Part shown: positions 1 through 44,140 of the stretch, piece after piece
Layout of the letters: each line of letters starts with the position of its first letter
Position numbering within the stretch: the stretch's first letter is position 1
Origin: Caldifarciminota bacterium
GTDB taxonomy: Bacteria > Hydrothermota > Tepidihabitantia > SM23-42
Assembly: GCA_020343455.1 (NCBI GenBank)
Contig: CP070795.1
Coordinates: 1 to 44,140 of the forward strand
Length of the DNA: 44,140 nucleotides
Reading direction: 5' to 3'
Program-made: the position numbers and the translations under genes
Notes under the pieces: model-generated
The model's input: the letters and a program-made list of their open reading frames with translations, nothing else
Told to the model about the DNA's origin: nothing
Databases searched by the model: none

Positions 1-73
1 GGAAGAAGAAATGGTTGACCAATGTAGTCACAAGAGTGGCAGCAAGAACAAGAAGGAGAAGCGCTCCCATCAT
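1..73 (-). CDS. Start of a possible membrane or exported protein, cut by the window edge
   Basis: Downstream of the two pilin genes on the same strand there is an ATG-ATG at 73-68 followed by an open frame to the edge. The 24 visible residues are almost all hydrophobic (a run of Leu/Ala/Val, then Thr, Val, Asn, His, Phe), as in a signal peptide or first membrane helix. A weak AGAGG lies about 12 bases upstream. The frame is short and could be chance; its position about 70 bases after a pilin gene in the same direction is the main support. No family can be named. Confidence 0.4.
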   Translation of the reverse strand, partial: MMGALLLLVLAATLVTTLVNHFFF

Positions 74-142
74 CCTGAATTGAAACCTCTTGTGGATCAG
101 GTATTGCCTTCTCTGCAGTTTCATTTGATTTCGATCTCCTTT

Positions 143-703
143 CTAGGGCAGAGTCAAGGTGAGAGGATCAGTATCACCAAATGCAGTAAGCACATAAACA
201 TAGGCAGCACTGCCACCAGTACCCGGCGTCGTTCCGTCGAGCATGTAAGTGGAATAGTAAACACAACCCCTGATCGTAGGAGGCGGAACTGGTGGCGGGG
301 GAGCGATCAAGTTTTCGATTATTTTATTCCCCGGATCAAATGGGTTTTTCAAACCGGGGTGGGGCTTGAGAAATGCCTCGGGTGGGAATGGAGGTATACG
401 GACACCGGCCGCGAGCGACATATCACCCATCGGCGGACCCATGTCTGGGTCAAGGATATCATCGATCTTCGTATCAAGGTCGCCAGGATACACACCTTGC
501 ACCAGGGTCGAAAACTCCTCCACTGCCATCTGGGCAGCCATCATGTTCGCCTTCACACTCGCTTCGAGCGCTCGATTTCTCAATGCGATATAATTGGGAA
601 TGGCAATTGCGGCGAGGATGCCGATAATAACAACCACGACCATCAATTCAATGAGCGTAAAACCACTTGAAAAAAAACAGGATCTCTTGTTGTTTGTATT
701 CAT
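143..703 (-). CDS. Type IV pilin / prepilin-like protein (first of a tandem pair)
   Basis: This 186-residue protein has the class III prepilin leader: a 14-residue N-terminal segment ending in Gly, cleaved before FTLIELMVVV, with the conserved Glu at position 5 of the mature chain and one long hydrophobic helix. It would be processed by prepilin peptidase and built into a type IV pilus or a type II secretion pseudopilus. The C-terminal half is Pro/Gly rich with a single Cys. It is paralogous to the next gene upstream, with which it shares the whole N-terminal helix and an EASVKxNM segment. No strong ribosome binding site precedes the ATG, and a GC-rich hairpin lies between the two genes. Confidence 0.88.
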   Translation of the reverse strand: MNTNNKRSCFFSSGFTLIELMVVVVIIGILAAIAIPNYIALRNRALEASVKANMMAAQMAVEEFSTLVQGVYPGDLDTKIDDILDPDMGPPMGDMSLAAGVRIPPFPPEAFLKPHPGLKNPFDPGNKIIENLIAPPPPVPPPTIRGCVYYSTYMLDGTTPGTGGSAAYVYVLTAFGDTDPLTLTLP

Positions 704-727
704 ATCACTGAGGGTTGTTGTACCGAA

Positions 728-751
728 GGAGGGGAACCAAGGTTCCCCTCC
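728..751 (-). terminator. 11-bp GC-rich hairpin between the two pilin genes
   Basis: Positions 728-738 and 741-751 are perfect inverted repeats (GGAGGGGAACC and its complement) separated by two bases. The hairpin starts ten bases after the stop codon of the upstream pilin. No T-run follows on the minus strand, so it may act as a processing or mRNA-stabilising structure that sets different levels of the two pilins, rather than as a full intrinsic terminator. Confidence 0.5.
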
Positions 752-761
752 CCATGCACTC

Positions 762-1292
762 TTATTGACCAGAAGTCAGTTTCAGATCGAGTTTTGCATC
801 CACACCATATCCGTATACATAGTATCTTACGGCATTGCTTGGATTGGTACCAACGGCAATTGCACCGGCTACATCCAGGAACGCTACCTCAGTGGTACCT
901 GCAAGACCTACAGCCCAAACGGTCACCGTATCACCAACCGTATATGCGACATTATTCGCCGCGACAACAGGGTTCCTATACGTCGCAGGTAAGAGCGCTG
1001 GTTGGACAACGCCATTGGAAGGTATCGGGTCAGCTCCGCCGACCGTAGTAGCGTTGGTGCCTACATTTGACGCATTCGCTACTGTCATAGCAAGGCCAGT
1101 TGGATAGAAGCCTTCGGACAACGTCGCAAAGTCTTCTATGGCGAGCTGCAGTGTATGCATGTTGTTCTTCACCGATGCTTCTTTTGCCCTCTTCTGCATG
1201 CTGATGAAGTTCGGTATCGCGATTGCCGCCAGGATGCCGATGATTACGACCACCACCATAAGCTCGATCAGGGTAAATCCTTTGTTCCTCAT
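762..1292 (-). CDS. Type IV pilin / prepilin-like protein (second of a tandem pair)
   Basis: The 176-residue product begins with the short leader MRNKG followed by FTLIELMVVV, the classic prepilin peptidase site with Glu at position 5. The hydrophobic helix runs to IPNF, and the variable C-terminal domain is rich in Ala, Val and Thr. The start at 1292 is chosen because GAGGAGG lies six bases upstream; the longer open frame to 1349 has no such site and would place 19 odd residues before the leader. The gene is first downstream of a sigma-54 promoter and is therefore probably the major, regulated pilin of the pair. Confidence 0.9.
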   Translation of the reverse strand: MRNKGFTLIELMVVVVIIGILAAIAIPNFISMQKRAKEASVKNNMHTLQLAIEDFATLSEGFYPTGLAMTVANASNVGTNATTVGGADPIPSNGVVQPALLPATYRNPVVAANNVAYTVGDTVTVWAVGLAGTTEVAFLDVAGAIAVGTNPSNAVRYYVYGYGVDAKLDLKLTSGQ

Positions 1293-1502
1293 TTTTGCCT
1301 CCTCAGCAAATAATGGTTGTACTGAAAAGTTTAATGTGCCCCCGAACATTGAACGGTTTAAAACAAACCCGACTTAACCTCGAGGCTTTAGGACACAGGC
1401 CGGACGCGTATTGAGGCTTACACCCCATCCGTTGGCAAGAAAACCACACCCATCTTAAGAATGATTGAATACCTTTTGAAAGATCAATATATCTCATTAT
1501 AT
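1293..1502 (-). other. About 200-base untranslated leader of the pilin mRNA
   Basis: Together with the sites upstream of it, this fills the 355 bases between the regulator gene and the pilins. If transcription starts about 12 bases after the sigma-54 -12 element, the pilin mRNA carries a leader of about 200 bases. I see no convincing gene in it. It contains two AAGCCTC repeats and a CCTCGAGG palindrome, so folded RNA is possible, but no known riboswitch class could be matched by eye. Confidence 0.4.
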
Positions 1503-1519
1503 AGCAATTTCCGTGCCTA
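1503..1519 (-). promoter_or_regulatory. Sigma-54 (-24/-12) promoter driving the pilin genes
   Basis: Read on the minus strand the site is TAGGCACGGAAATTGCT. It matches the sigma-54 consensus (YTGGCACGRNNNTTGCW) at every fixed position except one, with the required GG and GC dinucleotides exactly ten bases apart. It points at the pilin genes, and the neighbouring upstream gene encodes an NtrC-type sigma-54 activator with an intact GAFTGA loop. This parallels PilR control of pilA in Pseudomonas and Myxococcus. Confidence 0.85.
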
Positions 1520-1569
1520 GTTGCGACTGAAGAAAATCTCCAAATTGCGGAAGAAAAATAATGCCCACA

Positions 1570-1627
1570 TGTCTCATAATGCCCCAATTGTCGCATATTG
1601 ATACACTTAAGCCTCGACCGTGTCGCA
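1570..1627. promoter_or_regulatory. Possible activator-binding repeats upstream of the sigma-54 promoter
   Basis: The heptamer TGTCKCA occurs three times (1570-1576, 1589-1595, 1621-1627), about 50-125 bases upstream of the -24 element. This is where enhancer sites for an NtrC-family activator are expected, and TGTC-type repeats are known for PilR. The repeats are short and the assignment is inferred from position. Confidence 0.3.
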
Positions 1628-1647
1628 CCACAGCGTACACTCTGAGA

Positions 1648-2925
1648 TCATCTCTTTCTTCTATTACGCTTCTGTTTCAGTTTACGATAGAGCGTAGCCC
1701 TGGAAACACCAAGGATATTCGCTGCTTCACTCATATTGCCGCCACACCCCTGTACCACCCTCTCTATTTCTTCGGACTGGAGTTGAGTTAAGCTCCTTCT
1801 CTTTATATGCGGCAATCCGAGGTGCTGCACGTCTATGTGCTGCGAATCGGACAGGATCGCTGCCCTTTCTATGACATGACGAAGTTCGCGGATATTACCC
1901 GGCCAATCATACTGAAGCAGCTGATTGAGTGCCCCCTTTCGCAGTTCACGAATTCCCAGCTTTTCGCGTTCGCATATACCCTGGAGAAAGAACTTAGCCA
2001 ATACGGGGATATCATCCCTGCGTTCCCTTAGCGGAGGGAGCACGAGTGGCACTACGTTCAAACGATAGTATAGATCCTCCCGGAATCGTCCCTCTTCCAT
2101 TTCCTTGGCGAGATTCTTGTTCGTGGCAGCAATCAGCCTAACATCCACGCGTACCGGCTTGGTCGACCCCAAAGGAACGATCTCTTTCTCCTCAAGCAAC
2201 CGTAATATCTTGACCTGGATCGCTGGGGTGGCCTCTCCGATCTCGTCGAGGAAGAAAGATCCTTTGCTTGCAGCTCTGAAAAGGCCCTCCTTATCACATG
2301 TAGCACCGGTAAAGGCACCTCGTTTATAGCCGAACAACTCGCTTTCAAGCAACGTCTCAGGCAGCGCAGCGCACGAAATAGTGACGAAATCATGCGTGGC
2401 ACGTTTCGAACGATTGTGTATTTCACGGGCGAATAGTTCTTTGCCAGTCCCTGATTCGCCGAGCAATAATACGGTCGTATCCGTTGCCGCGACCTTATCG
2501 AGTATTTTCAATGTCGCATTGATCTCCTTACTTACCCCAATGATCTTCTGCGCTGCGGCTTCCGGTTTGCTGATATTGGATCTTATGCGGACTAGGAGCT
2601 CCTCGACTGAAAAGGGCTTCAATATGTAGTCACTCGCACGGTCACGCATTGCGCTGATCACCGAATCCATCGAGCCGTACGCCGTTATGAAGATGAACGG
2701 AATGCTGGGGTACAGACTACGCACTTTCCTTAGAAATCCGAAGCCATCCATCTCAGGCATCTTTATGTCGCTGATAACGAGATCGAATCGCTGGTTCTTT
2801 ATCTCAGCAAGAGCATCCCTCGGATCCGTAGCGGCAACAACGGAGTAATCCTTCTGCTCAAGGGCATACTTCAGCCATTTTATGAGGCTTTCCTCGTCGT
2901 CAAGTAGGAGAATCTTTGTTTTCAT
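1648..2925 (-). CDS. NtrC/PilR-type sigma-54-dependent response regulator
   Basis: The 425-residue protein has the full three-domain layout. A receiver domain (about 1-118) carries phosphoacceptor Asp53, Thr81 and Lys103. An AAA+ sigma-54 interaction domain (about 128-355) has Walker A GESGTGK at 156-162 and the GAFTGA loop at 203-208. A C-terminal Fis-type helix-turn-helix (about 385-420) binds DNA. When phosphorylated it should open sigma-54 promoters. The only such promoter recognised here lies just beyond its stop codon and drives the pilins, so a PilR-like role is likely. No partner histidine kinase is in the window. The start lacks a clear ribosome binding site. Confidence 0.92.
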   Translation of the reverse strand: MKTKILLLDDEESLIKWLKYALEQKDYSVVAATDPRDALAEIKNQRFDLVISDIKMPEMDGFGFLRKVRSLYPSIPFIFITAYGSMDSVISAMRDRASDYILKPFSVEELLVRIRSNISKPEAAAQKIIGVSKEINATLKILDKVAATDTTVLLLGESGTGKELFAREIHNRSKRATHDFVTISCAALPETLLESELFGYKRGAFTGATCDKEGLFRAASKGSFFLDEIGEATPAIQVKILRLLEEKEIVPLGSTKPVRVDVRLIAATNKNLAKEMEEGRFREDLYYRLNVVPLVLPPLRERRDDIPVLAKFFLQGICEREKLGIRELRKGALNQLLQYDWPGNIRELRHVIERAAILSDSQHIDVQHLGLPHIKRRSLTQLQSEEIERVVQGCGGNMSEAANILGVSRATLYRKLKQKRNRRKR

Positions 2926-2976
2926 GTTTATTCTATACTTCGGGGAAGAGTGATCGTACTATAAAAAGGATCGGTG

Positions 2977-3930
2977 CTATTTTCGCCTTCGTGCGAATAT
3001 CTCATTGAATACAAAGGTCAACTTCGGCACGAACTTGAATTCAGTTAGCCCGTCCCTTGCCCGCATAGCAAAGCCCATCTTTGCGTTCGCTACACCGACG
3101 TTTCGCAGAGGAACTGCAAAGTCGACCTCAATACCGTGTTCAGAAACGCCGTCGATATACCAGGGATTAAAATAATAGGCAAGTCCAAACGCATTACGCC
3201 TAGCCATCAATTTGAAACGATGGGGCGAACAGTAAGTACTGTCGTGCCATGCGTCGCTCTGCCAGAACGAACGTTCATAGACGATACCAAGTGGCCACTC
3301 CCCTATCCGCGGATAGATGCCAATGGACAGACGTTGAGGTAATTCGATCACCGTCGTGTCTTCACCGATGTACACCATGCGCAACTCACCCAACCCCTCA
3401 TACGCCACCGCAAATATATTATGTCTGAAGCCGATGCTAAATATCCTCCCCCTGTATCTATAGTTGAAAGTATCGACAAGACTGTAGGCACCGATGTTGT
3501 ATGTCCATATCTCCCATGTATTCCCGAAAAGGAAAGAACCTGTGACCATCACATCGAAAGGTCCGAGCTGCTTGTTCAATCCCCCGTAAATCTCTTCGAT
3601 GCCCCCCTCGCCGAGCGCATGCACCTGCAGTGCGCTGTCCTGCCGGTAAATATCGAAGCATTGATTGTACCTCTCGAGATTGCCTAAAACGAGAGAGAAC
3701 CCGTGCGAAATGGGTACAGAAAAAGATATTTTGAACGGGTTCGTCCAGAAAACACCGCGGTATTCACCCGATTGGCTGAGCAGGGCGTATTCCGGGCTCA
3801 ATGTGAAACCAATACGGGTGACGTTATCTCGCCTGACAAACGGCATACGGAAAATACTCAGATCCTCCCCTATTCCGGCGATCGAGAAGGCTGAAGAACC
3901 AATCAAACAGGTCAATAGGAGTGCAGTCAT
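2977..3930 (-). CDS. Predicted outer-membrane beta-barrel protein
   Basis: The 317-residue protein has a cleavable-looking signal peptide (hydrophobic residues 3-18) followed by many short strands of alternating aromatic and polar residues, such as IFSIGFRHNIFAVAYEG, typical of a transmembrane barrel. It ends in a basic tail instead of the usual C-terminal aromatic residue, which is odd for a BAM substrate. It starts five bases after the stop of the lipoprotein gene, so the two are probably co-transcribed and may work together at the outer membrane. No specific family is recognised. Confidence 0.6.
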   Translation of the reverse strand: MTALLLTCLIGSSAFSIAGIGEDLSIFRMPFVRRDNVTRIGFTLSPEYALLSQSGEYRGVFWTNPFKISFSVPISHGFSLVLGNLERYNQCFDIYRQDSALQVHALGEGGIEEIYGGLNKQLGPFDVMVTGSFLFGNTWEIWTYNIGAYSLVDTFNYRYRGRIFSIGFRHNIFAVAYEGLGELRMVYIGEDTTVIELPQRLSIGIYPRIGEWPLGIVYERSFWQSDAWHDSTYCSPHRFKLMARRNAFGLAYYFNPWYIDGVSEHGIEVDFAVPLRNVGVANAKMGFAMRARDGLTEFKFVPKLTFVFNEIFARRRK

Positions 3931-3935
3931 TTTCC

Positions 3936-5012
3936 CTACTCAATATTCCGTGGTTCTGGCGGCTGAACATAACCGATATTCAGGCTATGAGAACCGCGGA
4001 CCAATTTTATGCGTGAGATATCATTGACCTCGGGACTGATACCGATGTAAAACCCGAAATTGGAATCAGGATGTTCGATGATGTGCTGGGCGTGTCGCAC
4101 GATATCGAGTGTCACAACGGTGTCGCCAACACCGATCTTCTTCAGGGCGATGAGAGGTCCGGTTGGCGTATCGAACGTGGAAAATGGTTCGAGGAGCTGC
4201 CGCACCCCGATCTCGAGCGAATCGCGGTAGCTGAAATATTCAGCGCATCTGAACGAAAGTTCTGCGTAGACCGCCAGCGTGCTGTCGAGGAGGGTATCAT
4301 AGTTGAATTTGACAAAATCCCGATACACAAAACCAGAACCTATCCAATCCTCAAGCAACGATGGCTCCACGCCGGTCAGGATATGGCAATCCGCCTCGAC
4401 AAAAGCCGGGATCGAAGTTTCATTCTTCTTGAGGATGATCTTTCCTCCAGATCCCCCTTCACGCGAGCTGAGATAGCAGAATCCCGTATCCTGGGGAATA
4501 ACTATCATTGCTTTTGCGGCCTGTATCTCCGCCAATTCGATGTAATTGAAATACAGTACTATTGAATCACCCTGGGCAACACCAAACCTGATGGAATCGG
4601 CATTGTAATCGCCACCGGGCGTATCCCACAACTCATCTAGATTTCGGTGCGTCCAATCGGCTTCGGATTCACTGAAGGTTTCGTCCATCAAATGCAGGCT
4701 GAATGGAATGGTATCGTTCTCAAAATCTGAGTCGATGTTCAGAATGAGTTTTATCTCATCCAGTCCTGTATACGTGGTATCTGGGAAATCGAACTCCAGC
4801 AGCACCCGTGACTCGTATTCGGCATTCATACCGAAAACAAGGTTGGAGGCACTGCCTGTGTTCACGTTCTTGCACTCTGTGAACGTCGAAAAGATGGACA
4901 GATTCAGAAACTGCGGATCGAGGTCGCCACGCAGGTCAAGCTCGTCACCACCAACCGGCAATTCGTTGCAGGCTAACATAATGAGGCAGACCACGATTAC
5001 CCATGCTTTCAT
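3936..5012 (-). CDS. Lipoprotein of unknown function with a DNRLRE-like region
   Basis: The 358-residue protein starts MKAWVIVVCLIMLAC, a lipoprotein signal with a slightly atypical lipobox (MLAC), so it is probably anchored in the inner or outer membrane. Residues about 45-200 (a Thr-rich start, an ESRVLLEFDFPD segment, then Asp-rich strands) resemble the DNRLRE/CBM96-like beta-sandwich domains of surface proteins, but this is only a resemblance. The start at 5012 is chosen because a good promoter sits directly upstream, placing the transcription start one base before the ATG; earlier in-frame starts would lie inside the promoter. It leads a two-gene unit with the barrel protein. Confidence 0.6.
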   Translation of the reverse strand: MKAWVIVVCLIMLACNELPVGGDELDLRGDLDPQFLNLSIFSTFTECKNVNTGSASNLVFGMNAEYESRVLLEFDFPDTTYTGLDEIKLILNIDSDFENDTIPFSLHLMDETFSESEADWTHRNLDELWDTPGGDYNADSIRFGVAQGDSIVLYFNYIELAEIQAAKAMIVIPQDTGFCYLSSREGGSGGKIILKKNETSIPAFVEADCHILTGVEPSLLEDWIGSGFVYRDFVKFNYDTLLDSTLAVYAELSFRCAEYFSYRDSLEIGVRQLLEPFSTFDTPTGPLIALKKIGVGDTVVTLDIVRHAQHIIEHPDSNFGFYIGISPEVNDISRIKLVRGSHSLNIGYVQPPEPRNIE

Positions 5013-5019
5013 AAACGTA

Positions 5020-5047
5020 ATCATAATCATATTTCTACATAAGTCAA
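5020..5047 (-). promoter_or_regulatory. Sigma-70 promoter of the lipoprotein-barrel operon
   Basis: On the minus strand TTGACT (5047-5042), a 16-base spacer and TATGAT (5025-5020) form a promoter with one mismatch in each hexamer. The predicted start falls at about 5013, next to the ATG at 5012, so the mRNA would be leaderless. Confidence 0.7.
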
Positions 5048-5131
5048 GCCGCAATCTCTTTACTCACTGCACCCTTTGCCCGAGCAAGGACGTGCGGTGG
5101 TGTACGTTGCTGTGATGCAGACGGATTGCAC

Positions 5132-5159
5132 TTGACAGAATTGCTTATTTGGTTATATT
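5132..5159 (+). promoter_or_regulatory. Sigma-70 promoter of the GlmU-like / rsfS / argS genes
   Basis: TTGACA (perfect), a 16-base spacer and TATATT (one mismatch) stand divergent to the lipoprotein promoter. The predicted transcription start is about 5166. An in-frame GTG at 5165 would make the mRNA leaderless; the ATG at 5180 would leave a 14-base leader with no Shine-Dalgarno sequence. Confidence 0.72.
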
Positions 5160-5179
5160 TAATCGTGGCAATCGCAAAA

Positions 5180-6136
5180 ATGCCCATATTACATGAGAAA
5201 ATAAGTACGGTCATACTCGCCGCAGGCGTCGGCAAACGCATGAAATCGAAGACCCCGAAAGTTCTGCACCGTGTTCTAGGTAAACCGATTATTTCGTTCG
5301 TCAGAGACCTTGCTCGCGAAATCGGCAGCAGCCAGACAATTATCGTTGTCAACACAAAGGCAGATGAACTTTCGGAATTAATGGGAAACGAAGTGACCTA
5401 TGCGATTCAAAAGGAACCACTGGGCAGCGGTGATGCTGCGAAAAAAGGTTTAGAAAAAGCGAAACACGAAAATACCTTGATTCTGTGCGGCGACGTACCT
5501 CTGTTGAGAAAAGGAACGATCCTCGCTCTCATAGCATACCATATGCAGCAGAAGGCAGATGCCACCCTGCTTACCTGTGAGTTGGATAATCCATACGGTT
5601 ACGGACGGATCATACGCAACGAGGATGGGTACGTTGTCAATATCATCGAGGAATGTGATGCCACTGCCAAACAGCGGCAGATAAGGGAAATAAACGCCGG
5701 TGTGTACTACGGTAAGACCCCATTACTTTCGGCAGCGCTCGACGGCATAACAACCGATAACAAGCAGGGAGAGTATTACCTGACCGACGCCATTCGCAAT
5801 ATCGTTTCCCTCCGAAAACGTGTTGCAGCATACACGATCTCCAGCGCCAGCGAGATCATCGGCGTCAACACGCGAGAACATCTCGCACAGATTCGCGCGT
5901 TGGTAAAGGACCAGTGGTACGCGCATTTAAAACGGCGCGGAGTCCATATCGAAGACCCGGTAACGATCGAGATCGACCTTTCCGTGAAGATCGGCGAGGG
6001 TGCCCAAATAAAACATCATTCTCACATCGAAGGCGATACGGTCATTCACGCCGGTGAAATCGTCGGGCCCTATGCCTTGGTCAAGAACGGTAAGAAGTCA
6101 AGATTGAACAAGAACGCCACCGGCGGATCGAGATGA
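5180..6136 (+). CDS. GlmU-type N-acetylglucosamine-1-phosphate uridyltransferase, acetyltransferase domain missing
   Basis: The protein has the nucleotidyltransferase signature of GlmU (LAAGVGKRMKSKTPKVLH), the CGDVPLL metal-site motif and an EINAGVYY segment, so it should make UDP-GlcNAc from GlcNAc-1-phosphate and UTP. At about 318 residues it stops after only two or three hexapeptide turns (IGEGAQIKHHSHIEGDTVIHAG); the acetyltransferase half of bacterial GlmU (about 450 residues in all) is absent. Acetylation of glucosamine-1-phosphate must be done by another protein. ATG 5180 is used; GTG 5165 is a serious alternative, while an ATG at 5126 lies upstream of the promoter. The gene overlaps the next by four bases (ATGA). 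Confidence 0.85.
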   Translation: MPILHEKISTVILAAGVGKRMKSKTPKVLHRVLGKPIISFVRDLAREIGSSQTIIVVNTKADELSELMGNEVTYAIQKEPLGSGDAAKKGLEKAKHENTLILCGDVPLLRKGTILALIAYHMQQKADATLLTCELDNPYGYGRIIRNEDGYVVNIIEECDATAKQRQIREINAGVYYGKTPLLSAALDGITTDNKQGEYYLTDAIRNIVSLRKRVAAYTISSASEIIGVNTREHLAQIRALVKDQWYAHLKRRGVHIEDPVTIEIDLSVKIGEGAQIKHHSHIEGDTVIHAGEIVGPYALVKNGKKSRLNKNATGGSR

Positions 6137-6555
6137 CTTCGCGCGGCAGAATATTGCTCTACATGCTGCTGGTCATTCTCGGCATATTTCTCGTTTCGAT
6201 CGTCCTGATGTACACGAGGGAAGACCCGCAGCAGATACATCGACGTAACAGTACCATTCGTGTGGAAATTCTCAACGGATGCGGGGAACCCCGGTTGGCG
6301 ATAAAGGTGGCGAACGTTCTCAGAAGGCAGAGCTTCAATGTTGTCAAAATCGACAATGCAGGCAGGTCGGATTTTAAAGAAACGGTCGTTATCGAACGCA
6401 GCAGTGAAACAGGCGAAAACGCAGCCTACTTTGCAAAGCGGATACGGTGCAAGAACATCGGAAAAGACATCGACTCGGCGCTGCATCTCGATGTCAGCTT
6501 GATACTCGGCATGGACTACCTCGAATATTTCCCCGATGTCGAGCAAGAATTATAG
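6133..6555 (+). CDS. LytR C-terminal-domain membrane protein
   Basis: One N-terminal transmembrane helix (about residues 8-27) is followed by an external LytR_C domain. Recognisable parts are VEILNGCGEPRLAIKVANVLRRQ, a xxVVKIDNAG strand and a closing LDVSLILG strand. Such domains occur alone or attached to LytR-CpsA-Psr cell-wall enzymes; the exact role of stand-alone forms is not established. Translational coupling with the upstream gene and closeness to rsfS recur in many bacteria, where LytR_C-type proteins sit next to the ribosome silencing factor. Confidence 0.75.
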   Translation: MTSRGRILLYMLLVILGIFLVSIVLMYTREDPQQIHRRNSTIRVEILNGCGEPRLAIKVANVLRRQSFNVVKIDNAGRSDFKETVVIERSSETGENAAYFAKRIRCKNIGKDIDSALHLDVSLILGMDYLEYFPDVEQEL

Positions 6556-6565
6556 AGAGGAATCG

Positions 6566-6895
6566 GTGAAAGACGTTAGTGCGGACCTGGCCAAGAAACT
6601 GGCAAGGATAATCGATGAAAAAAGAGGCGAGGAGATAATTATCTTCGACCTGCGCGGCCTTTCACCGATTACGGATCATTTCGTCATCGCCACCGGATTG
6701 TCCGAGGTTCACGTGAAGAACATCGCTGATCATTTGATGAAAAAGGAATCCCCGCAACATATTGAAGGCTTAGAGGCTTCAAGCTGGGTTTTACTGGATT
6801 TCATCGACGTCGTGGTCCATGTGTTTTCGAAAGATGCAAGGGATTTCTATGGATTAGAGCGCCTATGGGGCGATGCGCCCACAATAGACTACTGA
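6566..6895 (+). CDS. rsfS: Ribosomal silencing factor RsfS
   Basis: The protein contains the complete RsfS/Iojap/YbeB domain: IIIFDLRGLSPITDHFVIATG, a HIEGLEASSWVLLDFIDVVVHVF core, and the FYGLERLWGDA signature. RsfS binds ribosomal protein L14 on the large subunit and blocks subunit joining when nutrients are scarce. The GTG at 6566 is preferred because GAGAGG lies just upstream; an ATG at 6536 inside the previous gene would add ten residues. At 109 residues it has the usual family length. Confidence 0.93.
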   Translation: MKDVSADLAKKLARIIDEKRGEEIIIFDLRGLSPITDHFVIATGLSEVHVKNIADHLMKKESPQHIEGLEASSWVLLDFIDVVVHVFSKDARDFYGLERLWGDAPTIDY

Positions 6896-6896
6896 A

Positions 6897-8471
6897 ATGA
6901 TCAGGAACGACATACGCACGATACTACTTAACCTTTTCCCGGGCGAGGACATTGCCGTCGATTATGTACCACGAGATAGGGAAGGTGATTACTATACGAA
7001 CCTGGCGTTCAGGATGGCCTCGCGCGAGGGCAAGGACCCCTGGGATACGGCACAAAGGATCGCCTCCCGAATCGAAAACCCGATCTTCAAGCAAGTAAGT
7101 GTATACCGGCCTGCGTTCATCAATTTCACACTCAGTGAAGAGTATCTGTATGAACAGCTGGCCGCAGATACGAAGCTCGACATCGGAAAGGGCAGACGGT
7201 ACCTCATCGAATTCGTAAGTGCGAACCCAACCGGACCGATTAACATAGTAAGCGCGAGAGCCGCAGCCATTGGCGATTCACTGATCCGACTGTTGAGAAA
7301 GACAGGGTACGCGGCAGATGCTGAATATTATGTCAACGATATGGGACGACAGACGGATCTGCTGGCGGAGAGCGTGCACCAGCGTACTCAAGAACTCAAG
7401 GGCGGTCGCGCAGAAATCCCTGAAGGCGGATACCACGGTGAGTATATCAAGAAAGTGGCACGGGGAGTGATAGAAAAAGGTCTGGAAGATCACGAAGATA
7501 TAAAAACCTACGCCATCGAGTATTTCATACGGAATCATCAAGAGGTCCTGAGAAATTTCGGCGTGGCATTCGACGTTTGGACTCGGGAATCAGACATATA
7601 CAAAGGCGGCTACGTAGAGAGGGCCCTGAGTGCAATAACGGGAAAGGGATTGACTTATACGGAAGACGGCGCAGTGTTTTTCAAAACTACTGAATACGGC
7701 GACGACAAGGATCGCGTGATAATAACGTCGGATAGACGCAACACCTACTTGCTACCGGATATTGCGTACCACCTCAATAAGATGGAGAGAAACGCGTACG
7801 ACCAGCTCATTGATATCTGGGGTCCCGACCATCAAGGGCACATCAAAGGAATGCTGGGCGGCATGCAAGCGCTCGGTTATGAAGCTGATACGCTTCGGAT
7901 TCTCATCGTCCAGGAAGTAAAAATCAAGGAACATGGCAAGATCCTGAGCATGTCGAAGCGTGCCGGGACTTTCGCATCGCTCAGCGAGCTTCTCGAAAGA
8001 GTTCCGAGGGACGTAATTCGCTTCTTCTTCCTGATGAGATCATCGTCACAACATCTCGAATTCGATATTGACCTTGCCCTGAAGCAATCCGACGAGAATC
8101 CCGTCTACTACGTGCAGTACGCCCACGCGCGGATAAACAGCATAATCGAACGCGCGGCGCAGTCAGGTATCGAAGTACCGCAAAGCGCGAACTTGTCACT
8201 GCTCAAGGAGGACGAAGAACTCACCCTGATAAAAGACATCATCCGCTTCGAAGAGACCCTTCACGACGCCGTAGTGAACCTCGAACCGTGTATGTTTACC
8301 TACTACATGATCGACCTGGCGCGCGATTTTCATGCCTTTTATCAGAAACACCGCGTCGTCTGTGACGACCGGCAACTTTGCGAGTCAAGGCTTTACTTGA
8401 TCCAGCGTACCGCCGCCAGAATAAGAGAAGGACTCGACTTATTGGGCGTCTCATGCCCGGAGAAGATGTGA
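6897..8471 (+). CDS. argS: Arginyl-tRNA synthetase with an altered HIGH motif
   Basis: The 524-residue class I synthetase has an N-terminal Add-1-like domain (about 1-80), a Rossmann catalytic core, and a C-terminal DALR anticodon-binding domain starting at YYVQYAHARINSI. The stretch SANPTGP is followed by INIVSAR (115-121), so the HxGH of the HIGH signature reads NIVS; only its setting is kept. The second signature reads SMSKR in place of KMSK(R). The rest, including EYYVNDMGRQTDLL and IWGPDHQGHIKGM, is typical of ArgS. Similar degenerate HIGH sites exist in some bacterial ArgS lineages, so it is probably active. It begins one base after the rsfS stop. Confidence 0.93.
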   Translation: MIRNDIRTILLNLFPGEDIAVDYVPRDREGDYYTNLAFRMASREGKDPWDTAQRIASRIENPIFKQVSVYRPAFINFTLSEEYLYEQLAADTKLDIGKGRRYLIEFVSANPTGPINIVSARAAAIGDSLIRLLRKTGYAADAEYYVNDMGRQTDLLAESVHQRTQELKGGRAEIPEGGYHGEYIKKVARGVIEKGLEDHEDIKTYAIEYFIRNHQEVLRNFGVAFDVWTRESDIYKGGYVERALSAITGKGLTYTEDGAVFFKTTEYGDDKDRVIITSDRRNTYLLPDIAYHLNKMERNAYDQLIDIWGPDHQGHIKGMLGGMQALGYEADTLRILIVQEVKIKEHGKILSMSKRAGTFASLSELLERVPRDVIRFFFLMRSSSQHLEFDIDLALKQSDENPVYYVQYAHARINSIIERAAQSGIEVPQSANLSLLKEDEELTLIKDIIRFEETLHDAVVNLEPCMFTYYMIDLARDFHAFYQKHRVVCDDRQLCESRLYLIQRTAARIREGLDLLGVSCPEKM

Positions 8472-8507
8472 CATGGAGAAGGCTTGAGATGGCTAATGGA
8501 AGTCAGA

Positions 8508-8523
8508 GATGGCTCGAGCCATC
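8508..8523. repeat. Perfect 16-base palindrome upstream of the EIIA gene
   Basis: GATGGCTCGAGCCATC reads the same on both strands. The nine bases GAGATGGCT that overlap its left arm also occur 20 bases upstream (8486-8494). It lies between argS and the EIIA-like gene and could be an operator or an mRNA structure near the ribosome binding site; no factor can be named. Confidence 0.45.
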
Positions 8524-8544
8524 AAATGAAATGAAGGAGGTTTC

Positions 8545-9012
8545 ATGAACCTTGCAAGTCTGTTATCGAAAGATAGAGTCAACCTATCGCTAAAACCAGG
8601 AAAGAAGGACGACGTCATCAGCGATCTCGTTTACTCGATCAGAAAGGGTAACGACGCCGCCCTCATCGTCTCCACGCTACTGAAGCGAGAGGAATTGGGA
8701 TCGACCGGCATCGGGAAGGGCATTGCCATACCACACTGCCGCTCGCTTGCCGTGGAGAAACTGGAGATCGCCGTCGGCCGTACCAACAAGCCGATCAACT
8801 TCAATGCCATCGATAAGAAACCGGTATCGTTGATCTTCCTCATTATTGCACCTCCTCAGGATCCTGGCAATCAGTACCTCATCACACTGGGTAAGATAGT
8901 CCAGATCGCCAAGGAGATAACGAAGAAGAATCTCATACAAAAAGCCAAGACACCGGATGAGTTCATCGCTATGATCAACGAAATCGAGAAGAGCCTGACA
9001 AAAAGGAAGTAG
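8545..9012 (+). CDS. PTS EIIA type-2 (PtsN/FruA-like) phosphocarrier protein
   Basis: The 155-residue protein is a single EIIA type-2 domain. Key landmarks are LKREELGSTGIGKGIAIPH, with phospho-accepting His64, and a VSLIFLIIAPPQ strand. It either feeds phosphate to a sugar EIIB/EIIC or, as a stand-alone PtsN-type protein, regulates other functions. No EIIB, EIIC, HPr or EI is nearby, so the regulatory role is more likely. AAGGAGG lies seven bases before the ATG. The zinc-ribbon gene follows at four bases. Confidence 0.85.
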   Translation: MNLASLLSKDRVNLSLKPGKKDDVISDLVYSIRKGNDAALIVSTLLKREELGSTGIGKGIAIPHCRSLAVEKLEIAVGRTNKPINFNAIDKKPVSLIFLIIAPPQDPGNQYLITLGKIVQIAKEITKKNLIQKAKTPDEFIAMINEIEKSLTKRK

Positions 9013-9015
9013 ATT

Positions 9016-9357
9016 ATGTCTGACGTCGTCGAGATGCATCTTAAATTGCTTTTTGACCTCGACAATCTGATCGCCGACACCGAAGAACCATCTTACAAGA
9101 AGATGGGGTTTCAGCTCGAAGAAGAGGCGAGCCTTGTATTGGTCAGGAAGAGGAATGAGCTGTTGCAGCAACTGCCGAAGGAGATTGCCCAGATATATGA
9201 AATATTGAAGAAACGGTACCGGCAGGCAATTGCTCCGGTGGAGAGTGAATTCTGTCTGGGTTGTTTTCAGAAATTGCCGACCGAACTCATAACTCGCAGT
9301 CAGGACATTACGACGTGTCCGAATTGCGGAAGGATTCTCTATTGGCGTAAGAAGTAA
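9016..9357 (+). CDS. C4 zinc-ribbon protein with a helical N-terminus
   Basis: This is a 113-residue protein. The first 70 residues are charged and helical, probably coiled coil. The C-terminus has two Cys pairs (FCLGC and TCPNCG) forming a zinc ribbon like the C4-type zf-RING_7/DUF164 family. Longer members of that family have a coiled-coil hairpin followed by this ribbon and are thought to bind nucleic acid or act near ribosomes; this version has a shortened coil. Its function is not established. It is probably co-transcribed with the EIIA gene and ends the plus-strand run. Confidence 0.65.
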   Translation: MSDVVEMHLKLLFDLDNLIADTEEPSYKKMGFQLEEEASLVLVRKRNELLQQLPKEIAQIYEILKKRYRQAIAPVESEFCLGCFQKLPTELITRSQDITTCPNCGRILYWRKK

Positions 9358-9466
9358 AGACGCTTCTGCACGTTGCCGCATCTTTATTTCTTGTACATCT
9401 ACCGATCATACGACTCAGTGAAGGAATTCTGAAACAAAATACCGAGCGGCAACGACCGCCGGTTCA

Positions 9467-10078
9467 TCATTGATCGATCCCGTAACTCTTCAAGATGATC
9501 GAGTTCTTCCCTGATGAATCTGTGTATTTAACGAACCGATGCGGATATTCCTTTTCGATATAGAAGAAGAACACCCAATTAAAGAACAATATCCTCGGTT
9601 TCATTTTAAGCTTCCAGCATGGAAATTCACCGGCTGGGGTGACAACAACATCCTCTTCAAGAACCTCAAGTTCCGCATTTACAATCGTTAACTCCGGTAC
9701 GTGCAATCTGAACATATGCCTGAACCCTGGAGTATACTCAAAACCGCGCAGCGCGAAATCAAGCGTATGTCGGTCATAGATCGCACGTCCATTACCGTAT
9801 CTGTATTTACGCCCCATGAATTTTACATGGAATCTTTCTCTTTTCGTGATCTCGAGCACGGTATCATTTTTTATGATCTTCCTTACAGTGAGTGTGCTCA
9901 GGTCCGTACTGTCCAGTGTCACCTCGATCACCCGGTCCGAGACATAGACAATATGGTATCCGAGACTGTCAAAATCCGAAGTCACCTGTATTGTACCGAT
10001 CTTCCCCTTGTCATTCGTCTCATAGACCATCACTTCATTCGCCGGAATGATATTAAGTAATGCTAAAATGACGATCAT
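9467..10078 (-). CDS. Exported protein of unknown function, DUF3108-like
   Basis: A short hydrophobic N-terminus (MIVILALLNIIPA) suggests export. The rest, 203 residues in all, is rich in beta strands, with a VVTPAGEFPCWKLKMKPRI segment and a closing PHRFVKYTDSSGKNSIIL strand. This resembles the lipocalin-like DUF3108 proteins, where a similar phrase (aGxfxcwkl) recurs. I cannot assign a function. No Shine-Dalgarno sequence precedes the ATG. A bipartite hairpin separates it from the HAD gene upstream, so it may be a separate transcript. Confidence 0.55.
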   Translation of the reverse strand: MIVILALLNIIPANEVMVYETNDKGKIGTIQVTSDFDSLGYHIVYVSDRVIEVTLDSTDLSTLTVRKIIKNDTVLEITKRERFHVKFMGRKYRYGNGRAIYDRHTLDFALRGFEYTPGFRHMFRLHVPELTIVNAELEVLEEDVVVTPAGEFPCWKLKMKPRILFFNWVFFFYIEKEYPHRFVKYTDSSGKNSIILKSYGIDQ

Positions 10079-10091
10079 TCTAATAATGCCC

Positions 10092-10153
10092 GAGAGTAGT
10101 TGCAGGCATACGACGTGTTCGGACGATCAACCGTCTGAACAATGAATACTCTC
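10092..10153 (-). terminator. Two-part stem-loop after the HAD gene
   Basis: An outer stem GAGAGTA/TACTCTC (10092-10098 with 10147-10153) encloses an inner stem GTTCGGAC/GTCTGAAC (10117-10124 with 10133-10140, one G-U pair). It begins at the stop codon of the HAD gene. It lacks a T-run, so termination is only a guess; it could protect or process the 3' end of the glmS-galT-HAD transcript. Confidence 0.35.
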
Positions 10154-10832
10154 AGAGAGAAAGCCGGTCGACAATATCAAGGAGTTCTATTATGTCATCG
10201 ATCTCATAATCGGCGCCAGAATGGGTAGTGCCAAAACGATCTCCGTAACGCGCAAAAATCGTATGCATTTTCAGCAATTTAGCACCGTATATGTCCCGTT
10301 CGGCCCAGTCGCCGACCATGATTGATTGTTCTGGATCAACCTTTAGCTTTCGCAGGGCGAGTTCGAATGGTTCCGGCGCCGGTTTCTTCTTATTTGTGTC
10401 CTCAAATGTTATTACGAAATCGAAGATGTTGTGAAGATTCAACTGGTACAACCGCAGCCAGGCTTGCAGGCGCGGTGCATCGCTCAATACGGCCAGTTTG
10501 ATGCCGCGCTTCATCAGTTCCATCAGCACCAATTGAACGTGAGGATAAAGGACGAGTGCCGCTTCGCGCGCCCGCCTGTATCCGATGATACCAGCCGCGT
10601 GAATGCGATAATCGATCGTACCGAGTTCACGGCTCAAGAATTTGTCGAACACCTTCTGATCCTCTATCCCTTCCTCCTCGTATATCTCATAGATCTTCTC
10701 TTTAACATTCTGCCTCGACATCTTCAATCCCGCGTCGATCATCGCAAGTGCTGCGCTGTCTATTGCTGCATCCTTCATCGCCATGAAGTCGACGAGAGTA
10801 TTATCTAGATCGAATACAATTGCTTTTATCAC
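10152..10832 (-). CDS. HAD-superfamily phosphatase
   Basis: The 226-residue protein carries all four HAD motifs: FDLDNTL (nucleophile Asp), VLSDA, the Lys of NKKKPAPEPF, and VGDWAERD. An inserted helical cap lies at about 15-95. This layout fits the YjjG/phosphoglycolate phosphatase group, which removes phosphate from small sugars or nucleotides; the substrate cannot be read from sequence. It overlaps galT by four bases (ATGA), so it is translationally coupled and may act on a sugar phosphate of the same pathway. Confidence 0.8.
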   Translation of the reverse strand: MIKAIVFDLDNTLVDFMAMKDAAIDSAALAMIDAGLKMSRQNVKEKIYEIYEEEGIEDQKVFDKFLSRELGTIDYRIHAAGIIGYRRAREAALVLYPHVQLVLMELMKRGIKLAVLSDAPRLQAWLRLYQLNLHNIFDFVITFEDTNKKKPAPEPFELALRKLKVDPEQSIMVGDWAERDIYGAKLLKMHTIFARYGDRFGTTHSGADYEIDDIIELLDIVDRLSL

Positions 10833-11842
10833 AGATTCTTCCTCAGTACGGCAGCGGCTTTCTCCGGGGCGATGTGGTTAATGTAGAAACCGGTCCCCAA
10901 CTCAAAACCCGTGGTGCGGTTCATCCTCGGTGTGATCTCTATGTGCCAGTGAAAATCGGATCTGATCGTCGCCCAATAATCCGTTCTCGGTAAAAGATTC
11001 GGACTATCGCATAGGATAAGATTGTACGGCGGATCATTCAGGGTTTCGTACATCGTCTGGCATACCTTTTTCAAGACCATGGCAAGATCACTTATTTCCA
11101 CTCCATTGATGAGCTTGTAGGTGAAGATATGACGCTTAGGCAGGATGAGTATTTCGAACGGAAACCTCGAAGCGTATGGAGCAATAACGACAAAATGGTC
11201 GCTCTGGAAAATGAGCCGGTCACCCATCTCGATCTCCTGCTGCATGATATCGCAGAATAGACAGCGTTCTTTGTAGCCATAATACTCCTGGGCACCGCTC
11301 AATTTTTGTTTGACACGCACCGGCGTCGCCGGTAAAGCAATAAGGTCTGAATGGGTATGGGACATAGTAGATGCTCCGGCAAGCGGCCCATGGTTCTTGA
11401 AGATAAGAATGTAGCGCATCCTTTTATCATTGTGTAGATCATCGATCCTCAGGCGGTACGTTTCCAGGACGCGTGACACCTCGTCTTCGCCAAGCTCAAA
11501 GAAATTCGTGACATGCCTGGGCGTCTCAACGATGACCTCGTTCGCTCCGATGCCAGTGACCATATCATATACACCCACACCGAATTTTTCCAGTTCTCCT
11601 TCGATCCGGAGAATCGGATTGATGTTCGGGATCACCCTCAATTTCCAACCCGGTCCGTTTGGTTCACCGTTGTCGCGCACCGCGTAGATCTCAGTAGGCG
11701 TCCGGGTTTCATTTCCATCACAAAAAGGACAATCACGGGCGGAAATGCCGTGATCCTTGACCGGGACTTCGGGAATGGCATCATTCTCAGTGTCTATTAT
11801 CACCCATGTATCGGTAACGATATCCCTTCTGACCTCAGACAT
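10829..11842 (-). CDS. galT: Galactose-1-phosphate uridylyltransferase-like (HIT superfamily)
   Basis: The 337-residue protein has the two GalT halves. Zinc-type Cys pair C38/C41 (CPFC) and a second one (CLFC) are present, with NHGPLAGASTMSHTHSDLIALP around catalytic His164 and the FHWHIEITPR signature near the C-terminus. It should exchange a nucleotide between UDP-glucose and a hexose-1-phosphate. The usual HPHxQ triad reads HTHSD, so the Gln that contacts the nucleotide phosphate is Asp; substrate choice may differ (GalT-like proteins include ADP-glucose phosphorylases). AAGGAGG lies at the start. It is coupled to the HAD phosphatase and follows nfi and glmS. Confidence 0.85.
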   Translation of the reverse strand: MSEVRRDIVTDTWVIIDTENDAIPEVPVKDHGISARDCPFCDGNETRTPTEIYAVRDNGEPNGPGWKLRVIPNINPILRIEGELEKFGVGVYDMVTGIGANEVIVETPRHVTNFFELGEDEVSRVLETYRLRIDDLHNDKRMRYILIFKNHGPLAGASTMSHTHSDLIALPATPVRVKQKLSGAQEYYGYKERCLFCDIMQQEIEMGDRLIFQSDHFVVIAPYASRFPFEILILPKRHIFTYKLINGVEISDLAMVLKKVCQTMYETLNDPPYNLILCDSPNLLPRTDYWATIRSDFHWHIEITPRMNRTTGFELGTGFYINHIAPEKAAAVLRKNL

Positions 11843-11907
11843 ATGCCTCCTTCGTATCTTCTGCGCGAGCCAATAGCTCGATCTGCACCGTTCTTGGCTG
11901 ATTAATA

Positions 11908-12546
11908 CTACTCATATCTTGCCCAATGTCCAGCGGTTATGTGAGCCCATCTGATGGGTTCGGGTATACGATATTTCACCGACGCTGCAAGCACGATGCG
12001 CATGCAATCAAGAAGGTTTACTCGATGGCCTGGTGATACGAAAAGCGGTTTCACATTGTCTCGGGTCCGCAGGACCAAACCAATTTTCGAGCCGGCTGCT
12101 GTTATGTGGCGGCGTGCACCGCGTCGGAGCCCGGGCATTGTGTATCTTCCGTAGAGGTGTGATTTTGCACAGCCGATCGTCGGCACGTTCAATACTACTC
12201 CCAGATGTGATGCTAAACCCAATCCTCTCGGGTGTGCGATCCCCTGGCCATCGACAAGCATCACCGCAGGTTCACGTCTTATTTTCCGGTATGCACGTTC
12301 CAGCACGGGCAGTTCACGGTATGAGAGAAAACCAGGTATGTAGGGCATGTCCGCACGCTTCCTTGCACGGTGCGCTTCCAGAAACTGCATGTCCGGGAAA
12401 GAACATAGGACAATTGAAGCATACAAAAAACCTCTGTTCTGAGCTACATCACACCCTGCGATCAAGGTGATCTTCTTATTCAAAGGAGAAATCCTAACCA
12501 GACGACGAATCTTCTGCTGATTCTCGATCAGTCGGTCTATATTCAA
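11908..12546 (-). CDS. nfi: Endonuclease V (deoxyinosine 3' endonuclease)
   Basis: The 212-residue protein shows the family hallmarks: a first catalytic Asp in AGCDVAQ, PYIPGFLSYRELP with the catalytic Glu, and DGQGIAHPRGLGLASHLG with the second Asp. Endonuclease V nicks DNA one base 3' to deoxyinosine, starting repair of deaminated adenine. Its length is normal. It starts four bases after the glmS stop codon, so it is probably in the glmS operon, an unexplained but plausible pairing. Confidence 0.93.
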   Translation of the reverse strand: MNIDRLIENQQKIRRLVRISPLNKKITLIAGCDVAQNRGFLYASIVLCSFPDMQFLEAHRARKRADMPYIPGFLSYRELPVLERAYRKIRREPAVMLVDGQGIAHPRGLGLASHLGVVLNVPTIGCAKSHLYGRYTMPGLRRGARRHITAAGSKIGLVLRTRDNVKPLFVSPGHRVNLLDCMRIVLAASVKYRIPEPIRWAHITAGHWARYE

Positions 12547-12550
12547 CAGA

Positions 12551-14377
12551 CTACTCGACGGTCACGCTTTTTGCAAGATTTCTGGGACGGTCGACGTCCA
12601 GTTCCTTCAGGGTTGCAATGTGGTATGCCAGGAGTTGCAACGGTATTACGGCAAGGATAGGCGATACACACTCGTGGCATTCGGGTATCGGTATTGAATG
12701 CTTACTGATACCGCGGGTCCGGCGATCGCCTTTCGTGACGATAGTGATGGGTATGCCTTTTCTGGCAACCGCCTCTTGTATGTTATTGAACATCTTCTCA
12801 TATACGCTCGACCGCGGATTAACACACACGATTGGCATCTTGTGGTCGATCAAAGCGATCGGTCCATGTTTCATTTCGCCAGCAGCGTACCCTGTAGCAT
12901 TAATGTAACTTATCTCTTTCAGCTTAAGAGCGCCCTCGAGAGCAGTTGCATAGTTGAGCCCGCGGCCGAGGAAGAGAAAGTCGCGTGCATCGCTGAATTT
13001 TTCGGCGATTTCCCTAATGTCGTCGTCGAGACGGATGACCTGCTCGACCTGAGCCGACAGTTTCGTGAGCGCTGCGATATGCTCCTCAAGGTCGCTCTTA
13101 CTGACAAAACCTCTCAGCGATCCCAAATAAAGTGCCAATAGATAAAGGTGGACGATCTCGGCCGTATATGCTTTGGTCGAAGCCACGCCGATCTCAGGAC
13201 CGGCCATGATCTCGATAATGCCGTCGGACTCGCGGTGGATACTCGATTGGATGACATTCACCAGTGATAGCACCTTGAGGAATTTCACTTTAGCTTCACG
13301 TAGACCGGCAAGCGTATCCGCAGTCTCCCCTGACTGGCTGATCGCCATGACCAGAGTATCACTATCCAGAACAGCATCACGGTACCTGAACTCGCTCGAT
13401 ATATCGACTTCCGTGTGAATCCTGGCAAATTTCTCGATTATGTACTTACCCACGAGCCCGGCGTGCCATGATGTACCACACGCCTGAATCAATATTCTCG
13501 ATACCTTCTTCATTTCGGCGTCAGAAATACCCAATTCACTGCCGAGTGTTATTCGGCCTCCTGCAATCCGTTCGTTTATGATATTGTGCAGTACCTTTGG
13601 CTGTTCGTAAATCTCCTTCAGCATGAAATGCGGGAAATGCCCTTTGTCGATGTCCTTAACGTCGATCATTACTTTACGTGGAGTTACGCGTACCTCTCTG
13701 CCCTGGAAATTAGTGATATTGCACTTCCCTCTTCCCAGGACAACGACGCTGTCATTGGGAATGTATATTACATCATTGAAGATGCTAACGACGCCAGATA
13801 TATCTGAGGCAACAGCCGCTTCCTTGGAGTTGTAGCAGCAAATGAGCGGTGCATCGTGGCGAGCGCATACGATCTTACTGCGGTCATTGACGCTGATGAC
13901 CGCAAATGCGAAATTGCCGGTCAATTTCTTTACTGTAGACCTTACAGCGTCGACCAATCCCTTACCGAGCTCTTCCTCAATGAGATGGACAATGACCTCG
14001 GAATCCGTGACCGAACGGAAGATGTGCCCCCGGGATTCCAAATCGTCCTTCAGGGATAGATAGTTTTCAATGATGCCGTTAACGACGAGGGCAACCTCCT
14101 CATTGCAGTCGATCAACGGATGGGTATTGTTCTCCTGAGGCAGTCCGTGTGTTGCCCAACGTGTATGGCCGACACCGATGCCGCCGGAGACAGGCTGACG
14201 CTTGATCAACTCCTCGAGTTCACTCAATTTGCCGGGGACTTTTCGTATGATCAGCTCGCCGTTTCCGATCACGGCGATGCCGCTCGAATCATAACCGCGA
14301 TATTCAAGCCGCCAAAGACCGCCGAGGAGCACGCTCGGAACATCACGCTTACCGACATATCCGATAATACCGCACAT
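12551..14377 (-). CDS. glmS: Glutamine:fructose-6-phosphate aminotransferase GlmS
   Basis: GlmS makes glucosamine-6-phosphate, the first step to UDP-GlcNAc. After the initiator Met comes Cys2, the N-terminal nucleophile of the glutaminase domain (CGIIGYVG), with GHTRWATHG and the NGIIEN site. Two SIS isomerase domains follow (SxSGETADT; DFLFLGRG), and the chain ends RNLAKSVTVE as usual. The 608-residue length is standard. Start 14377 is required to expose Cys2 and also coincides with the predicted transcription start of a strong promoter. It pairs functionally with the GlmU-type gene at 5180, but a GlcN-1-P acetyltransferase is not in the window. Confidence 0.97.
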   Translation of the reverse strand: MCGIIGYVGKRDVPSVLLGGLWRLEYRGYDSSGIAVIGNGELIIRKVPGKLSELEELIKRQPVSGGIGVGHTRWATHGLPQENNTHPLIDCNEEVALVVNGIIENYLSLKDDLESRGHIFRSVTDSEVIVHLIEEELGKGLVDAVRSTVKKLTGNFAFAVISVNDRSKIVCARHDAPLICCYNSKEAAVASDISGVVSIFNDVIYIPNDSVVVLGRGKCNITNFQGREVRVTPRKVMIDVKDIDKGHFPHFMLKEIYEQPKVLHNIINERIAGGRITLGSELGISDAEMKKVSRILIQACGTSWHAGLVGKYIIEKFARIHTEVDISSEFRYRDAVLDSDTLVMAISQSGETADTLAGLREAKVKFLKVLSLVNVIQSSIHRESDGIIEIMAGPEIGVASTKAYTAEIVHLYLLALYLGSLRGFVSKSDLEEHIAALTKLSAQVEQVIRLDDDIREIAEKFSDARDFLFLGRGLNYATALEGALKLKEISYINATGYAAGEMKHGPIALIDHKMPIVCVNPRSSVYEKMFNNIQEAVARKGIPITIVTKGDRRTRGISKHSIPIPECHECVSPILAVIPLQLLAYHIATLKELDVDRPRNLAKSVTVE

Positions 14378-14383
14378 CGTGTT

Positions 14384-14411
14384 ATTGTACACAGCGTCTG
14401 CATTTTGTCAA
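14384..14411 (-). promoter_or_regulatory. Sigma-70 promoter of glmS, leaderless
   Basis: On the minus strand TTGACA (14411-14406), a 16-base spacer and TACAAT (14389-14384) stand six bases before the glmS ATG. The expected start of transcription is the A of the ATG, so the mRNA has no leader and no Shine-Dalgarno sequence. Confidence 0.8.
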
Positions 14412-14441
14412 GATAAGCTAAATATAACATAGAAGAGAAAC

Positions 14442-14469
14442 TTGACTTCGACCATCTACTGGCTATGCT
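14442..14469 (+). promoter_or_regulatory. Probable promoter of the nqr-like operon
   Basis: TTGACT, a 16-base spacer and TATGCT (two mismatches) point toward nqrB, back to back with the glmS promoter. The predicted start is near 14476, giving a leader of about 24 bases before ATG 14500. Confidence 0.5.
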
Positions 14470-14499
14470 ATAGATTGAATTACCAGGCAACGATTGTCA

Positions 14500-15501
14500 A
14501 TGATCGACATCGACCGACTAATGGCAAATAAGAAATCTTTAGCGATGATCAGACAACCCATTATGCGCCGAATGATCCGGGCGCTTCTGCCCTGCGTGAT
14601 CGCGTCGGTCTACTTCTTTGGTTGGCGCTCGCTCGTCGTTGTGGCCGTATCGTGCATCACCGGATTCGTTACTGAATACGCCTTCACGCGACGTCGTGAT
14701 GAACCCGTCAGTGAGGCAGTATTCGTCTCGGCGATCATATACGCGCTCATTCTCCCGCCGACCATTCCTTTCCATATCTTGATATTCGGTATGGTCTTTG
14801 CGATAGTTTTCGGCAAGATGGTGTTCGGCGGTTTCGGTTCGAACATTTTCAACCCGGCGATGGTCGGCCGGGCCTTTCTCTACATCTGTTTTCCAATAGC
14901 AATGACTGCTACCTGGGCGTCAGCCGCGCCGGGTCCATGGGGGGCACTCGGCCTGTGGAGTACCGGTTCACTGCCCGATGCGGTAACGGCAGCAACCCCG
15001 ATGGCGCTCGTAAAGGCTGGCCAGGCTCTGCCACCATCATTGACCACATTGTTCATCGGCCGGCTTGCTGGATCAATGGGTGTTACGAGCGTCCTCGCCA
15101 TTCTGATCGGAGGAATATATGTCTTCTATACGAGGACGGCTAACCGGTATATCATCGTCACGGTGATCATTGTTTATGCGCTCATTAACGGTCTTCTCAC
15201 GATTGCAGGCACGCCCGCCAACCCCGGTATCTTACCTGCGCTAATGGGCGGCGGTTTCCTCTTCGGCGCATTCTTCATGGCCACGGACCCAATCAGCGCG
15301 CCGCGAACGCGGCCGGCAATGATTATTTATGCGGCGATCATTGCAACTGGCACGGCAATAATTAGAACATTCTCCGTCTTCAACGGTGGTCTCATGTTCT
15401 CGATCCTCCTGGCCAACATGTTCGCGCCGATTCTCGACTACACATTCAAAAACCGAGTTTGCAGTGAACGGATTGTCAAGGATACTAAAGAGGTCAATTA
15501 A
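14500..15501 (+). CDS. nqrB: NqrB/RnfD-type membrane flavoprotein subunit
   Basis: This is a polytopic membrane protein of 334 residues with about nine or ten hydrophobic helices. It has the family signature GGFGSNIFNPAMVGRAFL, a TAATPMA site (163-169) in the place of the SGAT motif whose Thr holds covalent FMN, and a late FGAFFMATDP motif. Length and sequence are nearer RnfD than the longer NqrB of proteobacteria, but the operon carries NqrF, hence the Nqr name. It forms part of the ion-pumping core. ATG 14500 is used; TTG 14494 is less likely. It is the first gene of the operon, where nqrA or rnfC would normally stand. Confidence 0.85.
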   Translation: MIDIDRLMANKKSLAMIRQPIMRRMIRALLPCVIASVYFFGWRSLVVVAVSCITGFVTEYAFTRRRDEPVSEAVFVSAIIYALILPPTIPFHILIFGMVFAIVFGKMVFGGFGSNIFNPAMVGRAFLYICFPIAMTATWASAAPGPWGALGLWSTGSLPDAVTAATPMALVKAGQALPPSLTTLFIGRLAGSMGVTSVLAILIGGIYVFYTRTANRYIIVTVIIVYALINGLLTIAGTPANPGILPALMGGGFLFGAFFMATDPISAPRTRPAMIIYAAIIATGTAIIRTFSVFNGGLMFSILLANMFAPILDYTFKNRVCSERIVKDTKEVN

Positions 15502-15502
15502 T

Positions 15503-16123
15503 ATGAGTCTTCGCGACCGGATATGGTACCCGATACTTTACATGTCTGCAATTACACTGATATCGAGCGCCGTCATCCTCCTCTTTGGCAGCCTGACCCG
15601 GCAGCGCGTGCAGGACAATCAGCTCATCGCATTTGAACGTGCAGTGCTCGGAGCGCTAGGTGCCGGGGAACAGGAACTCTCAACACCCTCTGCGATACAC
15701 ACTGCCTATTCGACACTGATACGAGAACCAGATGAGTCCAGCGCCGGGGCATTTCGGTTCATCAAGGATGATTCACTGATCGCCTATGCCCTGCCGCTCG
15801 AAGGGCCGGGATTCTGGGCGCCGATCAAGGGCGTCATTGGCATCCTGGCAGACCGGAGAACGGTTACCGGTATTGCCTTCTACGAGCAGAATGAAACACC
15901 CGGGCTGGGCGGAGAGATCGTGAAAGGCGCGTTCACGAAACAATTCGAGGGCAAGACTCTTTCAGATGGTGATCCTGCCTTGAGCATCGCGCCCGTGTCC
16001 GTTGTACTCGACGAGCACACTGTCCATGCAGTAACCGGTGCGACACAGACGTCAACGCGGCTAGCAAAATTCATGAACGAAACGATAGCCGACTGGCGCA
16101 CACGGATGGAAAGGAAGGAATAG
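15503..16123 (+). CDS. nqrC: NqrC/RnfG-type FMN-binding subunit
   Basis: The 206-residue protein has one N-terminal membrane helix (about 10-30) and a periplasmic FMN_bind domain. NETPGLGGEI and VTGATQTS (177-184) are the conserved motifs, and Thr183 is the expected covalent FMN site. It shuttles electrons across the outer side of the membrane core. An AGAGG site lies upstream; the start is one base after the nqrB stop. Confidence 0.9.
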   Translation: MSLRDRIWYPILYMSAITLISSAVILLFGSLTRQRVQDNQLIAFERAVLGALGAGEQELSTPSAIHTAYSTLIREPDESSAGAFRFIKDDSLIAYALPLEGPGFWAPIKGVIGILADRRTVTGIAFYEQNETPGLGGEIVKGAFTKQFEGKTLSDGDPALSIAPVSVVLDEHTVHAVTGATQTSTRLAKFMNETIADWRTRMERKE

Positions 16124-16125
16124 CA

Positions 16126-16758
16126 GTGGTCCGACAGAGAACGGGTGATGTAGTACTCGCCGCTCTTTGGGGTGACAACCCGGTATTCAGGCAAATTCTC
16201 GGAATCTGCAGTGCTCTCGCCGTAACGAACCTGGTGCTCAATACGGCGGTCATGGGGGCGGCAGTCATATTTACGACCGCGCTGTCAAGTTTGACCGTCT
16301 CGATCCTCCGCAAGTGGACACCGCGAATCGTTCGGATGATGGTCGAGGTGCTCATAATCGGTTTCTACGTCATCATATTCGATCAAACACTTAAGGCGTA
16401 CTGGCCGGATATGAGCCGTAATCTCGGCCCATATGTGGGTCTGATAATCACCAACTGCATCATCATGGGTCGCGCCGAGGCGTTTGCCAATGCCAACCCA
16501 CCGGGGCTGTCATTCGTTGACGGTCTATTCTCAGGACTGGGTTATGCGTGCGTACTCTTGTGTGTGGCAATTATCCGCGAACTGCTCGGCATGGGCACAT
16601 TGATCGGTATGCCGGTACCCTTCTTTTCGACACCACTGTGGGACCGCTGGATCATCATGGTCATGCCACCGGGAGCGTTCTTTACGCTTGCGATAATCGT
16701 CTGGATCGCACGTACCATCCAACCCGATAAAGAGCCGAAGAAAAAGGTAGGGATTTGA
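16126..16758 (+). CDS. nqrD: NqrD/RnfE-type integral membrane subunit
   Basis: The 210-residue protein has six predicted membrane helices, the N-terminal DNPVFRQILGICSALAVTN motif and the central LIITNCIIMGRAEAFA half-motif shared by NqrD/RnfE. With NqrE it forms the inverted pair that holds an iron centre in the membrane core. It starts with GTG two bases after nqrC and its stop overlaps the next ATG. Confidence 0.9.
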   Translation: MVRQRTGDVVLAALWGDNPVFRQILGICSALAVTNLVLNTAVMGAAVIFTTALSSLTVSILRKWTPRIVRMMVEVLIIGFYVIIFDQTLKAYWPDMSRNLGPYVGLIITNCIIMGRAEAFANANPPGLSFVDGLFSGLGYACVLLCVAIIRELLGMGTLIGMPVPFFSTPLWDRWIIMVMPPGAFFTLAIIVWIARTIQPDKEPKKKVGI

Positions 16759-17360
16759 TGGATATCGGCAGCCAGATGCTACACGCTCTCATCATCCTCT
16801 TTGCCGCGATCTTTACCGACAATATCCTCCTTGCACGATTTCTCGGCATGTGCTCATTCCTGTCCGTATCGCGCCAGGTGAAGACAGCGGTGGGGTTGGG
16901 TCTTGCCGTGGTAATGGTCATGACTTTCACGATCGCGCTCGACTGGCTGGCATATCGGTATATTCTTCAACCATATGCTATCGAATACTTCCGGTTCATA
17001 CTCTTCATCATCATCATTGCGGCTTTCGTCCAGTTCATTGAGATGGTAATTGAACGTTACTCCCCACTCCTCTATCAGAACTTGGGAATATTCCTTCCTC
17101 TGATAACGGTGAACTGTGCCGTCCTGGGCGCATCCCTGTTCATGGTAATTCGCCAGTACAATCTCATCGAAGCTGTTGCTTTCGGTTTTGGCAGCGGCGC
17201 CGGATGGATGATGGCGATCGTGGCGATGGCAGGAATACGCGAAAGGCTGAATAACGCGAAGATACCACGAGGACTGCAAGGCCCCGGGATAACGCTCATC
17301 ATCGCCGGCATAATGGCTCTTGCATTCATTGGCTTCACCGGCGTCCTTTCGGGAAGATGA
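16758..17360 (+). CDS. nqrE: NqrE/RnfA-type integral membrane subunit
   Basis: The 200-residue protein has six predicted membrane helices, an early AAIFTDNILLARFLGMC motif and a central LPLITVNCAVLGASLF motif, the signature of NqrE/RnfA. The Cys residues in these two motifs supply ligands to the membrane iron-sulfur site shared with NqrD in solved Nqr/Rnf complexes. It starts at ATG 16758 with a TGATG overlap with nqrD. Confidence 0.92.
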   Translation: MDIGSQMLHALIILFAAIFTDNILLARFLGMCSFLSVSRQVKTAVGLGLAVVMVMTFTIALDWLAYRYILQPYAIEYFRFILFIIIIAAFVQFIEMVIERYSPLLYQNLGIFLPLITVNCAVLGASLFMVIRQYNLIEAVAFGFGSGAGWMMAIVAMAGIRERLNNAKIPRGLQGPGITLIIAGIMALAFIGFTGVLSGR

Positions 17361-17388
17361 ACATGACCTCGATTCCCGCTACCCATCG

Positions 17389-18501
17389 ATGAACCTCTTC
17401 GTCATTCCGATAGCAATCATCAGCGGGGTCAGCGCCCTGTTGGCAGCAGCGCTCATCTTTGCAGAACGTGTAATCAGCAATTACGGCGAGGTCATGTTGA
17501 ATATCAACGATAAGGAGAAAGAGTTCACGGTGAGAGGCGGCGCTTCGCTACTTGAAACATTGACTGACCAAAAGATCTTCATCCCCTCCGCGTGCGGCGG
17601 GCGTGGCACCTGCGGCTACTGCAAGGTGAAGGTGACCGACGGAGCCGGGCCATTGCTGCCGACCGAGGAACCGTACATGAACGCTGAGGAACGAACAGCA
17701 GGGATCAGGCTCTCATGCCAGGTCAAGTTGCGAAACGATCTGAAGATCGAAATACCGGCTGAACTCCTCTCGATAAGGCAGTACGTGAGTACTTGCGAAA
17801 AGATAGTCGATTACACTTACGACATAAAGCAATTCAGATTGACGATCCCCGAGCGGCAGGAAATGAAGTATACCCCCGGACAGTATGTACAGGTCCTCGC
17901 GCCCCAGTACGAAAAGAGTGCAGAAGAAGTTTACCGCGCTTATTCCATTTCATCCGACCCTGCGGATAAGAAAGCGATCGAACTGATCGTGCGCCGGGTC
18001 CCGGATGGGATCTGTACCACTTACCTTTTCGACTACTTGAAAGAGGGTCAGTCACTGAACATAAATGGTCCATACGGACATTTCTACCTCCGCGAGACAA
18101 CCGTACCGATAATTTTTATTGCCGGCGGTTCTGGTATCGCACCGATCAAATGCATACTACACCACATGCAGAACATGCAGAATCCCCGCAAGGCAATCTT
18201 CTTCTTCGGAGTGCGAACGACCAGAGATCTGTTCCTCGTCGAGGAAATGAAGGGGTTCGAGTCCGGATTACCCGATTTTAAATTCATACCTGTGCTTTCT
18301 CAACCAGAACCAGATGCCAACTGGCGCGGAGCCACAGGCTGGGTCACGACGGCAGCCGAAGAGTATTTGAAGAACCAAACGGAAGCACGCACGTATGAGG
18401 GATATCTATGCGGCAGTCCGGGAATGATTGAATCATCGATAAAGGTACTTACCGGCTTCGGCATTCCCGACGATAAGATCTATTACGATAAATTTTCATG
18501 A
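17389..18501 (+). CDS. nqrF: NqrF-type NADH dehydrogenase subunit (2Fe-2S, FAD)
   Basis: The 370-residue protein has an N-terminal membrane helix (about 3-25) and a plant-type 2Fe-2S ferredoxin domain with Cys69, Cys75, Cys78 and Cys110. It then has an FAD domain (RAYSISSDP) and an NADH-binding domain (IAGGSGIAPIK; YLCGSPGMIESS) with an aromatic C-terminus. It takes electrons from NADH into the complex; this subunit separates Nqr from Rnf, which uses RnfC and RnfB instead. The start lies 28 bases after nqrE and has no clear ribosome binding site. Confidence 0.93.
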   Translation: MNLFVIPIAIISGVSALLAAALIFAERVISNYGEVMLNINDKEKEFTVRGGASLLETLTDQKIFIPSACGGRGTCGYCKVKVTDGAGPLLPTEEPYMNAEERTAGIRLSCQVKLRNDLKIEIPAELLSIRQYVSTCEKIVDYTYDIKQFRLTIPERQEMKYTPGQYVQVLAPQYEKSAEEVYRAYSISSDPADKKAIELIVRRVPDGICTTYLFDYLKEGQSLNINGPYGHFYLRETTVPIIFIAGGSGIAPIKCILHHMQNMQNPRKAIFFFGVRTTRDLFLVEEMKGFESGLPDFKFIPVLSQPEPDANWRGATGWVTTAAEEYLKNQTEARTYEGYLCGSPGMIESSIKVLTGFGIPDDKIYYDKFS

Positions 18502-18514
18502 ACGAGAGGCAAAG

Positions 18515-18976
18515 ATGAAGAAGTCACCTCAACAGCAAAAACTTGAAGGGTTGCTGCAATCCTCAAAGTTCTCGGCATGCGGGTTCATGGGCAGTGACGG
18601 CAGAAGCCTATGGGAGATCATCGACGAAGATGCGGCGGTGATCGCACGAGCCGGCAAAACGATGGAAGAAATCGCTGCGCGCATGAAGGAACTTACCGAC
18701 GAAGGTGTGAAGGGTTTGGGCGACTGGGTGGAAATTTCCAAGACCTTGAAGGTCATGGTCGATGATAACCGAGGTATGATACCGTGTCCTTGGCCCCACC
18801 ACGTGCGCTGTCTTAAGAGGATTACTTATGTCCGTTCCACGCTCAAGGAGAAAGAGATAAGATGGTCTGACCTGAGCGTGCACCTCATCAAGGAGCATGG
18901 TTTCTTCCAAGGCAGAGGCTCGCCTTACAGGGTCGACCCCGATACATTGATAAAACTCATCTTCACCGTCGGCTAG
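18515..18976 (+). CDS. Unrecognised protein with CPWPHxxxC motif, last gene of the nqr operon
   Basis: I cannot name the family of this 153-residue soluble protein. An N-terminal half with helical character (WEIIDEDAAVIARAGKTMEEIAARM) is followed by DNRGMIPCPWPHHVRC and a basic, conserved-looking tail ending RWSDLSVHLIKEHGFFQGRGSPYRVDPDTLIKLIF. The Cys-Pro-Trp-Pro-His-His-x-x-Cys cluster could bind a metal. AGAGG precedes the ATG and the gene begins 13 bases after nqrF, so it is probably co-transcribed with the redox pump and may be a subunit, assembly factor or regulator of it. This is inference from position only. Confidence 0.7.
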   Translation: MKKSPQQQKLEGLLQSSKFSACGFMGSDGRSLWEIIDEDAAVIARAGKTMEEIAARMKELTDEGVKGLGDWVEISKTLKVMVDDNRGMIPCPWPHHVRCLKRITYVRSTLKEKEIRWSDLSVHLIKEHGFFQGRGSPYRVDPDTLIKLIFTVG

Positions 18977-19043
18977 TAACGTGCCGGGATATACTCTCGC
19001 CCTGGATTCCGTACCTTAGATTCTGTTATTCTGATCCACCTCC

Positions 19044-19071
19044 TGCTGATCCTCTGATGACCTGATCAGCA
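19044..19071. terminator. Possible stem-loop after the nqr operon
   Basis: TGCTGATC (19044-19051) pairs with GATCAGCA (19064-19071) across a 12-base loop and is followed by AATTATGTT. It sits between the end of the nqr operon and the fur promoter, where a terminator is expected, but the loop is large and the T content low. Confidence 0.35.
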
Positions 19072-19137
19072 AATTATGTTCATCCCATAATATGCCCATG
19101 ACCGGCGCACCAGCATGAAAATCAGTACACATCCCCC

Positions 19138-19165
19138 TTGACAATCCGAACTTCTTCGCTATAAT
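19138..19165 (+). promoter_or_regulatory. Consensus sigma-70 promoter of fur-feoAB
   Basis: Both hexamers are perfect (TTGACA and TATAAT) with a 16-base spacer. The predicted start is about 19172, inside the palindromic operator described next, and the mRNA would have a leader of about 40 bases with an AGAGGTG ribosome binding site. Confidence 0.88.
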
Positions 19166-19169
19166 ACAA

Positions 19170-19196
19170 TTATGAAAATGAATTGCAATTTCATAA
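19170..19196. promoter_or_regulatory. Probable Fur operator
   Basis: TTATGAAA and TTTCATAA are perfect inverted repeats around an AT-rich centre containing AATTGCAATT. Size, AT content and position over the transcription start fit a Fur-type operator, and the first gene downstream is a Fur-family repressor followed by ferrous iron transporters, so iron-dependent autoregulation is likely. Confidence 0.6.
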
Positions 19197-19211
19197 AATG
19201 AGAGGTGTTGA

Positions 19212-19661
19212 ATGAACAAACACGGAGAGGCGATTGCGCAGTTCACCAAGCACAAATCTACCCACGGTCTCAAGAGTTCTGATAAACGCTCCTTCGTCGT
19301 CGATCATTTCATCCAGGCCGACCGCCATTTTACAGTAGAGGAACTCTACTTCGAGGTCAAAAAACTGAGGCCGGAGATCAGTTACTCGACGGTCTATCGT
19401 GCACTCAAATTATTGGCCAAGTGCGGGCTTGCAAGCGAGTCCATGTTCGGTGAAGCTGTCTCACGCTACGAACCGGTGCACAGCTCAGCACACCACGACC
19501 ACCTCATCTGCAACAGGTGTGGCAGAATTATCGAGTTTGAGAACGACAAAATCGAGAAACTTCAGAAGGACGTCGCCCGTAACTACGATTTTCTTGTATC
19601 GGCGCATCGGTTAGAACTGTACGGCCTCTGTAAAAAATGCCGCAGAAAGAAGAATCGTTGA
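19212..19661 (+). CDS. fur: Fur-family metal-dependent repressor
   Basis: The 149-residue protein has a winged-helix DNA-binding half (ISYSTVYRALKLLAKCGLA) and a dimer/metal half with the HHDHLICNRCG site and a second C-terminal Cys pair (CKKC) for structural zinc. With feoA and feoB directly downstream and a palindrome over its promoter, it is most likely the iron regulator of this block. The C-terminus is strongly basic (RRKKNR). feoA starts one base after its stop codon. Confidence 0.88.
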   Translation: MNKHGEAIAQFTKHKSTHGLKSSDKRSFVVDHFIQADRHFTVEELYFEVKKLRPEISYSTVYRALKLLAKCGLASESMFGEAVSRYEPVHSSAHHDHLICNRCGRIIEFENDKIEKLQKDVARNYDFLVSAHRLELYGLCKKCRRKKNR

Positions 19662-19662
19662 C

Positions 19663-19893
19663 ATGGGAAGAATCTCTCTGACCGAAATGGAGGAAGGAAG
19701 CGAAGGCTCTGTGACATCCATTGAAGGAGGACATGGACTGCGAGCGCGGCTGGATGCAATGGGCATCAGACCCGGAGTGAACATCACGAAAGTCAGCGGG
19801 CAGTTCATGCGCGGGCCCATCATTGTAAGAGTCGGCACAACGCAGATCGCCATAGGCTTCGGCATGGCAACGCGCATCATCGTAGAGGTCTAA
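19663..19893 (+). CDS. feoA: FeoA, SH3-like partner of the ferrous iron transporter
   Basis: The 76-residue single-domain protein has the FeoA pattern: SLTEMEEGSEGSVTSIEGGHGLRARLDAMGIRPG followed by short strands ending in GxATRIIVEV. FeoA proteins assist FeoB-mediated Fe2+ uptake at the inner face of the membrane. It lies directly between fur and feoB, with no gap before the feoB GTG. Confidence 0.92.
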   Translation: MGRISLTEMEEGSEGSVTSIEGGHGLRARLDAMGIRPGVNITKVSGQFMRGPIIVRVGTTQIAIGFGMATRIIVEV

Positions 19894-21618
19894 GTGGTGA
19901 AAAAGATCCTGTTGATGGGCAACCCGAACGTCGGCAAGAGCGTAATCTTCTCGCGCCTCACCGGTGTGAAGGTCATTGCAGCGAATTACCCCGGAACTAC
20001 CGTAGAATTCTGCAGAGGTTGCATCGGCTCCGGTGCAAGCAAGGTCGACGTCATCGATGCACCCGGCACCTATAGCCTCGAACCGACCTCACCAGCGGAA
20101 AAAGTGGCCGTCGCGCTTCTCGAAAGGGCAATCGAAGAGAAGGACACCATCATTGTGAATATCATCGACGCAACAAACCTCGAAAGGAACCTGAACCTAA
20201 CGCTACAGCTATTGAAAAAAGACGTTCCTGTGGTCGTGGCTTTGAATCTCTGGGATGAGGCAAAGCACATCGGCATCTCGATCGACGCCGAAGCGCTCCA
20301 GAGCATACTCGGAATTCCTGTTGTTTCTACGGTGGCGATTACGGGCGAGGGAATAAAGGAACTCGTCACCCATCTGGCCAACGCGAAGACAGGAGAATAT
20401 CATTATGTCGATGAAGAACGGTGGCACGAAATTGGCAGGATAGTCGACAAGGTTCAGGTCATCAAACACAAACACCATACGATCGGCGAGCGCCTCGGCG
20501 ACCTGACGATACATCCCTGGACCGGTATTCCTATCGCCGTCGCGAGTCTCTTCCTCCTCTTCTTCGTGATCAGATTCATCGGCGAAGGGTTGATCACTTA
20601 CATTACGGATCCTTTCTTCGATAGCCTGTGGGCGCCGGTCATGATGAGAATATCGGTGTTGTTAGGGGCCGATAGTTTGCTTCATAAGATAATAATCGGA
20701 CAGCTCATCGATGGTTCGATCGACTTCGGTGAGTCGTTTGGCATCCTCACTACTGGTCTATATGTGCCCTTCGGCGCGGTATTGCCGTATATCCTCGCCT
20801 TCTATTTCGTGCTCAGTGTTCTCGAGGATTCGGGATACCTTCCCCGGCTGGCTATTCTCCTGGACAATGCGCTACATGCGATAGGTCTTCATGGCATGGC
20901 GATCGTCCCCATGTTCCTGGCGTGTGGGTGCAACGTACCGGGCGTTATGGCAACACGCATACTTGAGACCAAACGCGAGAGGTTCATCGCCGCAACCTTG
21001 ATGTCCATCTCGATCCCGTGCGTGGCGCAGACGGCAATGATCTTCGGACTCCTTGGTAAGTACGGGGCACGCGGTCTCCTACCAGTATTCGTCACGCTGT
21101 TCGTGGTGTGGCTCATCACCGGCAACCTCCTCAGATTGCTGGTCAGGGGCGAGAGCCCGGAGATATTTACGGAAATTCCCGCGTATCGACTCCCTCATTT
21201 CCCAACGTTGATGAAGAAGCTATGGATGCGCATTTACTCATTCCTGCGCGAAGCAGTTCCTTTTGTTCTCCTTGGAGTACTGATCGTAAATCTACTCTAT
21301 GCGCTGGGTGCAATAAATGCAGCCGGTCGCGCCATCGGCCCCTTGACGACGTGGTTGTTCGGCCTGCCGTTTGAGGCGGTCGGCGCGCTTTTGATGGGCT
21401 TCCTCAGAAAGGACCTGGCCGTGGGGATGCTGGCGCCGCTCGACCTCACAATGAAACAGCTCATCATTGCCTCCGTCGTTCTCACCATGAGTTTCCCGTG
21501 TATCGCCACTTTCATGGTTTTGCTAAGAGAACTGGGCATAACGGGGATGATCAAAGCCGGTGCGATCATGCTCTGTGCGGCACTCCTCGTTGGCGGTACG
21601 CTCAACCTCATTCTCTGA
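19894..21618 (+). CDS. feoB: FeoB ferrous iron transporter
   Basis: The 574-residue protein has an N-terminal G domain with G1 GNPNVGKS (9-16), a NYPGTT switch and DAPG, then the membrane domain with two gate regions, the second holding LACGCNVPGVMATR. It imports Fe2+ across the inner membrane. It is shorter than the roughly 770-residue E. coli FeoB, with a reduced linker and no long C-terminal extension. G4 reads NLWD. GTG is the start; a second GTG follows at once. It ends the fur-feoA-feoB unit. Confidence 0.95.
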   Translation: MVKKILLMGNPNVGKSVIFSRLTGVKVIAANYPGTTVEFCRGCIGSGASKVDVIDAPGTYSLEPTSPAEKVAVALLERAIEEKDTIIVNIIDATNLERNLNLTLQLLKKDVPVVVALNLWDEAKHIGISIDAEALQSILGIPVVSTVAITGEGIKELVTHLANAKTGEYHYVDEERWHEIGRIVDKVQVIKHKHHTIGERLGDLTIHPWTGIPIAVASLFLLFFVIRFIGEGLITYITDPFFDSLWAPVMMRISVLLGADSLLHKIIIGQLIDGSIDFGESFGILTTGLYVPFGAVLPYILAFYFVLSVLEDSGYLPRLAILLDNALHAIGLHGMAIVPMFLACGCNVPGVMATRILETKRERFIAATLMSISIPCVAQTAMIFGLLGKYGARGLLPVFVTLFVVWLITGNLLRLLVRGESPEIFTEIPAYRLPHFPTLMKKLWMRIYSFLREAVPFVLLGVLIVNLLYALGAINAAGRAIGPLTTWLFGLPFEAVGALLMGFLRKDLAVGMLAPLDLTMKQLIIASVVLTMSFPCIATFMVLLRELGITGMIKAGAIMLCAALLVGGTLNLIL

Positions 21619-21640
21619 TCGAATACTCCCAAACAAGTAC

Positions 21641-21668
21641 TTGACAGAGCGGCATTTTCGATTATAAT
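21641..21668 (+). promoter_or_regulatory. Consensus sigma-70 promoter of the second Fur gene, leaderless
   Basis: TTGACA, a 16-base spacer and TATAAT, both perfect, end six bases before the ATG at 21675. The predicted transcription start coincides with the first base of the start codon, so the mRNA appears leaderless. Confidence 0.88.
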
Positions 21669-21674
21669 TATTCC

Positions 21675-22121
21675 ATGATTAAAATGACTTCAAATAGCGA
21701 ACACTCGAAGGAGCTCCTCGCGGAGAAGGGCCTCAAACCTACCTACCAGCGTCTCATGATACTCGACTATCTGCAGGAACACAGGAAAGAACATCTAACC
21801 GTGGAGAAGATCTATACCGCTCTCTCCGGAGAAATGCCCCTGCTTTCAATGACAACGGTCTACAATGCGCTCAGCTCATTCCTCAAGGCAGGGCTCGTCT
21901 CAGCGATAACGATCACAGGGACAGAGGTGAGGTATGATTTCCTGACCGAACCGCACCACCACTTCCTCTGCAGAATGTGCGGACGCATTTCGGACGTCGA
22001 CGTAAAGTGTCCGGTTGCTGAACGAAAGAGCATGAAGGGGTATCTCATTGAGGAAGTACACGGCTATTTCAAGGGGCTCTGTAAAGAATGTTTGAAGCGA
22101 CAGCGTAAACAACAAGCGTGA
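21675..22121 (+). CDS. Second Fur-family regulator (Fur/PerR type)
   Basis: The 148-residue protein has a winged helix (SMTTVYNALSSFLKAGLV), the EPHHHFLCRMCG metal region and a C-terminal CKECLKRQ pair. The histidine cluster and the LKPTYQRLMILDYL start resemble PerR-like members. It leads the array of rubredoxin, flavodiiron protein and ferritin-like genes, so peroxide- or iron-sensing control of these genes is plausible. It differs clearly from the fur gene at 19212, so they are not a recent duplication. The start is fixed by the leaderless promoter. Confidence 0.85.
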   Translation: MIKMTSNSEHSKELLAEKGLKPTYQRLMILDYLQEHRKEHLTVEKIYTALSGEMPLLSMTTVYNALSSFLKAGLVSAITITGTEVRYDFLTEPHHHFLCRMCGRISDVDVKCPVAERKSMKGYLIEEVHGYFKGLCKECLKRQRKQQA

Positions 22122-22155
22122 CAATCGTGTCTAATTTTAGTAAGGAGGAAATAAC

Positions 22156-22380
22156 ATGAAGGAAAAGGTCGAAAAGGTCTTGGGTGAAATAAGACCGAAT
22201 CTCGAAGCTGATGGTGGAAACGTTGAATTGGTTGAAGTCACTGATGATGGTGTCGTCAGGGTGAAACTAACCGGTGCCTGTGGAACATGCCCGATGAGCA
22301 CGCTAACGCTCAAGATGGCGATCGAGAAAACTCTGAAGGACAAGATACCCGAAGTTCGAGCGGTCGAGCAGGTCTTCTAA
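22156..22380 (+). CDS. Nfu-type iron-sulfur scaffold domain (NifU C-terminal)
   Basis: The 74-residue stand-alone domain has the conserved [13 protein letters not shown] start and CGTCP motif (Cys42, Cys45), which binds a 4Fe-4S cluster between two subunits for delivery to apoproteins. TAAGGAGG lies eight bases upstream of the ATG. It heads the run of iron-dependent oxygen-defence genes and complements the IscU-like proteins at 28774 and 42800. Confidence 0.92.
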
Positions 22381-22416
22381 AAACCCGCATCAAACTGAAA
22401 GTCAGGAGATAACTCA

Positions 22417-22578
22417 ATGTCGAAACACAAATGCACGGTCTGTGGATATGTATATGATCCAGCAAAAGGCGACCCTGTTTCCGGGATAGAGCCCGGTACT
22501 CCATTCGAACAGATCCCGGCCGACTGGGTATGCCCGGTATGCGGTGTTGGCAAGGATCAGTTTGAGAAGGTGGACTGA
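22417..22578 (+). CDS. Rubredoxin
   Basis: The 53-residue protein has both rubredoxin knuckles (CTVCGY at 6-11 and CPVCG at 39-43), the YDPAKGDP loop and Trp37, giving one Fe(SCys)4 centre. It is the expected electron donor to the flavodiiron protein, whose ATG overlaps its stop codon (TGATG). AGGAG precedes the start. Confidence 0.97.
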
Positions 22579-23765
22579 TGCCCCCCCGCAAAATAAAAGA
22601 CGGTGTGTACTGGGTAGGAACAACTCACTGGGACCGAAGGCTTTTCGATGCACTGATACCGCTGCCCGACGGCACTACTTATAACGCATACCTGATTAAA
22701 GGCAGCAATAAGACGGTACTGATCGATTCTGTCGATCCCGCTAAAGAGTCAGAGCACATTGCCAATCTTAAAAGTCTCAATGTCGATGAACTACACTACA
22801 TAATAGCGAACCACGCAGAGCAAGATCATTCTGGCGGAATACGGAGACTCGTCGATACCTATTCCACGGCGAAAGTGGTAACCAACGAGAAATGCAGGAA
22901 TATGCTCATCGATCTGTTGCACATACCCGAAGAAAAGTTCGTCGTGGTGAAAGACAATGATACTTTATCGCTTGGTGACCGCACGCTCGAATTCATAACC
23001 GCACCGTGGGTGCATTGGCCGGAAACCATGCTTACTTACCTGAGTGAAGATAAGATACTATTCCCTTGTGACCTATTCGGCTCGCATCTTGCGACGAGTG
23101 ATCTTTACGCCTTTGACGAAGCACGCGTATATGAATCCGCCAAACGCTACTATGCCGAGATCATGATGCCTTTTAGAACGGTGATCCAGAAACACCTCAA
23201 GAGACTTGAAGGATACAAAATCGAAATAATCGCACCCAGCCATGGCCCCTTACACAATACACCGTCCTTTATCATCGATGCCTACCGCGACTGGACATCA
23301 GATATTGTGAAGAATGAAGTCATCCTCCCCTACGTATCGATGCACGGCAGCACCGAGGCAATGGTCAACCATTTGGTAGCGGCGCTCATCAAGCGAGGCG
23401 TCGCGGTTAAACCGTTCAACCTGACGAAGACCGACATCGGTGAACTCGCGATCTCGCTCGTCGACGCGGCAACGATCGTCATTGCCACTCCAACAGTACT
23501 GACGGGTCCGCATCCGGCTGCGGTATACGCCGCGTATCTCGCAAACATATTGCGCCCTAAGACTAAATACGCCTCGGTCATCGGTTCTTTCGGCTGGGGC
23601 GGCAAGATGCTTGAACAGATTACGGGCATGATCGGAAATCTGAAAGTCGAATTGATCACACCAGTAATCATCAAAGGACATCCCAAGAGTGCAGATTACG
23701 AGACACTCGACGCGCTCGCCGATACCATCGTTGAAAAACACGAGGCACTGGGTATCCGCAAGTAG
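22578..23765 (+). CDS. fprA: Flavodiiron protein (rubredoxin:oxygen oxidoreductase, FprA type)
   Basis: This 395-residue class A flavodiiron protein has a beta-lactamase-like di-iron domain and a C-terminal flavodoxin domain starting near residue 250 (PYVSMHGSTEAM). All iron ligands are present at the classical spacing: His79, Glu81, Asp83, His146, Asp165 and His226. It reduces O2 to water (and, in some members, NO to N2O) with electrons from rubredoxin, the gene just upstream. This marks the host as an anaerobe that meets oxygen. Confidence 0.97.
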   Translation: MPPRKIKDGVYWVGTTHWDRRLFDALIPLPDGTTYNAYLIKGSNKTVLIDSVDPAKESEHIANLKSLNVDELHYIIANHAEQDHSGGIRRLVDTYSTAKVVTNEKCRNMLIDLLHIPEEKFVVVKDNDTLSLGDRTLEFITAPWVHWPETMLTYLSEDKILFPCDLFGSHLATSDLYAFDEARVYESAKRYYAEIMMPFRTVIQKHLKRLEGYKIEIIAPSHGPLHNTPSFIIDAYRDWTSDIVKNEVILPYVSMHGSTEAMVNHLVAALIKRGVAVKPFNLTKTDIGELAISLVDAATIVIATPTVLTGPHPAAVYAAYLANILRPKTKYASVIGSFGWGGKMLEQITGMIGNLKVELITPVIIKGHPKSADYETLDALADTIVEKHEALGIRK

Positions 23766-23963
23766 TATGCAAACCTCGTCGATATACTCTACTCTGTGGG
23801 TTTCCGCAAGCGTGGTGATTCCAGGTGCTGATCGAGCAAGATCTTTAGCCTGAAGCATATGAGAGAGTCAACGTGGAGGCAACGCCTTGATACTGGAGGG
23901 CGATCAGCCTTTGTATATCGAAGATAGCTCATGGCAAGGGTATGAAACCAAAGGAGGTCAGTA

Positions 23964-24455
23964 ATGAGCGTTTTTGAACCGAGTGAAGTATTTCAATTCG
24001 CGATTCGCATCGAGCAGGGTGGGGAGAAATTCTACCGAGAGATGGCCAAGAAATTGCCCGACGCTGAGGTCAAGAAACTCTTCTCTGCCCTCGCCGAAGA
24101 AGAAGTCAAACACAAGAAAATATATGAAGGCATGGCTGCAAGGATGGAAGAGTACGAACCGGTTGAAAGCTACCCCGGAGAGTATTTTGCCTATCTACGT
24201 GCGTATGCGGACAATATCATATTCACACCACAGAAAATGGATGAGAAGATCAAGAGCATTACCGATGCGCGGTCGGCGCTCGAATTCGCAATCGATCGCG
24301 AGCTTGATTCCATTCTGTACTATGAAGAAGCCAAGAAGCTCGTGCCGAAAAATCAGCGAGCTTCAATAGATGAGATAATAGAAGAAGAAAGGCGGCACTT
24401 CGTTAAACTCAGCAAGTGCAGTGGCAATACAGCTGCCTGCTTGAGCAAGGATTGA
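23964..24455 (+). CDS. Ferritin-like (erythrin-type) di-iron protein 1
   Basis: The 163-residue four-helix protein has two Glu/ExxH half-sites: an early Glu in IRIEQGGEKFY with EEEVKH, then a Glu in IDRELDSILYY with EEERRH. This is the di-iron site of rubrerythrin-like proteins, which reduce peroxide. It lacks the C-terminal rubredoxin domain of classical rubrerythrin and ends in a short tail with two Cys. AAAGGAGG precedes the ATG. A 198-base gap separates it from the flavodiiron gene, with nothing clear in it. Confidence 0.85.
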   Translation: MSVFEPSEVFQFAIRIEQGGEKFYREMAKKLPDAEVKKLFSALAEEEVKHKKIYEGMAARMEEYEPVESYPGEYFAYLRAYADNIIFTPQKMDEKIKSITDARSALEFAIDRELDSILYYEEAKKLVPKNQRASIDEIIEEERRHFVKLSKCSGNTAACLSKD

Positions 24456-24525
24456 ATTGATTGAGCCGTAGTTATACTTTATACGGATGTTCAAAGAGTT
24501 TTAGAGGATAACATAGGAGGAAAAA

Positions 24526-24945
24526 ATGGCATCCAAAGAGATACTCGATATGCTGAACAAAGCTATCGCCAGGGAACTGCAGGTGACAATACAGTACATG
24601 TGGCAGCACGTCATGTGGAAAGGCGTCAAGGGGTTTGCCGTTAAAGATGCGCTCAAGAGCGCCGCGATAACGGAAATGAAGCATGCCGAGGAAATTGCCG
24701 AACGCCTGACTTATTTGGGCGGTACGCCAACGACAAAACCTGAACCGATATTCGTCGGCGGAACGCTCAAGGAAATGCTAGAGCAAGACAGAAAGGATGA
24801 AGAGGGAGCGATCGCACTTTACAAACAAGCGATAGCCATGGCAGAGAAGGCAGCAGATCCGGTGACCAAGAGAATGTTCGAAAAGATTCTCGCCGATGAA
24901 GAGGAACATCACGACACTTTCTCAGGTCTGCTTGAAGAGATCTAA
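24526..24945 (+). CDS. Bacterioferritin-like ferritin-superfamily protein
   Basis: The 139-residue four-helix protein differs from its ferritin-like neighbours: it follows the bacterioferritin/Dps-like pattern, with RELQVTIQYMWQH, EMKHAEEIAERLTYLGGTPT and DEEEHHDTF. Each half provides a carboxylate and an ExxH-type ligand. The role is iron oxidation and storage or detoxification. It is a little shorter than typical Bfr (about 155). AGGAGG stands eight bases before the ATG. Confidence 0.85.
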   Translation: MASKEILDMLNKAIARELQVTIQYMWQHVMWKGVKGFAVKDALKSAAITEMKHAEEIAERLTYLGGTPTTKPEPIFVGGTLKEMLEQDRKDEEGAIALYKQAIAMAEKAADPVTKRMFEKILADEEEHHDTFSGLLEEI

Positions 24946-25035
24946 ATAAAGAATAGAAATAGGCGGCCCAGTCCGTCGGCCTGCAGACGATCCTGCAAGT
25001 CAGATAGCAGTAAAGTGGTCAGGAGGGCGTGTTGA

Positions 25036-25061
25036 GGGAGAGGGATTCGATGCCCTCTCCC
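25036..25061. terminator. Perfect 9-bp GC-rich hairpin between ferritin-like genes
   Basis: GGGAGAGGG (25036-25044) pairs with CCCTCTCCC (25053-25061) around an eight-base loop in the 163-base gap after the bacterioferritin-like gene. No T-run follows. It resembles in composition the hairpin between the pilin genes and may terminate, or partly block, transcription. Confidence 0.5.
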
Positions 25062-25108
25062 CCACACAATCTCTTGTATACGGTCAATGAAGCAGAAAGA
25101 GGTGAAGA

Positions 25109-25636
25109 ATGGCAGAAATAACCAGCGAAATCGTAGAAATAATCAGAGAGTCATTGAAACTTGAATTGAGCGGAAAGAGTTTCTTTGAAAACGTCGCCAA
25201 TGCTACGCACAACGAACTTGGCAAGAAGATGTTCCGGAAATTAGCCGACGATGAAGCGCAGCACCTGAAGGTTTTCAGCGAGATCTTCACAACGATGGTC
25301 GGCGAGGATTGGAGAAAACACGTTGGCGATCTCGAAAAGAATGAGAAAGCACCGATGATCGAAGCTCTCACGAAAAAAGTCGCAAGTGCCGGAAAGGAAG
25401 ACAGAGCCAGCGAGCTCGAAGCAATAAGCATTGCCATGGATCTCGAAAGAAATGCAATCGACTTCTTCTCCGGAGCAGCAGGGAAGACAACGGATGAGAA
25501 GGCGAAAGAGATATTCAAGAAGATCGCCGACGAAGAAAGGCTACACTACGACCTGCTCCAGGCGCAGCACGATCACATAACGAATTCCGGGTTCTGGTTC
25601 GATATCGCAGAATTCAGAATGGATTCGAAATACTGA
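25109..25636 (+). CDS. Ferritin-like (erythrin-type) di-iron protein 2
   Basis: The 175-residue protein has two internally similar halves. Each has a Glu followed about 30 residues later by ExxH: LELSGKSFF with DDEAQH, and DLERNAIDFF with DEERLH. Rubrerythrin family, no rubredoxin domain. It is a paralogue of the proteins at 26451 and 34192, sharing the KKMFRKLADDE-type stretch. Predicted role: peroxide reduction or iron handling in the cytoplasm. AGAGGTG precedes the ATG. Confidence 0.85.
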   Translation: MAEITSEIVEIIRESLKLELSGKSFFENVANATHNELGKKMFRKLADDEAQHLKVFSEIFTTMVGEDWRKHVGDLEKNEKAPMIEALTKKVASAGKEDRASELEAISIAMDLERNAIDFFSGAAGKTTDEKAKEIFKKIADEERLHYDLLQAQHDHITNSGFWFDIAEFRMDSKY

Positions 25637-25667
25637 GGAATGAAGGACCACACCCGTTGTCATTTGT

Positions 25668-25684
25668 GACAATGAGTCATTGTC
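25668..25684. promoter_or_regulatory. Perfect 8-1-8 palindrome, possible Fur/PerR-type operator
   Basis: GACAATGA-G-TCATTGTC is a perfect inverted repeat. A second, overlapping one (TTGTCA-4-TGACAA, 25657-25672) makes three half-sites in a row. The 7-1-7 core ACAATGA-G-TCATTGT has the geometry of Fur-superfamily operators, and two such regulators are encoded just upstream. It lies 13 bases before the next start codon. I did not find a convincing -10/-35 pair around it. Confidence 0.45.
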
Positions 25685-25696
25685 CACTTGGTACGC

Positions 25697-26356
25697 ATGC
25701 TTCGTGAAACGTTAGAATCACTACGCAGTGGTATCAACGCAAATGGTTACTCAGTCTACATTCACAGAACAGTACCGGGCAGATTCCAAGAAGAGCAGAA
25801 TGCGGAATTACACTGTCGGACGAGAACCGACCGAACATACCTCGGTAGCGCAAAGATCTTCTTTGGCCGGCCGCCCGATTACTCCCCCTGGGTCGAATTA
25901 TTTGACATCAATGCGTCGATAGAAATCGAGAACAGCATCGTAGACTATTTCGGATCTCGGTTGGAAGAAGTTATTCTGGATGCCTTCAGCGCAAGCCTCA
26001 ACGCCGGTGCAAAGCTATTCGTCGAATATTACACGGACAAGGAAACGATGCTACTTCTACAGAGAGGATTCCCTGTCGCACTCAGCAGATTGGGTTTTGA
26101 AATGCTGACACGCGGGTTCACCTGGTTCAAAGATTGGTATTTCCCCGAAGGTTTCATGGAAGGCGGTTGGAAATTGCAGGGTGAGAAACCGATCAGCGAT
26201 GAAGCAAGACAGAGGCACATGAAGCTAATCACGCAGGAAACGACCAGCATCGGCGAGAGTATGCCGAGCGATGATATCCCTCTTGAATTCAAGGAAAGAG
26301 CTCTCGCGCGCTTAGAACGAATCCGAAACCTCCCGATACCATACTGCGGGAAATGA
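25697..26356 (+). CDS. Conserved protein of unknown function, possibly DUF1122
   Basis: The 219-residue protein has no membrane segments. The middle part carries a long acidic helix (LEEVILDAFSASLNAGAKLFVEYYTDKET) and the end a striking WFKDWYFPEGFMEGGWKLQGEKP stretch that reminds me of DUF1122 proteins of archaea and hyperthermophiles. That match is from memory and uncertain. It sits alone between ferritin-like genes, behind the palindrome, so it may belong to the same stress response. The ATG at 25697 is used; there is no Shine-Dalgarno sequence. Confidence 0.6.
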   Translation: MLRETLESLRSGINANGYSVYIHRTVPGRFQEEQNAELHCRTRTDRTYLGSAKIFFGRPPDYSPWVELFDINASIEIENSIVDYFGSRLEEVILDAFSASLNAGAKLFVEYYTDKETMLLLQRGFPVALSRLGFEMLTRGFTWFKDWYFPEGFMEGGWKLQGEKPISDEARQRHMKLITQETTSIGESMPSDDIPLEFKERALARLERIRNLPIPYCGK

Positions 26357-26450
26357 TCCATTCTATGGACAAGACTCGTAACGGCATGGAGAAATAAATG
26401 TTCCGTTTTCTGAGGTGTCTAATTGTTAGGGGGAATTGAAAGGAGCATGT

Positions 26451-26957
26451 ATGGAACGATCAAAATCTATCGAAGGTTTGCGAGTAGCCCTTCAGACCGA
26501 ACTTAACGGCATTGAGTTTTATAGAATAGCAGCAGAAAAGACTGCGGACGCAAAGGGTAAACGTGTATTCCAGATGCTCGCCAATGATGAGATCATACAC
26601 TACAAGGCACTGCAGAAAGAGTACTCATCATTGCTTGACAAAGAAGAGTGGCAGAAGATCGACCTTGGAACAATTAGCGCATACGACGGCGAAAGTCCGA
26701 TATTCTCCGCTGAAATGAAAAAACGTGCCGGCGAAATGCATTTCGAGGTTTCTGCCCTCAGCATCGGTGCGTTGCTCGAATCGAATTCTATCGATTTCTA
26801 TCGCAAAATGAAAGAGAAAAGCGACGACCCATCGGCAAGAGCATTGTATCAGCAGTTACAACACTGGGAAGAAAATCATCTCGAGGCAATAACCAGACAA
26901 CTCGAATTGCTCAAGGAAGATTTCTGGGCAGAACAGCGGTTCTCTCCTTTGTTCTGA
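26451..26957 (+). CDS. Ferritin-like (erythrin-type) di-iron protein 3
   Basis: The 168-residue two-half four-helix protein has TELNGIEFY with NDEIIH, then LLESNSIDFY with WEENH, completing a rubrerythrin-like di-iron site. The second half is more diverged than in its paralogues at 25109 and 34192. The ATG at 26451 is chosen because AAAGGAG is six bases upstream; a TTG at 26436 would overlap that site. The stop overlaps the TusA-like start (TGATG), linking this protein to the sulfur-relay genes downstream. Confidence 0.83.
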   Translation: MERSKSIEGLRVALQTELNGIEFYRIAAEKTADAKGKRVFQMLANDEIIHYKALQKEYSSLLDKEEWQKIDLGTISAYDGESPIFSAEMKKRAGEMHFEVSALSIGALLESNSIDFYRKMKEKSDDPSARALYQQLQHWEENHLEAITRQLELLKEDFWAEQRFSPLF

Positions 26958-27220
26958 TGAATGACACCGGGACTGCCATGGACGACGAGCAAGTACCGAA
27001 GAAGACAGTAGACTGCGTTGGGTTGTACTGCCCGCAACCGCTATTCCAGACACGGGAGGGCATGGACGCGATCCAGATCGGCGAAATACTCGAAGTTCTT
27101 GCCGATGATCCTGCCGCTGAAGAAGACATAAAACGGTTCGCTAAGAGAACCGGCCACGAAATCGTCAAATTCGAGAAGCAGCACGATACAATGCGTTTCT
27201 TGTTAAGAAAAACGAAGTAG
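26957..27220 (+). CDS. TusA/SirA-family sulfur carrier
   Basis: The 87-residue protein has the TusA fold and the hallmark CPQP motif (Cys25, in VDCVGLYCPQPLF) followed by an acidic loop. TusA proteins carry sulfur as a persulfide on this Cys to thiouridine synthesis, molybdopterin or dissimilatory sulfur enzymes. An extra Cys20 is also present. It is coupled to the ferritin-like gene upstream and followed by a DsrE-family protein and the IscS/IscU pair, which points to a sulfur relay feeding iron-sulfur assembly. Confidence 0.88.
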   Translation: MNDTGTAMDDEQVPKKTVDCVGLYCPQPLFQTREGMDAIQIGEILEVLADDPAAEEDIKRFAKRTGHEIVKFEKQHDTMRFLLRKTK

Positions 27221-27229
27221 GAGTGAACA

Positions 27230-27592
27230 ATGAACAAAAAGAAACGGATTCTTTATGTGCAAACGGACGACGACCCTGAACGCCAGTACTCTCCCTTGGT
27301 CCTAGCGCAGACTGCAAAAGCGATGGATATCGACGCTCAGGTGTACTATCTCGGACAGGCACTGCGTGTGCTGAAGCCCGATACAGCTGCGCAGATAAAG
27401 ATCGGTTCCTTCCCCAATCTCGCTGAAATGATTTCAAAGACGATGGAAATGGGCATCGATATTTACGTATGCGAAGCCTCGAAGCAGATGTTAGGATGGG
27501 ACACAGTGGAATTGCTGCCTGGACTCAAGATAGTAGGCGCAGGTACACTCAACGACCTTGCGCTCGATGCATCGGCGACCATGTGGTTCTGA
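27230..27592 (+). CDS. DsrE-family sulfur-transfer protein
   Basis: The 120-residue protein has the Rossmann-like DsrE/DsrF pattern: a first strand KRILYVQTDDDPE, helices with QTAKAMDIDAQVYY, and a conserved Cys81 in IYVCEASKQMLGW, the usual persulfide site. Such proteins pass sulfur to or from TusA partners. AGGAG lies upstream, and the gene begins nine bases after tusA. It reaches to 17 bases before the desulfurase homologue. Confidence 0.85.
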   Translation: MNKKKRILYVQTDDDPERQYSPLVLAQTAKAMDIDAQVYYLGQALRVLKPDTAAQIKIGSFPNLAEMISKTMEMGIDIYVCEASKQMLGWDTVELLPGLKIVGAGTLNDLALDASATMWF

Positions 27593-27608
27593 TGCGAGGC
27601 CACGAACA

Positions 27609-28772
27609 ATGAGCGTCTACCTTGATTACCAGTCATCGAAACCGGTGGACCCGAGGATCGTCGAGGCCATGCTTCCGTACTTCCACGACAAGTTCGGTAA
27701 TCCTTCCTCACTGCATGCAGTAGGCGACACTGCGACCGAAGTGCTCGAGTCATCACGGGCAGCAGTCGCGCATTTCATCGGCGCTGAATCAGATGAAATA
27801 ATTTTCACCTCCGGCGCGACCGAGTCGAATAACCTTGCCCTGATCGGCCACGCATTAAGAAACAAAGACAAAGGCAACCACATCATCATCTCTGAGATCG
27901 AGCATATATCGATTCTTAACATCGCCAAATATCTAGAGAAGAACGGCTTTGTGGTTTCGAGGGTTCCGGTCGACCAATTCGGCAGGATCGCCATCGAAAA
28001 GATATCCGAGCGCGTTACCGATAAGACGATCATGGTATCGATCGGGTACGCGAACAATGAAATAGGCACGATTCAACAGATGGAGACCATTGGTAGATTT
28101 TGCCGCGACAAAGGCATCACATTCCATACCGATGCCGTTGCTGCAGAGGGACTGATCCCGATCGACGTCAAGCGCGATAGTATCGATCTGATGGCTTTAT
28201 CATCCAATGATGTATACGGTCCCCAAGGGCTGGGTGTTCTTTACGTGAAGAAAGGCATTCGGATCAATCCCCTGAATATTGGCGGAGGCCAAGAACGCGG
28301 TCTGCGGTCCGGGACAGAGAACATAGCCGCCATCGCCGGTATGAAAAAGGCTGTAGAGATCATGGGCGCGGAGATGGCCACAGAAACAAAGCGCCTTCAG
28401 CAGTATCGAAACAGACTGATAGAAAAAGTTCTTGATCTTGTGCCGAGATCGTATCTCAACGGTCACCCGACCCTGCGTCTGCCTAACAACGCACACTTCC
28501 GGTTCGAAGGAATAGAAGGCGAATCATTGCTACTGTCCTTCAAAGAAAGAGATATTGCGGTGTCGACCGGTTCAGCATGTAGTTCGAAGACGTTGGAACC
28601 TTCGCACACGCTCATTGCTCTGGGCCTGCTCCACGAAGAAGCGCACGGTTCGCTCCAGATTACATTCGGCAGGTTCAACAAGGACAGTGACTTCGAAACG
28701 TTGCTCGAAACGCTACCGCAGATAGTGAAGCGTTTAAGAAAACTGTCACCGCTATACAAGTGGGAGGTCTAA
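27609..28772 (+). CDS. iscS: IscS/NifS homologue lacking the PLP-binding lysine
   Basis: The 387-residue class V aminotransferase fold has FTSGATESNN, FHTDAVAAEG and the mobile catalytic Cys324 in STGSACSSKT. The Schiff-base Lys, normally in S-x-H-K-x-x-G-P-K-G, is missing: the segment reads SSNDVYGPQG, with Asn200-Asp201 for His-Lys (codons AAT GAT at 28206-28211). Without that Lys normal cysteine desulfurase chemistry is not expected. An Asp at this site is known in the IscS of the archaeon Archaeoglobus fulgidus. The protein may supply the catalytic Cys as cluster ligand or sulfur acceptor for the adjacent IscU, with sulfur from TusA/DsrE or sulfide. The gene stops one base before the IscU-like gene. 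Confidence 0.93.
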   Translation: MSVYLDYQSSKPVDPRIVEAMLPYFHDKFGNPSSLHAVGDTATEVLESSRAAVAHFIGAESDEIIFTSGATESNNLALIGHALRNKDKGNHIIISEIEHISILNIAKYLEKNGFVVSRVPVDQFGRIAIEKISERVTDKTIMVSIGYANNEIGTIQQMETIGRFCRDKGITFHTDAVAAEGLIPIDVKRDSIDLMALSSNDVYGPQGLGVLYVKKGIRINPLNIGGGQERGLRSGTENIAAIAGMKKAVEIMGAEMATETKRLQQYRNRLIEKVLDLVPRSYLNGHPTLRLPNNAHFRFEGIEGESLLLSFKERDIAVSTGSACSSKTLEPSHTLIALGLLHEEAHGSLQITFGRFNKDSDFETLLETLPQIVKRLRKLSPLYKWEV

Positions 28773-28773
28773 G

Positions 28774-29550
28774 ATGAAATCGACACAGTACAGTGAAAAA
28801 GTCCTGGACCATTTCAGAAAACCGCGGAACGTGGGGACCCTCGAAGGCGACGACGTCGTCATCGGCAGAGTGGGAAATCCGGTTTGCGGCGATCTGATGG
28901 AATTCTACGTAAAAGTGAAAGACGACCGCATCGAAGATATCAAATTTAAGACGTTCGGTTGCGGTTCCGCCATTGCAACGGCAAGCATGATCACGGAACT
29001 CGCAAAGGGAAAGTCGATCGATGAGGCGTTCAAGATCACAAGGCAGGACGTAGCCGATGAACTCGATGGCCTGCCGCCCATCAAGATGCACTGCAGCAAT
29101 CTTGCCGCCGATGCACTGCGTAATGCACTCAATAATTACCAGAAAAAAAAGAAGCCGTCAGAACCGTCGGATACACAAGGTGGCGGCAGTAGGGAGATTG
29201 CCGGTGCGGACCGATTCATAGGCAACGGAGTATTCACCGAGATCACCGATCCCTCGGCGCTCAAAGATAAAAGGGTCATGGTCATGGAAGACGGTGACCG
29301 TTCTCTGAATATCGCCCTCGAACTGACGAAATACACACAGCGTGTAGTATATGTGACGGCCAGGAAAGACCTCCCGGCTGGCAATCTCTCGGATCGAGTG
29401 GCCGGTTCGAAGATAAAGATCCTGTTCGAATCAGAGGTCTTGGAGATCAAGGGCTTGAACACCGTGGAAAAGGTACTCATACACGACCTCAACGAAGATG
29501 AGGAGTATGAACTCTTTGTCGATTGCATCATCCTCCCAGCCCGGAAATGA
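28774..29550 (+). CDS. iscU: IscU scaffold fused to a thioredoxin-reductase-like domain
   Basis: Residues 1-123 form a full IscU/NifU-N scaffold with Cys38 (followed by Gly39-Asp40), Cys63 and Cys107, the ligands for assembling 2Fe-2S clusters. A Lys/Pro/Gly-rich linker (about 124-145) leads to a C-terminal domain (about 146-258). That domain follows the NAD(P)-binding half of thioredoxin reductase: KDKRVMVMEDGDRSLNIALELTK for the Rossmann loop, VVYVTARKDL, an LFESEVLEIKG strand and a closing ELFVDCIILPA. The glycine-rich loop is degenerate (MEDGDRS for GGGDSA), so nucleotide binding is doubtful. GGGAGG precedes the start. It is co-transcribed with the Lys-less IscS. Confidence 0.88.
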   Translation: MKSTQYSEKVLDHFRKPRNVGTLEGDDVVIGRVGNPVCGDLMEFYVKVKDDRIEDIKFKTFGCGSAIATASMITELAKGKSIDEAFKITRQDVADELDGLPPIKMHCSNLAADALRNALNNYQKKKKPSEPSDTQGGGSREIAGADRFIGNGVFTEITDPSALKDKRVMVMEDGDRSLNIALELTKYTQRVVYVTARKDLPAGNLSDRVAGSKIKILFESEVLEIKGLNTVEKVLIHDLNEDEEYELFVDCIILPARK

Positions 29551-29586
29551 CAGCGGTTTTCAGCGGCTGCACAGAGCGACGGTAAT

Positions 29587-32259
29587 ATGATAAAGAAGGT
29601 CCGGCTCAACATCTCAGGGATGACCTGTGCGAGTTGTGTGCGGATCATCGAGGATTCTCTGAGCAAACACGAAGGCGTCCAGAACGTGCAGGTGAATTTG
29701 GCATCGGAGAGTGCAAGCATTGAATACGACGACCGGAGGACATCGGTTGCCGACCTGAAGAAAGCAATCGGCAAGGTCGGCTATGTAGTGAGACAAGAAA
29801 ATGCGGTCCTGAAGGTTGGCGGAATGACCTGCGCGACCTGCGTCGCCACGGTCGAAAACGCACTGAAGAGGACCGGCAAGGCCGCAGATGTCACCGTGAA
29901 CCTTGCGTCCGAAAAAGCATACGTCTCGTTCGACCCCAGTGTAACCGACTTAACCATACTGAAAAAAGCGATCGAAGATTCCGGTTACAAGTACCTCGGG
30001 CTCGAGGGCGAAGAAACCGCCGAGATCGAAAAGACTGCCCGAGAGGCTGATCTAGTGCAGAAACGAAATCGTTTCATCTTGGGATTCGCAGTCGGCATAC
30101 CATTGATGATCCTGATGTATGTACACATCCATTTGCCCTTTCCCATGGCGTACCTCATGTTCGCTGTAACGACACCGGTCTTCATCTACGTCAGTCTTCC
30201 TATATTCACGGCTGGTTATCGGGCGCTCAAGAATAGAAATCTCAACATGGATGTCATGTATTCAATGGGGATCGGTGTAGCTTACGTATCAAGTCTCCTG
30301 GGTACGTTCGAAATCCTTCTTTCGCGAGATTTCCTCTTTTACGAGTCGGCCCTCATGCTTGCGTCGTTCCTCACCTTCGGACGGTATCTCGAAACGAGGG
30401 CAAAGGGCAAGACCTCGGACGCCATCAGCAAATTGATCGGCCTGCAGCCACGTGAGGCGGCAGTCGTTCGGAATGGCAGAGAAGAGACCATATCTGTCGA
30501 AGACGTTCTCATTGACGACGAAGTCATCGTGAAGCCGGGAGAAAGAATACCGGTCGACGGAATGGTCATCGACGGCTCAAGCTACGTGAATGAATCGATG
30601 ATAACCGGCGAACCTGCTCCAGTGCGCAAAAGTCCTAAAGACAACGTGGTTGGCGGCACCGTGAACAAGAACAGTGTCCTTAGAATCAGGGCAACCCGGA
30701 TTGGAAAGGATACCGTTCTTGCTCAGATAATCAGACTCGTCGAAACGGCACAGGGCTCGAAACCGCCCGTACAACGTATTGCCGATCGCGTGGTCAGTTA
30801 CTTCATCCCCGTCGTGCTGCTTATTGCCATCACATCTTTTGCTGTTTGGTATTTCATCATCGGTAACTCACTACTCTTTTCTCTTACGCGCCTGATATCG
30901 GTGCTGGTCGTTGCTTGCCCGTGTGCGCTCGGCCTGGCCACCCCCACCGCCGTCACTGTCGGCATCGGACGAGGCGCTGAGCTGGGAATACTGGTCAAGA
31001 ACGGCGAAGCACTCGAATTATCGGAGAAGATCACAACAGTAGTGTTCGACAAGACGGGTACCTTGACCAAAGGTTTGCCTGAGGTCACGGAGATTATCAC
31101 TTTTGGCGTCAGCGAACCGAGGTTGCTCGAGATCGCAGGGAGTCTAGAGAAGGATTCACTCCACCCCATCGCCGAAGCGATCGTCCGCGCAGCCGAAGGC
31201 AGAAAGGTCGCTGTGGCAAAGATAGAGAATTTCGACACAGTGGAAGGCAAAGGAGTGAAAGGGATCCTGCATGGAGAGGCGGTGCTGGCCGGTAGTAGAG
31301 CACTCATGGAAGACAACCGTATCCCGCTTCCCGAGGGTGCTGAGGGTCGTATTACCGCGATCGCAGAAACAGGCAAAAGCATAACGTTCGTTGCATATGC
31401 CGGGGAAATGGTCGGAGTGATCGGAGTGGCGGATTCCCTCAAAGAATCGGCGATCAAGGCCGTCGAGCATATGAAAGATCTCAGACTCGATGTGATCATG
31501 GTAACCGGGGACAACAGAAGAAGCGCGGAAACCATGGCAAAGAAGATAGGGATATCGCGAGTGCTCGCCGAGGTCCTTCCCGACGACAAGGCAAAAGAGG
31601 TAAAACGGCTGCAAGAGGCGAAGGAAATTGTGTCCTTCGTAGGAGACGGCATAAACGACGCTCCGGCGCTTGCTCAGGCAGATGTCGGCATCGCAATTGG
31701 CACCGGGACCGATGTCGCGATCGAGACCGGAGATATAATACTGATGAAAGGAGAATTGACCGACGGTGTTGCGGCTATTCAATTGGCGAGGAAGGTAATG
31801 TCGCGTATCAAGCAGAATCTATTTTGGGCTTTTGCATATAATACGGCGCTCATCCCGGTGGCGGCCGGCTTACTCTATCCCGTATTCGGCATAGACTTCA
31901 GGCCCGAACTTGCCGGTTTCGCAATGGCAATGAGCTCCGTCACAGTGGTGACTCTGTCGCTGATGCTGAAAGGATACACTCCGATGGCAAAAAGAACAAC
32001 GAAGAGAAAGGAAGATACCGGCGAAACGCTGAATGAGAAGGGACAGCAAGAGTTGGAGACAGAGCGACAAGGGCAAACCGGCGATGAAAAGGAGGTAATC
32101 ATGGCAATCGATCCAATATGTAAGATGACAGTCGATGAGAAAACTGCACAATACAAGAGCGATTTTAGAGGAAAGACGTACTACTTCTGTGCCCCCGGCT
32201 GTAAGAAAAAGTTTGACGAAAATCCGAAGGAGTACGCTGAGAAGTCGAAATCTGAATAA
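29587..32259 (+). CDS. copA: Cu(I)-exporting P-type ATPase (CopA) continuing into a YHS domain
   Basis: The 890-residue open frame has two N-terminal heavy-metal-associated domains (GMTCASC, Cys14/17; GMTCATC, Cys82/85) and the transmembrane CPC motif (444-446). The phosphorylated Asp488 is in DKTGTLTKG, with SLHPIA and [10 protein letters not shown] later. The Cu(I)-specific residues YN and MxxSS stand in the last two helices ([18 protein letters not shown]). It pumps Cu+ out of the cytoplasm. After an acidic, Gln/Glu-rich linker the frame runs on into a 52-residue YHS domain starting at Met839, which has its own ribosome binding site. No clear ribosome binding site precedes 29587. Confidence 0.95.
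32101..32259 (+). CDS. YHS-domain protein, possible internal translation product of the copA frame
   Basis: An ATG at 32101, in frame with copA, is preceded at five bases by a perfect AAGGAGG (32089-32095). It would yield a free 52-residue YHS protein: MAIDPICKM start, a [15 protein letters not shown] core with the metal-binding Cys residues, and a KEYAEK end. YHS domains bind Cu or other metals and are often fused to copper ATPases or encoded beside them. Either the fused protein, the free protein or both are made; the strong internal site favours at least some free product. Confidence 0.6.
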
Positions 32260-32288
32260 ATGGAAGGATATTCACCAGAGGAGAACAT

Positions 32289-32576
32289 ATGGACGTAAGA
32301 CACGTGGAAGGCCGGAAAAAAGGTAACGTCATGCTCTACGCTCTGAGCACGTGCGTCTGGTGCAAGAAGACAAAGAGACTGCTCAATACCTTGAACATTG
32401 CATACGACTACGTAGATGTCGACCTGGTCGGTGGAGACGAGAGAGCCAAGATCAAGGAAACCGTCCTGAAGTGGAACCCGAACGGATCATACCCCACTAT
32501 CGTTATTGACGAGAAGCAGAGTATAGTCGGTTACGATCCGGAGAAGATAAAAGAGGTACTGGGTAATGACCAATAG
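32289..32576 (+). CDS. Glutaredoxin-like protein
   Basis: The 95-residue thioredoxin-fold protein has an N-terminal CVWC active site (Cys22, Cys25), a YPTIVID segment with the cis-Pro, and a C-terminal [13 protein letters not shown] helix, as in NrdH/Grx-like proteins. AGAGGAG stands before the ATG. It overlaps the ferredoxin:thioredoxin reductase gene by 11 bases, so it is the natural candidate to receive electrons from that enzyme. Confidence 0.88.
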
Positions 32577-33078
32577 CGACAGAAACCGCGCTGAGCAAGA
32601 TATTATATACAAGAAATTGAGCGCCGATGCCGAATCGGGCGGATACCACCTCAATCCAGACGTGGAATTCACAATGGACCTCATCGATGGACTGGTTACA
32701 AACGAAAAACGATATGGCTATCCCTCATGCCCTTGCCGTCTGGCATCTGGCAAGAAGAACGGCGACCTCGATATTGTTTGTCCTTGCGATTACCGCGATG
32801 CCGACCTCAATGATTACGACACGTGCTATTGTGGGCTGTATGTGTCAAAACGTGTCATCGAAGGTAAGAAAGAGATAGGAAAGATACCGGAACGTAGGCC
32901 ACCGCATAGAACGAATAGTGCATCAGAGTTGTCGCCGACCATGCAATCCCTTCCCTACCCTGTCTGGAGGTGCCGCGTCTGCGGTTACCTTTGCGCAAGG
33001 AAAGAGCCGCCAGAGGCCTGTCCGGTATGTAAAGCAGGAAAAGAACGGTTCGAACTATTCATTCCCGGGCCGTCATAA
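32566..33078 (+). CDS. Ferredoxin:thioredoxin reductase catalytic chain fused to a rubredoxin-like domain
   Basis: Residues 1-105 are an FTR catalytic domain with the three Cys pairs of its 4Fe-4S and disulfide site: SCPCR (55, 57), VCPCDYRD (72, 74) and TCYCGLY (87, 89; Tyr for the usual His). After a linker, residues 131-170 form a rubrerythrin-type rubredoxin domain (WRCRVCGY, Cys136/139; [13 protein letters not shown], Cys152/155). The enzyme uses one-electron carriers to reduce disulfides in thioredoxin-like partners; the extra domain may allow rubredoxin-type electron entry. The gene overlaps the glutaredoxin gene. Confidence 0.9.
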
Positions 33079-33117
33079 CGGATGTCTAAACTTGCAGAAT
33101 CAATTTTAGGAGGAAAG

Positions 33118-33243
33118 ATGGCGAACGTTCAAAAAGCAGGTGAAGTATATAGATGCGAAATATGCGGCAATGTCGTCGAGGTTAAAGAAGCAGGCGGCGG
33201 TGAACTGGTCTGCTGCGGCAAGCCGATGCAATTGGTAAAATAG
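33118..33243 (+). CDS. Desulforedoxin (short rubredoxin-like Fe protein)
   Basis: The 41-residue protein has the Dx pattern: [12 protein letters not shown] (Cys13, Cys16), then adjacent Cys32-Cys33 in LVCCGKPM, binding one Fe(SCys)4. In many anaerobes this domain is the N-terminal part of desulfoferrodoxin; here it is a separate gene 48 bases before the superoxide reductase. It should pass electrons to that enzyme. AGGAGG precedes the ATG. Confidence 0.93.
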
Positions 33244-33291
33244 TTCAGCTGATTGCAGTAATACTTCATAAAACAGAGAAAGGAGAACACA

Positions 33292-33687
33292 ATGCAAGAA
33301 CTTTCTAAGATCTTCCAATCAGCCGATTGGAAAAAAGAAAAGCATGTACCCGTCATCGAGGCAGCTGATAAGGTGAGGAAAGGTGAGAATGTAGGCGTAA
33401 CCCTCTCGGTGGGAAAAGAGATCCCGCACCCGAACACGACCGAGCATCACATAGCGTGGATGGACATCTATTTCCAGCCGAGTGAAGGCAAATTCCCGTA
33501 TCACATCGGGCGCTTCGAATTCTCGTCGCACGGTGCCTCGACCGATGGACCGAATACAAGCACGATCTTTACACACCCAACAGTATCGGTGACCTTCAAG
33601 GCCGAAAAATCTGGAACGTTGTTCGCATTGTCCTACTGCAACATCCATGGTCTGTGGATAAATTCGCACGAAATAACCATAGAATAG
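33292..33687 (+). CDS. Superoxide reductase (neelaredoxin type, 1Fe-SOR)
   Basis: The 131-residue protein shows the full catalytic centre: Glu16-Lys17-His18 (EKHVPVIE), His46, His52 and the CNIHG motif (Cys116, His119), giving the Fe(His)4(Cys) site. It reduces superoxide to peroxide without making oxygen, the strategy of anaerobes. The desulforedoxin domain is absent from this chain and encoded just upstream. The peroxiredoxin downstream can remove the product. AAAGGAG precedes the ATG. Confidence 0.96.
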   Translation: MQELSKIFQSADWKKEKHVPVIEAADKVRKGENVGVTLSVGKEIPHPNTTEHHIAWMDIYFQPSEGKFPYHIGRFEFSSHGASTDGPNTSTIFTHPTVSVTFKAEKSGTLFALSYCNIHGLWINSHEITIE

Positions 33688-33721
33688 CGTCCGGAGGGAA
33701 CATAAACAAAGGAGGCATATA

Positions 33722-34180
33722 GTGGTGAAGATCGGCGATAAAGCGCCTGATTTCGTGCTAAAAGACCACAACACGAACGATGTGTTGATCTCTGCTCTGT
33801 CCGGACAGAAGATACTACTATCATTCCATCCCCTCGCCTGGACAAAAGTCTGCGCCGAGCAGATGCAGTCACTGGAAAATAACATTCACGATTTCGGTAA
33901 GTTGAATACAATCGCGCTGGGGGTGAGCGTTGATACCGTGCCTTCCAAGAAAGCCTGGGCAAAGGAATTGGGAATCGAGCATACAAAACTCCTCTCCGAT
34001 TTCTGGCCTCATGGTGCAGCAGCCAGGAAGTACGGTATCTTCCGGGAAAAAGATGGATTTTCAGAACGTGCGAACATAATAATCGATGAAAAACAGCATA
34101 TAGTATTCGCAAAGATCTATGAAATCGCACAACTGCCGGACATGGAGCAAATATTGGATTTCATCAGGAAAGATCAGTGA
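33722..34180 (+). CDS. One-Cys peroxiredoxin (AhpE/BCP-like)
   Basis: The 152-residue thioredoxin-fold protein has the PxxxTxxC peroxidatic motif (Pro37, Thr41, Cys44) and no other Cys, so an external thiol must resolve it, plausibly the glutaredoxin or double-thioredoxin protein nearby. It reduces the peroxide formed by the superoxide reductase. AAAGGAGG stands upstream; GTG 33722 is taken as start, with GTG 33725 equally possible. The conserved Arg appears in the FREKDGFSERANIIID segment. Confidence 0.92.
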   Translation: MVKIGDKAPDFVLKDHNTNDVLISALSGQKILLSFHPLAWTKVCAEQMQSLENNIHDFGKLNTIALGVSVDTVPSKKAWAKELGIEHTKLLSDFWPHGAAARKYGIFREKDGFSERANIIIDEKQHIVFAKIYEIAQLPDMEQILDFIRKDQ

Positions 34181-34191
34181 AAGGAGCAAAA

Positions 34192-34677
34192 ATGAACGAA
34201 GACACAAAAGCAAAAATAGATACTCTGTTGACAGATGCAATGAACGCCGAAGCACAGGCAAAGAAGTTCTATATTGAAGCTGCAGCAAAAGCGTCGAGTA
34301 ACGCCGGCAAGAATCTCTTCAATGAACTGGCCGATTTTGAACAGGGGCATTATGACCGACTCCAAAGAATAATCGAAGCACGAGGAAAAGGGCTCAACCT
34401 TGCCGGTATCACGGCGCCACAAAAGATCCCTACGAAATCTGAAGTCGAAGGACAATTCGAGCCGAACAAGGATGAAATAGTCTCAGTCCTGACGCTCGGC
34501 ATCGAGGCTGAAAAGAAAGCCAGAGCGAAGTACCTGGAGATATCGAAGATGTTCGATGACGAAGAATCAAAGGCAATCTTCATTAATATGGCTGAAGAGG
34601 AACGGAAGCATCAATCCATACTCGAGGACCAGTTCTACAGTATTTCGAACAAAGGTACAATAATCTGGGGAGACTGA
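34192..34677 (+). CDS. Ferritin-like (erythrin-type) di-iron protein 4
   Basis: The 161-residue four-helix protein has MNAEAQAKKFY with DFEQGH and GIEAEKKARAKY with EEERKH, two half-sites of a di-iron centre. It is a paralogue of the proteins at 25109 and 26451 but lies with the superoxide reductase and peroxiredoxin, so peroxide removal is the likely job. No rubredoxin domain. ATG 34192 is chosen for its AAAGGAG; a GTG at 34177 overlaps the ribosome binding site. Confidence 0.85.
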   Translation: MNEDTKAKIDTLLTDAMNAEAQAKKFYIEAAAKASSNAGKNLFNELADFEQGHYDRLQRIIEARGKGLNLAGITAPQKIPTKSEVEGQFEPNKDEIVSVLTLGIEAEKKARAKYLEISKMFDDEESKAIFINMAEEERKHQSILEDQFYSISNKGTIIWGD

Positions 34678-34686
34678 CCAACGTCA

Positions 34687-35250
34687 ATGGAAGTCAAGGA
34701 AGCAATAGAAAAAAGAAGAGCCTACAGATCGCTCGCGCCGGTCGACATAGACGACGAAACCGTGGCAAGTCTGGCAGAGAGCGCGCGGTTATTCTGCTCA
34801 TGCTTCAACAATCAACCGTGGCGGTATGTATTCGTCCGTGATAGAGAGATACTGAACAAGATGCATGAAGCGCTTTCCCGGGGTAATGAGTGGGCGCGAG
34901 CGGCATCGCTCATCATTGCAGTCTTCAGTAAACCCGAACTAGACTGCCTCATCAGGGAGAGGAAGTATTATCTCTTCGACACAGGAATGGCCACGGCAGC
35001 AATGATCCTCCGCGCCACCGAACTCGGACTCGTCGCCCATCCGATCGCCGGGTTCAGTCCTAAAAAGACCAAGGAGATTCTCGGCATACCTGAAGAAATG
35101 GAAGTAATAACGTTGGTCATAGTGGGAAGACGTTCGACTACGATCAATCCGTTACTTTCGGAAAAACAAGCTGAGGCGGAAAGAGAAAGGCCGGAAAGGA
35201 TCCCTCAGGCCAGATTCGCGTTCAGAGATCGATACGAGGACCGTTCCTAA
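34687..35250 (+). CDS. Nitroreductase-family flavoprotein
   Basis: The 187-residue FMN protein has the classic start EAIEKRRAYRSL, a FNNQPWRYVFV phosphate/FMN segment, GMATAAMILRATELGL and an LVIVGR strand near the end. Nitroreductase-like enzymes use NAD(P)H to reduce nitro compounds, quinones, flavins or other acceptors; the substrate is unknown. It begins nine bases after the ferritin-like gene and shares its operon. The C-terminal tail is highly charged. Confidence 0.88.
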   Translation: MEVKEAIEKRRAYRSLAPVDIDDETVASLAESARLFCSCFNNQPWRYVFVRDREILNKMHEALSRGNEWARAASLIIAVFSKPELDCLIRERKYYLFDTGMATAAMILRATELGLVAHPIAGFSPKKTKEILGIPEEMEVITLVIVGRRSTTINPLLSEKQAEAERERPERIPQARFAFRDRYEDRS

Positions 35251-35299
35251 ACCCGACACACTGATTACGGTCTAATTGGCGTGGAACAAAGGAGGATTT

Positions 35300-35971
35300 G
35301 TGGCTGTCATAGATGAGAAGACGAAAGAGCAAGTAAAGAATATGCTCAAGGATCTGAAGAACGAGGTCACCCTGGTCGTATTCACACAGGAGTCGCTGAT
35401 CTCCACGGGCGCTAAGGAGTGCGAGACATGCAAGGATAACCGCCTGCTCATGGAAGAAGTAGCATCCCTCTCCGACAAAATAAGAGTCGAAGTCTTCGAC
35501 TACGCGAAGGATAAGAACAAGGTGGAGGAGTACGGGATCGATAAGATACCGGCAACGGTCATCAAAGGTGACAGGGATAGAGGGATTAGAATATTCGGCC
35601 TGCCGGCCGGCTACGAATTTCCAACGTTGCTCAGCGCAATAAAATTGGTCTCTGCAGCAGAATCAGATCTGAGCGACGGATCACGTACATCAATGAAGAA
35701 GATCACCAAACCGGTTCACATACAGGTTTTCGTTACGCTCACATGTCCGTACTGCGCTTCAGCGGCACACCTGGCTCACCGGTTGGCGCACCAAAGCGAA
35801 ATGGTAAAAGCCGCCGTCATCAACGCGCAGGAATTCCCTCAATTGGCTCAGAAATATAACGTATTCGCCGTGCCCAAGATAGTAATCAACGAGTCGATTC
35901 AATTCGAAGGCGCGTTACCTGAAGAGGGTTTCGTCGCCAAGGTTCTCGACTCGCAGAATTCCGAAAAATGA
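35300..35971 (+). CDS. Double-thioredoxin-fold protein disulfide oxidoreductase (PDO/Grx-like)
   Basis: The 223-residue protein has two tandem thioredoxin folds. The first has a CETC site (Cys41, Cys44) and KIPATVI cis-Pro; the second has CPYC (Cys149, Cys152) and FAVPKIVI. This two-unit layout is typical of PDO proteins of archaea and thermophilic bacteria and of AhpF N-terminal domains. It may recycle the peroxiredoxin. GTG 35300 is used because AAAGGAGG precedes it at the right distance; a TTG at 35276 is unsupported. It closes the oxygen-defence array. Confidence 0.88.
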   Translation: MAVIDEKTKEQVKNMLKDLKNEVTLVVFTQESLISTGAKECETCKDNRLLMEEVASLSDKIRVEVFDYAKDKNKVEEYGIDKIPATVIKGDRDRGIRIFGLPAGYEFPTLLSAIKLVSAAESDLSDGSRTSMKKITKPVHIQVFVTLTCPYCASAAHLAHRLAHQSEMVKAAVINAQEFPQLAQKYNVFAVPKIVINESIQFEGALPEEGFVAKVLDSQNSEK

Positions 35972-36207
35972 GCGAGTGATGCCGACCGGTTCGCATTGGA
36001 TGGCCGCGAAGGATCCGTTGCTTTGCAGGCATCCATAGATTGAATGTAAGATCGTTCACCAGAAGCGAAATAGACCAGTGTCGAGCATCTAGCATCGTAG
36101 ATATTCACCAACACTTTACAGATCCGCTGTTTCATGTGAGATGATGGCGCTTCGTCATGTCGTGCTTAAGTCGAGGACCTCAATGCATGTAGCACAGCCC
36201 GAATTTC

Positions 36208-36235
36208 TTGACAACTCGGCGGTGTGCGCTATACT
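36208..36235 (+). promoter_or_regulatory. Sigma-70 promoter of the trehalose operon
   Basis: TTGACA (perfect), a 16-base spacer and TATACT (one mismatch) predict a start at about 36242 and a 24-base leader. The preceding 240 bases after the oxygen-defence array hold no gene that I can support. Confidence 0.75.
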
Positions 36236-36265
36236 ATTAATAGTAGAAGACAAAGAAGAAATACT

Positions 36266-38446
36266 ATGAAAAGACTCTTGATCGTCTCAAATCGACTGCC
36301 GGTCACCGTCACAAAACGAGAAGGTAAAATAAGATATACACAGAGTGTCGGTGGCCTGGCCACCGGCCTCAGTTCGTTATTAAGGTCGTACGAAAATTCG
36401 TGGATCGGTTGGCCGGGCATTGCATACGAGCGTGTGAAAGATCAGAAACCGCGCATCAAGCGCGCGTTGATGCAATATAATTGCCATCCGGTATTCCTCA
36501 ATCAATACGATATCGAGCAGTTCTACTACGGATTCTGCAACCGGATAATCTGGCCGTTGTTCCACTACTTCTCTCAATATGCAACCTATAACAAAAATAA
36601 CTGGGACTCATATCAAAGGGTCAACCAGATATTCTGTAATAGGATAAAGCATATTGCCAAAGCCGACGACATCATCTGGATTCACGATTACCACCTCATG
36701 CTCCTGCCCCAACTACTGCGAAAAGAATTACCCCATGCTTCAATAGGTTTCTTTCTTCACATACCGTTTCCTTCTTCCGAGGTCTTCCGTACGCTTCCCT
36801 CCCGCAAAGAAATCGTCAGAGGAATGCTTGGCGCAGATCTCGTGGGATTTCACACTTACGATTACGCACACCACTATTTGCAGACCGTACGGCGCCTACT
36901 TGGTTATGAACACAGCAAGGCTCAAGTGAATTTCGACAACCGGATCGTGAGGGTAGATGCTTTTCCAATGGGCATCGACTATGATCAATTTCACCGCGCG
37001 GCCGAGGATGAAGGCATTCAAAGAGAAGTTCGCAAGATCAAAAAGCGCGTCGGCGAACGCAAAATAATCGTGTCGATCGATCGCCTCGATTATACTAAAG
37101 GCATAGCACAACGTCTTGAAGCCTTCGATTACTTCCTCGATACCAACCCGAAATACCGCGAGAAGGTTACCCTCATCCTCGTTGCAGTACCTTCGCGCAC
37201 AGGTGTCGAGCAGTACGCACTGCTCAAAAGAGAAGTCGATGAGCTCATAAGTAGGATCAATGGCAAGTACGGTACAATAGGCTGGATGCCGATATGGTAC
37301 CTCTATCGTTTTCTTCCATTCAAGAATCTTGTACCGTTGTATTTGGCCGGAGACGTGGCTCTGATCACTCCGATAAGAGATGGTATGAATCTCATCGCAA
37401 AAGAGTATCTCGCCACGAAGAAATATAAGAAGGGTGTATTGATCCTCAGCGAAATGGCGGGCGCGTCAAAAATATTGGGCGAGGCAATAATCGTCAATCC
37501 GAATGATAAAGAGGAGATAGCCGGTGCGATAAAGATTGCTTTAAGAATGCCTGAGAATGAACAAGCGAGGAGAAATGATGTCATGCAAAGGCGCCTTCAG
37601 CGCTATAATGTTGAACGATGGGCGGCTGATTTCTTGGACAACCTTTCGCGCATCAAGACGAAACAACAGGAACTGACGGCCAAGAACCTGCGCACGGAAG
37701 TACGTAAGAAGATCCTGCGTAAATATTCTGAAAGCAGAAAGAGACTCTTGCTCCTCGACTACGACGGCACGCTCGTATCATTCACCGGAGAACCGGGCAA
37801 CGCCATCCCTGATAGAGAGATCGTCAAGGTGCTCAGGACGCTTGCCGATAATCCAAGAAACGAATTGGTCATAGTGAGCGGTCGCGACCGCGCGACCCTG
37901 GACAGGTGGTTCGGCAAAGTCGGCTGCGGTTTGATAGCGGAGCACGGCGTTTGGTTCAAGAACAAAAAGAGCGCGTGGGCAATGATCAAACCGTTGAAGA
38001 ATGACTGGAAAGAGCAGATACAACCGATCTTGGAGCTGTACGTAGACCGTACTCCCGGTACGAGCATCGAAGAGAAGGATTACTCGATCGTCTGGCACTA
38101 CCGCAAGACGGACCAGCGGCTTGGCGAGCTCAGGGCGGGCGAACTCAAAGAAAGACTCCTTGATCTCGCTTCTTCGTTGAATCTGAGCATACTGGAGGGG
38201 AGTAAAGTAATTGAGGTGAAGAATATAGGCATAAACAAAGGCATTGCTGCACAGAAATGGATCGACCGCAGAACGTGGGATTTCATTATTGCGATGGGTG
38301 ATGATTGGACCGATGAAGATACTTTTGAAGTTGTGCCTGAGAAAGCATATTCCATCAAGATTGGAATCGGATACACAAAGGCAAAATACACGATACCCTC
38401 GCCGCAGGATGCCCGGAATCTGCTGAAAGAATTCACCAGATGTTAA
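36266..38446 (+). CDS. Bifunctional trehalose-6-phosphate synthase/phosphatase (OtsA-OtsB fusion)
   Basis: The 726-residue protein has an N-terminal GT20 synthase (about 1-475): VSNRLPVT, GGLATGLSSL, WIHDYHLMLLP, HIPFPSSEVFRTLP, RLDYTKGI and RDGMNLIAKEY. A C-terminal HAD trehalose-6-phosphatase follows (about 490-726): LLLDYDGTLV, VIVSGRD, EHGVWFK and GDDWTDEDTFE. It makes trehalose from UDP-glucose and glucose-6-phosphate in one chain. The start at 36266 is set by the promoter; earlier in-frame codons lie inside it. It overlaps the sugar-binding lipoprotein gene by seven bases. Confidence 0.96.
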   Translation: MKRLLIVSNRLPVTVTKREGKIRYTQSVGGLATGLSSLLRSYENSWIGWPGIAYERVKDQKPRIKRALMQYNCHPVFLNQYDIEQFYYGFCNRIIWPLFHYFSQYATYNKNNWDSYQRVNQIFCNRIKHIAKADDIIWIHDYHLMLLPQLLRKELPHASIGFFLHIPFPSSEVFRTLPSRKEIVRGMLGADLVGFHTYDYAHHYLQTVRRLLGYEHSKAQVNFDNRIVRVDAFPMGIDYDQFHRAAEDEGIQREVRKIKKRVGERKIIVSIDRLDYTKGIAQRLEAFDYFLDTNPKYREKVTLILVAVPSRTGVEQYALLKREVDELISRINGKYGTIGWMPIWYLYRFLPFKNLVPLYLAGDVALITPIRDGMNLIAKEYLATKKYKKGVLILSEMAGASKILGEAIIVNPNDKEEIAGAIKIALRMPENEQARRNDVMQRRLQRYNVERWAADFLDNLSRIKTKQQELTAKNLRTEVRKKILRKYSESRKRLLLLDYDGTLVSFTGEPGNAIPDREIVKVLRTLADNPRNELVIVSGRDRATLDRWFGKVGCGLIAEHGVWFKNKKSAWAMIKPLKNDWKEQIQPILELYVDRTPGTSIEEKDYSIVWHYRKTDQRLGELRAGELKERLLDLASSLNLSILEGSKVIEVKNIGINKGIAAQKWIDRRTWDFIIAMGDDWTDEDTFEVVPEKAYSIKIGIGYTKAKYTIPSPQDARNLLKEFTRC

Positions 38447-39723
38447 GCTCTAGAAGACTTCTGATCAGCATCACCATCTTTTCATTTCTCTTTTTCGGAT
38501 GCAAGCCAAGGACTCCACAGCTAACATTTGCCGTTGGCGGCGCATCGAACGAAGTCGAGTACTGGGAGAAGATCGTCTCTGAATTCACCGACTCTACCAG
38601 GATAGACGTAGTCCTTCTGCGCCAACCCACTGACACCGATCAGAGAAGACAAGGTCTGGTCATTCCCTTAAGGTCGCGCCAGCAAGACCCCGACATTTTC
38701 CTGATGGACGTGATATGGGTAGGTCAATTCGCCGCCTCAGATTGGCTTGAGCCTCTCGATTCGGTGGTGGCGACCGGTGACGTCAACCTCGCCGATTTTT
38801 TCGAGTCCATCGTCAACCAGGTGGATACGTATCACGATTCGTTGTACGCACTCCCTGTGTACAATGATTGCGGGCTTTTGTATTTCAGAAAGGACCTGCT
38901 CGAGAAATACGGGCTGAAACCGCCGGTGACCTGGCAACAACTCATCCGGAGCGCTGATATTGTCCAGGAGAATGAACGTATCACAAATCCCCACTTTTTC
39001 GGCTTTGTGTGGCAAGGAGCACAATACGAAGGGCTGGTCTGCAATTTCCTTGAATTCGCGGCATCGAACAATGGAGGTATTATTGACAGCGCGGGAGGCA
39101 TTATTGTATACACACCGGAAAATATAAGAGCAGCTGATCTAATGCACGATTTGATTCACAAACACAAAATATCTCCACCAAATACCTACACAGAAATGAA
39201 GGAGGAAGAGACGAGATTAGCCTTTGAAAACGGCAATGCTCTATACGAACGCAATTGGCCATACGCATGGGCGCTGCACAACAAAGAAGGCTCTCGTGTC
39301 AAAGGAAAGGTCGCAGCAGCACTCCTGCCGAGAGGTCACAATGGGCAACACGCAGCTGCCCTCGGCGGTTGGCACATCGGAATATCAAAGTTCTCTGATA
39401 ACAAAACCGAAGCAATGACGTTCCTCAAATTCGTGCTGTCATACGCAACGCAGAAGAAACTGGCGCTCAACCTCGGATGGAACCCTGGGCGCAGCGACCT
39501 ATATGAAGATGCAGATGTAAGAAGAAAGATGCCACACCTCGACGTCCTGAAAAATTCGTTCGACCATGCCGTGGCGAGACCAACAAGTCCGTACTATACA
39601 CAGATTTCGGAAATCCTCCAGCAAAACCAAAATGCAGCACTGTCAGGGAAATCCTCCTCTGACGAAGCCTTAGCAAGGGCGCAGCGTGAAATAAACGAAA
39701 TTCTTCAGAGATACAATGAATAG
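38440..39723 (+). CDS. Sugar ABC transporter substrate-binding lipoprotein
   Basis: The 427-residue protein has a lipoprotein signal (hydrophobic 7-20, lipobox LFFGC with Cys21) and the family 1 solute-binding fold. Recognisable parts are a DIFLMDVIWVGQFA strand, a YALPVYNDCGLLYFRKDLLEKYGL hinge, an AFENGNALYERNWPYAW segment and GGWHIGIS. It is probably anchored on the periplasmic side of the inner membrane. Position between trehalose synthesis and two MalF/MalG-like permeases suggests trehalose or another alpha-glucoside as ligand. Its last bases overlap the next gene. Confidence 0.9.
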   Translation: MLSSRRLLISITIFSFLFFGCKPRTPQLTFAVGGASNEVEYWEKIVSEFTDSTRIDVVLLRQPTDTDQRRQGLVIPLRSRQQDPDIFLMDVIWVGQFAASDWLEPLDSVVATGDVNLADFFESIVNQVDTYHDSLYALPVYNDCGLLYFRKDLLEKYGLKPPVTWQQLIRSADIVQENERITNPHFFGFVWQGAQYEGLVCNFLEFAASNNGGIIDSAGGIIVYTPENIRAADLMHDLIHKHKISPPNTYTEMKEEETRLAFENGNALYERNWPYAWALHNKEGSRVKGKVAAALLPRGHNGQHAAALGGWHIGISKFSDNKTEAMTFLKFVLSYATQKKLALNLGWNPGRSDLYEDADVRRKMPHLDVLKNSFDHAVARPTSPYYTQISEILQQNQNAALSGKSSSDEALARAQREINEILQRYNE

Positions 39724-40573
39724 GAAGATCAAAGAACCGGTTTCCTTCTTACTCCCTTTGATCTTCTTCATCGCGGCATTCCTTCTCTTCCCTGTGCTGG
39801 GAACCTTCTGGAATAGTCTCTGGCACGATGTCCCATTTATGGCGCGCAGGTTCGTTGCATTCGACAATTACGTCGGCCTGATTAAGGATGGACAATTCTG
39901 GCAGACCTCGTTCTTTACGATAGTATTCGCGTGTGTATCGGTATCCCTCGAAATGGCCTTCGGCATGATTACCGCGCTCGTACTCAACGAGAAGTCAAGA
40001 CTGCGCGGAGCCCTCAGAGGTATCGCATTGATACCGTGGGCCATTCCCAGTGTTATCGGGGCGCGAATCTGGCAACTCATCTTCCGTTACGATTATGGTG
40101 TGGCAAATATCACACTGAAAGCGATCGGTATCGGACCGGTCAATTGGCTCGGAACTTCTGTCGGTGCATTTGCAGCGCTCGTTCTTGCCGATGTTTGGAG
40201 GACGACGCCGTTTGTCGCAATCATTTTGCTCGCCGGTCTTCAAACAGTACCGGATGATATTCTAAAACAAGCCCAGATCGATGGCGCGAACATCTTTCAA
40301 CGCTTCTACAGAATCACATTACCGATGATGAAACCAATCATAATGGTTGCCATTTTATTTAGAACGATCGATGCGATGCGAGTATTCGACCTGATATATG
40401 TTATCACCGGTGGCGGACCGGGGGGTACCACGGCATCCCTTTCCGTATACGGCTACAAATTCTTTCTCACAGGTGATTTCGGATATGGGTCGGCCGTGTC
40501 GGTCATTCTCTTCATCATTGCCCTCACAATGGCAGTCGTCTATATCAAACTCGGCAAATTGAGATCGCAATGA
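39716..40573 (+). CDS. Sugar ABC transporter permease, MalF type
   Basis: The 285-residue protein has six predicted membrane helices and the cytoplasmic EAA loop (ILKQAQIDGANIFQRFYRITLPMM) that docks on the ATPase. A closing FDLIYVITGGGPG motif is typical of this family. It forms the channel with the next gene. Start and stop overlap its neighbours, so translation is coupled. Confidence 0.92.
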   Translation: MNRKIKEPVSFLLPLIFFIAAFLLFPVLGTFWNSLWHDVPFMARRFVAFDNYVGLIKDGQFWQTSFFTIVFACVSVSLEMAFGMITALVLNEKSRLRGALRGIALIPWAIPSVIGARIWQLIFRYDYGVANITLKAIGIGPVNWLGTSVGAFAALVLADVWRTTPFVAIILLAGLQTVPDDILKQAQIDGANIFQRFYRITLPMMKPIIMVAILFRTIDAMRVFDLIYVITGGGPGGTTASLSVYGYKFFLTGDFGYGSAVSVILFIIALTMAVVYIKLGKLRSQ

Positions 40574-41397
40574 ACGAAATGAAGACGAAGCGATTACTCA
40601 GAATAGCCGGAATGATTTTTGTGATCATATTCTGCTCCCTTCCATTCCTGTGGATGGTGATCATATCCCTTTGCGAACGACCTGATTTTCTTTTGCAGAA
40701 GAGCCTCCGGCTGACCGTGCAAAATTTCGTAGATATCCTGAGCGTCGGGAATCTGCACTTTCTTGACAATCTCCGCAACAGCATGGTGATTTCATCGACC
40801 GCAGCTCTTGCCAGCACCATGATCGGAGCGCTTGCGGCTTACGCCATTTCACGGATGCCTTTCCGCGGAAAGACATCGATCGTCCTTACGGTATTGGCCT
40901 TATCCATGTTCCCTCAGATATGTATCGTAGGTTACCTCTTCAAGATCATGACAAGATTCGAACTGATAAACACTTATAGCGCACTCATACTGCCCTACAT
41001 AGCGTGGAGTCTTCCGCTCGCTCTGTGGATTCAGATGAGCTACTTCTCAAGAATACCAATCGAACTCGACAAGGCGGCGCAAGTGGACGGCGCATCCCGA
41101 ATCCAGACCCTGTTCAGGGTAATCCTTCCCATTGCTGTACCGGGATTTCTTTCTACAATACTTCTGCTCTTCATGTTTTCATTCAACGAATTTCTGTTCG
41201 CGCTGATGCTCACAACGGACCACCATGCAAGGACAGTACCGGTGGGAATATCAATGTTTCAGGGGTTACACGGTGAATTGCCGTGGGGATATATAATGGC
41301 TGCCTCAGTCGTTTCCTGCATTCCTGTCATTCTTGTAGCACTCATCTTTCAGAAGAGGATAATACAGGGACTCACTCAAGGTGCAGTTAAGCAATGA
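40570..41397 (+). CDS. Sugar ABC transporter permease, MalG type
   Basis: The 275-residue protein has six predicted membrane helices and an EAA loop (ELDKAAQVDGASRIQTLFRVILPIAVPG). The region from DNLRNSMVIS to AAYAISRM is standard for MalG-like subunits. It overlaps the MalF-like gene by four bases. No ABC ATPase follows; the pair must share an ATPase encoded elsewhere, as many sugar transporters do. Confidence 0.92.
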   Translation: MNEMKTKRLLRIAGMIFVIIFCSLPFLWMVIISLCERPDFLLQKSLRLTVQNFVDILSVGNLHFLDNLRNSMVISSTAALASTMIGALAAYAISRMPFRGKTSIVLTVLALSMFPQICIVGYLFKIMTRFELINTYSALILPYIAWSLPLALWIQMSYFSRIPIELDKAAQVDGASRIQTLFRVILPIAVPGFLSTILLLFMFSFNEFLFALMLTTDHHARTVPVGISMFQGLHGELPWGYIMAASVVSCIPVILVALIFQKRIIQGLTQGAVKQ

Positions 41398-41469
41398 AGG
41401 AAATGATCATGTACTAATGAGAGCACGCCGTATGTTTCCTAATTCTATTCGGCGTAATACACTAACCAC

Positions 41470-41497
41470 TTGAAACTTTTCATCAAACATGTATAAT
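41470..41497 (+). promoter_or_regulatory. Sigma-70 promoter of treT
   Basis: TTGAAA (one mismatch), a 16-base spacer and a perfect TATAAT predict a start at about 41504, 55 bases before the ATG, which has its own AGAGGA site. A weak ACGCCG/CGGCGT stem lies just upstream (41425-41455) and may end the transporter transcript. Confidence 0.75.
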
Positions 41498-41558
41498 AAC
41501 ACAAGAATAGTCGCATCACTTATGATCATGCCATGAAAAGAATGGATAGAGGATTAAG

Positions 41559-42770
41559 ATGAAGAGAAGCCTGAACGACTATCGAAAGATCGTCGGCGAT
41601 GACGTCGTTGGCGATATCTACAAGAAAGCACGCAAATTGTACGGCAAGACGATCGTTCACGTCAATTCCACGTATTACGGAGGTGGGGTTGCAGAGATAT
41701 TGAGTGCACTCGTTCCGCTGATGAACGATGTCGGGATAGCCGCGGGTTGGCGGATGCTTCGCGGTACCCCGGATTTCTTCGACATAACCAAAAAGTTCCA
41801 CAACGCGCTTCAGGGCAATTCGATAAACCTGACCGAGATGAAGAAACGGTTGTACGTCCAGGCAAATGAAGACTTCTCCACGTACTGCCATATCTCGCAC
41901 GATTGCGTCATCATCCACGACCCGCAGCCGGTACCCCTGATTCAATTCTATTCGCGGAAGCAACCGTGGGTGTGGAGAATTCATATCGACCTGTCCAAGC
42001 CGAACGAAGAATTGTACAGATACCTAAAAGGTTTCATACTCAAGTACGACATAATGATAATATCCAGCGAGGATTATCGCTTGAAGGACCTGCCCGTCGA
42101 ACAGCGAATCATACATCCGGCGATCGACCCCCTATCGGCAAAGAACATGAACTTGCCGGACAAGGTGGTCGCCAAGTATCTCAAGAAGTTCAATATTCCC
42201 ACAGACAAACCGATCATCACGCAGATCTCAAGATTCGACAGGTTCAAAGACCAGGAGGGACTCATCGATGTCTTCCGCATGGTTAAGGAACAGATCGACT
42301 GTCGACTCGTCCTCTGCGGAAGCAGCGCGCTCGACGACCCCGAATCACAGCAGTGCTACGAGAGAACAAAACGCAAGGCAAACAACTTCATCAAGGACCG
42401 CGATGTGATCTTGATTACCAGCGAGAACAACATCCTAGTCAACGCTCTCCAGCGCAGATCCGACGTGATAATACAGAAATCTCTGCGCGAAGGTTTTGGC
42501 CTGACCGTGACCGAGGCATTGTTGAAGGAAAAACCGGTCGTTGCATCGAGGGTCGGCGGAATCTCTCTGCAAATCACAGATGGCGAAACGGGCTTCCTGG
42601 TCGACCCTGAAAACAAAGAGGGTTTTGCGAAGAAAATTGTAGAAATACTGAAGAATCCATCTTTGGCAAAATCACTCGGACAGAAGGCAGGAAAAGTGGC
42701 CAAAGATAAATTCCTCATCACGAGACTTCTGGGTGATTATCTCGACCTGCTCCAAGATCTATTAGCATAA
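41559..42770 (+). CDS. treT: Trehalose synthase TreT (GT4 glycosyltransferase)
   Basis: The 403-residue protein has the GT4 two-domain fold: VHVNSTYYGGGVAEIL at the N-terminus, IIHDPQPVPLI and WRIHIDLSKPN, TQISRFDRFKDQEGLIDVF at the domain junction, and SLREGFGLTVTEALLKEKPVVAS for the nucleotide-sugar site. These match TreT, which joins NDP-glucose and glucose to make trehalose reversibly. The neighbouring trehalose synthase/phosphatase and sugar transporter support it, and Thermococcus clusters a similar transporter with TreT. It is transcribed from its own promoter. Confidence 0.93.
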   Translation: MKRSLNDYRKIVGDDVVGDIYKKARKLYGKTIVHVNSTYYGGGVAEILSALVPLMNDVGIAAGWRMLRGTPDFFDITKKFHNALQGNSINLTEMKKRLYVQANEDFSTYCHISHDCVIIHDPQPVPLIQFYSRKQPWVWRIHIDLSKPNEELYRYLKGFILKYDIMIISSEDYRLKDLPVEQRIIHPAIDPLSAKNMNLPDKVVAKYLKKFNIPTDKPIITQISRFDRFKDQEGLIDVFRMVKEQIDCRLVLCGSSALDDPESQQCYERTKRKANNFIKDRDVILITSENNILVNALQRRSDVIIQKSLREGFGLTVTEALLKEKPVVASRVGGISLQITDGETGFLVDPENKEGFAKKIVEILKNPSLAKSLGQKAGKVAKDKFLITRLLGDYLDLLQDLLA

Positions 42771-42799
42771 ACACCCCCGTGGCGCATCGCCGTGACCAA

Positions 42800-43225
42800 A
42801 TGATTGATACAAACAGGATTTCGGATTTCTATTCAAAGACAGTGCTTGAGCACATGACGGCGCCGCGTAATTGGGGTGTTACGCAGGACTGCGATGGTTT
42901 TGGACGCGCCGCAGGTTCCTGTGGAGACACGATGGAGATAGCGTTGAAAATCAAGGACGACTCGATCCTCGCGTGCACCTTTGAGAGTGAAGGCTGCGGT
43001 GCGACCATAGCGTGCGGCAGCATCGTCACCCAGATGGCAACGGGCAGAAGAGTGGCAGAGGCACGGAGGATAGATCAGAAGGCGATTCTCGAATATTGCG
43101 GAGGTTTGCCAGATAAGAACGGACACTGTGCGTTGCTCGCTGCAGAAGCACTTCAACGGGCGATCGATGATCATTATCAGATGCAGCGCGCGCCTTGGAA
43201 GAAGTTATATCGGACCGCAAGATAG
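42800..43225 (+). CDS. Second IscU/NifU-N-like iron-sulfur scaffold
   Basis: The 141-residue scaffold domain has all three ligand Cys in their motifs: AGSCGDTMEI (with the partner Asp), SEGCGATIACGS and NGHCALLAAEAL. It is diverged from the IscU domain at 28774 and has no C-terminal fusion. It stands away from any cysteine desulfurase, between treT and a phosphoesterase, so its partner is unclear. ATG 42800 is used; a GTG at 42779 would add seven residues. Neither has a clear ribosome binding site. Confidence 0.85.
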   Translation: MIDTNRISDFYSKTVLEHMTAPRNWGVTQDCDGFGRAAGSCGDTMEIALKIKDDSILACTFESEGCGATIACGSIVTQMATGRRVAEARRIDQKAILEYCGGLPDKNGHCALLAAEALQRAIDDHYQMQRAPWKKLYRTAR

Positions 43226-43240
43226 TAATTTGGCAATCAT

Positions 43241-43882
43241 ATGAAAATCATGGCACTCGCTGACATACACGGTAGAGTCGATTACCCGGAAACGATCATC
43301 GGCCTATTAAGAGAAGCTGACGTAGTACTCATTGCCGGCGATATTACAAATTTCGGCGACCGGGAAGACGCCGATGCCGTCATCCGGAGTCTTGCCGCCG
43401 CGAACTGCAGAATCCTCGGTATACCGGGCAACTGCGACCGTTCCGGCGTCACCACTGCTCTACAGGACGCTAGCATGGATTTGCATGAAAAGTGTCACAT
43501 CATTGACAACACCCTCTTCTTCGGAATCGGAGGATGCAATAAAACACCGTTTCATACACCTCTGGAATATAGTGAAGAAGAGATCGCAGCCATACTGCGG
43601 TCTTTTTGCGCCTCGCCTGAGACCAAACATACAATAATCATCAGCCACTCCCCGCCGCACCGAACGAAACTCGACAGAATGTTCCTCGGTCTTCATGTCG
43701 GCAGCAAATCACTAAGAACATTCATCGAAGAGAAGCAGCCCGACATGGTGTTGTGTGGCCATATCCATGAAGCCCGTGGATTCGACCGCATTGGTAGAAC
43801 GTTGATCATCAACCCCGGCGTTTTTCCTCGCCACTATGCGCTGATCAATGTGAACGACAGTCTGGACTTCGAATTACATTAA
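43241..43882 (+). CDS. Calcineurin-like metallophosphoesterase (YfcE/MJ0936-like)
   Basis: The 213-residue protein has the complete metal-site motif series: LADIHGR, IAGDITNFGD, GIPGNCDR, ISHSPPH and LCGHIHEARG. It is a two-metal phosphoesterase of the YfcE/Vps29-like group, which cleaves phosphodiesters in vitro; the natural substrate is unknown. Its last nine bases overlap the end of the convergent dehydrogenase gene. Confidence 0.88.
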   Translation: MKIMALADIHGRVDYPETIIGLLREADVVLIAGDITNFGDREDADAVIRSLAAANCRILGIPGNCDRSGVTTALQDASMDLHEKCHIIDNTLFFGIGGCNKTPFHTPLEYSEEEIAAILRSFCASPETKHTIIISHSPPHRTKLDRMFLGLHVGSKSLRTFIEEKQPDMVLCGHIHEARGFDRIGRTLIINPGVFPRHYALINVNDSLDFELH

Positions 43883-44140
43883 CTCAGAAATTGGATCTTT
43901 TTGATATATCTCCGGATTGACTACATTTGCCGGCTTGCTGCCCTTTACGAGCACGGCAATGAGATTCTGTGCGACCATCATGGCCATCTTTGCACGCGCC
44001 TCGACTGAAGCTGAACCGATGTGAGGAACGAGGACGGTATTTGGCGCCCCGAGCAGGGCGCGAGCAACCGCTGGTTCGTTCTCGAACACATCCAGGGCAC
44101 ATCCGGCAATCTCCCCATTCGAAAGCGCATCGACCAGCGC
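43874..44140 (-). CDS. D-2-hydroxyacid dehydrogenase, C-terminal part (gene runs off the window)
   Basis: The visible 88 residues are the end of an NAD-dependent dehydrogenase of the glyoxylate reductase / 3-phosphoglycerate dehydrogenase family. ALVDALSNGEIAGCALDVFENEP carries the catalytic Glu, and VLVPHIGSASVEAR carries the catalytic His. The end, LIAVLVKGSKPANVVNPEIY, followed directly by the stop, shows there is no ACT regulatory domain, which favours a glyoxylate/hydroxypyruvate reductase or short SerA. The frame is open to base 44140. Confidence 0.93.
   Translation of the reverse strand, partial: ALVDALSNGEIAGCALDVFENEPAVARALLGAPNTVLVPHIGSASVEARAKMAMMVAQNLIAVLVKGSKPANVVNPEIYQKDPISELM

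Follow-up and report, generated by a model that had tools for sequence, protein, structure and literature searches.

An IscS homologue that has lost the lysine needed for cysteine desulfurase chemistry, along with neighboring active-site residues, is encoded in a tightly linked set of four genes, TusA–DsrE–IscS(Asp)–IscU, found in many anaerobes across bacterial and archaeal phyla; the cysteines that a sulfur relay would use are invariant. The setting, with two sulfur carriers and a scaffold protein, suggests that sulfur is handed to IscS(Asp) rather than made by it. Our preferred reading, to which we assign a probability of about 0.5, is that TusA and DsrE feed this inactive IscS, which would serve as a platform for persulfide relay and cluster ligation rather than as a cysteine desulfurase. 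In the window (the whole stretch of DNA analyzed, 44,140 nucleotides), the relevant features are:

26957..27220, + strand: TusA-family sulfur carrier (Pfam TusA, 1.6e-24; best PDB match the TusA of the E. coli IscS–TusA complex, 3LVJ)
27230..27592, + strand: DsrE-family sulfurtransferase (Pfam DsrE, 4.2e-16; PDB 3mc3, 1.2e-10)
27609..28772, + strand: IscS homologue without the PLP lysine, 387 aa, ATG at 27609
28200..28232, + strand: SSNDVYGPQGL, with Asn200-Asp201 replacing His-Lys (Asp in 112/113 of the clade)
28578..28580, + strand: codon of loop Cys324 (E. coli Cys328), invariant (113/113)
28774..29550, + strand: IscU fused to a degenerate thioredoxin-reductase NADPH-type domain (Pfam NifU_N, 1.9e-48; TIGR01292, 1.1e-14, residues 141–253)

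An aspartate at the lysine site

The IscS homologue has the aminotransferase class-V fold (Pfam Aminotran_5, 2.7e-72) and scores below the NCBIfam cut-offs for both NifS (470.5 vs. 530.75) and IscS (401.6 vs. 643.2). The PLP Schiff-base lysine of the SxHKxxGPKG motif is absent: the stretch around the site is LSSNDVYGPQGLG, with codons tca tcc aat gat at 28200–28211 for S198 S199 N200 D201, giving SSND(200–201)VYGPQG where Lys-type enzymes have S(G)HKxYGPKG. The mobile-loop segment, VSTGSACSSKTLEP, is intact and includes STGSACSSKT with Cys324. An earlier sequence-only reading had described this same combination of a lysine-to-aspartate change with an intact cysteine loop, and its residue numbers are correct. 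It had also named a sequencing error at 28206-28211 as one thing that would overturn it, but the same Asn-Asp is found in L039 (CP070705), a relative of 94% identity from a separate assembly, and 29 of the 147 genomes of the phylum contain matches to a strict DNA pattern for the site; none contains a match to the reversed control pattern. Purifying selection acts on the gene (dN/dS 0.082, window vs. L039); together with the independent relatives carrying the same residues, this rules out both a sequencing error and a pseudogene. Apparent internal stops in some relatives, considered as possible recoding, proved to be the ordinary termination codon, close to the C-terminus (SPL*K).

Distribution and phylogeny of Lys-less IscS

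Among solved structures, the best match to the window IscS is A. fulgidus IscS 2 (4EB5, 437 bits), which reads SSNDIYGPKG at the site; the 4R5F form of the same protein, with Lys at that position (D199K), is also among the best, and the E. coli and human enzymes score at ~314–320 bits. That A. fulgidus IscS carries the same change, as the sequence-only reading had stated, can be seen in this closest structure, and the protein is reportedly without desulfurase activity (PMC7585200).

A scan of species-representative genomes with two peptide patterns yielded 470 relatives. In the best 80 of these, the lysine site is occupied by Asp in 79 and by Ala in one, a count biased by the presence of the motif in one of the two patterns. 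A motif-free search nevertheless gave the same split: all relatives read above ~50% identity have Asp, and those below ~48% have Lys or another residue. In a 156-sequence tree, which was a quick build with several long Lys-type branches, the Asp forms, with the Ala form included, make up one clade (SH-aLRT 100); A. fulgidus IscS (4EB5) falls within it, apart from the Lys-type enzymes. Its sister is a second Lys-less group (support 99), in which the site is occupied by Ser, Thr, or Gln. Since all Lys-less forms are on one side of one branch (support 92), a single loss of the lysine would fit this sample.

The Asp clade is represented in WOR-3, Aminicenantes, Actinomycetota, Deltaproteobacteria, Asgard archaea, Archaeoglobus-like archaea, and others. 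The change had been presented as one now seen in a bacterial operon; the operon here is bacterial, but once the residue is mapped onto an alignment, as had been proposed, it is no bacterial oddity but rather the trait of one large clade that includes archaea (112 of 113 sampled members). The second Lys-less group (L226, L229, L235, L239, and L243, with Gln-Ser; L233, L237, and L240, with His-Thr; L232 and L242) occurs for the most part in other families within the same class. Several of its loci are adjoined by glutaredoxin, IscU, and a ferredoxin–thioredoxin-reductase-like gene, and none by TusA or DsrE; nine of its ten genomes carry a Lys-type match as well.

Active-site residues across the Asp clade

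Residues were counted in the 113 sampled members of the clade at the equivalents of Lys206, His205, Gln183, Asn155, His104, Asp180, and Cys328 in E. coli IscS numbering. Besides the Lys206 equivalent (Asp in 112, Ala in one), the His205 equivalent is Asn in all 113, the Gln183 equivalent is Ala in 108, and the Asn155 position is relaxed, with Ser in 54. The stacking His (His99; E. coli His104) and the loop Cys (Cys324; E. coli Cys328) are present in 113/113, and Asp175, below the pyridine nitrogen (E. coli Asp180), in 112/113. The rest of the fold, which had been called intact, is therefore so at these last three positions but not at the other three. Such a pattern is to be expected if PLP may still bind while amino-acid chemistry is no longer selected, and it is near certain that the Lys-dependent chemistry has been lost. 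A natural variant with Ala for Asp (SSNAFYGP; L105, 6001–7149, a close relative of L090) could be useful for asking whether the Asp itself matters.

IscS(Asp) might conceivably still be a working desulfurase of unusual chemistry, with PLP bound without a Schiff base, or with another lysine or Asp201 taking over. The retained PLP-pocket residues His99 and Asp175 would be in keeping with this, as would the presence of PLP in 4EB5 (PMC9769115, Figure 1 legend) and the title of a 2013 paper on the A. fulgidus protein, which calls it an unusual desulfurase. However, PMC7585200 cites later A. fulgidus work as showing no activity, and the Gln183, His205, and Asn155 positions have been lost or relaxed along with the lysine, which makes an active enzyme very improbable.

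The TusA–DsrE–IscS(Asp)–IscU module

As the sequence-only reading had it, the Asp-type IscS has its own IscU and sulfur carriers in the operon: TusA, DsrE, and IscU genes flank it, and this gene order is found again in groups as distant as WOR-3, Asgard archaea, and Archaeoglobus-like genomes. Within 2.5 kb and on the same strand, TusA is found near 95, DsrE near 74, and IscU near 98 of 100 Asp-type loci; the corresponding counts for Lys-type loci, many of them from genomes that also carry the Asp module, are 1, 0, and 23 of 61. The loci are related by descent rather than independent, and represent ~10 phyla by record title, which for metagenome bins can err. Beyond the four genes, no neighbor is common to most of the loci. 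The sole Lys-type-pattern locus with TusA (L281) reads HKALYGPQG and may not be an IscS; its protein possibly belongs to a different aminotransferase-V family.

The catalytic Cys25 of TusA (CPxP) is present in 77/77 module sequences, Cys81 of DsrE is invariant (63/63), and the counterparts of E. coli TusA Arg27, Asp45, and Asp51, which matter there for IscS binding or transfer (PMC2854127), are conserved in module TusA. Most module TusA sequences (71/77) have a second conserved cysteine, Cys20, five residues ahead of the catalytic one (DCVGLxCPxP), which aligns with Ala in E. coli TusA.

This linkage bears on the alternative that IscS(Asp) is a structural scaffold only, holding IscU and lending Cys324 to the cluster while free sulfide provides the sulfur, with TusA and DsrE serving, for example, tRNA or cofactor thiolation. 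Such a role would suit the A. fulgidus protein, which is cited as having no desulfurase activity and whose cysteine is a cluster ligand in the crystal (PMC7585200 and PMC9769115), and DsrE was not found near about a quarter of the Asp-type loci. The frequency of TusA at these loci in both bacteria and archaea, and its near absence from Lys-type loci, would on the other hand be hard to explain if its target were elsewhere, and we regard a scaffold-only function as rather unlikely.

IscU and its reductase-like extension

In the window, IscU starts directly after the iscS(Asp) stop. Its ligand residues C38, D40, C63, H106, and C107 are invariant in the module. A reductase-like extension is present here and in 72/80 loci; plain IscU is found in Archaeoglobus-like genomes and a second WOR-3 group. 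The extension matches PDB 2q7v (1.9e-8). AlphaFold2 gives two confident domains joined by a loose linker (pLDDT 88.5, pTM 0.52), for which Foldseek finds the 4EB5 IscU and thioredoxin reductases. A redox CxxC was found in none of 72 extensions and the glycine-rich dinucleotide motif (GGGxxA) is not intact, being mostly xxGxxS, so to judge by these motifs the extension is unlikely to be a reductase. Its sequence evolves more quickly than that of the IscU portion, yet is constrained (dN/dS 0.17 vs. 0.06). Another IscU/NifU_N-type protein, of 148 aa, is encoded at 42779–43225, away from any iscS.

Lys-type paralogues and Asp-only genomes

A search for a second, Lys-containing desulfurase, suggested along with the original observation, was successful: a normal IscS with the motif LSGHKFYGPKG is encoded on the same 1.9-Mb contig, 29 bases from an IscU of its own. 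Sulfur for cluster assembly need not bypass cysteine altogether, since this Lys-type IscS could charge TusA, and the sulfur may still derive from cysteine one step upstream.

The situation is different in nine Archaeoglobus-like genomes (G319, G289, G253, G227, G334, G237, G246, G391, and G372), five of them on a single contig, where the Asp form is the sole Aminotran_5 protein at E<1e-30. The Asp module is then their only IscS-type machinery, and something else must mobilize cluster sulfur. One of them, G319, has two Asp-type copies and carries TusA–DsrE–IscS–IscU; two further relatives, G299 and G396, each have a second, weaker Aminotran_5 match. Lys-type enzymes had at first seemed to be missing from 14 of 50 carriers, but this was mostly an artifact of a narrow pattern, many of them reading HKMCGP, HKLHAP, or similar; the absence holds for the Archaeoglobus-like genomes, and possibly for Helarchaeota G195.

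Genomic surroundings

In this WOR-3 family the module is part of an island (window 21675–35971) that includes Fur, Nfu, a flavodiiron-type protein, several rubrerythrin/ferritin-like proteins, CopA, glutaredoxin, and desulfoferrodoxin-like and peroxiredoxin genes. A copper-type P-ATPase with a short cysteine-containing C-terminal domain is encoded right after IscU (29587–32259); several relatives have a small stand-alone ORF that matches its C-terminal end.

Genes for oxygen and iron stress on both sides, and a Lys-type iscSU elsewhere in the genome, could point to a regulator or stress-time partner, an inactive IscS that modulates the normal IscS/IscU or senses persulfide or iron and has no main role in assembly. 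Archaeoglobus-like genomes, however, have no Lys-type enzyme to regulate, and the island is mostly missing outside WOR-3; a regulatory role is accordingly quite improbable.

A possible sulfur relay

In the preferred reading, that of a relay and ligand platform, four steps can be envisaged; we infer the first two, together with the direction of sulfur, its donor and source, and whatever the fused reductase-like domain may contribute. DsrE Cys81 and TusA Cys25 would be loaded with sulfane sulfur, for which either the Lys-type IscS of the cell or the metabolism of sulfide, polysulfide, or thiosulfate could be the source. TusA would then dock on IscS(Asp) in the manner of the E. coli pair, in which the TusA Cys comes within 4.5 Å of the IscS loop Cys (PMC2854127), and pass its sulfur to Cys324, in the reverse of the known E. 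coli direction. The loop would swing to IscU and hand over the sulfur, serving as an extra ligand during [2Fe-2S] formation on Cys38/63/107, after which the cluster would depart with IscU.

Several points count against this scheme. In E. coli, TusA and IscU bind IscS by turns and never together, and sulfur moves from IscS to TusA (PMC2854127), which by analogy would weigh against a reverse relay; a pure relay has no obvious need of the retained His99 and Asp175; and DsrE was not found near about a quarter of the loci. More broadly, the module could represent an unnamed, widespread Fe–S pathway running from TusA/DsrE through an inactive IscS to IscU, opposite to that of E. coli, and in Archaeoglobus-like archaea the only IscS-type route and a cysteine-independent one; this we advance tentatively, as a possibility somewhat short of even odds.

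The loss of the lysine was already known; the bacterial breadth and the carrier-linked module are, provisionally and as far as searched, new. The part of the literature covered contains no paper linking TusA, DsrE, IscU, cysteine desulfurase, and archaea, and one review of protein persulfidation mentions TusA, DsrE, IscS, and IscU. In 4EB5 a cluster is held between IscS and IscU although A. fulgidus IscS cannot make sulfur; the conserved association with TusA and DsrE, among bacteria and archaea alike, provides concrete candidate sulfur donors, and four small proteins would be enough to test them. The annotation as cysteine desulfurase is probably wrong for many genes.

Comparison with known systems

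The E. coli complexes IscS–TusA (3LVJ) and IscS–IscU (3LVL) have the fold and the loop Cys in common with the window, and their partners are likewise TusA and IscU, but E. coli IscS has Lys206, makes sulfur from cysteine, and passes it to TusA. The Lys-type loci sampled here likewise differ from the Asp module in having iscS without TusA beside it. The minimal MIS system of methanogens (MisS–MisU), named in PMC12442378, resembles the window as an IscS/IscU pair without other isc genes, but would differ in that its MisS is described as a cysteine desulfurase.

For the IscS1/IscU1 pair of M. acetivorans (MA0808/MA0807), PMC7585200 reports no catalytic Lys, an enlarged IscU1 (24.2 kDa), clustering with four genes "of unknown function," and inclusion bodies of the recombinant protein; on this description, the isc1 cluster would fit the TusA–DsrE–IscS–IscU module. 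A. fulgidus, the source of the closest solved structure, differs from the window in its plain IscU without the extension and in having no Lys-type IscS, of which the window genome has one, but its IscS–IscU (4EB5, 4EB7, 4HVK; D199K, 4R5F) is like the window's in sequence (51% identical), in SSND and STGSACSSKT, and in its partner IscU, and the A. fulgidus-like genome G319 has TusA–DsrE upstream of IscS, as in the window.
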